IMG/VR virus record: IMGVR_UViG_3300042863_002281
Coordinates: 1-43,171 of that record
Length of the DNA stretch: 43,171 nt
From: a virus
Reading direction: 5' to 3' (one strand)
Shown here: piece after piece, positions 1 to 43,171 of the stretch
Layout: every line of letters begins with the position of its first letter
Position numbering within the stretch: position 1 is the stretch's first letter
Translations under genes and position numbers: made by a program
Notes under the pieces: model-generated
Seen by the model: only the letters and a program-made list of their open reading frames with translations
What the model was told of the DNA's origin: nothing
The model's database searches: none

Positions 1-13
1 AATCCCTATTTTT

Positions 14-784
14 TTATCTTCTTGGGTTAGTTTGTGTAGAACTTTCCCCTCTGATGTAAAAATCCTGATTAACACTTCTATTAATTTTAGGGTTTAATTC
101 TTTTGATGAGTACGTACTATAAACCCTATATTGTCCTGAAGGAATACGAGTCCCTGTGTAATTTAAAACATTATTAGACAACGTAGAATTTGTACTGAAC
201 GTTCTATATGAACTCACCGATGGAGGGGTGTTTGATACGATAGGTCGAGCTGATGACATTTTTGTTTGTCTCCAAGAATTGTTAGGTACCGCATTTATAG
301 GTATTAACACAACAATCCACACATATTCGTTGTTAACCGTGTTTCTATCAATCTTAACGGTACCCATGTTATAATCCCCTGTTGGACTTTGTATAATGTC
401 TGATTGAATAACCGCAGGTAATCTTCCATCATACCAATGTGGCATGTCAAAATAGTTTATTAAATCGTTGAAATTATTACTATTAATACCCGTTGCATTA
501 AAAAATGCATAAAATCTACTTCCTGAAGATTGTGGATTCCTTGTTAATTTATTTAGATGATTAACAATCATCCCTGTTTTTGTTTGAGGTTCAACAAAAA
601 TGTAAGCCTTTGGTCCAACCGTTGGAACAGTTGGTGAGGTAGACATTGTTCTTAGGTCTTGCCCCTGAGTTGATTCAATTGAAGTTTGTTCAACTGGTTC
701 GAATACGTCATCTTTACTACAAGATACGAATAATACTGAGGTTGCGAATAACGCAACGAATAATTGTTTTAATTTCATGGTCAT
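14..784 (-). CDS. Predicted lipoprotein, unknown function
   Basis: The 256-residue product starts with a signal peptide ending in a lipobox (LFVSC, Cys at about residue 22), followed by an acidic, Ser/Thr-rich linker. This is the usual look of a Bacteroidota lipoprotein carried to the outer membrane. The remainder, about residues 55-256, has the alternating polar/hydrophobic pattern of a beta-rich domain; I recognise no family. An ATG two codons downstream (778) is an equally good start, because the signal peptide is MKLKQLFVALF. It lies 3 bases after the stop of the upstream minus-strand gene, so the two are probably co-transcribed. A phage lipoprotein made in the host may act in superinfection exclusion, but that is inference only. 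Confidence 0.8.
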   Translation of the reverse strand: MTMKLKQLFVALFATSVLFVSCSKDDVFEPVEQTSIESTQGQDLRTMSTSPTVPTVGPKAYIFVEPQTKTGMIVNHLNKLTRNPQSSGSRFYAFFNATGINSNNFNDLINYFDMPHWYDGRLPAVIQSDIIQSPTGDYNMGTVKIDRNTVNNEYVWIVVLIPINAVPNNSWRQTKMSSARPIVSNTPPSVSSYRTFSTNSTLSNNVLNYTGTRIPSGQYRVYSTYSSKELNPKINRSVNQDFYIRGESSTQTNPRR

Positions 785-787
785 AAT

Positions 788-1060
788 TTATAAGTGTTTT
801 TTAAATATTTTTTCGATTGAATCTTCCTCTTCAACAGACAAAGAATAATACTTATTTTTAAGTAAGTCCAATTTTTCAATAAAGTCGGACTCCATTCTGC
901 CTCGTTTATCGTTACCCTCTGATTTAAAGGTAATAACACTCTCAGGAAGATGGTTTTCTTTAACAAGATATTCAATTAATTCTTTAATTTCCCAACTACT
1001 ACAAGAGTCAACAAACTCAATTGGGTCGATGTCAATATCATCTGGTGTAAATTCTGGCAT
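788..1060 (-). CDS. Small acidic protein, unknown function
   Basis: This 90-residue acidic protein has an N-terminal segment with a Cys-Ser-Ser motif (VDSCSSWEIKELIEYL) predicted to be helical, and a charged helical C-terminus. I do not recognise a family. A host-type promoter box (TATCTTTG on the minus strand, 1100-1107) lies about 40 bases upstream, and the lipoprotein gene follows directly. The pair therefore looks like a host-RNA-polymerase-read, probably early, operon. Confidence 0.75.
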   Translation of the reverse strand: MPEFTPDDIDIDPIEFVDSCSSWEIKELIEYLVKENHLPESVITFKSEGNDKRGRMESDFIEKLDLLKNKYYSLSVEEEDSIEKIFKKHL

Positions 1061-1099
1061 ACGGTATATTTTTAAATCTGTTTATGTTTTAATTCTTGA

Positions 1100-1107
1100 C
1101 AAAGATA
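1100..1107 (-). promoter_or_regulatory. Host-type promoter -7 box
   Basis: Reads TATCTTTG on the minus strand, matching the Bacteroidota -7 consensus TAnnTTTG, and lies about 40 bases upstream of the gene starting at 1060. The same stretch TTTGTATATCTTTGT occurs upstream of clpP (around 4177-4190). I see no clear -33 TTG element. Confidence 0.55.
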
Positions 1108-1141
1108 TACAAACAATTTGATTTTGGAAAATATTTGTAGA

Positions 1142-1149
1142 TATTTATT
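1142..1149 (+). promoter_or_regulatory. TATTTATT motif (candidate phage late promoter)
   Basis: TATTTATT ends 3 bases before the ATG of the micropeptide gene at 1153. Same orientation and spacing as the motif copies before the starts at 8002, 21560, 39464 and 41325. Confidence 0.45.
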
Positions 1150-1152
1150 ATT

Positions 1153-1257
1153 ATGATGATAGACAAATTAATTACGTGTCTTTTGGGAATTAACCAAAAA
1201 TATGAGAACTCGGGAGCTTTGAGATGTGGAAAACCTCGAACCGTTAACTATTGCTAA
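1153..1257 (+). CDS. Candidate 34-aa micropeptide
   Basis: A 35-codon open frame (MMIDKLITCLLGINQKY..., ending VNYC) starts with ATG ATG exactly 3 bases after a TATTTATT motif. It is followed by a strong terminator at 1275-1301. The product has an amphipathic N-terminal segment, then a basic tail with three Cys overall and no recognisable domain. The unit motif-ORF-terminator is self-contained between two other genes. The alternative is a short non-coding RNA: the stretch also contains a perfect TTTTGG/CCAAAA hairpin around 1180-1198. I favour a small protein because of the start spacing, with modest confidence. Confidence 0.4.
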   Translation: MMIDKLITCLLGINQKYENSGALRCGKPRTVNYC

Positions 1258-1274
1258 ATCATTAGTATAATAGA

Positions 1275-1301
1275 AAGGGGTCGAATTCGACTCCTTTTTT
1301 G
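1275..1301 (+). terminator. Rho-independent terminator
   Basis: GGGGTCG...CGACTCC forms a 7-bp stem (one G-T pair) with an AATT loop, followed by TTTTTT. It ends the micropeptide/small RNA unit before the HNH gene. Confidence 0.75.
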
Positions 1302-1321
1302 TTTTTATCACCTAAATAAAC

Positions 1322-1329
1322 TATGTTTG
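1322..1329 (+). promoter_or_regulatory. Host-type promoter -7 box
   Basis: TATGTTTG fits TAnnTTTG. A TTTG at 1298-1301 sits 20 bases upstream as a -33 element. It lies 16 bases before the ATG of the HNH gene. Confidence 0.6.
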
Positions 1330-1345
1330 TAAAAATTGGATTAAA

Positions 1346-1834
1346 ATGAGTACGGTATTGGTATTAAATTACGACTATACCCCTCTTAATGTAACAAGTG
1401 TTAGGAGAGGTTTTGTATTGGTGGACAAAGGGAAGGCTGAAGTTATCAAATCAGACGAGAACCCTATTGTTACTGGTTACAATGTCCACGTGCGTCCAGT
1501 TATCATCCGACTATTAAAATACATAAAATATCAGGTAAGAAAGTTAAGGGCGAACAGGGCAAGAATTTATAAGAGAGATAATCACGAATGTGTTTATTGT
1601 GGGTCAAAGAAAGACTTGACCTTAGACCACGTTATGCCTAAATCAAGAGGAGGAGGTAATGAGTGGACTAATCTTGTTACGTCTTGTTTTAAATGCAACC
1701 TTAGAAAAGGTAATAGAACACCAGACGAGGCAAAGATGTTTTTGAAACAAAAACCTTATGTTCCAACATTGATTAATGATAATGCGACCCTTCAAAAGGT
1801 TTGGAATGATTATCAAAAATCATTTGTTTATTAG
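1346..1834 (+). CDS. HNH endonuclease family protein
   Basis: The 162-residue protein has a classical HNH nuclease core at about residues 78-125. A CxxC knuckle (CVYCG) is followed by the catalytic segment LTLDHVMPKSRGG, then W-x-N-L and a second Cys pair (CFKCN), ending in the usual K-G-N-R-TP-x-EA stretch. The N-terminal 70 residues (VLNYDYTPLNV, then a basic patch) match the standalone HNH proteins common in Bacteroidota and their phages. Possible roles are DNA cleavage in packaging or recombination, homing, or host attack; the sequence does not decide. It has its own host-type promoter and leads a small plus-strand group running into the carbamoyltransferase. Confidence 0.88.
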   Translation: MSTVLVLNYDYTPLNVTSVRRGFVLVDKGKAEVIKSDENPIVTGYNVHVRPVIIRLLKYIKYQVRKLRANRARIYKRDNHECVYCGSKKDLTLDHVMPKSRGGGNEWTNLVTSCFKCNLRKGNRTPDEAKMFLKQKPYVPTLINDNATLQKVWNDYQKSFVY

Positions 1835-1863
1835 AAAAATTTACTAAATTTAAAAATACACTT

Positions 1864-2136
1864 ATGACAACAGAGACTAAACTAAAAGTAGGTATAGTTC
1901 TATCAGTTTTAACACTATTATGGTCAACAGTAATGTGGAGTAATAGTATTGAAACCGTTAAATTACAGTCAAGTACGATTGAACTACAATCAAATACGAT
2001 TGATAGTTTACACGATGAACTATTTAACACCAAAGTTGAAAACTTTAGACATGAGTTAACTCGAGAAGAAATTCTCAAACCAAATAAAAAAATAAATAAA
2101 CAATACGAAGAGTATTACAATCACGAAACAGAGTAA
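1864..2136 (+). CDS. Small membrane protein with coiled coil
   Basis: This 90-residue protein has one N-terminal membrane helix (about residues 8-26). A heptad-like region with the near-repeat KLQSSTIELQSNTIDSLH follows, and then a charged tail. The topology (N-in, coiled coil in the periplasm) resembles inner-membrane spanins. It is not beside a holin or endolysin, so that is only one possibility. It begins 29 bases after the HNH gene and ends one base before the next ATG, so the genes are probably one transcript. Confidence 0.7.
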   Translation: MTTETKLKVGIVLSVLTLLWSTVMWSNSIETVKLQSSTIELQSNTIDSLHDELFNTKVENFRHELTREEILKPNKKINKQYEEYYNHETE

Positions 2137-2137
2137 A

Positions 2138-2455
2138 ATGCAATCAGAGAATTACACAAACCCAGAACAAGCAGGTGAAGGACAGAATCCTCAAGACCTA
2201 ATTAACGCGTCTTTAATCTTCGCAAGAGCTTTAGGATTAATCTTAAAGAACGGTGAAGGTATTGTTGTTGACGTTGTAGGAGACATCAATTTAGGTCCTG
2301 AAATTAAAAAAGTAATTGTATTTGAATACAATGACCAAGTCCACATTTATAAATGTGAAGAAGACTTAGAAGAAGGAACTGCAGTAAACATGGACACAAA
2401 TAAGGAGGGTCCTGAAGTTATAGAACCAAACGCAGAGCCTGAAACTGAGGCATAA
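2138..2455 (+). CDS. Conserved-looking small phage protein, unknown
   Basis: The 105-residue product has three parts. These are a Gln/Asn-rich start, a compact core at about residues 20-80 (LILKNGEGIVVDVVGDINLGPEI...KKVIVFEYNDQVHIY) with a likely beta-rich fold, and an acidic, disordered tail of Glu, Pro and Asn. I do not recognise the family. It is tightly linked to the preceding membrane protein and 20 bases upstream of the carbamoyltransferase. Confidence 0.7.
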   Translation: MQSENYTNPEQAGEGQNPQDLINASLIFARALGLILKNGEGIVVDVVGDINLGPEIKKVIVFEYNDQVHIYKCEEDLEEGTAVNMDTNKEGPEVIEPNAEPETEA

Positions 2456-2475
2456 TTTTTTTTAAAAACATATAA

Positions 2476-4143
2476 ATGAGAGTATTAGGATTTTCGGTGG
2501 GGCATGATAAAGGTGCGGTCATTATTGAGAACGGAAAAGTTGTTGTTGGGATAACCCAAGAAAGAATTTCCAGAATAAAACATGACGGAGCTCACCAAGG
2601 TGGAATAGTCCCATTTGAATCAATTAATTATTGTTTAAATGCTCTTAGCATTACACATAGAGATATTGATTATTATGTATATAGTACCACAGAGATTGAG
2701 GACACAGCTGGAAATCAATTCTTTTCAAAATACCATGACCTTAAAAGAGAGATATTATATTTTATCCCTCACCATTTAGCTCATGCATATTCCTCATTTT
2801 TTAGTTCAGGTCTTGATGAGTCAGCGGTTATTGTTGCTGACGCATCAGGAAGTATTTTAAACTTTAAAAACAAACTAAATCTTTGGTATGAAAAAAACCG
2901 AGATGGTCTTGACACCAACGAGGATTGGACAGAGGGTATTTCAATATACAACTTTAAAAAAAATGAGTACTCAGAGGTATATAAGAAATGGATAAAATAT
3001 CCTGTACCACTTGATACAGACGAAGACACTTCTTTAGGTACAATGTATTCAACAGGGTCATTACAACTAATTTTTGAACCAAAGAGTCAAACATGGCCTG
3101 CGGGTAAACTGATGGGATTGGCATCTTATGCTAATCCTGACATTGTTGCGGAGGCTCCGTTTTTTGTTGAAGAACTTGAAAATGACATTAAACTTTCAAA
3201 TAATCGAATATATCCTAGGGTTTCTTGGAAGTCTGATTTCTATTCGAGAGCTTGTGTTGCAGGTATCTACCAAAGAGAACAAGAAAGAGCGTCATTAATT
3301 TTAGCCAAAATGGCAAAAAATCTCACAGACAGTAAAAACATTTGTGTTGCTGGTGGTTCATTTCTAAACTGTAATTCAAATGAAATAATTTTGAATTCGG
3401 GACTTTTTGAAAATTGTTATTTCTTACCTCCGAGTGACGACAGTGGAATACCGTTAGGATGTGCTTGGTACGCCTACCAACAGTTGACTGAAATTGAGGA
3501 AACTGAAAAAATGAGTCCTTATTTTGGTAAAACATACTCAAAGAGTGAAATTTTTGAGGCATTAAACGAACATCCTGATTTAAGATATTCTGAGTTTGGA
3601 AATTTTGACGAGCTACTTGATATTGTATCTTATCATTTAACTCAAAATAGAATTATAGGGTGGTTTCAGGGAGGTTCTGAAATAGGCCCGAGAGCTTTAG
3701 GTAATCGTTCAATATTAGCATCCCCAATAGAGAAATGGATGACAGGTCATATTAATTCAGATATCAAACATAGAGAGTGGTATAGACCTTTTGCGCCTGC
3801 AGTTCTTTTTGAACAACAGGGTGAAGTTTTTGAAAGTTCAGTTTATTCACCGTATATGTTGGTAACCACAACTGTTAAGGAAGAATGGAGAAATAGAGTC
3901 CCCGCAATTACACATATCGATAATTCGTCAAGACATCAATCAGTAACTCTTGAGAATAACCCAAGATTTCATTCTTTAATTTCTAAGTTTTATGAAAAAA
4001 CGGGTGTACCTGTTTTATTAAATACAAGCTTTAATGGACCACACGAACCTATTGTGGAAACACCATTAAACGCCATTAATACTTTTTTAAGTAATAATCT
4101 TGATATTTTAGTGATTGGTAACATCCTAATTACTCGAGATTAA
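2476..4143 (+). CDS. NodU/CmcH-family carbamoyltransferase
   Basis: This 555-residue protein is a full-length O-carbamoyltransferase of the NodU/TobZ family. These enzymes move the carbamoyl group of carbamoyl phosphate, via carbamoyl-adenylate, to a hydroxyl of a sugar or related acceptor. Visible hallmarks are the N-terminal SVGHDKGAVI nucleotide loop (residues 7-16), HHLAHAYSSFFSSG with the metal-binding histidines (99-112), and ADASG after it. The C-terminal YrdC-like half contains GGSEIGPRALGNRSIL and INSDIKHREWYRPFAPAV, then LNTSFN near the end. The acceptor cannot be read from sequence. In this window a glycan (GT17, sulfotransferase, phosphomannose isomerase cupin nearby) or a modified DNA base are both reasonable guesses. 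No transmembrane or signal segment, so it is cytoplasmic. Confidence 0.93.
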   Translation: MRVLGFSVGHDKGAVIIENGKVVVGITQERISRIKHDGAHQGGIVPFESINYCLNALSITHRDIDYYVYSTTEIEDTAGNQFFSKYHDLKREILYFIPHHLAHAYSSFFSSGLDESAVIVADASGSILNFKNKLNLWYEKNRDGLDTNEDWTEGISIYNFKKNEYSEVYKKWIKYPVPLDTDEDTSLGTMYSTGSLQLIFEPKSQTWPAGKLMGLASYANPDIVAEAPFFVEELENDIKLSNNRIYPRVSWKSDFYSRACVAGIYQREQERASLILAKMAKNLTDSKNICVAGGSFLNCNSNEIILNSGLFENCYFLPPSDDSGIPLGCAWYAYQQLTEIEETEKMSPYFGKTYSKSEIFEALNEHPDLRYSEFGNFDELLDIVSYHLTQNRIIGWFQGGSEIGPRALGNRSILASPIEKWMTGHINSDIKHREWYRPFAPAVLFEQQGEVFESSVYSPYMLVTTTVKEEWRNRVPAITHIDNSSRHQSVTLENNPRFHSLISKFYEKTGVPVLLNTSFNGPHEPIVETPLNAINTFLSNNLDILVIGNILITRD

Positions 4144-4181
4144 TATTTTACTCAGAGTTAGATAATTTAGAATTATTTGTA

Positions 4182-4189
4182 TATCTTTG
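4182..4189 (+). promoter_or_regulatory. Host-type promoter -7 box for clpP
   Basis: TATCTTTG, 15 bases before the clpP ATG, matches the Bacteroidota -7 consensus. The intervening leader is A-rich (AAAAAATAAAA), the usual Bacteroidota translation signal. Confidence 0.65.
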
Positions 4190-4204
4190 TAAAAAATAAA
4201 ACAT

Positions 4205-4885
4205 ATGACTATAGGACAAGATTTTCAAAACTATTACGTAAAACATTTAGGTAAACCATCTTTGGATTTACATAATTTTTCAAACCATATTGAGTCGTCA
4301 ATGACTCCGTACATTCTTGAGGAAAGAGAATTGAGAGCAACTCAAATCGATATCTTTTCAAGATTAATGAGAGATAGAATTTTATGGGTTGCAGGTCCTG
4401 TTAATGACCACATGTCAACTATTGTTCAAGCACAATTAATGTTCTTGGATTCTAACGACAAGGCGGACATTACGATGCATATTGACTCACCAGGTGGAAG
4501 TGTAAAATCAGGGTTATCTATGGTTGATGTTATGAACTATATTGCCTGTGATATTAGAACAATTAATACAGGTATGGCAGCATCTATGGGTTCGGTATTG
4601 TTGGGAGCGGGGACTAAAGGTAAACGAAGTTCTTTGAAGTATTCAAGAACTATGTTACATCAATCTTCAGGAGGTGCTGGAGGTAATATTCAAGACGCTC
4701 GAGTTACATTTAAAGAGTGGGAAAAAATCAACGATACATTATTTGACCTTTTAGGTGAATATTGTGGTAAAACCGCAGAACAAGTTAAACTTGATGCTAG
4801 TCGTGATTTATGGTTGGATAGTCAAGAGGCGTTAGATTACGGAATTATTGACGAAATTGTTAAAACAAAAAAGAAGGGTGTTTAA
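4205..4885 (+). CDS. clpP: ClpP-like ATP-dependent protease subunit
   Basis: The 226-residue product is a complete ClpP serine peptidase with an intact triad: Ser127 in GMAASMGS, His152 in RTMLHQSSGG and Asp201 in ASRDLW. The substrate-strand motif SPGGSV is at 95-100. Its N-terminal region (SSMTPYILEERELRATQIDIFSRLM) is the extended form seen in Bacteroidota ClpP, which suggests it was captured from such a host. ClpP normally pairs with ClpX or ClpA/C; no Clp ATPase is in the window, so it may use host unfoldases. It could alter host proteolysis or help head maturation. It has its own promoter and terminator and so is a single-gene unit. Confidence 0.93.
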   Translation: MTIGQDFQNYYVKHLGKPSLDLHNFSNHIESSMTPYILEERELRATQIDIFSRLMRDRILWVAGPVNDHMSTIVQAQLMFLDSNDKADITMHIDSPGGSVKSGLSMVDVMNYIACDIRTINTGMAASMGSVLLGAGTKGKRSSLKYSRTMLHQSSGGAGGNIQDARVTFKEWEKINDTLFDLLGEYCGKTAEQVKLDASRDLWLDSQEALDYGIIDEIVKTKKKGV

Positions 4886-4900
4886 CCCTTCTTTTTTTTT
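4871..4900 (+). terminator. Rho-independent terminator overlapping clpP stop
   Basis: AAGAAGGGT (4871-4879) pairs with ACCCTTCTT (4885-4893), followed by a T run. The clpP stop codon TAA (4883-4885) sits in the loop and stem edge. Confidence 0.85.
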
Positions 4901-4971
4901 AGACTTTAGAACACCCCCTTTATTTTTGTTCGTCAGTTTATAAAATAACGTTTTATCGTCATTTTGCCGTA

Positions 4972-5685
4972 TTAGACTGCTTTAGCAATTGCTTCTTTAC
5001 CCTTATCGAGTAATCCGCCAAAACCTCCACTGTCCGCCATTCCAGTCTTTAATTTATCATAAACACCAGATGCTTTATCATTCATTTTTCCAAATAATTC
5101 ACAAACAATACCACTAAGTTGTTTTTCTAAATTGTTTGCAAATGCGGTATCTTTAACTACACCACCTAAGGCGTTTCTTATAAATGTATATCCACTACCA
5201 GAAAGACCTTTGTCATTTTGAATCATCATCACTACGGCCTCTGAAAGTGAGTTGGCAATTAAAGTTGTTAACGCCTCGCAACTTTTGAGGGCTTTGGCAA
5301 GCTCTAACGGATTCGATGTTATAAATGAAACCAAGAAATTTTTAAAGTAACCTCCAAGTCCAATAGAACTTAAAAGAGAATTAACCAAAGGTTCAACAAT
5401 AGTCTCAACGGCTCCTCCAAACGAATTACCAAAGATTTTACCTAAAAAATCCATCAAATTTTCGTTTACCATACCTTGTTCATCAAGATATCTAATCTCT
5501 TCTAAAAGAGAGTACATCATTTTTTGTTGTTTCTCTTCAGATAACTTGTGAAAGTTTCTTGCGTTACTCTCAGATTCAACAATCATCATGATTCTACTTT
5601 CAACTAACTTTTGTTCAATTAAAAGTTTCTCTTTTTTTTCTTTAGTCTCTATAATAGACTTTTTGATTTGTTTTTTTAACATCAT
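4972..5685 (-). CDS. Probable internal virion protein with N-terminal propeptide
   Basis: The 237-residue protein begins with a very basic, helical stretch that reaches LLIE/Q at residues 21-25. That is the [LIVM]-x-E/Q pattern shared by several genes in this window and similar to T4 prohead-protease sites. Further on (about 80-135) is a Gly-rich, amphipathic to hydrophobic region (FGNSFGGAVETIVEPLVNSL, SSIGLGGYFKNFLVSFI) that could enter a membrane, and a small-residue C-terminus. No known family. It is the last gene of the minus-strand run 8002-4972, 8 bases after its upstream partner. My inference is a packaged, ejected protein. Confidence 0.7.
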   Translation of the reverse strand: MMLKKQIKKSIIETKEKKEKLLIEQKLVESRIMMIVESESNARNFHKLSEEKQQKMMYSLLEEIRYLDEQGMVNENLMDFLGKIFGNSFGGAVETIVEPLVNSLLSSIGLGGYFKNFLVSFITSNPLELAKALKSCEALTTLIANSLSEAVVMMIQNDKGLSGSGYTFIRNALGGVVKDTAFANNLEKQLSGIVCELFGKMNDKASGVYDKLKTGMADSGGFGGLLDKGKEAIAKAV

Positions 5686-5693
5686 TGTTTTTT

Positions 5694-6689
5694 TTACTCA
5701 ATTCTCCATTTAGAATCCGATAATGGCCCACCTTCTTTATTACCTTTAAGAATATCCACATAATTATCAATTCTACTTAGAATTCCTCCCCATTTACCTT
5801 CAAATTCATTGGCACATGCCTGAACTTTTTCTTTCATCGGTAATAGAGTGTTTGGTTCAACACGTTTTTTAGTTCTCCAAGCTTCGTAATACGCTTCAAT
5901 AGTATCTCTACAGTCTCTTTTACTTGTTGGAGTCTGATTAGAAATTGCTTTAGTAAATTGTTGTTCAATATTACCTCCGTCAGCACCCACTACATTTTTT
6001 GGTGGGAAAAACATAACTAAATCTTCAGCGAACAATGTTCCTGCAGGATAAACAACTTTAGAACTCCAAGTTTGAGCTTCTTCGGCATCTAAATCTTTTC
6101 TTAATTTACCACCTAAGTCAGTATATTTTTTAATAACTTTAATTTGTTCAGGTGTTAATCCTCCTGTAACTCCTTTATTAATAATACTTCTGTATAGTGT
6201 CACACCATTAACAACTTTCTTTTCGAACATTTGTGGGTTCTCCAAGTTCTCACGAGTTGTTTTAATATCTTTAGCCTCAGCCCATCCACCTTCTTGTTGT
6301 ACTAAAGCAGTGTCAGCCGCGTTTGCCGCTTGTGTTGCCGCAGTAACCGCTTGTGCAGCCGCTTGTTGAACTTCCGTACAATCCAATTTACCTGGAAGGA
6401 ATTGGAATTTACCGTTAGCATCAAAAATACCAGCTCTACCGTCAGCAAAGAAATATCTAAATTTACCAGGAGTTTTTGTACTCTCTTGTTTAATTGCAAA
6501 TTGTAATGCAGGATTCTTAGTTTGCATTGTTACAATTTTACCGTTCTTTACACATCCGTCAGTTAATATTTTATTTAACTTACTTTTTAAATCAGCATCA
6601 ACTTGTTCTGAAATTAAAGGTTTTTTCATTTTGGAATGCATTTCCAAAATCGCCTCTTTATCTTTTTGAGTAATATTGTTCATTTTCAT
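5694..6689 (-). CDS. Probable internal virion protein with N-terminal propeptide
   Basis: The first 29 residues form a charged amphipathic helix ending in PLISE/Q (Glu28), the clearest example of the shared leader. The body (331 aa in total) has no family I can name. It includes an Ala/Gln-rich segment around residues 108-130 and a C-terminal region with conserved-looking Trp and Cys (KRDCRDTIEAYYEAW, KWGGILSRIDNYVDIL). It lies between two other leader-bearing genes, 12 bases from the upstream one and 8 from the downstream one, so all three are presumably expressed together late in infection. Confidence 0.72.
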   Translation of the reverse strand: MKMNNITQKDKEAILEMHSKMKKPLISEQVDADLKSKLNKILTDGCVKNGKIVTMQTKNPALQFAIKQESTKTPGKFRYFFADGRAGIFDANGKFQFLPGKLDCTEVQQAAAQAVTAATQAANAADTALVQQEGGWAEAKDIKTTRENLENPQMFEKKVVNGVTLYRSIINKGVTGGLTPEQIKVIKKYTDLGGKLRKDLDAEEAQTWSSKVVYPAGTLFAEDLVMFFPPKNVVGADGGNIEQQFTKAISNQTPTSKRDCRDTIEAYYEAWRTKKRVEPNTLLPMKEKVQACANEFEGKWGGILSRIDNYVDILKGNKEGGPLSDSKWRIE

Positions 6690-6701
6690 ATTTTTTAAAA
6701 T

Positions 6702-7727
6702 TTAGAAATCGGTATTGTCACCGCTAATACGTTGTTCTTCACCTGAAATCTCAGGTTCAACCTCAGTTGGTTTAGATTGACATATTTTAGTCACATCAGC
6801 ATCTGTAAATGTTGTAAATCCTTTACCACTTAAAGCTGCTTGGGTTTTTGGTCCAAACTTACCGTCAGTAACTAATCCTAAACATCCTTGTACTTTAGCA
6901 ATTGTGTCGGATTTACATCCTTTTGAGTAAGTTCCTGAACATGGTTTATATCCACCTGTTTTGGAACCTCCTCCTCCACCTTTTTTGGAGCCTCCTCCAC
7001 CTGAACCTCCTTCATCTTTAATAGATAATAAACTATCTTCAACAATATCTCTTAATGGTCTATAAATTTTTAACCATTCTGAAGTTTGGTCAAAATCATC
7101 ATCTAAAAATTCCAACAAATCACCTTCACTACCATAATCTTTATTAAATCTTGTGACTAAAGCACAAAAATCAGAAGCCGTTTTTAAAGATTTAAAAGCC
7201 CCGTATACCGCTTCCTCATCAGTCCCTACACCTTTCATTGCGTCATATAATTGGTCTGATAAATTTCTGACATCTCCGTCACTAATACCTCTCTTAAGTT
7301 TATCAATTTTGGATTTATCGGTTGTACAATATTGGACAATTTTGTCAACTTTAGCTTTGGCATTGTCTTTATCCAAGTACCAAATAACTAAGGGAGTTAA
7401 TGCTAACGCAGCAGCTCCACCTAAAACCGCACCTCCTAAGGCCGTGGCAGCAACTGCCCCTCCTGCAATATTAGGTGCTAATGTGGCACCAAGAGTAAAT
7501 GCTGTTCCTGTGGCTCCTCCAGCAACACTAGCTCCAGCTGCGGCAGCTCCTCCTGCGGCAGCGGCACCTAAACCTGTACCTGCGGCTGTTGCAATTCCTG
7601 TTTTTGTTAAAGTATCTTGTTCTGAAATTACTTTTTTATTTTCATCCAAAGTTTTAGATGAATCGTATTCCATCATTAACTTTATTCTCTGTAACGCCTC
7701 TTCAGGGCTATATTTAGGTTGTACCAT
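6702..7727 (-). CDS. Tagged protein with glycine zipper, annexin-like and peptidoglycan-binding regions
   Basis: The 341-residue protein has several parts in order. The leader ends in VISE/Q (Glu36). A long Ala/Gly-rich hydrophobic region (about 45-118) is able to span a membrane. A segment resembling one annexin repeat (YDAMKGVGTDEEAVYGAFKS, about 167-186, with the GxGTDE signature) follows, then a Gly/Ser/Lys linker (about 244-262). Last is a peptidoglycan-binding-like domain (about 265-318: VQGCLGLVTDGKFGPKTQAA). Annexin-like is a similarity to one motif, not a family assignment. The combination suits a head- or tail-packed protein that inserts in the envelope and holds the wall during DNA entry; that role is inference. 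Confidence 0.75.
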   Translation of the reverse strand: MVQPKYSPEEALQRIKLMMEYDSSKTLDENKKVISEQDTLTKTGIATAAGTGLGAAAAGGAAAAGASVAGGATGTAFTLGATLAPNIAGGAVAATALGGAVLGGAAALALTPLVIWYLDKDNAKAKVDKIVQYCTTDKSKIDKLKRGISDGDVRNLSDQLYDAMKGVGTDEEAVYGAFKSLKTASDFCALVTRFNKDYGSEGDLLEFLDDDFDQTSEWLKIYRPLRDIVEDSLLSIKDEGGSGGGGSKKGGGGGSKTGGYKPCSGTYSKGCKSDTIAKVQGCLGLVTDGKFGPKTQAALSGKGFTTFTDADVTKICQSKPTEVEPEISGEEQRISGDNTDF

Positions 7728-7743
7728 GTGAATGTATTTTATT

Positions 7744-7751
7744 TATAAATA
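7744..7751 (-). promoter_or_regulatory. TATTTATA motif (candidate phage late promoter)
   Basis: Minus-strand TATTTATA, 16 bases upstream of the ATG at 7727. Confidence 0.5.
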
Positions 7752-7759
7752 TATTGTTA

Positions 7760-8002
7760 TTACCAAATTTGATTAGCGGCCCCTCGAGTAAGTCCTGTTT
7801 CCCATTTCTCACCAGCAACTCCTAATTTATTTGCTTTACCTCTTGTTAGTGTATATGTGTCAGCCCATTTAGGAACCGAACCACCACCTGATGATGGTGA
7901 TGCAGGTGCCGCTGCGGCATCTTGTTCACCCATCTCTCCTTTATTACTCTCCTCAGAATGTTTTTTAAAAAACCCTATTAGGAAATCTACGTCTAATATC
8001 AT
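7760..8002 (-). CDS. Small tagged virion-type protein
   Basis: The 80-residue protein has a short helical leader that reaches MGE/Q at residues 24-27, then an Ala/Pro/Ser/Gly linker (about 28-42). A compact C-terminal part follows with the near-repeat LTRGKANKLG and LTRGAANQIW, about 20 residues apart. The layout (cleavable-looking leader, flexible linker, small repeat) is that of a packaged or decoration protein. I know no family. Its ATG lies 3 bases after a TATTTATA motif and it heads the minus-strand virion-protein run. Confidence 0.65.
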   Translation of the reverse strand: MILDVDFLIGFFKKHSEESNKGEMGEQDAAAAPASPSSGGGSVPKWADTYTLTRGKANKLGVAGEKWETGLTRGAANQIW

Positions 8003-8005
8003 AGT

Positions 8006-8013
8006 TATAAATA
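8006..8013 (-). promoter_or_regulatory. TATTTATA motif (candidate phage late promoter)
   Basis: Minus-strand TATTTATA, then ACT, then the ATG at 8002: spacing of 3 bases. Confidence 0.5.
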
Positions 8014-8038
8014 TTTTGTAGTTTGTAAAAAAAAATAT

Positions 8039-8046
8039 TATATTTG
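8039..8046 (+). promoter_or_regulatory. Host-type promoter -7 box
   Basis: TATATTTG with TTTG 20 bases upstream (8015-8018). It ends 4 bases before the ATG at 8051, so the transcript may be leaderless or nearly so. Confidence 0.65.
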
Positions 8047-8050
8047 TGGC

Positions 8051-8599
8051 ATGAGAAAACTGTTTTTATTATTAGTCGTTTTGGTCTTAACTTCTTGTGA
8101 ACACTATATCACAGAGATTAGTGACCTTACTCTTAGTGGTCTTTACGTTGTTAGTGAAGTTGAGGTGGTTAGTACCGACCCTCAGTATAGTACCAACACT
8201 AGTTATCGTGGAGGCCAGGTATTTCAAGATAACGATTTACCTGTACCATTTAATCGTATTAAGACAAACGATTTCAATATCAACTTTGAGAATAATGGGT
8301 TCAATGGTGATTTTGGATTGATTTGGACTAATAAAAATCAACCATCGTCAATCCCGATATGGTTATACGACACAAGATACAATTCGGATGGTTTTCGGGT
8401 CTTAAATAATAACGCATATAATTTGGGTTATATCGTATTACAATATAGAACATTAGAGAATCAACCCATCATAATGACTTTCCAAATTGAAAAAGATGGG
8501 TACGAATCTTTGCAGTTATTAAGTTCAGGTACTTACCCAATAGGTCAATACGGAGAAAATAAAAAATTAAGATTGTATCTAACAAGAATACATCCTTAA
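8051..8599 (+). CDS. Predicted lipoprotein, unknown function
   Basis: The 182-residue protein starts with a short signal peptide and lipobox (VLVLTSC, Cys16). The mature part is rich in Asn, Tyr and Ser and has a beta-sandwich-like pattern; no family is recognised. The gene has a near-ideal host promoter and runs convergently into the gene at 8596-8898, overlapping it by 4 bases. This is the second lipoprotein in the window read by a host-type promoter, which fits early expression and a surface role. Confidence 0.82.
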   Translation: MRKLFLLLVVLVLTSCEHYITEISDLTLSGLYVVSEVEVVSTDPQYSTNTSYRGGQVFQDNDLPVPFNRIKTNDFNINFENNGFNGDFGLIWTNKNQPSSIPIWLYDTRYNSDGFRVLNNNAYNLGYIVLQYRTLENQPIIMTFQIEKDGYESLQLLSSGTYPIGQYGENKKLRLYLTRIHP

Positions 8600-8898
8600 T
8601 AGAACTCACTCTTTGGTAATGCGTCAGGATTAATAGTATAATATTCATTTAAGAACATTACCAATTCTTCTTCATCTAACTCAATTTTTTCTTCTTCAAA
8701 GATTTCATCGTCTTCATACTCTTCACCAAAAAAATCAAATGATTCAGACACAAGGTCGAATCCATAATCCGCAACGTTAGTATAATCTATACTATCGGTT
8801 CTCAATACTTCTTCACTATCTTCAAGTGTTCTGAATGAAACGTCTAAAACGTTGGTATCTGTGTTTAAGAAGTATGATATAATTTCTCTAATTTCCAT
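8596..8898 (-). CDS. Small very acidic protein, unknown
   Basis: A 100-residue protein with a long Asp/Glu-rich centre (about residues 58-80, FGEEYEDDEIFEEEKIELDE). The N-terminal 35 residues are helical. The composition resembles small phage proteins that mimic DNA or bind basic host proteins, but this is not diagnostic. It stands alone and overlaps the end of the convergent lipoprotein gene. Confidence 0.7.
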   Translation of the reverse strand: MEIREIISYFLNTDTNVLDVSFRTLEDSEEVLRTDSIDYTNVADYGFDLVSESFDFFGEEYEDDEIFEEEKIELDEEELVMFLNEYYTINPDALPKSEFY

Positions 8899-8977
8899 AA
8901 TAAGTTAATTTATAAACAAATATGCGTAAACATAGCAAAAGTCATAAACTTATCAATGAATATCATTTTTATTTCCA

Positions 8978-8985
8978 TATTTATT
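8978..8985 (+). promoter_or_regulatory. TATTTATT motif (candidate phage late promoter)
   Basis: TATTTATT lies 28 bases upstream of the ATG at 9014, the longest spacing seen for this motif here. Confidence 0.35.
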
Positions 8986-9013
8986 CGTATAATTTATTCA
9001 TAATACAAGACAT

Positions 9014-9598
9014 ATGAGATTCAATTCACTAACAATCGACGACTTTTACTCAAACCCAATGGAGGTTAGAGAATTCGCACTTAAACAAGATTTTGCCGTA
9101 AGAGGTAACTACCCTGGTATGAGAACTAAATCGTTTCTAAACGATTCGATTAAGAAAAGAATGAGAGATATTTTATATCCATTCGCAGGTGAGATTACTT
9201 GGTGGGGAGGAGACTATACGGGGTCGTTCCAATATACTACGGCATCTGACAGGTCATGGATACATGCGGATTCAACAACTGATTGGGCTGCAGTATGTTA
9301 TTTAACTCCTGATGCTCCTGTTAGTGCAGGTACTGGAATTTTTAGACATAAAAAAACAGGTTGGATGCATTACGATTATAAAGAAGCTGAAAAAAATCCC
9401 GAATATAACAAAAACGCGCCTTCAGGTGATGACATGCAAGACTATACTAAATGGGAGATGGTTGATAGAGTTGGTAACATATTCAACAGATTGATTATGT
9501 ATAGAGCAGATAACTATCATGTATCTTTAGATTACTTTGGTAAGGATATCAATGACGGTAGATTATTCCAAGTATTTTTCTTTAACACAGAACGTTAA
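9014..9598 (+). CDS. 2OG-Fe(II) oxygenase-like protein (DUF6445 type)
   Basis: The 194-residue protein resembles the small oxygenase-like family annotated as DUF6445. Visible features are the H-x-D pair in SWIHADSTTDWAAVCYLTPD (His84, Asp86), a glycine turn APVSAGTGIF, and the later segment RADNYHVSLDYFG. That segment gives the distal metal His, and GRLFQVFFF supplies a 2-oxoglutarate-binding Arg. The facial triad therefore looks complete. Such enzymes hydroxylate small molecules, peptides or nucleobases; the substrate is unknown. It converges with a minus-strand gene (4-base overlap) beyond which lies a second 2OG oxygenase. Confidence 0.8.
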   Translation: MRFNSLTIDDFYSNPMEVREFALKQDFAVRGNYPGMRTKSFLNDSIKKRMRDILYPFAGEITWWGGDYTGSFQYTTASDRSWIHADSTTDWAAVCYLTPDAPVSAGTGIFRHKKTGWMHYDYKEAEKNPEYNKNAPSGDDMQDYTKWEMVDRVGNIFNRLIMYRADNYHVSLDYFGKDINDGRLFQVFFFNTER

Positions 9599-10029
9599 TC
9601 TTCTGTGTTGACAGTAAATAAAATTTCAGGATTTAATTCTGAGATTATTTCAAGAACTCCTTCAACACAATAACAAATGTCTTGTGTTGTTTTTATTTTA
9701 TTAAACTTTTTAAACCCTATTATAATTGGATTAAACGTTTTATGAAATGAATTTGGAGTCATGTTTTTAGGGGACCATAAGTTCTCATATGGTATACCGA
9801 GTCCGTTTAAAAAATCAATACTATCCTCAGTATAAGATTCAAAATATGGAATATTTACCAAATCCATTATTTCTTTTATTTTATTCTCTTCACCTTCTCT
9901 TTTATCAAAATATGAATAAAGTAACAATGACGATTCTTCTTGGTTTTTTTGCATAAAATGCCACAAGAAATATTCATTATTTCTTGCGACACTTTGGAAA
10001 TCATTAACAGTAATAATTCTTTTTTCCAT
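9595..10029 (-). CDS. Unknown protein coupled to a 2OG oxygenase
   Basis: The 144-residue protein has no signal or membrane segment and no motif I recognise. The C-terminal half (FNPIIIGFKKFNKIKTTQDICYCVEGVLEII) looks like an alpha/beta fold. Its ATG overlaps the stop of the upstream oxygenase gene (TAATG), so translation is coupled and a joint function, or a partner role for the oxygenase, is plausible. Confidence 0.7.
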   Translation of the reverse strand: MEKRIITVNDFQSVARNNEYFLWHFMQKNQEESSLLLYSYFDKREGEENKIKEIMDLVNIPYFESYTEDSIDFLNGLGIPYENLWSPKNMTPNSFHKTFNPIIIGFKKFNKIKTTQDICYCVEGVLEIISELNPEILFTVNTED

Positions 10030-10628
10030 TATCTAAGATTTGCACCACATAACCAAGTTACAAGTGATTTTCTTGTACCTGAATTTAATGGGGTAACTCT
10101 ATGTAATAGAAATGAAGGGAAAAAACATAGAGTACCCAAACCTTTTGGTACTGACATAATAGCACCTCCTGGGTTCATTTGTAATTCTCCTCCTTCATAT
10201 TCTTCAGGTGTTGATAATTGTAACACACAAGATAATTTTCTATTTGAAATTCCAGGTCCTAAATCGGCGTGCCAATCATAGTGACCACCATTACCATAAT
10301 ATTTGGTATACTGTAGTAAATCTTGGTATCCCCAAATATCAAAATTCCACATCGCCTCGTTAGCAATCTTAGCATATTCTGATATTCGTTTGTAAATCCA
10401 CTCAGTTTCAGGGTTATCAGATATCCAAGAAATCTCACTTAATCTGTAAGTACTTTCAACCTCTTCGGTATCGTTACCCACAGTTGTTGCCTTTTGTTTA
10501 GGAAGTGTTTCTCCTATTTCAATAATTTTAATTAATTCTTCGGGTGTGAAAACATCCGTAAAATAGTAGTAATTTAAATGGTTGACATTGTTTCTTTGGC
10601 TATCCAAAAAATAGTTTGATGATGACAT
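10029..10628 (-). CDS. 2OG-Fe(II) oxygenase (prolyl-4-hydroxylase-like)
   Basis: The 199-residue protein is a typical phage 2-oxoglutarate/Fe(II) dioxygenase. The double-stranded beta-helix carries HYDWHADLG (His120 and Asp122 as the HxD pair), EGGELQ, and HRVTP with the distal His176. TRKSLVTW supplies Arg186 for 2-oxoglutarate. The N-terminal helix (FTPEELIKIIEIG) is also usual for the family. It probably hydroxylates a protein, peptide or nucleobase; the substrate is unknown. Its neighbours are an unknown coupled gene and, divergently, a GT17 glycosyltransferase, so hydroxylation followed by glycosylation is possible but unproven. Confidence 0.9.
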   Translation of the reverse strand: MSSSNYFLDSQRNNVNHLNYYYFTDVFTPEELIKIIEIGETLPKQKATTVGNDTEEVESTYRLSEISWISDNPETEWIYKRISEYAKIANEAMWNFDIWGYQDLLQYTKYYGNGGHYDWHADLGPGISNRKLSCVLQLSTPEEYEGGELQMNPGGAIMSVPKGLGTLCFFPSFLLHRVTPLNSGTRKSLVTWLCGANLR

Positions 10629-10653
10629 TTTAATTTAATTTTATATCATTAAG

Positions 10654-10661
10654 TATAAATA
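10654..10661 (-). promoter_or_regulatory. TATTTATA motif (candidate phage late promoter)
   Basis: Minus-strand TATTTATA, 25 bases upstream of the ATG at 10628. Confidence 0.4.
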
Positions 10662-10697
10662 ACTCGTACCCAATATTCAATAGACTTACTAAAAAAA

Positions 10698-11933
10698 ATG
10701 AAAAAACATAAAATAATTGACTCAATATTTTTTTACGATGAAATTGACATGTTAATATTCAGATTATCCGAATTAAATGAACATGTCGACCAATTTATAA
10801 TAATGGAATCTGGAATAGATTTTGTCGGGAATCCTAAACCATTATTCTTTAAAGAAAATGAACATTTATTTGAGGAATGGAAGGACAAAATTACCTATCT
10901 ATCGTTTGAAAATATGTCATCAAAAGAGTTTGATGAGTTATTTAATTCATTAAAAGAAATTAAATTTCAGAGTATTAAGTTGAATGAAATCATTAACCAA
11001 CAAAATATTCAACTATATCTGTTAACAATTTTATACCACCATTTACGGTCGTCTGATTTATATTTTGAAGATTTGATTATGATTTCAGACGTTGACGAAA
11101 TTCCTGACCTAACAAAGTTATCAGAAATAAACAATAAAATTATCTTTTCCTCAGTAATCTTAAGACAAAAAAATTTTATTTGGTCTACTAACTTTATTAG
11201 TTCAAATTCAAACGCAGGGACTATTTGTAACCAATTTACCACAATAATAACAAAACCCTCGGTGCTTATAGAATCTTGGTTTTTTAAAAATAATTTGAAC
11301 TTACAAGGGTTTGAAATTGTCGATTCGGGATACCATTTTTCTCATTTTTATGATATTGAGAGGACAAAAAATAAATTAAAATTAATCAACCCTTTAGTTA
11401 CTGATTTGGATATTGAAAATAGTTGGGACAATTTAGTATCAATTCCAACAATTAATGATAAAAACTCTTACAGGTTGAGTGAATATTTTGGGGAATTACC
11501 CAAGAACATCCACTTACTTAAAAATCAACCAATTGGTAGGGAATACCCCAAAAACCATCTTGTAGTTATTAATTCTGGTGTGGAAGTTGTTGAAAGCAGA
11601 TTTAGTTCGTTTACCGATTTGATTTATTTAGTGAACTTTACTAACGACCCAAAAGTTTCATTTAAAGTAAAATTAACGGATAAAATAACTCAATACAATA
11701 TATTAATACCAAACTCAAAATACTATGATATATTGATTGAAGAGAACACTTTTGAAAATTTTCAAAAAATGTTTGGAGTAAATGAGATTAGTAAAATAAT
11801 ATCTGTTGGTCTTCCGTTGACTAAAGATTTATTCACATTTTTTAATAACGAAAATCCTGATAAACTTGTAACGATTCCTTGGTCTGAATTAAGAGAAGGA
11901 TTTGTTTACGACAAGATATCTGAAATATTATAA
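10698..11933 (+). CDS. Glycosyltransferase family 17-like protein
   Basis: The N-terminal half of this 411-residue protein carries the GT17 (beta-1,4-N-acetylglucosaminyltransferase type) signature: IIDSIFFYDEIDMLIFRLSE, VDQFIIMESGIDFVGNPKPLFF, and the metal-binding MISDVDEIPD (about residues 128-137). An Ile-to-Trp-rich acceptor region and SGYHFSHF follow. The C-terminal 130 residues are unlike GT17 and may be a separate domain. The enzyme should transfer a sugar from a nucleotide-sugar in the cytoplasm. Acceptors could be virion proteins, host glycans or modified DNA. The leader is short and A-rich, and a terminator follows. Confidence 0.85.
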   Translation: MKKHKIIDSIFFYDEIDMLIFRLSELNEHVDQFIIMESGIDFVGNPKPLFFKENEHLFEEWKDKITYLSFENMSSKEFDELFNSLKEIKFQSIKLNEIINQQNIQLYLLTILYHHLRSSDLYFEDLIMISDVDEIPDLTKLSEINNKIIFSSVILRQKNFIWSTNFISSNSNAGTICNQFTTIITKPSVLIESWFFKNNLNLQGFEIVDSGYHFSHFYDIERTKNKLKLINPLVTDLDIENSWDNLVSIPTINDKNSYRLSEYFGELPKNIHLLKNQPIGREYPKNHLVVINSGVEVVESRFSSFTDLIYLVNFTNDPKVSFKVKLTDKITQYNILIPNSKYYDILIEENTFENFQKMFGVNEISKIISVGLPLTKDLFTFFNNENPDKLVTIPWSELREGFVYDKISEIL

Positions 11934-11935
11934 AA

Positions 11936-11959
11936 AAACCCCTCGATTAGGAGGGGTTT
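11936..11959. terminator. Bidirectional terminator between convergent genes
   Basis: AAACCCCTC (11936-11944) pairs with GAGGGGTTT (11951-11959). A T-rich tract follows on the plus strand and a longer T run (from the plus-strand A run 11931-11938) on the minus strand, so it can end both converging transcripts. Confidence 0.85.
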
Positions 11960-11963
11960 GTTG

Positions 11964-13019
11964 TTAATTGTATTTATTGAATCTGTTAAACATTTCCATA
12001 ATTTTATTCTTTTGGTTTTTGAACCCTTCTTGAAGGTCGGTGTCAATTTCTTCCCACTCTTCTTCTTCTGAATTGTCTCCATCAAAATCACTATCCTCAT
12101 CTTCTTCACCTTCATAAGAAAACTCTTGGTATGGTCCACCCTTACCAGGTCCTTCACTATCAAAATCATATGCTGGGTCCATGTCACCGTAAATTCCTTG
12201 AGAGCCCGATACGTCTACCTCATCAATCTCGTCAGCAAATGCTGATTCCATTGTTTCATATTCATTAACAGGATAAACATCATCAGGACCTCCTGAAGTA
12301 AAATCAAATGCCCCCCATTCTTCTTCATCATCCAAATCCATATCATCAGCTTTAACTGAATACGTATCATCACCGAATTGTTCAGGTCCTTTATTTTTAA
12401 AATCATAGCCAGGTTCAATCGGGTCATCAGTTACTTTACGGTAACCACCTTGTTCATCTAATTCGTCGTCTAAAAACCCATCGTCTTCATTATCAGGATT
12501 TTCGTAGTCTTCCATATCCTCTTCCTCATCTTCTTTATATAAGTTTTTGTGCATTCCTTCAAATGTATCTACATCATTACCACCACCTTCAACATAGTCA
12601 AAATCACCATGTTTTAAGTTAAGGTCTCTAACTTTATAAATGTCGTCTAAATGTCCCGTTTCTTCTTCTAATCCGTCCATTAAAGTTGCATCCCAATCAG
12701 AATCACTTTCTTCCATTTCACCTTCATTATAACCACATTCCATACACTCCCCTTCAGTCATTTGACCACCACATTGTTCACACATAGATTTTTCTTCAAC
12801 TTGTTCGTTGATACCCATGTTTGAGTATTTCTTAACCTCACCTTTATTATTAACCACTAAACCTTCTTTATCTCCCGCAAAATCATACACAGTTAATGGT
12901 TGTGTGTTCGACACTTGTGGCTGCATGGTTTGGTAACCATTGTAAACACTTTTATGTTGGTCCAAAATATCAGATTTCTCTTCCGATGATAATTGACCTA
13001 ATCCAAAATATCCTCTCAT
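11964..13019 (-). CDS. Highly acidic repeat protein with zinc ribbon
   Basis: The 351-residue protein is extremely rich in Asp and Glu. After a helical N-terminus it reaches INE/Q at residues 70-73, a fit to the prohead-protease-like site of its neighbours. A CxxC...CxxC zinc ribbon follows at about 80-96 (CEQCGGQ, CMECGY). At least three degenerate repeats of the form [YF]-D-F-x-[SN]-x-G-P are then seen (YDFKNKGP, FDFTSGGP, YDFDSEGP), each followed by Tyr and acidic residues. The C-terminus KIMEMFNRFNKYN is a separate basic helix. Possible roles are a packaged acidic protein, scaffold or DNA mimic. I know no family. Confidence 0.75.
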   Translation of the reverse strand: MRGYFGLGQLSSEEKSDILDQHKSVYNGYQTMQPQVSNTQPLTVYDFAGDKEGLVVNNKGEVKKYSNMGINEQVEEKSMCEQCGGQMTEGECMECGYNEGEMEESDSDWDATLMDGLEEETGHLDDIYKVRDLNLKHGDFDYVEGGGNDVDTFEGMHKNLYKEDEEEDMEDYENPDNEDDGFLDDELDEQGGYRKVTDDPIEPGYDFKNKGPEQFGDDTYSVKADDMDLDDEEEWGAFDFTSGGPDDVYPVNEYETMESAFADEIDEVDVSGSQGIYGDMDPAYDFDSEGPGKGGPYQEFSYEGEEDEDSDFDGDNSEEEEWEEIDTDLQEGFKNQKNKIMEMFNRFNKYN

Positions 13020-13034
13020 AACTATTATTTTTAT

Positions 13035-13042
13035 TATAAATA
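13035..13042 (-). promoter_or_regulatory. TATTTATA motif (candidate phage late promoter)
   Basis: Minus-strand TATTTATA, 15 bases upstream of the ATG at 13019. Confidence 0.5.
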
Positions 13043-13101
13043 GTTTGAAAAGGTTCTTTTTTTCGTTTGACTATTTTAAGAAGTAATTCTATACTTCTAC
13101 T

Positions 13102-13179
13102 AAGGGAGAGATTCATATTCATTTGATAGTATCTTGGTAATTTACTTATCGCCTCAATTTTGAATTTCTCCCCTTTTTT
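13102..13179 (+). promoter_or_regulatory. Leader with long-range stem and U run before a gene
   Basis: AAGGGAGAGATTCA (13102 on) can pair with TGAATTTCTCCCCTT (13161-13175), followed at once by TTTTTT and then the ATG at 13183. A terminator-like stem directly before a start codon suggests attenuation, an RNA thermometer-like block, or the end of a short upstream RNA. The roughly 45-base loop holds nothing I recognise as a known riboswitch. Confidence 0.4.
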
Positions 13180-13182
13180 ATT

Positions 13183-13440
13183 ATGACAATTAACAATTAC
13201 GATATAGAATCTTACTGTGAAGGAGCCGTTATGTTAGACGGTCTTGAAGACGCAATTGTTGGTATTGTTGAGGATTTCAACGGTCCACGAATACTTTACT
13301 CTCAACATAAGATTTTATCTATATTACAAGAACGAGACCTCATGACTTTCGGTGAAGCCGAAGAGTTTTATGACTTCAATATTAAAGGTCTATATGCGGG
13401 AGAACAAAATCCTGTTTTTTTAATTACTATTTCAGAATAA
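13183..13440 (+). CDS. Small acidic protein, unknown
   Basis: An 85-residue acidic protein with an alpha/beta pattern: MTINNYDIESYCEGAVMLDG, then a helix with SQHKILSILQERDL, and a C-terminal strand. It has no known motif. It lies just downstream of the leader stem at 13102-13179 and just upstream of the promoter of the phosphoesterase gene. Confidence 0.7.
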   Translation: MTINNYDIESYCEGAVMLDGLEDAIVGIVEDFNGPRILYSQHKILSILQERDLMTFGEAEEFYDFNIKGLYAGEQNPVFLITISE

Positions 13441-13446
13441 TTTTAT

Positions 13447-13454
13447 TATCTTTG
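13447..13454 (+). promoter_or_regulatory. Host-type promoter -7 box
   Basis: TATCTTTG ends 4 bases before the ATG at 13459, the same very short spacing as at 8039 and 24366. It is probably the main promoter of the long gene string 13459-20952. Confidence 0.6.
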
Positions 13455-13458
13455 CCGT

Positions 13459-14142
13459 ATGATAAAGATAGAGACTGATAGCAAGGGGAGAGCCACCTCT
13501 GATGTGTGGATATTTTCTGACCCACACTTTAACCACAAAAATATATGTCGAGGAACGACTAATTGGAGAACGCCTCAAGGTGAAGTACCAATTTCTCAGA
13601 CTCGTGACTTCCCAACTTTGGAGAAGATGAACGCCGCGATTGTAAATAACATCAATGAGAATGTTATGCAAGACGATATCCTTATTTGTCTTGGTGACTG
13701 GTCTTTTGGTGGGTACGAATCTATACGTGAATTTTGGGACCGAATTGTTTGTAAAAACATTCACCTAATTTTAGGTAACCATGACCACCACATTGAAAAT
13801 AACAGAGGGGGTTCTCAAGGGTTATTTAAATCCGTTTCTCACTACAATACGTTGAAGATACAAGAACATACCTTCCGTTTGATGCACTACCCTATAAGTT
13901 CATGGGATGGACTTAATAAAGGAGTTATGCACTTACATGGTCACTGTCACTTACCGACCAACTTAAGGTTTGGTAAAGGTCAGAGAATGGACGTAGGGAT
14001 GGATGGTCACCCTGAGTTCAGACCTTATAACGTTATGCGTGAAGTGGTTCCTTTGTTAAGACACAGAGACAAACTTTCTGAGATGGCTAATGACCACCAT
14101 TTAGATGACCTTATAAACAAAGAAAATGGAGAAATCAGTTAA
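13459..14142 (+). CDS. Calcineurin-like metallophosphoesterase
   Basis: The 227-residue enzyme shows all metallophosphoesterase blocks. These are SDPHFNH (Asp21, His23), a GD in ILICLGDWSF, GNHDHH for the catalytic Asn-His, HYP, and the closing HGHCH metal site. It should hydrolyse phosphomono- or diesters using two metal ions. In phages with RNA ligase and kinase genes such enzymes may trim 2',3'-cyclic phosphate or nucleotide ends, but the substrate is not shown by the sequence. It is the first gene of a string that runs without a visible terminator to 20952. Confidence 0.9.
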   Translation: MIKIETDSKGRATSDVWIFSDPHFNHKNICRGTTNWRTPQGEVPISQTRDFPTLEKMNAAIVNNINENVMQDDILICLGDWSFGGYESIREFWDRIVCKNIHLILGNHDHHIENNRGGSQGLFKSVSHYNTLKIQEHTFRLMHYPISSWDGLNKGVMHLHGHCHLPTNLRFGKGQRMDVGMDGHPEFRPYNVMREVVPLLRHRDKLSEMANDHHLDDLINKENGEIS

Positions 14143-14458
14143 ATTATTTTATACACCTCCAAGAGAAGAATCATTTAATGAACTCAAGGAGGTGTGTATT
14201 AGATTTTGGAAGTCCTTCGATGACGAATTTGGATACTCAACTGAAAAAATTAACAGAATTAAGGACTTACCAAATGACGGACCTAATTTTGTTATGATGG
14301 TTCAAATGATTCATCCAGTTGCTCGAGAAGTTATTTCAAAATTACTATCTTTGGAGACTAGAAATGAAATTAGTATGAGAATGTACGGATGGGAAGAAGA
14401 AAATGAATTTGACCATTTCAACATTTGGAATATAGATAACAATATAACTCAAGAATAG
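14126..14458 (+). CDS. Unknown small phage protein
   Basis: This 110-residue, mainly helical protein starts 17 bases before the stop of the phosphoesterase gene, so translation is coupled. It shows no motif I recognise. Notable residues are a Trp/Phe-rich segment (VCIRFWKSFDDEFGYS) and an acidic C-terminus. Confidence 0.7.
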   Translation: MEKSVKLFYTPPREESFNELKEVCIRFWKSFDDEFGYSTEKINRIKDLPNDGPNFVMMVQMIHPVAREVISKLLSLETRNEISMRMYGWEEENEFDHFNIWNIDNNITQE

Positions 14459-14459
14459 C

Positions 14460-14666
14460 ATGGAAAAAAATTATGTAGTTCACGAAGAATTAAATGACAA
14501 ACAACAAGCGATGTATGATGAATGGAAAGGTCATATTAAAGCAATTTATGGTGAATACGGGACCTTCACTTGGAAGATTACTCCCACAGGAATTGGGAGT
14601 GGTGTTGTGGTTTATAGTCACAAGACAAAAACAGAATTAGATTTAACAGACGTAGATAATTGGTAA
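14460..14666 (+). CDS. Unknown small phage protein
   Basis: This 68-residue protein starts one base after the previous stop and ends one base before the next ATG. The N-terminus is helical (DKQQAMYDEWKGHIKAIYGE), followed by two or three strands ending in KTKTELDL. No known family. Confidence 0.7.
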   Translation: MEKNYVVHEELNDKQQAMYDEWKGHIKAIYGEYGTFTWKITPTGIGSGVVVYSHKTKTELDLTDVDNW

Positions 14667-14667
14667 T

Positions 14668-15330
14668 ATGGAATATTGTTACGATAAAAGATTAATTGAT
14701 ATTAATTCCACAATTAATTTATCACATAAACATAAAGTCATATTGTGGCTTTGGAAAAAATGTGGAACGTCACATATGTCAAAAATCATGAACAATTTTG
14801 ATTTTAAATTTTATATGGTAGAAAATAACAATTTTATTTTACTTGAGGATAATATTGTTCAAAAACACTATTGTAATTTATTTCATGGTCATGAAGATTA
14901 TAAACTTTTAACAGCCGTTAGAAACCCTTACTCAAGATTTTTTTCAGAATATACCTTTAATAGGGACCCTGAAGAATTTATTGATAATGAGATAAATAAA
15001 GAAAAATTTAAATCTCTGATTTATAGGTCAATAGTCCACTCGGATTTTTATCCAAATGACTGTATAGACTTTTCGGAAAGAGTTCCTGATTATGTGGTCA
15101 GGGTTGAGAATCTATATGAAGATTATAGTAAAATACCTTTTATAGTTGAAAGTGATTACTATAAAAGTGGGGAATTAAAAAAAATGACAACTCAAAAAAT
15201 AAATGTGTCAAACAAAGATGAATTTCTTTGGAAGAAATTTTACACACAGGAAATCGCAGATATTGTATATTATAGAATGTTGAGGTATTTTGAAATGTTT
15301 GGGTATGATAAGGATTCATGGAAAAAATAA
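14668..15330 (+). CDS. Sulfotransferase-like protein
   Basis: The 220-residue protein fits the carbohydrate sulfotransferase (Sulfotransfer_2) pattern. An N-terminal strand and loop (HKVILWLWKKCGTSHMSKIM, about residues 22-41) corresponds to the 5'-phosphosulfate loop that grips PAPS. The 3'-phosphate signature VRNPYSRFFSEY is at about 90-101, followed by the helix with E-x-F. The Gly-rich part of the first loop is shortened (KCGTSH rather than KCGGTS). If active it would move sulfate from PAPS to a sugar or tyrosine. Neighbouring kinase, nucleotidyltransferase and cupin genes point to a glycan. Confidence 0.75.
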   Translation: MEYCYDKRLIDINSTINLSHKHKVILWLWKKCGTSHMSKIMNNFDFKFYMVENNNFILLEDNIVQKHYCNLFHGHEDYKLLTAVRNPYSRFFSEYTFNRDPEEFIDNEINKEKFKSLIYRSIVHSDFYPNDCIDFSERVPDYVVRVENLYEDYSKIPFIVESDYYKSGELKKMTTQKINVSNKDEFLWKKFYTQEIADIVYYRMLRYFEMFGYDKDSWKK

Positions 15331-15337
15331 TAATTAT

Positions 15338-15748
15338 ATGGGAAAAAATTTATACATAGTAAGAGGAGTACCTGGTTCAGGTAAATCAACATTCGCACAA
15401 TCAATTGCCAAATCATGGCAAATTTTTGAGGCGGATAAGTTCTTTATGAAAAACGGACATTATGAGTTTGATTATACTGGATTAAAAGACGCACACGAGT
15501 TTTGTAAAAGACAAGTTCATAAAGCAATGGTTCCAACTTTGTTTAATTCAATATTTTATCGTAATATTGTGGTGTCAAATACTTTCACCCAAGAATGGGA
15601 AATGAAGTTCTACAAACTTATCGCTAAAAAGTACGGTTATAAAGTTTATACCATCATTGTGGAAAACAGACATGGTGGTGTTAACCAACACGGAGTTCCT
15701 GAAGATAAGGTAGAACAAATGAAAAATAGATTTGAAATTAAATTATAA
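15338..15748 (+). CDS. P-loop kinase (polynucleotide-kinase-like AAA_33)
   Basis: The start at 15338 is chosen because the P-loop GVPGSGKST then lies at residues 10-18, as in T4 polynucleotide kinase and related AAA_33 kinases. An earlier in-frame ATG at 15290 would overlap the sulfotransferase by 41 bases. Further motifs are the acidic D in FEADKFF, and VVSNTFTQEWEM in the position of the 5'-OH polynucleotide kinase substrate segment. GVNQHGVPEDKVEQM matches the NxHxVP-type loop of these small kinases. Together with the RNA ligase downstream, a role in 5'-end phosphorylation during RNA repair is likely, though nucleoside or sugar substrates are possible. Confidence 0.85.
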   Translation: MGKNLYIVRGVPGSGKSTFAQSIAKSWQIFEADKFFMKNGHYEFDYTGLKDAHEFCKRQVHKAMVPTLFNSIFYRNIVVSNTFTQEWEMKFYKLIAKKYGYKVYTIIVENRHGGVNQHGVPEDKVEQMKNRFEIKL

Positions 15749-15763
15749 ATAAAAACAAAAAAC

Positions 15764-15985
15764 ATGCAAACATTAGTATTCAACACATCAACAAAAAGCG
15801 CAAAACTTTATGAAGGTAGAGCGGAACATTCAGACATCGTCTACGAATTCACCAATATACCTACTGTTAAGGTTCTTGAGAATTTTTATGAAATAATGCA
15901 GATTGACGGAACATCCTCAGAAGAAAAGAGAGTACCAGTCGCTCGTCTTCCAATCGCAAACACTAACATGATTATCAAAAAGTAA
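15764..15985 (+). CDS. Small conserved-looking phage protein
   Basis: A 73-residue beta-rich protein (MQTLVFNTSTKSAKLYEG, then YEFTNIPTVKVLENFYEIM and a basic tail). I know no function. It has an A-rich leader AAAAACAAAAAAC and is followed after 3 bases by the next gene in the string. Confidence 0.7.
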   Translation: MQTLVFNTSTKSAKLYEGRAEHSDIVYEFTNIPTVKVLENFYEIMQIDGTSSEEKRVPVARLPIANTNMIIKK

Positions 15986-15988
15986 TAT

Positions 15989-16255
15989 ATGAAAGAAACA
16001 TTTAAAAAAGTTTTTAATCGAGTGATATTAGAGCCAATCATCATTTTTATTGTCTCTATGCTAGTTTTAGAGTTTTTGATTTATCCTGGATTATCAATCG
16101 ATAACACATTATTGAATATCTTAGCAGGAACTTTAGGTGTATTTTTGGCGTTAGTAATTTTAGCTTATGCCGACGGAAAAATTAGAGATATATTTGAAAA
16201 GAAAAAAACTAAATCAGAAGACGAAAAACCAAACGAAGATGACACAGTACAATAA
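15989..16255 (+). CDS. Small two-helix membrane protein
   Basis: The 88-residue protein has two hydrophobic helices (about residues 14-34 and 40-61) separated by a short polar loop, then a basic-acidic cytoplasmic tail (KKKTKSEDEKPNEDD). Its end overlaps the start of the SPFH gene by 17 bases, so it may work with that membrane protein. No family recognised. Confidence 0.75.
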   Translation: MKETFKKVFNRVILEPIIIFIVSMLVLEFLIYPGLSIDNTLLNILAGTLGVFLALVILAYADGKIRDIFEKKKTKSEDEKPNEDDTVQ

Positions 16256-17192
16256 TTACGACAGATGGGGGAATCGATTAACTCCCGAACAAATCGAACA
16301 AGAGAGACTAAGAGTCGAACAAGAAAAATTAGAAAAACAATTAAAAATTAAAAAAATGATTAGAAAAATCGGTATAGGTGTAGTGACCTTAATCACACTA
16401 ATGATATTGGCGGGTTCATGTGAAAGAATTGACGCTGGACACGTAGGAGTTAAAGTTAATCTTTACGGAGACAATAAAGGAGTTAGTGATGTGGTTGAGG
16501 TTACAGGTATGGTTTTTTATAACCCTATTACACACAATATTTACGAGTTCCCAACTTATATCCAACATAAGGAATACAAAAAAACTGCGGACGAGGATAA
16601 CTCATTCATAGTTAACTCAAAAGATGGTTCTGAGTTCAGTGTTTCACCGATTATGAACTATTCGGTACAAAGAGAAAAGGTACCTGCTATTTTTGCCAAG
16701 TATCGTAGACCTTTGGCTGATATTGAAGAAGGATTCTTAAAGACAGCAGTATACGATGCGTTTCGTTTGGCAACCAACAAATATACCGCTGACGAATTAA
16801 TCTCAAATAGAGCTGTGTTCGAGGTTGAAGTTCGTAGGTTATTGGATGCTCAACTTTTGAAAGAAGGATTTATCATTAATCAATTCACTTCGAATTTAAT
16901 TTATCCTGAAACGTTTAAGAAATCAATTGAAGCTAAGAACAACGCAGTTCAAGCGGCACTAAGAGCCGAAAATGAGGTAAAGACTGCTGAGGCTCAAGCC
17001 AAAATTAAAGTAGCGACCGCTAACGGTAATGCTCAGGCAATGTTAACCGCAGCTAAAGCTGAGGCTGAGGCAAATAGAATGAAACAAGTGACGTTAACAC
17101 CGTTATTGTTACAATTAGAATATATTAACAAATGGGATGGTAAATTACCTGTATATGGTACCGTTCCTCAAATGTTCAAAAACATACAATAG
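16239..17192 (+). CDS. SPFH/prohibitin-domain membrane protein
   Basis: The start at 16239 (MTQYNNYDRWGN) is preferred to an upstream in-frame ATG because it gives a normal SPFH topology. There is a short cytoplasmic helix, a membrane span (about residues 38-58, IGVVTLITLMILAGSC), then the SPFH/Band-7 domain. The domain opens with RIDAGHVGVKVNLYG and continues through the long Ala/Glu/Lys-rich coiled coil KNNAVQAALRAENEVKTAEAQAK to a beta hairpin. Relatives (prohibitins, HflK/C) form ring-shaped membrane scaffolds that control proteases such as FtsH. A phage copy could protect phage proteins, block lysis or organise the membrane; these are inferences. Confidence 0.9.
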   Translation: MTQYNNYDRWGNRLTPEQIEQERLRVEQEKLEKQLKIKKMIRKIGIGVVTLITLMILAGSCERIDAGHVGVKVNLYGDNKGVSDVVEVTGMVFYNPITHNIYEFPTYIQHKEYKKTADEDNSFIVNSKDGSEFSVSPIMNYSVQREKVPAIFAKYRRPLADIEEGFLKTAVYDAFRLATNKYTADELISNRAVFEVEVRRLLDAQLLKEGFIINQFTSNLIYPETFKKSIEAKNNAVQAALRAENEVKTAEAQAKIKVATANGNAQAMLTAAKAEAEANRMKQVTLTPLLLQLEYINKWDGKLPVYGTVPQMFKNIQ

Positions 17193-17197
17193 AAATA

Positions 17198-18286
17198 ATG
17201 ACCGTAGATATAAACATATTGAATGATTATTTAGAGAAAGGGTTGGTGGTTAAAAATGACCACCCAACCCTTCCTTTATCTATATACAACTACTCTCGTA
17301 CTTGTCAGTATGAAGGTGGATGGGATGATATTACCAAAATGTGCCGAGGTCTTATCTTGGATAAAGAAGGTAATGTTGTTGCCAAAGCATTCGATAAGTT
17401 TTTTAACTACGAAGAATTAACTTTAAACGATATTCCTGAGGAATCTTTTGAAGTGTTTGAGAAATTAGATGGTTCTTTAGGTATCTTATTTTGGTACCAA
17501 GGTAAATGGATTTTGGCAAGTAAAGGTTCATTCACTTCAGACCAATCAATCAAAGGAAGAGAGATTTTAAATAACAAATACAACGTAGAGGTATTACCAA
17601 AAGGTTACACCACAGTTGTTGAGATTATTTACCCTCAAAACCGTATTGTTTGTGACTATGGTGAAGATGAGGAATTAGTTGTTTTATCTATGGTAAGTAC
17701 CGCCAATGGTAAGGAATTAGACTACGATTCAATGATGTCAATCAACGAAGTAAGTGGATTCCCAACCATTAAAAAATACGATGGTATTTCTGATTACGAT
17801 ACTCTTAAAGATAAGATTAGTGGAAACCGTGAAGGATATGTGATTCGTTTTAAAAACGGATTCAGAATGAAAATTAAAGGAGAAGAATATGTTCGTCTTC
17901 ATAGAATTTTAACTGGTTTCTCCAATGTTGATATTTGGGAATATTTGAAAGATGGGAAAGATTTGGACGAACTGTTGGACCGAGTACCTGACGAGTTTGA
18001 CAAGTGGGTTAAAACCACAATTCAAAACTTGAGATACGGTTGTTATCAATTAAGGGAGAGAGCAGGTAAACTTCACGATGGATTCCGTTATGGAAAATAT
18101 GGTGATGTATACCCTGAACCAACTAAAAAAGAATTCGCAGAGTTTGTAATGAAACAACAAGAAGTGTTACATCCAATTATGTTCGCAATGTGGAACCACA
18201 ACAACGAAAAAGTTGATGACATAATTTGGAAGTTAATGAAACCACAATACAGTAAACCATTTTGGCAAAAAGAGGTAGAACCATGA
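17198..18286 (+). CDS. T4 Rnl1-like RNA ligase
   Basis: The 362-residue enzyme is a nucleotidyltransferase-type RNA ligase. The adenylated lysine is Lys89 in EKLDGSL (motif I), preceded by CRGLILD. Motif IV EGYVIRF is at 212-218 and motif V MKIK at about 224-227. The C-terminal 120 residues are a helical domain like that of T4 Rnl1. It joins 5'-phosphate and 3'-hydroxyl RNA ends, typically to repair tRNAs cut by host anticodon nucleases. The P-loop kinase four genes upstream and the cyclic-phosphate receiver domain at 39 kb fit such a pathway. The next gene overlaps its stop (ATGA). Confidence 0.92.
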   Translation: MTVDINILNDYLEKGLVVKNDHPTLPLSIYNYSRTCQYEGGWDDITKMCRGLILDKEGNVVAKAFDKFFNYEELTLNDIPEESFEVFEKLDGSLGILFWYQGKWILASKGSFTSDQSIKGREILNNKYNVEVLPKGYTTVVEIIYPQNRIVCDYGEDEELVVLSMVSTANGKELDYDSMMSINEVSGFPTIKKYDGISDYDTLKDKISGNREGYVIRFKNGFRMKIKGEEYVRLHRILTGFSNVDIWEYLKDGKDLDELLDRVPDEFDKWVKTTIQNLRYGCYQLRERAGKLHDGFRYGKYGDVYPEPTKKEFAEFVMKQQEVLHPIMFAMWNHNNEKVDDIIWKLMKPQYSKPFWQKEVEP

Positions 18287-18525
18287 AAACAAAGTTAGAG
18301 GAAATTTACGAATCAAAAATCGTACATAGTTCATTCTTAGATAAAGAATCTGTTATTGACGCAATGACAGATTCTTATATCTTAGGATTAAGAGAATCAG
18401 AAGAAAAATATAATAAACTTAAATTAACATTTGAGTCCTTATTGGATTATTGGGGTGATTATGGAAACTATAACGCTTCAAGAAATCATATGGAAGAAAT
18501 GTGGAGAGAGGAGGCAGGAATATGA
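18283..18525 (+). CDS. Small helical protein, unknown
   Basis: The start at 18283 overlaps the ligase stop as ATGA, a common coupling arrangement, and is preferred to the in-frame start 21 bases earlier. The 80-residue product is helical and acidic (ESKIVHSSFLDKESVIDAMT, SEEKYNKLKLTFESLL) with Trp and Tyr near the end. No family recognised. Confidence 0.7.
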   Translation: MKTKLEEIYESKIVHSSFLDKESVIDAMTDSYILGLRESEEKYNKLKLTFESLLDYWGDYGNYNASRNHMEEMWREEAGI

Positions 18526-18692
18526 CATCAGAAAAATTTATACTTGAATTACTAATTGAGGCGGAATCTTTAGGTATTAGAACTAAGGTATTAGACCTAT
18601 CAAAAAAAATTAGAGAGAGCGAACCTATGATGGATATTAATATGTCGATAGAAATCGCGTTTAACACAATTAAAAATGAATCAAATAGATAA
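18522..18692 (+). CDS. Small helical protein, unknown
   Basis: The ATG at 18522 overlaps the previous stop (ATGA) and is the best start; the product is 56 residues long and all-helical (MTSEKFILELLIEAESLGI). It overlaps the thymidylate synthase gene by 17 bases and so belongs to the same coupled string. No function can be read. Confidence 0.65.
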   Translation: MTSEKFILELLIEAESLGIRTKVLDLSKKIRESEPMMDINMSIEIAFNTIKNESNR

Positions 18693-19953
18693 GAAATACA
18701 CAGAGTTACTTCAAGACATTCTTGATAACGGAGTGGAGAAAAAAGATAGGACAGGTACTGGTACTCTTTCAGTATTTGGTAGACAAATTCGTCATAAAAT
18801 GTCCGAAGGTTTTCCATTACTTACGACAAAGAAAATGGCGTGGAAGACTATGGTTGTCGAATTGTTATGGTTCTTAAGAGGTGAAACTAATATTAAGTTT
18901 CTATTGGATTACGATTGTCACATTTGGGATGGTGATGCTTATAAAAATTATGAAAAAATAACCAAGAGAGAAATTGAGTTAAATTCCGTAATGGAGAGTC
19001 ACCCTCACTACAATTTGTCAAAAGAAGAGTTCATCAAACAAATAAAAACTGATGATAAGTTTTCTAAGACGTGGGGTGAATTAGGTCCAATATATGGTAA
19101 ACAATGGAGAAAATGGGAACTACCTAACTATTCCATTGAACACGTTGAGTATGGATTCGATAACGATTCATATGTTGACCAAATCCAAAACCTAATCAAC
19201 GACATTAAAACAAATCCAGACTCAAGACGATTAATGGTCAGTGCTTGGAATGTTGGTGAATTAGACCAAATGGTTCTTCCTCCTTGTCATTATGGATTTC
19301 AAGTTTATACCACAGAATTAAGTGATTTAAGACGATATAATATTTGGTTTAATAATAACTACGAAACAGGTATGGAAAGGTTCTTTGACCCTAAAAACTT
19401 ACCTGATTTTGATAACCCATATTATACCCCAACCCCAAAGAGAGCAATCTCCATAATGTGGAACCAACGTTCAGTAGATACATTCTTAGGTTTACCGTTC
19501 AATATTGCGTCGTACGCTTTATTATTGGAAATCATTGCAAAAGAAGTTAATATGATTCCTGACGAATTGATTGGTAATTTAGGTGACGTTCACTTATATT
19601 CAAACCATATTGAACAAGCAAAGGAACAGATTGGAAGGAAGTTAAGTTTTGACGAGAGATACGCCCTGTACACAGGAAATGATAAAACGTGGGAAGAAGA
19701 CGGTGGAAACTCGTATGGTAAAATTAATGGGTTAGATATGATGGATGACAAAGGAATTCCAACAAGAACAAGAGAACCATATCCATTACCGTCAGTTAAA
19801 ATCACACATAGAGAGTGGTATCAACATGAAAAAGTTAAAGAACATTTAGGTGAAAAGACATTTAATGAAAAAATATTGGCGTTAAGACCTGATTGTTTTG
19901 AATTATTAAATTATAAATCTCACCCCCCAATTAAAGCACCCTTATCAAACTAA
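18676..19953 (+). CDS. thyA: Thymidylate synthase with insertions
   Basis: Bacterial ThyA is about 264 residues; this one is 425 because of insertions. The catalytic core is intact: DRTGTGTLSVFG at 24-35, RR at 184-185 for phosphate, Cys204 in LPPCHYGFQVY, and QRSVDTFLGLPFN with Asn276. That Asn marks a dUMP-methylating enzyme rather than a dCMP hydroxymethylase, which has Asp there. Extra segments sit at about 92-132, 213-255 (after the catalytic Cys) and 330-365. The enzyme makes dTMP for phage DNA synthesis using methylene-tetrahydrofolate. No dihydrofolate reductase is in the window. Confidence 0.95.
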   Translation: MNQIDKKYTELLQDILDNGVEKKDRTGTGTLSVFGRQIRHKMSEGFPLLTTKKMAWKTMVVELLWFLRGETNIKFLLDYDCHIWDGDAYKNYEKITKREIELNSVMESHPHYNLSKEEFIKQIKTDDKFSKTWGELGPIYGKQWRKWELPNYSIEHVEYGFDNDSYVDQIQNLINDIKTNPDSRRLMVSAWNVGELDQMVLPPCHYGFQVYTTELSDLRRYNIWFNNNYETGMERFFDPKNLPDFDNPYYTPTPKRAISIMWNQRSVDTFLGLPFNIASYALLLEIIAKEVNMIPDELIGNLGDVHLYSNHIEQAKEQIGRKLSFDERYALYTGNDKTWEEDGGNSYGKINGLDMMDDKGIPTRTREPYPLPSVKITHREWYQHEKVKEHLGEKTFNEKILALRPDCFELLNYKSHPPIKAPLSN

Positions 19954-20174
19954 TGGAATACGAAATCATATTACCCGAAGTAATCGGTGATGAATGGCAT
20001 AATATTGGGATTGATTTTCACCCTCAAACAATTACTGGAGTCATCCGAGGTGAAGATAGGGATAAAACAATTATTGATTTGAAAAAATATTGTCTTTCAT
20101 TAGACAACCGTTTTTTAAAAAGTTACAAAATAATAAAGAAAGAAGATAAAACGATAATCAAGATTACTGTTTAA
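19953..20174 (+). CDS. Unknown small protein
   Basis: A 73-residue protein with a strand-helix-strand pattern (GIDFHPQTITGVIRGEDRD, then IIDLKKYCLSLD). Its start overlaps the thyA stop (TAATG) and its stop overlaps the next ATG, so it is fully embedded in the coupled string. No family recognised. Confidence 0.65.
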   Translation: MEYEIILPEVIGDEWHNIGIDFHPQTITGVIRGEDRDKTIIDLKKYCLSLDNRFLKSYKIIKKEDKTIIKITV

Positions 20175-20608
20175 TGAAAAAATACGGAATTACATCAATG
20201 TATGGAAACCCAATCCATCCAGGACACATTGAATGTCTTGTGTTGTCCAAAGAACTTGTGGACGAACTATGGGTAATCGTAAATAACGATAAACAAGCCG
20301 AATTAAAAAGAGGTATACCTTCCTTCCAAGATGAGGAATATCGTAAAGTGGTTATTGAATCAATTAGATACGTTGACCACGTAGAAATCGCTATCGACCA
20401 AGATGGTAGTGTTTGTGAAACTATTAAATTGTTTCATGACAAAATTAAATCATTAGACCCTGAATCTGAAATTATCTTCACAAAGGGTGGTGACCGATTC
20501 GCAAACGAAATCCCTGAGAAAGTAGTTTGTGATTCATTAGGTATAAAAATAGTTGACGGATTGGGACTAAAAACTCACAATTCGAGTGACATGATTAATA
20601 AGAAGTAA
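20174..20608 (+). CDS. Cytidylyltransferase-like nucleotidyltransferase
   Basis: The 144-residue protein shows the HxGH nucleotide loop as NPIHPGHIECL (residues 12-22), followed by KELVDELWVIVNND. The later helix and strand segment TKGGDRFANEIPE and the tail GLKTHNSSDMI occupy the place of the ISSTxxR-type motif. It is therefore in the cytidylyl/adenylyl-transferase superfamily (glycerol-3-phosphate cytidylyltransferase, HldE C-domain, FAD synthase). It should join a phosphorylated small molecule to CMP or AMP. The next gene, a phosphomannose-isomerase-type cupin, suggests a nucleotide-sugar product. Confidence 0.85.
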   Translation: MKKYGITSMYGNPIHPGHIECLVLSKELVDELWVIVNNDKQAELKRGIPSFQDEEYRKVVIESIRYVDHVEIAIDQDGSVCETIKLFHDKIKSLDPESEIIFTKGGDRFANEIPEKVVCDSLGIKIVDGLGLKTHNSSDMINKK

Positions 20609-20952
20609 TGAGAGAAGAAAGACCATGGGGATTTTACGAAATCCTATTAGACACAAGTTACACTAAAGTAAAACAAATCACCGTAAACCCTGGACATCGT
20701 TTGTCTTACCAATACCATAATCAGAGAAAAGAATATTGGACAATAGTTCAAGGTTCTGCAACAATAATCTTAGATGATGAAAAAGTTTTCAGATATCAAG
20801 GAGAGTCAATTCACATTCCACTTGGTGCAAAACACCGAATTATGAATGAGGAAGAATCTCCGTTAGTCTTTATTGAAGTACAAGTTGGTGAATACTTTGG
20901 TGAAGATGATATCGTTAGATTAGATGACGATTATGGTAGGGAAGATTCTTAA
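20608..20952 (+). CDS. Type II mannose-6-phosphate isomerase-like cupin
   Basis: The 114-residue protein matches the C-terminal isomerase domain of the AlgA/ManC type. RPWGFYEILLD is followed by PGHRLSYQYHNQRKEYWTIV with the metal-binding His/Gln/His/Glu set, QGSATIIL, and HIPLGAKHRI with the last His. The closing VQVGEYFGEDDIVRLDDDYGR is characteristic. It would interconvert fructose-6-phosphate and mannose-6-phosphate, feeding GDP-mannose-type sugars. It ends the long plus-strand string and converges with a minus-strand gene (4-base overlap). Confidence 0.9.
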   Translation: MREERPWGFYEILLDTSYTKVKQITVNPGHRLSYQYHNQRKEYWTIVQGSATIILDDEKVFRYQGESIHIPLGAKHRIMNEEESPLVFIEVQVGEYFGEDDIVRLDDDYGREDS

Positions 20953-21560
20953 TCGAATGTCATATAGAGTTGGACTATTTTGCTGGCAAATTTTTCAGCC
21001 AAATGGTTCACTCTACTCATGTCTTCCATATCTAAATTTTTAGATATCATATATTTCATAAGTCCTTGAACTAACTTGTCTTTGGATTTGTCTGCCATTT
21101 CTAAAACTTCCTGAAATGCTTCATTATCTTCTTGATTTTCTCCGTGGTACCTATCAATCCATTCTTTACCTGAATATAAAAATGGATGGGATTGGAACAT
21201 ATTTACAACACTTGATTCTCTAAGTTTATATAAAAACTCTCTAAAAAATCTCCAATCAAAGTTTTCAAAGATTTCAGGGTTTTTGGAAAAATAATCATAG
21301 TGACGGTCACCTGTAGTTACGTCCTCTTGAACTCTCTCTTTTGGTTTTTTCCACGCATCTGTAGATGAAACTAAAGCTAACGTACTTCCGTTATCCCAAT
21401 TTACTTCAATAATCAATTCATCACCCTTTGGCTCAAATGGGTCTCTACTTATTCTTCTTACAGTACCTTCAGTACCAGGAGGAACGCCTGTTTCACCATC
21501 CATGTGGTAACAAACTACTCTATCCCCTTCTTTTAATGTTGGATTTAATTCACCTTTCAT
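20949..21560 (-). CDS. Unknown protein with possible Tudor/SH3-like N-terminus
   Basis: The 203-residue product starts with a beta-barrel-like stretch (EGDRVVCYHMDGETGVPPGT, then EVNWDNGSTLALV) typical of a small SH3/KOW-type fold that could bind RNA or protein. The remainder is helical (FDWRFFREFLYKLRES, MADKSKDKLVQGLMKYMI). No firm family. Its ATG follows a TATTTATT motif by 3 bases and the divergent tagged gene at 21594 has the same arrangement. Confidence 0.65.
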   Translation of the reverse strand: MKGELNPTLKEGDRVVCYHMDGETGVPPGTEGTVRRISRDPFEPKGDELIIEVNWDNGSTLALVSSTDAWKKPKERVQEDVTTGDRHYDYFSKNPEIFENFDWRFFREFLYKLRESSVVNMFQSHPFLYSGKEWIDRYHGENQEDNEAFQEVLEMADKSKDKLVQGLMKYMISKNLDMEDMSRVNHLAEKFASKIVQLYMTFD

Positions 21561-21563
21561 AAC

Positions 21564-21571
21564 AATAAATA
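21564..21571 (-). promoter_or_regulatory. TATTTATT motif (candidate phage late promoter)
   Basis: Minus-strand TATTTATT, then GTT, then the ATG at 21560: spacing 3 bases. Divergent to the copy at 21581-21588. Confidence 0.5.
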
Positions 21572-21580
21572 TATGTTGTA

Positions 21581-21588
21581 TATTTATT
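21581..21588 (+). promoter_or_regulatory. TATTTATT motif (candidate phage late promoter)
   Basis: Plus-strand TATTTATT, then GTTGT, then the ATG at 21594: spacing 5 bases. Confidence 0.5.
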
Positions 21589-21593
21589 GTTGT

Positions 21594-22214
21594 ATGGATT
21601 TTCTAATTAATGAATCTCAACTGAGAGCGATTTTACAGGAACAGGATGAATCAAGAATGAATGGGTACATGAAAACCATGTATTCTTTCACCAAAAATCT
21701 TGTAAACAGAGCTGGTAAAGTTTATGGTCTTAACGTAAAAATGTTATTAACGTGGGGTACCGCTGTTGGTGGATTAGTAATGCCTTTAGACCAATTCATT
21801 AAGTCAGGTGATTTTAATTTATCCGATGACCAAAGATATCTCGTTTTAGCAGGAATTGCCTTTATATTATTTTTTGATAATAAGAAAGGGTTAGTTGATG
21901 TTTTAAAAAAAATTAAAGAAGAAGGTCTTGAAGAAGTTTTTAGAAAAACTTTAAACAAGGGACAAGAGTTGAAGTCGTCATTCAAAGGTTTTCTATCCTC
22001 ACTAAATGTTAGTGTTGGTAGTTTTATGGATACCGTGGCTTACGCCTTTTTAATTCCAATTATTATCGACATTCAAAACATTGCCGAAAGTTCAGTTGAC
22101 CCTAAAGAGGCTGGATTGTTAATTGCGGAAAGACTTGTGTCGTCAGGAATTGTTGTTGTAGGGGCTCAGGTCCTATCTCAAGTTATCAGAAAGATAATTC
22201 AAAAACTTAAGTAA
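21594..22214 (+). CDS. Tagged membrane protein (probable ejected virion protein)
   Basis: The start at 21594 is chosen over 21573 because it follows the TATTTATT motif and begins the shared leader. The leader LINESQLRAILQE/Q (residues 4-17) closely resembles that of the gene starting at 41325 (RITESQYKLYLE/Q). The mature part of the 206-residue protein has hydrophobic stretches at about 50-64, 82-97, 138-154 and 180-197, so it is likely to enter a membrane. No known family. A leader-tagged membrane protein fits an internal head protein that helps DNA cross the host envelope. Confidence 0.72.
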   Translation: MDFLINESQLRAILQEQDESRMNGYMKTMYSFTKNLVNRAGKVYGLNVKMLLTWGTAVGGLVMPLDQFIKSGDFNLSDDQRYLVLAGIAFILFFDNKKGLVDVLKKIKEEGLEEVFRKTLNKGQELKSSFKGFLSSLNVSVGSFMDTVAYAFLIPIIIDIQNIAESSVDPKEAGLLIAERLVSSGIVVVGAQVLSQVIRKIIQKLK

Positions 22215-22944
22215 ACATTTCGTCACTTATATCGGCAACCCATCCTTTTGGAAAAACTTCCATCCCATCGATTTTTCTTATATGCCATAACCCTTCAAGG
22301 TACATATCATCAATATTACTTAGGTCCATTTCATCATTCATTACCGAATACATAATATCATCCACACGACTTCTAAAAGAATCATCATTGTATAAATCAT
22401 CACTGATTACCCCAGCAATATCGTCCGCAATTTTTAAGTTAGGTATTACCCTTTTATCGTCGAACTTGAAATTTGATAAGTCAATAAAGAAATACAAGTG
22501 AATATATACATCGTCTTGTCTGTAAAATTCTCTATCGTCTCTTGTCCAATGAACATCAAACGATAAAACATTTTTATTATTAGTTATAATGTCAGCACTT
22601 TTTATCTGTTTTCTTAATTGATTTAAAAGTTGATTTTGTTTTTCAGGACTAATATAGATTCCATCTTTGGCAGGTTCTTTACCGTCAACTAATATATGTT
22701 CGGAATACGAAAAAGATGAACCAATGTACCCCCAAATATTATCAAGGATTTTATGGATTCCGTTACTAAAAACCGCAGTTGCGTATGATTGTCCTTTTTT
22801 AGGTAAAATAACATTTACTGTAAGGTTAAAGGCCCCATCAAATTCTTTGTCTTCCTCAACACTAACAAATTGATATTCGTAACCATCTTCAAAAAATGAT
22901 TGACTCATCAACACCTTTTTCGCTATTTTGGATAGATTAGACAT
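22207..22944 (-). CDS. Unknown protein in tagged-gene operon
   Basis: The 245-residue protein starts with a short basic helix (SNLSKIAKKVLMSQSFFED) but lacks a clear xE/Q site. The body is a mixed alpha/beta protein with segments such as FDVHWTRDDREFYRQDDVYI. Its start overlaps the stop of the upstream metallopeptidase-like gene by 8 bases, so the two are translated together. No family recognised. Confidence 0.65.
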   Translation of the reverse strand: MSNLSKIAKKVLMSQSFFEDGYEYQFVSVEEDKEFDGAFNLTVNVILPKKGQSYATAVFSNGIHKILDNIWGYIGSSFSYSEHILVDGKEPAKDGIYISPEKQNQLLNQLRKQIKSADIITNNKNVLSFDVHWTRDDREFYRQDDVYIHLYFFIDLSNFKFDDKRVIPNLKIADDIAGVISDDLYNDDSFRSRVDDIMYSVMNDEMDLSNIDDMYLEGLWHIRKIDGMEVFPKGWVADISDEMFT

Positions 22945-23920
22945 TCTTGTTAAGGATTTTTTGAATTACTTTTTCTTTTTGAGACGGATTCAATCTATGT
23001 TTATGGGGGTTTTTCTCAAACCACCCTCTAACCAAAGTTTCAAAATCTAATTTTGTTGTTTTAGATTTTTTATTAAATCCTGCTCTTTGAGCCTCTAACT
23101 CATGTTGTTGTGTATAATATTTTTCAGGGCTTTTAGGTTCCTTTTTAGGAAAATGGTAACCATCGTCATGTTGTCTCACATGTTCTAATTCATGTCGGAC
23201 AACTTCGTTCAATTCGTGAGTTAATTCTTCTAAAACAGAATATCCCGCTTTTGGGTTTGATATTATTGTGATAATCATATCACCATCATCGTATCGTAAT
23301 TCAGCATCCACATCAATAGTATCCACCTCATCACTTAATTCTAAATTCAATTTAATGGCAAATCCGTCAAACCCTGGATAATTATAAACCATATCGTCAA
23401 CACCCATATCCTCAGGTAATGAAAATTCACCAACTCTTTGGTATTTGAAAAATTTAACGACATCTTGTACTAATTTTCTGGTGAGTTTGTCTAATTCTCC
23501 CTCAACTATTAATGATTCGTTCATTTTTTTTGGTTCCACTTCATTTATTACTTTAGTACATATAACCTTTTTATCTACACCAAAATATTGTAAAAAATTC
23601 TCTAATTTAGAATTCATTACCCATCTAAGATTTGCGTATTCTTGACCAGTTGTGTTAATTGGTACGTTTCTACCATAAATGTCCCCATACATATTACTCC
23701 ATACGTCTGAAGTTTCATTTGTTGGGAGAATGTAGAGAGTGTACTCAACATGAGGTGTTTTATCTCCAATAGAAATGTATTCCTTAACCCCCGTTAATTT
23801 TACCTTAACGTTTGTTGGTATTCTATAATCCTCATCATGTGTTGGTTGTAAATAAACCTCAAAAGTATGAGTATCTAAAAATTGGTTAATCCTTTCTATT
23901 GGGAAATCTATCATGTTCAT
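22937..23920 (-). CDS. Two-part protein with HExxH metallopeptidase-like domain
   Basis: The 327-residue protein has two parts. Residues 1-130 share a pattern with the small protein at 26046-26339 (both end in FGVDKKVI- or LGVDKDLRI-type segments after a helix of the form NSKLENFL). Residues 145-327 contain VVRHELEHVRQHD, an HExxH zinc-peptidase motif, and a later QHELEAQRAG that could supply the third ligand. Between the parts lie VINE and LIVE/G (residues 124-140), both fits to a prohead-protease-like site. My reading is two modules joined by a processed linker. Function unknown; a wall- or head-associated peptidase is possible. Confidence 0.7.
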   Translation of the reverse strand: MNMIDFPIERINQFLDTHTFEVYLQPTHDEDYRIPTNVKVKLTGVKEYISIGDKTPHVEYTLYILPTNETSDVWSNMYGDIYGRNVPINTTGQEYANLRWVMNSKLENFLQYFGVDKKVICTKVINEVEPKKMNESLIVEGELDKLTRKLVQDVVKFFKYQRVGEFSLPEDMGVDDMVYNYPGFDGFAIKLNLELSDEVDTIDVDAELRYDDGDMIITIISNPKAGYSVLEELTHELNEVVRHELEHVRQHDDGYHFPKKEPKSPEKYYTQQHELEAQRAGFNKKSKTTKLDFETLVRGWFEKNPHKHRLNPSQKEKVIQKILNKNV

Positions 23921-23924
23921 TAAC

Positions 23925-23932
23925 TATAAATA
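23925..23932 (-). promoter_or_regulatory. TATTTATA motif (candidate phage late promoter)
   Basis: Minus-strand TATTTATA, then GTTA, then the ATG at 23920: spacing 4 bases. Confidence 0.5.
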
Positions 23933-24361
23933 CTATCGAAATGGGATTGATAATCCCATACCATAATTTATTCCATTCATATAGTTAACCCCTAAAGTAA
24001 AGTCAGGCCCCCTTTCAACATTTAATAGAATTCTAAGGGGATAAATTTTAACCCAAACATCTGGTTTGAACTCGGTATTCTGTATAAAACTTTCCAAAAA
24101 TACACCGCCCATGACCGATACTTTATTTTTATAAGTAAGACTTATTCCCGCACGATTAATTCTTGACTGAGGAGTTGTATACATATATGGTTGTGGGAAC
24201 GATGTGGTGATATAACCACCCATATAAAATCCAAGACCACTGTAGTTGTTATTATATGTCACAACAAGACTCTTATCGTTTGGAACATACATCACATCTG
24301 AGGTTTGCCCGTACACTACGGAACAAACTAAAATTAAAAATAAAGTAATAGTTGTTTTCAT
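23933..24361 (-). CDS. Small exported outer-membrane-like protein
   Basis: The 142-residue protein has a clear signal peptide (MKTTITLFLILVCSVVYG, cut before QTS). A beta-rich body with alternating aromatic residues follows, with a C-terminus ending in GMGLSIPFR. The pattern is that of a small outer-membrane barrel. It resembles the C-terminal half of the gene at 28011-28853. A host-type promoter box with 4-base spacing lies before it. Altering or blocking surface receptors is a possible job. Confidence 0.75.
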   Translation of the reverse strand: MKTTITLFLILVCSVVYGQTSDVMYVPNDKSLVVTYNNNYSGLGFYMGGYITTSFPQPYMYTTPQSRINRAGISLTYKNKVSVMGGVFLESFIQNTEFKPDVWVKIYPLRILLNVERGPDFTLGVNYMNGINYGMGLSIPFR

Positions 24362-24365
24362 GAGA

Positions 24366-24373
24366 CAAATATA
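24366..24373 (-). promoter_or_regulatory. Host-type promoter -7 box
   Basis: Minus-strand TATATTTG, ending 4 bases before the ATG at 24361. It sits almost back to back with the plus-strand box at 24375-24382. Confidence 0.6.
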
Positions 24374-24374
24374 C

Positions 24375-24382
24375 TACTTTTG
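24375..24382 (+). promoter_or_regulatory. Host-type promoter -7 box
   Basis: TACTTTTG fits TAnnTTTG. It lies 34 bases before the ATG at 24417, one base from the opposing box on the other strand. Confidence 0.5.
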
Positions 24383-24416
24383 TGTCAATATAAAAAGAGT
24401 ATTAAAACAAACACAT

Positions 24417-24629
24417 ATGAACGAAAAATTGATTACCATGTTGAAACTATCTGCAGAGTCAGATAAAGCAAAAGCATTATTAACTTTAGACCTTTTGGGA
24501 AACAGAGCTGTTGGTATCGGTGACCACTCAACTAAAGACTTCTACAGCAACGCTGAAGAAGCACTACAAATGTTGGTAGACGCTGAAGACAGATTAAAGG
24601 TTATTGAGAAGTATTTTGGTGGAAAATAA
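24417..24629 (+). CDS. Small helical protein upstream of structured RNA
   Basis: The 70-residue protein starts at 24417 (MNEKLITMLKLSAES) with an A-rich leader; a longer in-frame start at 24246 would run through the divergent gene and promoter. It is helical and acidic (AEEALQMLVDAEDRLKVIEKYF). Only 6 bases separate its stop from the tRNA-like RNA, so both are probably on one transcript ended by the terminator at 24817. Function unknown. Confidence 0.7.
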   Translation: MNEKLITMLKLSAESDKAKALLTLDLLGNRAVGIGDHSTKDFYSNAEEALQMLVDAEDRLKVIEKYFGGK

Positions 24630-24635
24630 TTACAC

Positions 24636-24803
24636 TGTAGAGTGTTGGAATAGGTTTAGGTAATGCTGGCCGTGGCATACAAGCCCTCCTGTCTCGGGGG
24701 TGAGGACCAAGAAATAGATTGATAATATGGGGTAGACCACCAGCTTGCAAGCGTTGTGTTATCAATTGAATCTCCTCGTGGTGGTTCGAATCCATCCTCT
24801 ACA
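24636..24803 (+). ncRNA. tRNA-like RNA with interrupted body
   Basis: The ends form a perfect tRNA frame. TGTAGAG (24636-24642) pairs with CTCTACA (24797-24803) over 7 bp, and a normal T arm (GGTGG-TTCGAAT-CCATC, 24780-24796) precedes it. The start TGTTGGAATAGG and the segment GGTAGACCACCAGC (from 24731) resemble the two sides of a class II (Leu-type) D arm, but about 80 bases lie between them. The insert can form GTA-a-TGC/GCA-TAC and CCCTC/GGGGG hairpins. The anticodon stem is weak (CAGC/GTTG round an 8-base loop), so no anticodon is called. No CCA is encoded. It could be an intron-bearing tRNA, a decayed tRNA or a tRNA-mimicking RNA. Confidence 0.55.
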
Positions 24804-24816
24804 GCCTCAAGTTATT

Positions 24817-24847
24817 AACATCCCGTAAATTCGGGATGTTTTTTTTT
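24817..24847 (+). terminator. Rho-independent terminator
   Basis: AACATCCCG (24817-24825) pairs with CGGGATGTT (24832-24840) round a 6-base loop, followed by a T run. It ends the transcript carrying the tRNA-like RNA. Confidence 0.9.
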
Positions 24848-24894
24848 GACTATTATTTTTTATTTACCTAAAATTATAAAAAACATTAGAACTT

Positions 24895-25938
24895 ATGTCT
24901 CGAATAGATGAATTAAAAAAACAGTTCCCTGAACTAAACATGACTATGTTCGATTTATTTAAAAGAATCGACACCTCAAGCAGTTATAAATATTTTCCAT
25001 TATTATGTAAGGTATTTGGTAAAAGATTTAATATGTTAGACCAATACGAGAACAATAAGGTAAAGAAGGATATTGCAAAATTAGAAATCCATGAAAACTT
25101 ACTTAGTAGAGGAATCGCTACTGACGGATTAACAGAAAATGAACTGTATTACTTACATTACATTACAGATTATTTCAATAATGATAATTATTTCACAGTG
25201 AAAGATTTCATGCGTTACATGGAAAAAAATCAAATTGAAAATAAAGATGTTACATCTTATTCAACGATTGATGATTTAAGGGCGGCAATTACTTTGGCAA
25301 GTATTAAGGAATTAACTAAGGAACTTGAGGGTCAGGTAGTTAAAGAATATGAAGATGATAAATGGTTAGTGGTTAGACCTTTAACATTCCAATCGTCTTC
25401 TAAGTATGGTGCAACCACAAGATGGTGTACCACTTACCAAAAAGAAAAACAATATTTTGAGAAATATTGGCAATATGGAATCTTGGTTTACTTCATCAAC
25501 AAAGTAACTGGATACAAATTCGCAGGATATAAATCATTAAGAGATGGTGATGAGTTAAGTTTTTGGAATGCCGAAGACCGTAGAATTGATTACTTAGATG
25601 TGGATGCTGACGATTATTTATTCCCTATTGTTAGAAGAATTCTTAGTTCCAATAAAACAAATAAAGAATTATGTTCAACTGAAATTCAAAACCAAGTTAT
25701 GTCAGAATGTGGATATAACGTTTTAAAAATGTCAGCTCCTGAACCAATGATGGATATGGGTGAGGAAATAGGTGAGATGGAAGTTCGTGAACCTCGGTAC
25801 ATGGGTGAAGCTATGATGGGTTTCGAAGAACAAATACGAGAAGAAATTGACCGTAATGTTGTAAGACAATTAAGGGAGGTTGTAAGAGAACACTATCCTG
25901 AGGATTTAATCTCAGAAACAATGCCGATGAGAGCCTAA
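24895..25938 (+). CDS. Phage protein with WCT-motif domain, unknown function
   Basis: The 347-residue protein has a helical first half. A central domain (about residues 160-250) follows with the phrase YGATTRWCTTYQKEKQYF, then GILVYFINKVTGYKFAGYK and ELSFWNAEDRRIDYL. A Trp-Cys-Thr core with a following strand pair occurs in proteins of many large phages, but I know of no proven function. The C-terminus is Met/Glu-rich and acidic, then helical. It is flanked by terminators on both sides and so is a single-gene unit. I could not identify its promoter. Confidence 0.75.
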   Translation: MSRIDELKKQFPELNMTMFDLFKRIDTSSSYKYFPLLCKVFGKRFNMLDQYENNKVKKDIAKLEIHENLLSRGIATDGLTENELYYLHYITDYFNNDNYFTVKDFMRYMEKNQIENKDVTSYSTIDDLRAAITLASIKELTKELEGQVVKEYEDDKWLVVRPLTFQSSSKYGATTRWCTTYQKEKQYFEKYWQYGILVYFINKVTGYKFAGYKSLRDGDELSFWNAEDRRIDYLDVDADDYLFPIVRRILSSNKTNKELCSTEIQNQVMSECGYNVLKMSAPEPMMDMGEEIGEMEVREPRYMGEAMMGFEEQIREEIDRNVVRQLREVVREHYPEDLISETMPMRA

Positions 25939-25944
25939 AATAAC

Positions 25945-25970
25945 AAACCCACCTTTATGGTGGGTTTTTT
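25945..25970 (+). terminator. Rho-independent terminator
   Basis: AAACCCACC (25945-25953) pairs with GGTGGGTTT (25959-25967), followed by TTT. Confidence 0.88.
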
Positions 25971-25977
25971 TATTCTA

Positions 25978-26032
25978 TGCCAAACAAATTTTGAAATTAT
26001 AATTTGTTCGGCATTTAACAATTTGTTTGGCA
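25978..26032. repeat. Three-copy 13-bp repeat, one copy inverted
   Basis: TGCCAAACAAATT (25978-25990) is the exact reverse complement of AATTTGTTTGGCA at 26020-26032. A third copy with one change, AATTTGTTCGGCA, lies at 26001-26013, 19 bases from the last. The repeat sits between two convergent genes. It could be a binding site array, a fold-back RNA that ends the minus-strand transcript, or a recombination scar. Confidence 0.7.
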
Positions 26033-26045
26033 CGGATAAACCTTA

Positions 26046-26339
26046 TTAAAATAAAGGTCTTTTGTTCCAATAAATGCGGAGGTCTTTGTCAACACCTAAC
26101 ATTTTGAAAAAACTTGAAATGTCTGAATTAACTACATTTATAAAACTACCTTTAGACCAATCAGGGTCTATGTCTAAGAAAAAGGCAACTCTATTAGGGT
26201 TTGCCTCACCATATCGTACTTTGTGAACCGTAATCTTTATTGGTTCGTCATCTTCACCAACTAATTCATCATTAATTTTAGGTTCAATAACATCATCAAT
26301 ATAAGTTTGTAAGTATTTTTCAATTTTACCTGAATCCAT
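26046..26339 (-). CDS. Small protein sharing a domain with the 22937 gene
   Basis: This 97-residue acidic protein ends with VNSDISSFFKMLGVDKDLRI, similar in order and spacing to NSKLENFLQYFGVDKKVI in the N-terminal part of the metallopeptidase-like protein at 22937-23920. Both have a preceding strand with Leu/Phe-x-Asp/Ile-x-Pro and a Trp. It is the last gene of a minus-strand operon that begins with the polyphosphate kinase. Function unknown. Confidence 0.65.
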   Translation of the reverse strand: MDSGKIEKYLQTYIDDVIEPKINDELVGEDDEPIKITVHKVRYGEANPNRVAFFLDIDPDWSKGSFINVVNSDISSFFKMLGVDKDLRIYWNKRPLF

Positions 26340-26341
26340 TA

Positions 26342-26884
26342 TTAAGAATTTGAAGAAGAAAGACCTAATTGTTTAGAGTATTTTCCAATATTACAAGACC
26401 AATATCCTGCGGTTGTTCTGTCTGTTTTTTGAAGACAATTACTACTTTCTTTAATCACTAATTTAGACTCACCAAAAGTTACTTTTTTAAGACCTCCTGT
26501 TTTACTCTTAGTGTAGACCGCAAATTTCTTATGTCCTCTTGGAGTTTTCGATTCCGTTAAAGTATCCTCTTCAGTCTCGTTAATATAAGGTGCATCCAAA
26601 TAGATGTATTGTTTACCAATTTTAACTTTCTTACCCAAATCAGATTCAACCATTAATTTGTCTTTGTAATTTAAATCGATTTTACCCTCATTATAAAGGT
26701 CTCTAACTTCATTAACTAAATTAAAATAACCTTCAGAGTAAACTCTAAAAACATTATTAGTTAATGACATATCGTTTTCAATGTGATATTGTAAAGCATC
26801 GGAAACTTCAACATTCTCTTTTAATATTAAAGATTTGTTTAAATGGTTTCCCAACGTTTCTTTTATCAATTGTTTTAAACTCAT
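26342..26884 (-). CDS. Tagged protein with small basic Cys-containing C-terminal domain
   Basis: The 180-residue protein opens with a leader ending SLILKE/N (Glu23). A further [LI]-x-E site, INE/T at about 101-103, lies before the C-terminal domain. That domain (about 115-172: RGHKKFAVYTKSKTGGLKKVTFG, then NCLQKTDRTTAGYWSCNIGKYSKQLGL) resembles the small basic domain found in many T4-like and marine phage proteins (DUF5872-like). Two Cys and the T-x-GYW-x-C phrase are its marks. It sits 4 bases after the polyphosphate kinase gene, and I infer packaging with it. Confidence 0.75.
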   Translation of the reverse strand: MSLKQLIKETLGNHLNKSLILKENVEVSDALQYHIENDMSLTNNVFRVYSEGYFNLVNEVRDLYNEGKIDLNYKDKLMVESDLGKKVKIGKQYIYLDAPYINETEEDTLTESKTPRGHKKFAVYTKSKTGGLKKVTFGESKLVIKESSNCLQKTDRTTAGYWSCNIGKYSKQLGLSSSNS

Positions 26885-26888
26885 AATA

Positions 26889-27980
26889 TTATGGCTTTAA
26901 TATTGCTAATGCCTCAGGGTAATCTTTATCTAACACTTTTTCGTCTTTACCTTCATACGGTATGTTTTGCAAAACATATCTAATAGCATTTAACCCTGAA
27001 ACTCTTTTATCTTCGGCATCAACAATAACCCACGGGTTATTAACGGATGAAGTTTTATCAAATAATTTTTCTTTAAATTCGGTAAATCTATCCCAAAGGT
27101 CTTGCATTTTAGAATCATTAGGTGAGTATTTCCAATATTTTAAAGGTGATTGTTGTCTAATATCAAATCTTCTTTTTTGAGTGTCTTTATCAATTGAAAA
27201 CCATAGTTTAAATAAGTAATCTCCTTCTTTAACTAAATCGTTTTCAAAATCTTCAACATTTTCCATAAAGTCTTCATATTCTTCTACAGACCCGTATCCC
27301 ATCACTGGTTCAATTAAACCTCTATTATACCAACTTCTATCAAATAAGTTAATCATACCTGATTTAATTTGGTTTCTATATCTTCCCCACCAATCTTTTC
27401 TATCTTCAGGAGTAGGAACCCCTAATGCAATAACATTATAATATCTTGGGTTTAAATTTTCGACAAACTTTTTAATTGTTGACCCTTTACCCGCAGAATC
27501 TCTACCTTCAAATACGATTATAACTGTCTTGTCCGTTTTCTTTAACCATTCTTGGAGTTTTAATAACTCAACCTGCATTTCATAAAGTTCTTTTCTAAAA
27601 ACTTTCTTTGGTATTATTGACGGCTCTTCAAATTCGTAATCTTCACTTTCAGGTTCTGTACCGTAACCACTACGTTCTCTGTATTTTAAAGAATTTATAA
27701 TCTTTCCAAGATAGTCAACTACATTTTTTTTCTTATCACCTTTTTTCAATAAGATTTTTCTTAACCCTCTTTCTAATAGTCCGAAATCAATAATTTGGTT
27801 TTTAGATAAAACAGTAATTTCCATTAACATTTTTTCAATGGATTTATTGTAAAGTCTCAAGTACTTTAAAATTTCAACTGTTTTACCTAAGTTAATGTTC
27901 ATTTGAAGATTAGTTTCCTCATCTTCTTTAATGACACCCATTATACTTTGTATTCTTTCTATTTCGGTTAGGAGCTTCAT
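26889..27980 (-). CDS. ppk2: Polyphosphate kinase 2 with N-terminal propeptide
   Basis: Residues 125-345 of 363 form a complete PPK2 domain. Walker A GRDSAGKGS is at 159-167, the Walker B region FDRSWYNR at 213-220, and the lid RRFDIRQQSPLKYWKYSP at 270-287. PPK2 enzymes move phosphate between polyphosphate and nucleotides, usually making ATP or GTP from the diphosphates. What is unusual is the first 125 residues. A leader ends GVIKE/D at 15-20, followed by a helical region unlike ordinary PPK2, which start near the domain. The leader belongs to the family on the other putative internal virion proteins, so the kinase may be packaged and delivered with the DNA. Confidence 0.92.
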   Translation of the reverse strand: MKLLTEIERIQSIMGVIKEDEETNLQMNINLGKTVEILKYLRLYNKSIEKMLMEITVLSKNQIIDFGLLERGLRKILLKKGDKKKNVVDYLGKIINSLKYRERSGYGTEPESEDYEFEEPSIIPKKVFRKELYEMQVELLKLQEWLKKTDKTVIIVFEGRDSAGKGSTIKKFVENLNPRYYNVIALGVPTPEDRKDWWGRYRNQIKSGMINLFDRSWYNRGLIEPVMGYGSVEEYEDFMENVEDFENDLVKEGDYLFKLWFSIDKDTQKRRFDIRQQSPLKYWKYSPNDSKMQDLWDRFTEFKEKLFDKTSSVNNPWVIVDAEDKRVSGLNAIRYVLQNIPYEGKDEKVLDKDYPEALAILKP

Positions 27981-28001
27981 AACACTAAGTGTATTTTTTA
28001 T

Positions 28002-28009
28002 TATAAATA
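28002..28009 (-). promoter_or_regulatory. TATTTATA motif (candidate phage late promoter)
   Basis: Minus-strand TATTTATA, 21 bases upstream of the ppk2 ATG at 27980. Confidence 0.5.
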
Positions 28010-28010
28010 C

Positions 28011-28853
28011 TTAGAAGTTAACTCCTAATCCAAATGTACCATTATTGATTATAGGGTCGTAGTCTAATTTTATTGTGAAGTTTTTATAATCATGTAACGC
28101 TCCAACTTTCATGGTTGTGAACCTATCCAAATATTTTGGAAAAGTTATAAGTCCCAAAGCATCCTTTCCTCTCCACTTTACATCTTCACTCACAGTTCCA
28201 ATCATAAAATGAACTCCCGTTCTTTTGATTCTTTTACCAGCACCAATGTAAAAACTATTTCTCTGAACTAAATCGTCAACGAGTGGAAAATCTATTTGTG
28301 TTACATTTCCATATGGAAAAAATGTTGAATTATCTCGTTCTAAAGTTGCATTGTATTCGGTAATGAAATATCCTTTATTACCAATAGTAAAGAAACCTCC
28401 TATTTGTCTATCAGTAGTTTTTTGAATACCAAAACTTATAATAGGTTTTTTCCCTCTAATAGTCTCTGTCTTACCATTATCATACACATATATTCTTGAT
28501 GGTTGTCTGTAACCCCAATCATTAGTGTACCAACTTGGTGACCAATGGTTCCAACCAAATCCTGGTGCTCCCCACATATCCCATCTATTCCATCCCCATC
28601 CAAAATTGTTCATTAACCATGGGTCTCTAACAATTATGTTTGAATTTGGTCTTGTTCGTGGAGGTATGTTAATATTTCTTGGAGGGTTATTTCTCCAACT
28701 ACTTACTTCATTTCTTTGTGGTGTAGACGGTTGTACCGATGGTGTAGACCTTGGTGGTGGTGTTGATTGTTGAGGTGGGTTATTTCTCCAAGAAGAAACT
28801 TGTCCAAAAGTTAGCAAGGGGAAAATCAATAACGACAATAATATATTTCTCAT
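28011..28853 (-). CDS. Exported outer-membrane-barrel-like protein
   Basis: The 280-residue protein has a signal peptide (MRNILLSLLIFPLLTFG). A Pro/Ser/Arg-rich region follows in which VSSWRNNPP occurs twice (about residues 19-27 and 50-58), then a Trp/Asn-rich stretch and a beta-rich C-terminal half ending in NGTFGLGVNF. A terminal Phe after alternating residues is the classical outer-membrane barrel signal. The C-terminal half resembles the small exported protein at 23933-24361. The gene has a TATTTATA motif and is divergent from the exported-protein operon. Confidence 0.78.
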   Translation of the reverse strand: MRNILLSLLIFPLLTFGQVSSWRNNPPQQSTPPPRSTPSVQPSTPQRNEVSSWRNNPPRNINIPPRTRPNSNIIVRDPWLMNNFGWGWNRWDMWGAPGFGWNHWSPSWYTNDWGYRQPSRIYVYDNGKTETIRGKKPIISFGIQKTTDRQIGGFFTIGNKGYFITEYNATLERDNSTFFPYGNVTQIDFPLVDDLVQRNSFYIGAGKRIKRTGVHFMIGTVSEDVKWRGKDALGLITFPKYLDRFTTMKVGALHDYKNFTIKLDYDPIINNGTFGLGVNF

Positions 28854-28868
28854 GGTATCCTATTTTAC

Positions 28869-28876
28869 TATAAATA
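28869..28876 (-). promoter_or_regulatory. TATTTATA motif (candidate phage late promoter)
   Basis: Minus-strand TATTTATA, 15 bases upstream of the ATG at 28853. The plus-strand copy at 28900 makes this a divergent pair. Confidence 0.5.
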
Positions 28877-28899
28877 CCTTTCAAGTTGGTCTTTTAATA

Positions 28900-28907
28900 T
28901 ATTTATT
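28900..28907 (+). promoter_or_regulatory. TATTTATT motif (candidate phage late promoter)
   Basis: Plus-strand TATTTATT, 19 bases before the ATG at 28927. It probably drives the exported-protein operon 28927-35240. Confidence 0.5.
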
Positions 28908-28926
28908 AATACCAAGATACTATTAA

Positions 28927-29427
28927 ATGAAAAAATTATTATTATTGATGCTCTTACCATTTTTATTGGCATCACACCAACCAACCCAAGAACCTAAGAA
29001 GGTTCACATTCAATCTGTTGAGAACAAAATTCAAATTGGTTCTCTCGCAAAAAACAGAAACTTAACATTCGGAGTTAAGAACATTCTCTTAGAGAATTTA
29101 CAAGAGTTAAATTATGAAGTTACGGACTCAATTGAGAATTCGGATTACTCATTAAAAGTAGAATTATTATATTTCGATGTACTACAAACAAACTCTGGCG
29201 TTTCCGTATTTCACAAAAATAACAATGAAACTATTTTAAGAATCAAAGGTTATTTGTACGACAAAAACGGAAAAAAAGTGAAAGATTTCCTCGCGACAGG
29301 TAAGTCATCCGAAATTTCACTATCAACATTGATTATATCTGAAGGAGGTAATATAAATCAGACCTCCGTTTCTAATGTAATAAAAAAGTCCTGTGAGACA
29401 TTAATTTTTAATCTATTTAGTAAATGA
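28927..29427 (+). CDS. Small exported protein, first gene of envelope operon
   Basis: The 166-residue protein has a signal peptide (MKKLLLLMLLPFLLASH) and no lipobox. The mature part has an alpha/beta pattern (GVKNILLENLQELNYEV, YSLKVELLYFDVL, ILRIKGYLYDKNGKKVKDF). It is reminiscent of periplasmic or lipoprotein partners that assemble with CsgG-like channels, but I cannot place it in a family. Its stop overlaps the start of the T9SS cargo gene (ATGA). Confidence 0.72.
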   Translation: MKKLLLLMLLPFLLASHQPTQEPKKVHIQSVENKIQIGSLAKNRNLTFGVKNILLENLQELNYEVTDSIENSDYSLKVELLYFDVLQTNSGVSVFHKNNNETILRIKGYLYDKNGKKVKDFLATGKSSEISLSTLIISEGGNINQTSVSNVIKKSCETLIFNLFSK

Positions 29428-31319
29428 AAAAACTAATTTCGGTGGTATCCCTACTTTTAATGAGCATTGTAGGATACTCACAAACACCCGAAATCGGTCA
29501 TTTTCAACAGTTATCAACGATTAAGAGAGGAGACACTTTAGATGTCGCATGGTACTTCAAACCCGCAGTGGGGACGGATGTCAGGACCTTTCAAATCGAT
29601 TGGCAATACAAAAAGGCGTTGTTAACACATATATCGTCTTCTGTTGATGCGGCCGTGGCGGGTAATGCACCTGTATTAGATTTCAAGTCGTGGGAGAACT
29701 ACAAATACGGTTCTTACTCGAATGGAGTCTACAACTATGTGTCTGATTCTGACTGGTCGATTGGTAGAAACTATCTTATTCTAAGTAATGGTAGTCAAAT
29801 CAGTTCGAATGGTTATATCATTCGCAATAAGTTTAAAGTAAACGATGTTCCTTCTAATTTTGATGAGGATTCGGTACGAGTTAACTGGGCGAGAATGTTT
29901 AAACTCGATGGTACATCTATCGGAGACAATATCGCATCGTTATCTCATCAAGTATTGGACCTTAAGTTATTAGGTAACTTAACAATTTCTGGAAAGATAT
30001 GGTTCCCTTCAACCATAACGACTCAGACATTACCGACATTGTATTGTTACGATAACGTAACCAATGTTTTGGTGTCTCAAACCATTCCTGATTTAAATGG
30101 TAATTACACCTTTAATAACGTTGACGAAAACAAAACCTATAAAATTGAGGTTAGGTTCCCGTCGGCACAGTTGTCGTCAATAAGAGACAATGCTGTTACA
30201 ATATCTGACGCGGTGAAGGCATATAACGAATACATCAATACTGATGTAAATCAAAATATGACACGTCAATATCTTAGACATGGTTTGTCTTATTTAATTG
30301 GTGACATAAATTTGAGTCAATCTTTTGATGGTGGTGACCCTTACTCAATTTACGCATCTGTATCAGGGTTAGCACCGATAAACACAAGTAATCTTATCAA
30401 TGTGTTTACAAAAGAAACCTACGACTCTTTAGTTTTAGGTACGGACCAATGGACAACATGGCAAAACCATTCGAACAAAGGAATATTCCTAACAACTACT
30501 GTGGGTACCACAAACTTATCTTTAGACATCAAATACTTTGTTTTAGGTGATGTTGACAGAAGTCACTCTTCACCTGTATTTAACGGAACAACCGAAGTTT
30601 TAGCGGCGGTTTATAAAGGTCAGTTTGATGTAAACATCGCTAACTCATACGCAGTTGGAAGTCCAATGTATGTCCCATTCAATGTTTCAACAAATGGGTC
30701 GTTATCTAATGGATTACAATTTGAAATGAAGTATGATGTAACCAAAGTTAAATTTGATGAAATAGTTTCAAACATACAAGGTCCATGGTTACAATATGTA
30801 ACACATGATGACGTAAACGGAATCGTAAGATTCGGAGGAATGAATAACCAACAAAATGGGTCGCTACAAGGTGTAGCGACTCCATTTGTTTTAAAATTTT
30901 TAGCCAAAAATCCTAGTGAGGATATTAATTCAAGTGTTTCAATCAGAAGTTTAATGGATGCATCTCATAAAGATGGAGACCACTTCAACATTAACCTTTC
31001 AACAGGTATGATTGTATTATCATACAGAGCCAACAATCCTAATATAATAACCGCAACAGAACCAACGGTAACATTATATCCAAACCCTACTAACGGTATT
31101 GTTAATATTTCTATAGATTTATTACCTAAAACTAAAATGAACGCATCTATTTATAATAATATTGGTAGATTGGTAATGAATGTTGGGGATTTCACATCTG
31201 ACGAGTTTAATTTAAACCATAAAGAAACCGTAGACGTGGGAAACCTGATGAGTGGAGTTTATTACATTATTCTATCAGGATACAATAAAAAAATAACTAA
31301 ACCCTTTATTAAAAATTAA
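29424..31319 (+). CDS. T9SS-sorted secreted protein with cohesin/dockerin-like modules
   Basis: The 631-residue protein has a signal peptide (cut after VGYSQ, about residue 20) and a type IX secretion sorting tail at about 548-631. The tail signature is LYPNPTNG, then NNIGRLV, SGVYYIIL and a basic end KPFIKN. Between them are a beta-sandwich region, a calcium-loop-like GDINLSQSFDGGD and GDVDRSHSS (dockerin-like), and a cohesin-like module at about 405-520 (LQFEMKYDVTKVKFDEI, IVRFGGMN). In Bacteroidota such tails direct export across the outer membrane and attachment to surface LPS. The phage would therefore use the host's T9SS to display this protein. It is the centre of a polycistronic operon of exported proteins. 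Confidence 0.88.
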   Translation: MKKLISVVSLLLMSIVGYSQTPEIGHFQQLSTIKRGDTLDVAWYFKPAVGTDVRTFQIDWQYKKALLTHISSSVDAAVAGNAPVLDFKSWENYKYGSYSNGVYNYVSDSDWSIGRNYLILSNGSQISSNGYIIRNKFKVNDVPSNFDEDSVRVNWARMFKLDGTSIGDNIASLSHQVLDLKLLGNLTISGKIWFPSTITTQTLPTLYCYDNVTNVLVSQTIPDLNGNYTFNNVDENKTYKIEVRFPSAQLSSIRDNAVTISDAVKAYNEYINTDVNQNMTRQYLRHGLSYLIGDINLSQSFDGGDPYSIYASVSGLAPINTSNLINVFTKETYDSLVLGTDQWTTWQNHSNKGIFLTTTVGTTNLSLDIKYFVLGDVDRSHSSPVFNGTTEVLAAVYKGQFDVNIANSYAVGSPMYVPFNVSTNGSLSNGLQFEMKYDVTKVKFDEIVSNIQGPWLQYVTHDDVNGIVRFGGMNNQQNGSLQGVATPFVLKFLAKNPSEDINSSVSIRSLMDASHKDGDHFNINLSTGMIVLSYRANNPNIITATEPTVTLYPNPTNGIVNISIDLLPKTKMNASIYNNIGRLVMNVGDFTSDEFNLNHKETVDVGNLMSGVYYIILSGYNKKITKPFIKN

Positions 31320-31324
31320 AAAAA

Positions 31325-31654
31325 ATGTCAGAAGAACAAGAAGTGCAAGACCATAACGACGGAACATGGTCAAGTCTTAAAAAAACAATCGTAGGTACCT
31401 TAGGTACCGTAGTTGCAGGTGGTGGTGTATGGTTAAGTACACTATTATTTGGTGGTGGGGACGCTCATGAACAACCAGTTCAACAAGCTCAACCATCAAT
31501 TATAATTAACAACACTCAACAACAGCAACAAGCACCCGCGGGTAAGACAGTAGTCATAAAAGAAGTTAGTCCTTCATCATCAACTCCAAAACCTGCGGAG
31601 AAAAAAACAGAACCAAAAAAAGATGATTGGACTAAAGAAGAACCAAAGTGGTAA
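31325..31654 (+). CDS. Small membrane-anchored protein
   Basis: The 109-residue protein has one membrane helix (about residues 22-43, IVGTLGTVVAGGGVWLSTLL). A Gln/Pro/Ala-rich and Lys/Glu-rich tail follows, with the phrase PSIIINNTQQQQQ, that looks unstructured. It lies 5 bases after the T9SS cargo gene and 18 before the CsgG-like gene. It might anchor or link components of the export operon. Confidence 0.72.
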   Translation: MSEEQEVQDHNDGTWSSLKKTIVGTLGTVVAGGGVWLSTLLFGGGDAHEQPVQQAQPSIIINNTQQQQQAPAGKTVVIKEVSPSSSTPKPAEKKTEPKKDDWTKEEPKW

Positions 31655-31672
31655 AATAAAAAATATTAACTA

Positions 31673-32431
31673 ATGATGAAACAAAATATTAGAGAAAATC
31701 TTCGACTTGTGTTTATCACAATAGTTTGGTTTACATTAATGTTTCTTATCGCATCAAGCGTAACTGCACAAACAATAGGAACAATAAAAACCGAACAATA
31801 TAAAGCAAAGTTTGAAAAAGATATGTCAATTGATACAATACCTGAATTTCATGGTAAACCAGTTCCAATTCAACTTTTAAATATAGGAGTTACACCTGAG
31901 CTATATGAATCATTTCCTGAATTAAAGGATAAAAGAGTTGGTTTAGGGTTAACTAATATTGTTGTCGAATACCTTGAGTATACTGAAAGATTTTTATTTA
32001 CTGAGGATAAAACTGAAATTAAAAATCGAATGGTAAAACAATTTCAGGCATCTCAATCGGGTATTACTGAAGATAAATTAGACGGTAGAGGAAAGATTCG
32101 ATTAGCTCGTTATTTTGTTTATGTTGAGGTTTATGATTTTAGTGTTAGTGAAGACGAGACGATAAAACTTAAAGATGGTGTCAAGAATACCTTGACAACT
32201 CGTTTAGGTCTTCAGGTTAAATTTGTTGATGCAGAGACAGGGTCTTACTTCACCGCTTCAGGTTTGGGTGAGGCGTCCACAGTTAGAGAAATGACATTAC
32301 TTAACGATGACAATTTATCTGAGGTTAAATTTAATCAATCAACTATTGGTATTACAACTAAAAAAGCATTAGAAACCGCATCCGCTCGTATTGTGAGAAG
32401 GATGATTTCAAAACAAATTTTTGACCACTAA
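31673..32431 (+). CDS. CsgG-like curli-type export protein
   Basis: The 252-residue protein has an N-terminal hydrophobic signal or anchor (about 12-33, ending SVTAQ). A domain resembling CsgG follows, with VGLGLTNIVVEYLEYTERFLFTE, GKIRLARYFVYVEVYDFSV and the C-terminal helix TIGITTKKALETASARIVRRM. CsgG forms a nonameric outer-membrane channel for curli subunits in bacteria. There is no lipobox Cys, unlike E. coli CsgG, so membrane insertion would differ. The start could also be the second ATG (31676). With the barrel-like protein that overlaps its stop, it may form an export pore; that is inference. Confidence 0.75.
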   Translation: MMKQNIRENLRLVFITIVWFTLMFLIASSVTAQTIGTIKTEQYKAKFEKDMSIDTIPEFHGKPVPIQLLNIGVTPELYESFPELKDKRVGLGLTNIVVEYLEYTERFLFTEDKTEIKNRMVKQFQASQSGITEDKLDGRGKIRLARYFVYVEVYDFSVSEDETIKLKDGVKNTLTTRLGLQVKFVDAETGSYFTASGLGEASTVREMTLLNDDNLSEVKFNQSTIGITTKKALETASARIVRRMISKQIFDH

Positions 32432-33807
32432 TGAATATTAAAAAAATCATATTATTTTTTATTTTGTTGTTCTCAACAATCGTAGTTAACGCTCAAACTT
32501 TAACCTACGCATTTATAGACCCTTGTACTCAACAGGTTACTAATTTTAGTTTTCCGTTACAACAAGGACAAAGTACTGTGATTTTTTTCTTAGGTAAACA
32601 AAGAACATTTACCGCTGGTGATGTTGCTAGCGGAGCCTTTGGAGCATGGATTAATCAGGTTTATTCTGATTATAGAATGGTGATGCCATGTTCCGTTCAA
32701 TCAACAACAGTTATTAGAAACCAAATCATAACTCAAGTGATTGGTGGTACTGTTCAAAGTGTTATGGGGAGTATAATGAGTTCTGTAAGGTCTGAAGCAT
32801 CATCTAATGACGCTGCGTCAAAAGGTAAAACAGGCTCAGATAAAAAAAGAAAAAATAGTAAAGATGGAAACAATGGCAATACTAGTGGGAATTCCGTTTC
32901 TAGCGGTAATTCTACTGGGGATGTTCAGTCTAATGGTGGAAATTCGAATGGCAATGTTAATAATAGTGGGACTAACACAAAAACTAACGAAAACGGTAGC
33001 GGTGGTGATGTCAATAATTCTGGCGGTAATAATAGCTCATCTTCAACTAATTCAACAAGTAGCGAAAAAAGTACTGAAGGTAATGAAGTAGTTGGTTCGG
33101 TGACTATGAATGTTGATGCCAGAAACGACAAAGGTGGTGGTGGTAAATCGTCTCAAAAAAACAACCCTATAATTGTTTCTTCTGACTACACTAACGCACA
33201 AAACTTAGACAGGTCATACACAGGTATTATAAACATAGGAATGTCACAATCTTCCTTAACAGGGACCTCAAGTTGGGGACTAACTTCAATGACTTGGTTC
33301 AACTTTAAACAATTCGCAATTTCGGGTCGATATACAAAAATAAATTTTAGTAATAATGGAAAATTAAAATTTATACATAATTTAAATCTTACAGGTGTGT
33401 ATACCTATGGTAATTTTATGGGGTTTGTCGGATATAGTGGTATATTAAATGCAGGGAAATGGGGGGTTACAGGTATAAACATTAGTGCCGCAGCTACAAA
33501 AATTAATGAAGACGGAAACTTGTTTTTAAGTCCATCAATTACAGGTTTTTATACAAGACCATTTATGGCTGGTAGTAGATTAACTATTTCACCTGAAATT
33601 TACGTTATATCAACACCTTTAGTTTACTCATCATTAGAAAAAATGACTGTAACTGATAGAACATTTAGTGCATTTTTAGGTTCAGGTTTTGATTACCAAA
33701 TAACTAAAAGATTTAAAATAAACATGAATTATAAAGCAAATTTGAGTACTAACCCCGAATTTCCTATACTTTCATTTTTCTTAATTGGCAGTAAGGTAAA
33801 CCTATGA
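32431..33807 (+). CDS. Exported protein with disordered linker and barrel-like domain
   Basis: The 458-residue protein has a signal peptide (MNIKKIILFFILLFSTIVVNAQ) and an N-terminal domain to about residue 120. A long Gly/Asn/Ser-rich linker (about 125-240) follows, and then a beta-rich C-terminal domain with alternating aromatic and polar residues (TWFNFKQFAISGRYTKINF, LNLTGVYTYGNFMGFVGYSG) ending SKVNL. The last part looks like an outer-membrane beta-barrel. Its ATG overlaps the stop of the CsgG-like gene (TAATG), so the two are translationally coupled and probably work together. Confidence 0.75.
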   Translation: MNIKKIILFFILLFSTIVVNAQTLTYAFIDPCTQQVTNFSFPLQQGQSTVIFFLGKQRTFTAGDVASGAFGAWINQVYSDYRMVMPCSVQSTTVIRNQIITQVIGGTVQSVMGSIMSSVRSEASSNDAASKGKTGSDKKRKNSKDGNNGNTSGNSVSSGNSTGDVQSNGGNSNGNVNNSGTNTKTNENGSGGDVNNSGGNNSSSSTNSTSSEKSTEGNEVVGSVTMNVDARNDKGGGGKSSQKNNPIIVSSDYTNAQNLDRSYTGIINIGMSQSSLTGTSSWGLTSMTWFNFKQFAISGRYTKINFSNNGKLKFIHNLNLTGVYTYGNFMGFVGYSGILNAGKWGVTGINISAAATKINEDGNLFLSPSITGFYTRPFMAGSRLTISPEIYVISTPLVYSSLEKMTVTDRTFSAFLGSGFDYQITKRFKINMNYKANLSTNPEFPILSFFLIGSKVNL

Positions 33808-35240
33808 GAACGTTTTTAATCATACTATTAAGTTTTTTTGTCTCATTTTCTTATGGACAATCTGTAAGTGCCCCGTTAGGTAGAACTTATCAAGTTAGTA
33901 CAAGTGGACAAGATGCAAGTGGATTTGTTATAAACGGATTTACCAATGAAACACTTTTAACATCTATTGGTCTTGTTAATCCTCCAGCAGGAACAACATT
34001 TTCAATTACCACAACAACAGGTCTATCGTTTGCTTCAGGTTATAATTCATGGACAAACCGAACAAGATTATCCTTCACGGGAACAATGTCAAACATCAAT
34101 AATGCATTGGCATCATTAAAAATTAACACGGGTTCCAACTTGGGAAATGTTCAAATATCAGTTTCTACAACAGTGAATCCTGTGGGATATTATTATAACC
34201 CAACTAATGGACACTTTTATAGACCAATATCGACGGGAAACACATATACAGGCGCAAGAGCTGCCGCACTATCAACTACATTCAAAGGACAAACTGGATA
34301 TTTGGTGACAATTACTTCTGCAGATGAAGACGCATTTATTTACAACAACGTTCCCCAATCTCAAATATGGTTTGCATTAACTGATGAATTAAGTGAAGGA
34401 CAATGGAGAATTGATGCAGGTCCTGAAAATGGAACTTTAATCAAAACATCAAACGGACAAACTGCGGGAAATATAGTTGGTCAATACAATAATTGGGCAC
34501 CTGGTGAACCAAACAATAGTGGTAATGAAGATTACGCGGTAACAAAATGGAATGGAACACAATGGAATGATTTACCTAATAATTTTAATTGTCCTTATGT
34601 AATTGAATATGGGACTTGGGCTAATCCTCAAGACCAAACATTCACGGGATTTTACGCAGCGAATACCACAAATACTGTTGCAATCACAAATACCTTATCA
34701 GGAACTATTACTATTCCCTCAACTTTAACTTCAAGACCACAATTAACACTATATAGAGTCGTAAACGGTTCTGACGTATTGGTTGATGTTAAGACAGTTG
34801 CGACTAATGGTTCGTATACTTTCACATTACCAAATCAAAATTCAACGTATAAGTTAGTTCCATCTTTAATTGTTCAGGGAGTAACTAATGAAGATTTTAC
34901 TTTAATTTTTAACGAGACAAATAACATCAATACACCCAATAATCTTCAATCAGGTTTATCAATGACAGGTACCAAACAATGGAAATCATCTGACATGAAT
35001 AGAAATGGTATTTTAGATTTAGGAGACGCTTATTTATTAATTGCCCACACTACAGGGTTAAGGGTATCTAATGAAGTTTTATGGTTTAACCCTTCTGATT
35101 ACGACTTAATCACCAAAAATAATTTTGGTTCAATAAATCCTGTTTTACATTTCACAATAAATGTTTCTACATCAAATGTCACACAAAATATTAAATACTG
35201 TATTTTAGGCGACGTTAATCTTTCACATTCTTCCCAATAA
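33804..35240 (+). CDS. Exported C-type lectin protein, C-terminally shortened
   Basis: The 478-residue protein has a signal peptide (MRTFLIILLSFFVSFSYGQ). A C-type lectin domain at about 125-270 carries EPN (235-237, in WAPGEPNN) and WND (254-256, in QWNDLP), the calcium- and mannose-type sugar-binding residues. After it comes a region paralogous to the middle of the T9SS cargo protein (LTLYRVVNGSDVLV...GSYTF, MNRNGILDLGDAY). The protein stops at ILGDVNLSHSSQ, where its paralogue runs on from GDVDRSHSSP into the cohesin-like module and T9SS tail. It thus seems to have lost its sorting tail. It could bind host or environmental glycans. Confidence 0.85.
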   Translation: MRTFLIILLSFFVSFSYGQSVSAPLGRTYQVSTSGQDASGFVINGFTNETLLTSIGLVNPPAGTTFSITTTTGLSFASGYNSWTNRTRLSFTGTMSNINNALASLKINTGSNLGNVQISVSTTVNPVGYYYNPTNGHFYRPISTGNTYTGARAAALSTTFKGQTGYLVTITSADEDAFIYNNVPQSQIWFALTDELSEGQWRIDAGPENGTLIKTSNGQTAGNIVGQYNNWAPGEPNNSGNEDYAVTKWNGTQWNDLPNNFNCPYVIEYGTWANPQDQTFTGFYAANTTNTVAITNTLSGTITIPSTLTSRPQLTLYRVVNGSDVLVDVKTVATNGSYTFTLPNQNSTYKLVPSLIVQGVTNEDFTLIFNETNNINTPNNLQSGLSMTGTKQWKSSDMNRNGILDLGDAYLLIAHTTGLRVSNEVLWFNPSDYDLITKNNFGSINPVLHFTINVSTSNVTQNIKYCILGDVNLSHSSQ

Positions 35241-35245
35241 AAAAG

Positions 35246-35253
35246 TATTTATA
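35246..35253 (+). promoter_or_regulatory. TATTTATA motif (candidate phage late promoter)
   Basis: TATTTATA, 19 bases before the endolysin ATG at 35273. Confidence 0.5.
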
Positions 35254-35272
35254 GTAATAAACGTAAATTACT

Positions 35273-36109
35273 ATGATACTAAAAATTGGCTCTTCAGGAG
35301 AAGACGTAAAAAAACTCCAATCAAAATTAGGTTTAAACGCCGATGGCGCATTTGGACCAGGAACTGAAACTGCCGTTAAAAAATGGCAAAAAGATAATAA
35401 TTTAACTGCTGACGGAATTGTTGGTGAAGGAACTTGGGGTAAAATGTTCCCACAACAATTAATTACCGAACCAGCTCCTGTTAAATCATCAACTCCTTCA
35501 GGTAGTGGATTTAAATTAGAGAATCTAAAAGGTCACATACCTGATTCAGTAATTGCTCAAATTCCTGATACCGCTAAAAAGTTTAATATAACAACACCAT
35601 TAAGATTGGCACACTTTTTAGCTCAGTGTGGACACGAATCAGGTGGTTTCAAAGCAGTACAGGAAAATTTAAACTATTCTGCAACTGGTCTTAAAGGTAC
35701 TTTTTCAAAATATTTTAAAGAGGCTGGATTGGCAGAATCATACCAAAGAAATCCACAAAAAATTGCAAGTCGAGTTTATGGTGGAAGAATGGGTAATGGT
35801 CCTGAGTCTACTGGAGATGGTTATAAATTCCGTGGAAGAGGTTATATCCAATTAACAGGAAAAGAAAATTATACTAACTTTGCAAAATTTATCGGAGAAG
35901 ATACTGTTGCAAATCCTGACTTAGTTGCAACAAAATATCCTTTAGCTTCAGCAGCATTTTTCTTTGATTCAAATAAACTTTGGTCAATTTGTGACAAAGG
36001 TGCTGATACTGTAACAGTAACTGCGGTAACTAAAAGAGTTAACGGTGGTACTATCGGATTACCTGACAGAATTAAACACTTTAACGAATATTACCATTTA
36101 TTGTCATAA
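35273..36109 (+). CDS. Endolysin: peptidoglycan-binding domain plus GH19 lysozyme
   Basis: The 278-residue enzyme has an N-terminal peptidoglycan-binding domain (PG_binding_1, about 1-65: GEDVKKLQSKLGLNADGAFG and TADGIVGEGTWGKMF). After a linker comes a GH19 domain (about 85-275). The catalytic Glu lies in AHFLAQCGHESGGF, and YKFRGRGYIQLTGKENY is the family signature. GH19 cleaves the beta-1,4 bonds of peptidoglycan. There is no signal peptide, so it needs a holin to reach the wall; a holin-like gene is at 41821. It is read from a TATTTATA motif, as expected for a late lysis gene. Confidence 0.93.
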   Translation: MILKIGSSGEDVKKLQSKLGLNADGAFGPGTETAVKKWQKDNNLTADGIVGEGTWGKMFPQQLITEPAPVKSSTPSGSGFKLENLKGHIPDSVIAQIPDTAKKFNITTPLRLAHFLAQCGHESGGFKAVQENLNYSATGLKGTFSKYFKEAGLAESYQRNPQKIASRVYGGRMGNGPESTGDGYKFRGRGYIQLTGKENYTNFAKFIGEDTVANPDLVATKYPLASAAFFFDSNKLWSICDKGADTVTVTAVTKRVNGGTIGLPDRIKHFNEYYHLLS

Positions 36110-36114
36110 TTTTG
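36107..36114 (+). promoter_or_regulatory. Host-type promoter -7 box
   Basis: TAATTTTG overlaps the endolysin stop codon and fits TAnnTTTG. It lies 45 bases before the ATG at 36160. Confidence 0.45.
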
Positions 36115-36159
36115 TAGTTATCAAATAAAGTATTACCTTTAAATTAAATTAAAAAAATT

Positions 36160-36399
36160 ATGACCAAAGATAATATTAAACTAGCAATCAAAGATTTTGA
36201 ATGGGTGATTAAGATTTTAGAATCTTCAGAAGATGAAAGTCATATGAAGACAACTTTAAAATGTTTTTCATTATGGGATTCAAAATATTCAGATTCAGGT
36301 CTAACAAGATTAGAATCAGATGTGTTGAATAAGTTAAAGTTGAATTTTTGGTCATTATATAAAGATAAAAATAGTAAGATTGGAACCATTAATATTTAA
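36160..36399 (+). CDS. Small helical protein, unknown
   Basis: A 79-residue charged, helical protein (KLAIKDFEWVIKILESSEDE, LTRLESDVLNKLKLNFWSLY). It overlaps the start of the peptidase-like gene by 20 bases, so it may be its partner. No family recognised. Confidence 0.7.
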   Translation: MTKDNIKLAIKDFEWVIKILESSEDESHMKTTLKCFSLWDSKYSDSGLTRLESDVLNKLKLNFWSLYKDKNSKIGTINI

Positions 36400-36787
36400 T
36401 AGCGAATTCATACCAGAGGTACAAATCGCAGTCATTCTTGATGACCATCCTCAATATGGGGAACTTAAACCATTATTTGATGAGTATGGGTATGGATTTA
36501 TGGTACCAGGTAAAAACTTGATTATAATAGACGGAGAACAGTTTATTGATAACTTTGGAACTGACGTTCTTAAATTTATTGAAGCTCATGAAGTCTCTCA
36601 TATTATATTGGGTCATGACGGTCCAAGAAATGATGATGAGGAAATGGACGCTGACTTAGGTGCTTATTTACTATTACAAAAAGTTGGTAGACAAGATTCT
36701 ATTAAAACTCTTTTGAGACACTTTAAAGAAAGACATGGTGTTGCTTTTGATGAAAAATTATTAGATAGAGTAAAAAATTCATTCTAA
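36380..36787 (+). CDS. Zinc-peptidase-like protein (HExxH)
   Basis: The 135-residue protein carries EAHEVSHIILGH (about residues 68-79), a gluzincin-type HExxH helix, and a downstream EEMDADLGAYLLL that can give the third ligand. This arrangement resembles ImmA/IrrE-like (M78) peptidases, which cut repressors, but here there is no DNA-binding domain. Its target is unknown; a host or phage regulator would fit. Confidence 0.78.
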   Translation: MEPLIFNSEFIPEVQIAVILDDHPQYGELKPLFDEYGYGFMVPGKNLIIIDGEQFIDNFGTDVLKFIEAHEVSHIILGHDGPRNDDEEMDADLGAYLLLQKVGRQDSIKTLLRHFKERHGVAFDEKLLDRVKNSF

Positions 36788-36823
36788 CGCTAGTGAAAAG
36801 TGGACTTTTTTAAATATTTTTCA

Positions 36824-36831
36824 TATTTATT
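36824..36831 (+). promoter_or_regulatory. TATTTATT motif (candidate phage late promoter)
   Basis: TATTTATT about 10 bases before the hairpin-plus-terminator stretch at 36838-36917, with no start codon in between. Confidence 0.4.
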
Positions 36832-36837
36832 TGTACA

Positions 36838-36917
36838 CATCGCTCCTTAAGGAGTGTTCTCATATATCCCTTTCCAAAAGACCCGCGAAATTTATTTTGT
36901 CGGGTCTTATTTTTTTA
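36838..36917 (+). ncRNA. Candidate short structured RNA with terminator
   Basis: After the TATTTATT motif come a short hairpin (CTCCTTAAGGAG, 36843-36854), a linker, and a rho-independent terminator (AAGACCCG, 36878-36885, with CGGGTCTT, 36901-36908, then a T run). No ATG lies between. The unit looks like a short RNA of about 75 bases, but it could be only a leader remnant and the terminator of the preceding gene. Confidence 0.4.
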
Positions 36918-36918
36918 C

Positions 36919-36926
36919 TATATTTG
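36919..36926 (+). promoter_or_regulatory. Host-type promoter -7 box
   Basis: TATATTTG, directly after the terminator T run and 18 bases before the ATG at 36945, followed by an A-rich leader. Confidence 0.65.
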
Positions 36927-36944
36927 TAGAAATATTTAGAAAAA

Positions 36945-37580
36945 ATGGAACCAGAAAAAGACATATTTGACGAGTGGGCAGATGAGAGGTCTAAAAAACC
37001 TTGGATTATACGAAAATTAGAATTTATTCCGTTATGGTGGAATCATGAAGGTAGGTATCTACATAAAGAAGTTCGTACAGGAATAAGAAATATTTGGTAT
37101 TGGTTACCAATTATTTGGAAAGACAGAAATTGGGACTCTCACTACATCTTTGAGATTATGATGCATAAACTCAAAGCTCAATCAAAATATATTGGAGGTA
37201 GAGATATTCATACAAGAGCAAAAAGAGACGCTGAAGTTATGATGACATGTGTTAACTTAATGAAGTTGGTACAGGAAGACTTTTATAGTTCCGAATACTC
37301 CGATTATCACAAAACAAAACACTGGTTTGAAGATTTAGAAGACAAACCTGGATTTTCTTCTTGGGAGTCTAAACTTTTAGAAGAAAACTTTGATGATTAC
37401 TTTAAGAAATACCCTTTGATTTATAAAAGAGTATTAAATGGTGAAGGTATTTTTGGAAGAGATGGTCGTGAAGAGGATAAACAAGTTATTGCCATGAATA
37501 TTGGACACATTAATCATGATAGAGCAAGAAAATTGTTATTCAAGATAATGGAAGAACATATTGAAGGTTGGTGGGACTAA
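36945..37580 (+). CDS. Phage protein of unknown function (Trp-rich)
   Basis: The 211-residue protein is Trp-rich (IRKLEFIPLWWNHEGRYLHK, IWYWLPIIWKDRNWD, HIEGWWD) and mainly helical. The segment WYWLPIIWKDRNWDSHYIFE, followed by a basic helix, is a phrase I associate with conserved proteins of large phages, without known function. It has its own host-type promoter and begins a coupled plus-strand run to 39423. Confidence 0.78.
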   Translation: MEPEKDIFDEWADERSKKPWIIRKLEFIPLWWNHEGRYLHKEVRTGIRNIWYWLPIIWKDRNWDSHYIFEIMMHKLKAQSKYIGGRDIHTRAKRDAEVMMTCVNLMKLVQEDFYSSEYSDYHKTKHWFEDLEDKPGFSSWESKLLEENFDDYFKKYPLIYKRVLNGEGIFGRDGREEDKQVIAMNIGHINHDRARKLLFKIMEEHIEGWWD

Positions 37581-37594
37581 TAAAATAAAAAAAT

Positions 37595-37750
37595 ATGTGG
37601 ATAGTTTATGTATTAATGTTCGTTGTAGTTGCAATTATTTCGTACCTTTGGGTCCAAGGAATTGACTACATGAAAGAGAATCATCCCGATTATAAGGGAG
37701 ATGATTTATTTGGAGATTTTGACGAAAACGATAAAGACAATATATTATGA
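37595..37750 (+). CDS. 51-residue single-span membrane protein
   Basis: A complete 52-codon frame (MWIVYVLMFVVVAIISYLW, then VQGIDYMKE and an acidic tail) starts 14 bases after the previous gene, behind an A-rich leader (AAAATAAAAAAAT). It ends overlapping the ATG of the phosphoesterase gene (ATGA). One membrane helix at about residues 2-20 with an acidic cytoplasmic tail. It is too short for many gene finders, but the overlap and leader support it. Function unknown. Confidence 0.72.
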   Translation: MWIVYVLMFVVVAIISYLWVQGIDYMKENHPDYKGDDLFGDFDENDKDNIL

Positions 37751-38421
37751 AAATAACATTCATCAGCGACACGCACAACAAACACAACCACCTTACAAGT
37801 AAGGGGATGGGTAACATATTGGGTAGTGGAGACGTATTGGTTCATGCTGGTGATATCACAAGTATGGGTAAACAACACGAAATCCAAAATTTCTTGAACT
37901 GGTTTGCTCGCACTGATTTCAAACATAAAATCTTTATTGCTGGTAACCATGATTTTGGTTTCGAGCATGGATTCGAAATCGACCAAGAATTTAAAGATAT
38001 GGGAGTTATCTATCTTCAAGATAGTGAAGTTACCATTGACGGTGTGAAGTTCTACGGTAGTCCTTGGCAACCTGAATTTTATGATTGGGCATTCAACCTA
38101 CCAAGAGGGGAGAAACTCGCTAAGAAGTGGTCTAAAATCCCTGGTAATACAGATGTACTAATTACTCATGGTCCTGTTTACGGATTATTAGATTACGCAC
38201 CTCACGGAGGTCATGTTGGATGTGAAGAACTATATAAAAGAGTTTTTGACGTTAAACCAAAGATTCACGTATGTGGTCATATCCACGGAGCTTATGGTCA
38301 AAAGAGTATTGACGGTGTTGAATTTTTAAACGCGTCAGTTCTTGATGAAAGATACGAACACGCGCACAAACCTATCGTTGTTGAATTCGACATCGAGACT
38401 AAGGAAATAACTTATGCTTAA
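37747..38421 (+). CDS. Second calcineurin-like metallophosphoesterase
   Basis: The 224-residue enzyme has SDTHNKH (Asp8, His10), GDVLVHAGDIT, GNHDFGF, a lid region, and THGPVYG and CGHIHGAYG as the closing metal-binding histidines. Its order resembles the MPPED-like branch rather than the enzyme at 13459, so the two are not recent duplicates. It should cleave phosphomono- or diesters. It is translationally coupled to the small membrane protein before it and to the Cys-rich protein after it. Confidence 0.9.
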   Translation: MKITFISDTHNKHNHLTSKGMGNILGSGDVLVHAGDITSMGKQHEIQNFLNWFARTDFKHKIFIAGNHDFGFEHGFEIDQEFKDMGVIYLQDSEVTIDGVKFYGSPWQPEFYDWAFNLPRGEKLAKKWSKIPGNTDVLITHGPVYGLLDYAPHGGHVGCEELYKRVFDVKPKIHVCGHIHGAYGQKSIDGVEFLNASVLDERYEHAHKPIVVEFDIETKEITYA

Positions 38422-38746
38422 AGAGTTGTGTGATTGTGGTAAAGTTGCAGTATGGTGCTACATGCCAGGATATTCTTCTGGTTGTAGTCCATACTTTTGT
38501 GATGAATGTGTTCATCGTGGATGTGATTGTAATTATCGACATCTTGATGTTAACACCTATCATCCCCCGTTAGATAATCCTGAAGTACCTGAAGGTCAAG
38601 AAGGTGTTGATTGGAAGTGGATTGAAGATGGTAGTGTTTGGACATCTATCGATGATAAAGGCAGAGAATGGCCTTGTGCTGAATATGAATACGACCTTGA
38701 TGGGTATGAACGAGAAATAAATCCACATGAATATGAAACAAAATGA
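38414..38746 (+). CDS. Cys-rich, probable zinc-ribbon protein
   Basis: The 110-residue protein has a Cys-rich N-terminus (CDCGKVAVWCY, CSPYFCDECVHRGCDC), with about nine Cys in the first 40 residues, fit to bind one or two zinc ions. The remainder is acidic and Trp/Tyr-rich. It overlaps the phosphoesterase stop by 8 bases. A role in RNA or protein binding is possible; no family recognised. Confidence 0.75.
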   Translation: MLKELCDCGKVAVWCYMPGYSSGCSPYFCDECVHRGCDCNYRHLDVNTYHPPLDNPEVPEGQEGVDWKWIEDGSVWTSIDDKGREWPCAEYEYDLDGYEREINPHEYETK

Positions 38747-39026
38747 CGATAAAGAGGTTTTGATTTGTGCATGTCACTCAACTGACCACCAATTAATAAT
38801 ACTCTACAGTGAAGATGAATTAGAAAATGGGCATAAGTTTCCAACGAGTTACTTTCACATCCATTTAACTAAAAGACCGTTTTGGGAAAGAGTTAAATAC
38901 GGTATCAAATACATTTTTGGTTATAAAAGTAACTACGGAGCATTTGATGAGTTTATTTTCAATCCAAAAGATGCGGATAAATTACAAGATTTGGTAAATT
39001 ATTTAAACAGAGAAAAAAATGACTAA
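38727..39026 (+). CDS. Unknown protein in coupled run
   Basis: The 99-residue protein overlaps the Cys-rich gene by 20 bases; the second ATG (38733) is an equally good start. It has strands near the N-terminus (KEVLICACHSTDHQLIILY), then a basic helix (RPFWERVKYGIKYIFGY), and an acidic helical end. The ACHSTDHQ segment and a later Asp-rich part are worth noting, but no family is clear. Confidence 0.7.
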   Translation: MNMKQNDDKEVLICACHSTDHQLIILYSEDELENGHKFPTSYFHIHLTKRPFWERVKYGIKYIFGYKSNYGAFDEFIFNPKDADKLQDLVNYLNREKND

Positions 39027-39423
39027 AATTTATTTAGACGACGTTAGAACTCCTGTCGATAAGAGCTGGACAGTTGTAAGAAATTACGAGCAGTTTGTAA
39101 GTACCGTTATGTACATTGGATTAGAGAATATCGATTTGATTTCTTTGGACCATGACTTAGGTGATACTGCAATGGCCGAATGGCATCGTAACGTATACCA
39201 TAACTACACTTTGGATTATAATAACATTACTGAGAAGACAGGGATGGATTGCACTAAATGGTTAGTAGAACAATGGATGGATGGGGCTCCTGTGGTTGAA
39301 GTTGTTATTCACTCAGCAAATGCTATTGGTAGTGCCAACATGATGGGGTACATTAATAACTACCGACATGTTAATCGATTACCTCAAAATTGTGTAAGAG
39401 TACAAATCGAACATACAGTTTAA
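39019..39423 (+). CDS. Cyclic-phosphate-processing receiver-like domain protein
   Basis: The 134-residue protein has the layout of the single-domain receiver family described as cyclic-phosphate processing (cREC). It shows IYLDDVRTP at the start, IDLISLDHDLG in the phospho-acceptor position, and VVIHSANAIGSANMMG in the position of the family's conserved HSxN. This family is predicted to act on 2',3'-cyclic phosphate ends of RNA and often accompanies RNA repair genes. Together with the RNA ligase and P-loop kinase it makes a repair pathway plausible. Experimental proof of its activity is not known to me. Confidence 0.8.
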   Translation: MTKIYLDDVRTPVDKSWTVVRNYEQFVSTVMYIGLENIDLISLDHDLGDTAMAEWHRNVYHNYTLDYNNITEKTGMDCTKWLVEQWMDGAPVVEVVIHSANAIGSANMMGYINNYRHVNRLPQNCVRVQIEHTV

Positions 39424-39424
39424 G

Positions 39425-39450
39425 AAAAGGTGGAGAAATCCACCTTTTTT
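39425..39450 (+). terminator. Rho-independent terminator
   Basis: AAAAGGTGG (39425-39433) pairs with CCACCTTTT (39440-39448) round AGAAAT, followed by TT. It ends the run 36945-39423. Confidence 0.9.
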
Positions 39451-39452
39451 AG

Positions 39453-39460
39453 TATTTATT
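39453..39460 (+). promoter_or_regulatory. TATTTATT motif (candidate phage late promoter)
   Basis: TATTTATT, then AGT, then the ATG at 39464: spacing 3 bases, just after a terminator. Confidence 0.5.
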
Positions 39461-39463
39461 AGT

Positions 39464-40105
39464 ATGGCAGACCAAAGTCAATTTTCAAGATTATCAAAAA
39501 AACAATTATTATTCATCTGTGAACGATTAATTGATGAGGGGTTCGATGCAGTATCCCCATATGATAATTACGATGATTCATACAAAGCCTTAGAGGAAAT
39601 TGGGAGGTACTTTAATATTTCAATTAGTGATGAGGATGTACAATTTTTCGGTAAACTACTTAGTGATAACGATAACTTAATTGCAGATATTTTCGCAAAT
39701 CAAGGTACAGATAGAAACAACAAAGAATTAATTGAAAGATTAGAAATCCCTGTTGCCAAAGATTATGAATTAGAATATACTGTTGATGGAACCGTTAATT
39801 ACACTGAATGGTACACTTATAAAGTATCTGCATACGATAAATCATGGGTTGACGATTCTGTTAGGCAACAATATAATGATGGTAGTTTTGATTTATATGA
39901 AGGTCACTTAGATGACACTCAATACGATAACTATGAAATGAATGATTGGGAATTTAAAACTGTTAGTGAGGTAACACCAAAAATACAAGAATCATTATTA
40001 AGTAAACTTATGATTGAAAATACCCAAGATGTCGTTAAGTCCTTAGATAAAAAAACTTTAATAAAATTAAAATCAATTATCGAATCAAGACTTAAACTTC
40101 TTTAA
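39464..40105 (+). CDS. Unknown acidic protein
   Basis: The 213-residue protein starts with a helix (SRLSKKQLLFICERLIDEGF), has an Asp/Tyr-rich middle, and ends in a basic helix with IQESLLSKLMIENTQDVV and KKTLIKLKSIIESR. No leader of the xE/Q kind is seen at its N-terminus, although a [LI]-x-E/N site (MIE/N, about 179-182) occurs before the final helix. It converges with the next gene (21-base overlap). No family recognised. Confidence 0.65.
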   Translation: MADQSQFSRLSKKQLLFICERLIDEGFDAVSPYDNYDDSYKALEEIGRYFNISISDEDVQFFGKLLSDNDNLIADIFANQGTDRNNKELIERLEIPVAKDYELEYTVDGTVNYTEWYTYKVSAYDKSWVDDSVRQQYNDGSFDLYEGHLDDTQYDNYEMNDWEFKTVSEVTPKIQESLLSKLMIENTQDVVKSLDKKTLIKLKSIIESRLKLL

Positions 40106-40327
40106 TTTAGACTCTTTTCTAGCCTCTTTTGCTAACTCACCCAAAGTTTTCTTTTTCTTATCCAACGGATGAACATACCCTTTCTTATATTTAATTTCAA
40201 CTTCAATTGGTCCCGAAGTTGAGATTTTTGAATCATATTTCCAAATAGAGATAGTTTCCTCATCTTCATAGACGTGTTCCCATTTAGTTGGTTTGTCGGT
40301 CGGTTTAGAATTTGTTGATATTGCCAT
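40085..40327 (-). CDS. Small basic protein, unknown
   Basis: An 80-residue protein with a three-strand-like middle (WEHVYEDEETISIWKYDSKI, IEVEIKYKKGYVHPL) and a Lys-rich helical C-terminus (GELAKEARKESKLKKFKS). It overlaps the end of the convergent gene. No family recognised. Confidence 0.65.
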   Translation of the reverse strand: MAISTNSKPTDKPTKWEHVYEDEETISIWKYDSKISTSGPIEVEIKYKKGYVHPLDKKKKTLGELAKEARKESKLKKFKS

Positions 40328-40344
40328 AAGGCTAAGATACGAAA

Positions 40345-41325
40345 TTACATCAAATCTTTCAATCTGTCACCATATAATTTTATAACTCTTTTTAAGAAAG
40401 CATCAGGGTTTTTTCTAATATATTCTAAAATGTCGTAACGAATATTTTTTGCATATTTTCCAAACAATTCCCCAATTTTATCTGCCTTTTGACCTCTTTC
40501 TTTATTATATTTAAAGTTTTTTATCGTATTTACATCTACAATTGGGAATGTAATAGTTTTTTTATTTCCTGATAATGCATCATTGTGAGATAATGATATT
40601 GAAGAGCTTGTTTTACCTGCTTTCGATTCTCTTAACAACAAATCCATAACTTCTTCGTTGCTTTTTACAGAATATTCAATAATATTCCCCGTTTTTGGTA
40701 ATACGGCAAATATCCAATTCACATTATTAAATGAAACCTGCATCATTTGATTTTTGTAAAAATCAAATTCTGGTCCTTTTTTCATTAAATCATATGGTTT
40801 TTTAATACCCTCAATTGATAATGAATCGTCCTCGGCAATGTTCTTTAATGCAACGTTAAAACCTTTGTTTAATGAACCCAATGAATATCTTTCTCCAGGA
40901 ATTGAAATCTTAACTGAATACGGAACTCCTTGAATCAAAATATCCGCCTTAGAATCCTCTACATTACTTTCACTTGTTGGTATCGCAATACCCCCAGTAA
41001 ATAATCCAGCCATTAGACCTTCAAAGAAAAAACCACGACCATCCATTTCCTCTTGTAAACTAATAAAATATTGGTAAAATCGAATTCTATCAACCGTTTT
41101 TCTAATATCTGAATCTAAATCAACATCACTCCCGTCGTTAGAAAAATCATAAGTACCAATACCCTCAGAATTTAATATTTTTGGTATGACTTTAGACGCC
41201 ATAATCTTACTCTTTGGGATTGGGGCGATTGTCGACATAACACTGCCTAATGATTCAGGCACACCTATTATATTTTTTTGTTCTAAGTATAGTTTATATT
41301 GAGATTCAGTAATTCTAATTTTCAT
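40345..41325 (-). CDS. Tagged protein, possibly nuclease-like
   Basis: The 326-residue protein has the shared leader RITESQYKLYLE/Q (residues 4-16; Glu15), closely like that at 21594. In the middle are RGFFFEGLMAGLFTGGIAIP and SKADILIQGVPYSVKIS. The order Glu...Asp...(x)VK resembles a PD-(D/E)xK nuclease core, but this is a weak reading. Phrases such as GERYSLGSLNKG also look conserved. The C-terminus is basic and helical. It is preceded by a TATTTATA motif 3 bases before the ATG. I infer a packaged protein that could act on DNA early in infection. Confidence 0.68.
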   Translation of the reverse strand: MKIRITESQYKLYLEQKNIIGVPESLGSVMSTIAPIPKSKIMASKVIPKILNSEGIGTYDFSNDGSDVDLDSDIRKTVDRIRFYQYFISLQEEMDGRGFFFEGLMAGLFTGGIAIPTSESNVEDSKADILIQGVPYSVKISIPGERYSLGSLNKGFNVALKNIAEDDSLSIEGIKKPYDLMKKGPEFDFYKNQMMQVSFNNVNWIFAVLPKTGNIIEYSVKSNEEVMDLLLRESKAGKTSSSISLSHNDALSGNKKTITFPIVDVNTIKNFKYNKERGQKADKIGELFGKYAKNIRYDILEYIRKNPDAFLKRVIKLYGDRLKDLM

Positions 41326-41328
41326 ATC

Positions 41329-41336
41329 TATAAATA
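41329..41336 (-). promoter_or_regulatory. TATTTATA motif (candidate phage late promoter)
   Basis: Minus-strand TATTTATA, then GAT, then the ATG at 41325: spacing 3 bases. Confidence 0.55.
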
Positions 41337-41344
41337 CCTATAAT

Positions 41345-41374
41345 AAATAAAAATCCCCACCTTGTGAGTGGGGA
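41345..41374 (-). terminator. Rho-independent terminator (minus strand)
   Basis: TCCCCAC (41354-41360) pairs with GTGGGGA (41368-41374); on the minus strand a T run follows. It ends the gene at 41397-41753. Confidence 0.88.
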
Positions 41375-41396
41375 CTTAAATTATATTAATTAATCG

Positions 41397-41753
41397 TTAA
41401 TGCCATTGGCCCTTTTCATCCCATTTGTTCAAACAGTCATATCCTTGTTCCTCAAAATTACTTTCAGTACCTATCAAATTCACATTTTGTAATTGATTTA
41501 AAGAACACATATCAATATCCTCAAAATCGGCAAATTCACAATTAATGATTGCTAAATATTCTAAATTAGGTGGTAAGTTTTTTAATACTCTTCTAACCAT
41601 TTTTGGAGTTTGTTCAATTAAAGCAACCATTCCCTTTTTTCTATCAAATATATAATGTGGTTCATCTAATGAAAATTTAGTTTGCTCGTTAACCACCTTT
41701 TTAACTAATCTAGTTAGGTCTTTTTCTGTTAATCTTAATATTTTCTTTGCCAT
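41397..41753 (-). CDS. Small tagged protein, possible leucine-rich segment
   Basis: The start at 41753 (MAKKILRLTEKDLTRLVKKV) is preferred to an upstream in-frame start because it begins the leader. It also lies behind an A-rich leader and a TATTTATT motif. The leader ends VVNE/Q (Glu23). The mature part of the 118-residue protein has a leucine-rich-repeat-like pattern (LPPNLEYLAIINCEF, LNQLQNVNLIGTE) and one acidic end. Function unknown; likely packaged if the leader is a capsid tag. Confidence 0.7.
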   Translation of the reverse strand: MAKKILRLTEKDLTRLVKKVVNEQTKFSLDEPHYIFDRKKGMVALIEQTPKMVRRVLKNLPPNLEYLAIINCEFADFEDIDMCSLNQLQNVNLIGTESNFEEQGYDCLNKWDEKGQWH

Positions 41754-41767
41754 CTTATTATTTTTAT

Positions 41768-41775
41768 AATAAATA
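41768..41775 (-). promoter_or_regulatory. TATTTATT motif (candidate phage late promoter)
   Basis: Minus-strand TATTTATT, 14 bases upstream of the ATG at 41753. Confidence 0.5.
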
Positions 41776-41784
41776 CCTCTAATA

Positions 41785-41812
41785 AATAAAAACCCCCTCT
41801 TTTGGAGGGGAT
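41785..41812 (-). terminator. Rho-independent terminator (minus strand)
   Basis: CCCCTC (41794-41799) pairs with GAGGGG (41805-41810); on the minus strand a T run follows. It ends the holin-like gene. Confidence 0.88.
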
Positions 41813-41820
41813 TAGTTAAT

Positions 41821-42072
41821 TTACTCTTCTGTTGAGTCAGACTTTCCTTTATTAATCCATTTGTCGATGGAACCGATTCCAAAAGACCCTAAAACTAACC
41901 ATAAGAACGCATTAAAAATGAATTCGTTGATTACTAGGTCTTTTCCTAATGAACCTGTAACAATGTCTGCAATTGCAAACCCTGTCATCATAATAAAAGC
42001 TAAAAAGCCTACAACAGATTTCTCGTTGATTGTGTTGTTGTCGTTAAACAACTGTGCAAAGAATTTTTTCAT
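41821..42072 (-). CDS. Holin-like two-span membrane protein
   Basis: The start at 42072 (MKKFFAQLFNDNNTINEKSV) is the first ATG; the frame extends to 42096 only through non-ATG codons. The 83-residue protein has two hydrophobic helices (about residues 20-39 and 50-66), a short loop between them, and a charged Lys/Ser/Glu tail. Size and topology fit a small holin, the pore that releases the GH19 endolysin at 35273. It is not adjacent to the endolysin, so other membrane roles remain possible. Preceded by a TATTTATT motif at 22 bases. Confidence 0.68.
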   Translation of the reverse strand: MKKFFAQLFNDNNTINEKSVVGFLAFIMMTGFAIADIVTGSLGKDLVINEFIFNAFLWLVLGSFGIGSIDKWINKGKSDSTEE

Positions 42073-42094
42073 AATATTTGGTAATTTACTTACC

Positions 42095-42102
42095 AATAAA
42101 TA
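42095..42102 (-). promoter_or_regulatory. TATTTATT motif (candidate phage late promoter)
   Basis: Minus-strand TATTTATT, 22 bases upstream of the ATG at 42072. Confidence 0.45.
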
Positions 42103-42103
42103 T

Positions 42104-42136
42104 CTAAAAAAAGGAGATTTTTTAGGTCTCCTTTTA
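42104..42136 (-). terminator. Rho-independent terminator (minus strand)
   Basis: AAAGGAGA (42110-42117) pairs with TCTCCTTT (42127-42134); a T run follows on the minus strand. It ends the gene at 42141. Confidence 0.82.
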
Positions 42137-42140
42137 ATTT

Positions 42141-42677
42141 TTACGCTATTTCATAACTTCCATTCCAAATAAATCTATCACCATTTGCCCAAGTGAATGG
42201 TTGGGTTACATTAACGTCACTGGCGGTTCCATTTGTAAAATTCACATATTGTAATGGTGCTTTGGTGTTAAATCCTGCTCTCGCACCAACCATTATTGCG
42301 TTATACCACGCAGAACCATTATCTAATAAAGATGCGGTTAGTAATATCGCATCAGCATCAATTGCAGGAATTGGCATTGATACATACCATTCTCCTGTAC
42401 CAAAAGTTGTTGTACTACCCATCGCAATATTGCCTCTAACGAAACAAGTTTTACCTATAATAGCATAACTGCCTGTAATTGTTCCATTACCAATAACTGG
42501 ATTGGTTGATGATGCAGTCCAAACTGGAACATATGATGTCCAAGGAATATCCGACCCAAGTAATATTTCTCTTGTAACTTTATATGATTGTGTAAGTCCG
42601 CTATTGTCAATAACAACATAAGCACCTGTGGTGTTTCCTGTAAATGTTGGTAATGCACTAATTTTTGTATTTGCCAT
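42141..42677 (-). CDS. Tail-fibre-like protein
   Basis: The 178-residue protein starts MANTKISALPTFTGNTTGAY, then YKVTREILLG. This is the usual N-terminal adapter of tail-fibre or baseplate-decoration proteins in Bacteroidota phages and phage-like elements. The rest is Ser/Thr/Gly/Ala-rich with beta-strand spacing and ends in WANGDRFIWNGSYEIA. It probably binds the host surface or joins the fibre to the virion. It lies 12 bases after another fibre-like gene. Confidence 0.78.
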   Translation of the reverse strand: MANTKISALPTFTGNTTGAYVVIDNSGLTQSYKVTREILLGSDIPWTSYVPVWTASSTNPVIGNGTITGSYAIIGKTCFVRGNIAMGSTTTFGTGEWYVSMPIPAIDADAILLTASLLDNGSAWYNAIMVGARAGFNTKAPLQYVNFTNGTASDVNVTQPFTWANGDRFIWNGSYEIA

Positions 42678-42689
42678 TTTATTTTATTT

Positions 42690-43171
42690 TTATGTTGATG
42701 TAAACGAGAATGTTAATTGAAATCCTGCAAAAGAGGTTGTTGCAAAATAAGTACTTCCTATACAAGTTATTGCACCACCTGGTATGTACGCAAAAAGTCT
42801 AAAATATGTTTGATTCCAAATAATAGGTGCAAAATTTGTTGATGTACTTCCTGCTCCATCAGTAATCATACCTGTACCGCTTGGTATTATGTATCTAGGA
42901 AAGTCGGAATCATTTTGTTGAACATTACCTGTAAATGTTTGTTGTGAAGCAATTGTTGAATCAAATGATAATCCATTAGGTAATTTGAATAGATAATCAC
43001 CGTTACCAGCACTTGCCCCTGAGCCATTGGAACTAAACGACATAACTATTTCCCATTGATTAACACCTAGTTGACGGTAACTTATGTTATTAAAATCTGG
43101 TGCTGTAGCTACCGTTGGAGCCGTTGTTGTTCCGCTCCATCCAACCGATTGGATTGTTCCAGCACTTGTCC
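42690..43171 (-). CDS. Tail-fibre-like protein, 5' end outside window
   Basis: The frame is open to the right edge of the window, so the gene's start is missing. At least 160 residues are seen, from TSAGTIQSVGWSGTTTAP through NISYRQLGVNQWEIVMSFS to FAGFQLTFSFTST. An internal ATG at 43043 is not the true start. The Thr/Ser/Gly-rich, beta-strand-like composition and position next to the other fibre-like gene suggest a virion fibre or receptor-binding protein. Confidence 0.72.
   Translation of the reverse strand, partial: TSAGTIQSVGWSGTTTAPTVATAPDFNNISYRQLGVNQWEIVMSFSSNGSGASAGNGDYLFKLPNGLSFDSTIASQQTFTGNVQQNDSDFPRYIIPSGTGMITDGAGSTSTNFAPIIWNQTYFRLFAYIPGGAITCIGSTYFATTSFAGFQLTFSFTST

Follow-up and report, generated by a model that had tools for sequence, protein, structure and literature searches.

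The gene A locus

The stretch of DNA analysed here (the window) is the 43,171-base virus record IMGVR_UViG_3300042863_002281. Gene A was found to be an open reading frame of exactly 6702-7727 on the minus strand, which encodes 341 aa (Table 1). An earlier note had described a leader, a membrane-spanning glycine zipper, an annexin-like repeat and a wall-binding domain in one protein at this place; the four-part composition was confirmed and the coding strand is the minus strand. The gene has more than 25 distinct relatives on IMG/VR contigs, the longest of which measures 322 kb. A tblastn search of INPHARED with the gene A protein and with its relative from L031 returned no relative, so that no cultured one is at hand. 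Besides gene A the window contains a T4-type RNA ligase/tail-fibre attachment gene, a thymidylate synthase and an endolysin gene. A protein encoded at 29424-31319 (plus strand) has a type IX secretion sorting domain (Por_Secre_tail, 3.4e-11), and because of this domain a Bacteroidota host is suggested; the protein was not found in 13 related contigs. The phage that carries gene A is probably a large member of the T4 superfamily that infects Bacteroidota.

Table 1. Positions of gene A, its parts and neighbours, and of a further leader-bearing gene; an arrow marks a predicted cut
Feature	Position	Strand	Description	Basis
Gene C	4972..5685	-	237 aa; leader-like N-terminus LLIE24↓Q; all-helical; two invariant cysteines	
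Gene B	5694..6689	-	331 aa; leader of its own with the end LISE28↓Q; four cysteines conserved	
Gene A	6702..7727	-	leader, hydrophobic stretch, annexin repeat and PG-binding-like domain	>25 distinct relatives
PG-binding-like domain	6777..6950	-	residues about 260-317; four invariant cysteines (263, 271, 282, 316)	
Annexin repeat	7008..7280	-	single; residues about 150-240	sequence profiles, AlphaFold model, fold search
Asp211	7095..7097	-	aligns with the acidic residue that caps the type II Ca2+ site of annexins as a bidentate ligand	
Cys188	7164..7166	-	predicted disulfide partner of Cys134	
A-B calcium loop	7215..7232	-	GVGTDE, residues 166-171	
Cys134	7326..7328	-	predicted disulfide partner of Cys188	
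Hydrophobic stretch	7377..7619	-	Ala/Gly-rich; residues about 37-117, directly after the predicted cut	
Leader	7620..7727	-	residues 1-36, ending ISE↓Q; resembles a T4 capsid-targeting sequence	L/I-x-E rule of gp21 (PMC9026906)
Element TATTTATA	7744..7751	-	putative late promoter, 16 nt upstream of gene A	
Protein with widespread leader	41397..41753	-	leader RLTEKDLTRLVKKVVNE↓Q	

The neighbouring genes B and C have leaders of their own, which differ from that of gene A and also end in [LIV]xE↓Q. Neither a signal peptide nor a hydrophobic membrane segment was found in B. A pore-forming role was considered for C and dropped: its model is all-helical and has no fold match in the PDB, and no function is claimed for it. 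Relatives of the C-terminal part of B, which ends in GGPL..SxWRI, occur on the gene A leader in loci L057, L059, L063, L065 and L069, where the protein in the gene A position (slot A) has neither the annexin repeat nor the PG-binding-like C-terminus of the family. Beside the A-B-C cluster, at 4205-4885 on the plus strand, lies a gene for a ClpP-like protease that is present in 29 of 33 homologous loci and is up to 97% identical outside the virus of the window. Its match to phrog_94 (head maturation protease) does not make it a gp21; it is a ClpP (PF00574).

Upstream of gene A the element TATTTATA, which on the opposite strand reads as the T4 late element TATAAATA, occupies the same place in 27 of 28 homologous loci. 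Of its 13 copies in the window 9, including that of gene A, lie within 40 nt before an ORF, the genes being of a late type, versus 3 when the opposite orientation is counted; 20 other loci gave 55 and 21 out of 99. The element also precedes the endolysin gene, which fits a late promoter, and it is likely to be one.

The annexin repeat and its predicted calcium site

The annexin fold binds calcium and membranes and is familiar chiefly from animals and plants. The gene A protein contains MKGVGTDEE at residues 164-172, and in a phmmer search of the PDB with this protein alone annexins were listed at 1.2e-5. With a profile of nine phage domains the best 60 of 86 PDB matches were all annexins or annexin fusions. 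The best of these was annexin VI at 5.1e-35, a value that sums six repeats, the single repeats scoring up to 21.9 bits (i-E 1.4e-3). The AlphaFold model, built without templates, has helices A (150-165), B (171-179), C (184-198), D (204-211) and E (215-240), with pLDDT mostly 85-93. Foldseek ranked annexins or annexin fusions as the best 50 PDB matches of this model, and the closest superpositions have a probability of 1.00 and 1.7-2.1 Å over 69-75 residues. The best E-value, 0.087, is modest, as are the others, which is probably due to the use of the complete 341-residue model as query. The earlier note had made the annexin reading hang on the predicted structure, which thus bears it out with all five helices and annexins as its nearest folds. 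Only weak matches, mostly to uncharacterised Caudovirales proteins, were obtained from BFVD. The profile and model of gene C, run as controls, gave no annexin match. In a profile comparison by hhalign, Bacteroidota single-repeat annexins were matched with prob 99.5 (E 3.8e-22), versus prob 0.2 for a helical control profile. The window protein has no match to Pfam PF00191, to which 7 of 22 family members do match (best E 2.5e-5) and against which a Bacteroidota annexin of the known type scores 22.3 bits, below the cut-off of 25. Every relative examined has one repeat per protein and differs in this from the four-repeat core of eukaryotic annexins. As judged from sequence and model, the annexin fold of gene A is well supported, far beyond chance.

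The phage annexin profile scores Bacteroidota single-repeat proteins at up to 58 bits, versus about 22 for a vertebrate annexin repeat. An initial search of genome contigs with this profile yielded nothing, and a DNA pattern search made afterwards found the bacterial annexins. These are small Bacteroidota proteins (L141, L144-L146, L150, L153, L154, L156, L158, L161, L163, L164, L168, L171 and L172) with one annexin repeat and, in most, one membrane helix. Matches to the phage profile occur in 3 of the 296 Bacteroidota genomes sampled, and for L156 a close relative on viral contigs was not found. Many of the genes have similar surroundings, with genes for a metallopeptidase, for a lysozyme or a PG-binding protein and for numerous small membrane proteins, and because of this integrated phage-like elements may harbour some of the bacterial annexins in the literature.

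The type II Ca2+ site of annexins consists of GxGT and an Asp or Glu that comes 38 residues later. GxGTDE had been read beforehand as the signature of the annexin calcium loop, and GVGTDE does lie at the A-B loop with Asp211 aligned as the cap. The spacing in the window protein is 41, three more than the canonical 38; most of the canonical relatives (L030-L032, L041, L044, L046, L053 and L097) have exactly 38. Wherever the cap could be scored, members with a GxGT-type loop have Asp there; the L051-L056 subgroup falls outside this rule as not scorable. The sister clade with NDDE has Leu at the cap and no GxGT loop in 8 of 8 members, which probably represent one evolutionary event. Loop and cap are thus kept or lost together, as expected of a real ligand set, and their loss in the sister clade implies that calcium binding is not indispensable for every family member. 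Of the calcium-triggered step in DNA entry that had been envisaged for this protein, the intact Ca2+ site of the window protein stands, whereas the sister clade, lacking loop and cap, speaks against it as a property of the whole family. Calcium dependence is hypothesized here for the GxGT members, for which calcium-dependent membrane binding is plausible.

Flanking domains, leader and cargo

The hydrophobic stretch contains 27 Ala and 17 Gly among its 81 residues and has a best 19-residue Kyte-Doolittle mean of 1.95; over most of its length the confidence of the AlphaFold model is below 50. This is compatible with a membrane segment, as had been proposed, but the term glycine zipper proved too loose for a stretch with only three GxxxG steps. 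Membrane insertion of the protein would be a reasonable expectation. The PHROG matches of gene A to tape-measure proteins fall within the Ala/Gly-rich stretch and were rejected. For the C-terminal domain, the window protein itself has no Pfam match at all and a weak PHROG endolysin match (0.019). When the family was compared with PF09374 and PF01471, 13 of 22 members matched PG_binding_3 (best 2.6e-5) and 8 of 22 matched PG_binding_1 (best 3.2e-4), which makes peptidoglycan binding a reasonable reading of this domain.

Six cysteines are conserved in A, four in B and two in C. They are mostly lost in pairs, i.e. 134 with 188 of A in L036 and 46 with 104 of B in L039 and L044; the exceptions are L022 and L053, which each lack one aligned B cysteine. 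Such paired conservation suggests that the gene A protein works in an oxidising place such as the periplasm. As B lacks a signal peptide and a membrane segment, ejection would be a simpler route to such a place than Sec export.

The leader of gene A, MVQPKYSPEEALQRIKLMMEYDSSKTLDENKKVISE↓Q, was detected in 14 of 15 related contigs, in most of these 14 as a single copy per genome. In T4 the protease gp21 cleaves after L/I-x-E and the propeptides removed are 7-65 residues long (PMC9026906). With 36 residues and ISE↓Q the gene A leader fits this description, and in nearly all relatives [LIVM]-x-E lies between the conserved leader and the hydrophobic part, close before the latter. A gp21-family protease (PF03420) is encoded on 12 of the 15 related contigs searched; the 43,171-base window fragment itself gave no match to one, so that the protease is seen in relatives only. 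The gp23-type major capsid proteins of related phages have LINE↓A near residue 60, the expected place. With about 16 occurrences per 1000 residues the short motif [LIV]xE is a common one, and the case for packaging and cleavage is built on motif logic. Among 219 non-redundant proteins the density of [LIV]xEQ is 5.5 per 1000 residues at positions 20-40 versus 0.68 beyond position 75, an indication rather than a test since some of these proteins are homologous. We infer that a gp21-type protease cleaves after ISE36. Against packaging weighs that gene A and gp21 are tens of kb apart in related contigs and that head genes do not adjoin gene A. A second leader-like segment, e.g. ESVKKKRIFEQADLG, is present in the middle of the slot-A protein of L051, L052, L054, L055 and L056, and suggests a second processing site there.

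Annexin repeats were also found behind other leaders. Three phages without an annexin in slot A, or in which no such slot was found, have an annexin repeat elsewhere in the genome, preceded by LVNE↓Q in L185 (79 bits), by VIKE↓Q in L187 (28 bits) and by ISE↓Q in L186, where the annexin match is weak (20 bits). Leaders with VIKE↓Q precede annexin repeats in L195-L201 as well. The L185 leader also heads proteins that are no annexins, and similarity stops at residues 48-50 in most. The L187 leader was met on 51 distinct proteins, a few of them annexins, with mature parts that fall into 27 clusters and with similarity ending at residues 23-24 in most; retrieval with the peptide VKRVIKEQ biased this set towards a constant site but does not affect how diverse the mature parts are. 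This 23-residue leader, with a consensus close to MKKIIRLTESDLTRIVKRVIKE↓Q, is spread over many viral contigs (L194-L272) and heads the window protein at the far end of Table 1. It may be a signature by which proteins packaged in the heads of these phages can be recognised. The same leaders on unrelated mature parts form the pattern expected of exchangeable capsid-targeting sequences. The idea that the gene A protein is ejected, already voiced in the earlier note, hereby gains support: its leader obeys the T4 prohead-protease rule, the protease is present in related phages and annexin repeats are met again behind different leaders that end in this kind of site.

Proposed role and known systems

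Sequence and structure comparison provided the annexin repeat, the leader with its modularity, the conserved gene cluster and the paired cysteines; from these we infer packaging, cleavage, ejection, membrane and wall binding, and calcium dependence. The explanation that we consider best, and moderately probable as a whole, is that gene A encodes a head-packaged, protease-matured protein that is ejected into the envelope. It would be expressed late as a virion protein, its 36-residue leader would send it into the prohead and a gp21-type protease would remove this leader after ISE36. The mature protein would then comprise the hydrophobic Ala/Gly stretch, the annexin repeat and a disulfide-bonded PG-binding-like domain. 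It would leave the head with the DNA and act in the cell envelope, where the annexin repeat (with Ca2+ where the site is kept) and the hydrophobic stretch would hold it on membrane phospholipid and the C-terminal domain would anchor it to the wall. Together with the leader-bearing B and C it may help to form or steady the entry path. Against this explanation weighs that the slot-A protein of some phages (L057, L060, L065) has no annexin. More tentatively, large T4-like phages may package annexin repeats as a cargo that does nothing in the head, attaches to the phospholipid of the bacterial membrane on reaching periplasmic calcium and clamps the DNA-entry path between membrane and wall.

A somewhat unlikely alternative is that the protein is packaged and ejected, and that its annexin repeat is just a stable helical module that engages another protein (core, portal or B/C), calcium and lipid having no part in this. 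The sister clade, which keeps the fold after the loss of loop and cap, and the cap spacing of the window protein, three residues longer than usual, are in keeping with this, and less is known of single repeats than of annexins with four. However, the loop and the cap Asp occur jointly or not at all, in the manner of a ligand set, and annexin modules recur on several leaders. It is improbable that gene A encodes an inner-membrane protein of the infected cell instead of a head protein, involved for example in lysis or superinfection exclusion. Its N-terminus would then be cytoplasmic, the hydrophobic stretch a signal anchor and the annexin and PG-binding parts periplasmic, with which a membrane-level score directly after an N-terminus of 36-42 residues, the PG-binding-like domain and the conserved cysteines agree. 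Yet the leader fits the prohead-protease rule and annexin-bearing leaders are modular, B shares the leader logic and the paired cysteines while lacking a membrane segment, and the annexin proteins of L185 and L187 have leaders and no obvious membrane anchor. Still less probable is a place in the tail or baseplate, where the protein would bind the wall and its leader would guide an assembly step that has no link to the head. PHROG families of tape-measure proteins and virion endolysins are matched weakly, which points that way, but all these matches arise from low-complexity or PG-binding parts, no tail-family domain is present, the leader boundary fits the head protease and several leader-bearing proteins occur per genome. 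Chance or convergence on a short GxGTDE helix-loop motif, which the missing Pfam annexin match of the window protein alone might recommend, is scarcely credible and was rejected on the profile, hhalign and fold searches, as the profile similarity covers helices A-D, the whole fold is predicted with annexins as the best 50 PDB folds, and the gene C control profile and model lack such a match.

Many uncultured T4-like phages thus have annexin repeats in proteins that are apparently packaged, and a phage role for annexins becomes testable. There may be a bacterial or viral reservoir for the annexin fold, and the leaders define a large group of candidates for packaging in the head, which can be compiled from nothing but sequence.

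The internal core proteins gp14, gp15 and gp16 of T7 are ejected head proteins that act in the envelope during DNA entry, and gp16 acts on peptidoglycan. T7 belongs to another phage lineage, and no annexin is known among these proteins. In a survey of 2014 annexins were found in a few bacteria and in no viruses, and it was noted that viral relatives could bear on the origin of annexins (Kodavali et al. 2014, PMC3894181). No phage annexin was found in the open-licence literature searched, and the word annexin does not occur in either of two jumbo-phage reviews. The bacterial single-repeat annexins of that survey resemble the phage repeat in the five-helix arrangement, the GxGT loop and the acidic cap, and the closest scores are those of Bacteroidota proteins. 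The phage protein differs by its leader of the capsid-targeting type and its PG-binding-like domain, and its annexin has a conserved cysteine pair whereas almost no cysteines were reported in bacterial annexins (PMC3894181). With IPI-III and Alt of T4 (PMC9026906) it shares a short N-terminal propeptide that ends in L/I-x-E, in phages with gp21 and gp23 homologues, and a kind of leader that is exchangeable between unrelated cargo. The leader sequences differ, however, with 22-49 residues here versus 10 in the IPIII CTS, and here the cargo has envelope-type domains and its packaging is deduced. A single annexin domain has also been described in toxins of phage-tail-like (PVC-type) systems, for which an accessory role in breaching the membrane was proposed (Zhang et al. 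2012, PMC3482391). In both cases one annexin repeat is part of a protein delivered by a contractile phage-like machine, but in the present phages this machine would be a genome-delivery particle and the partner domain is PG-binding-like instead of a toxin.
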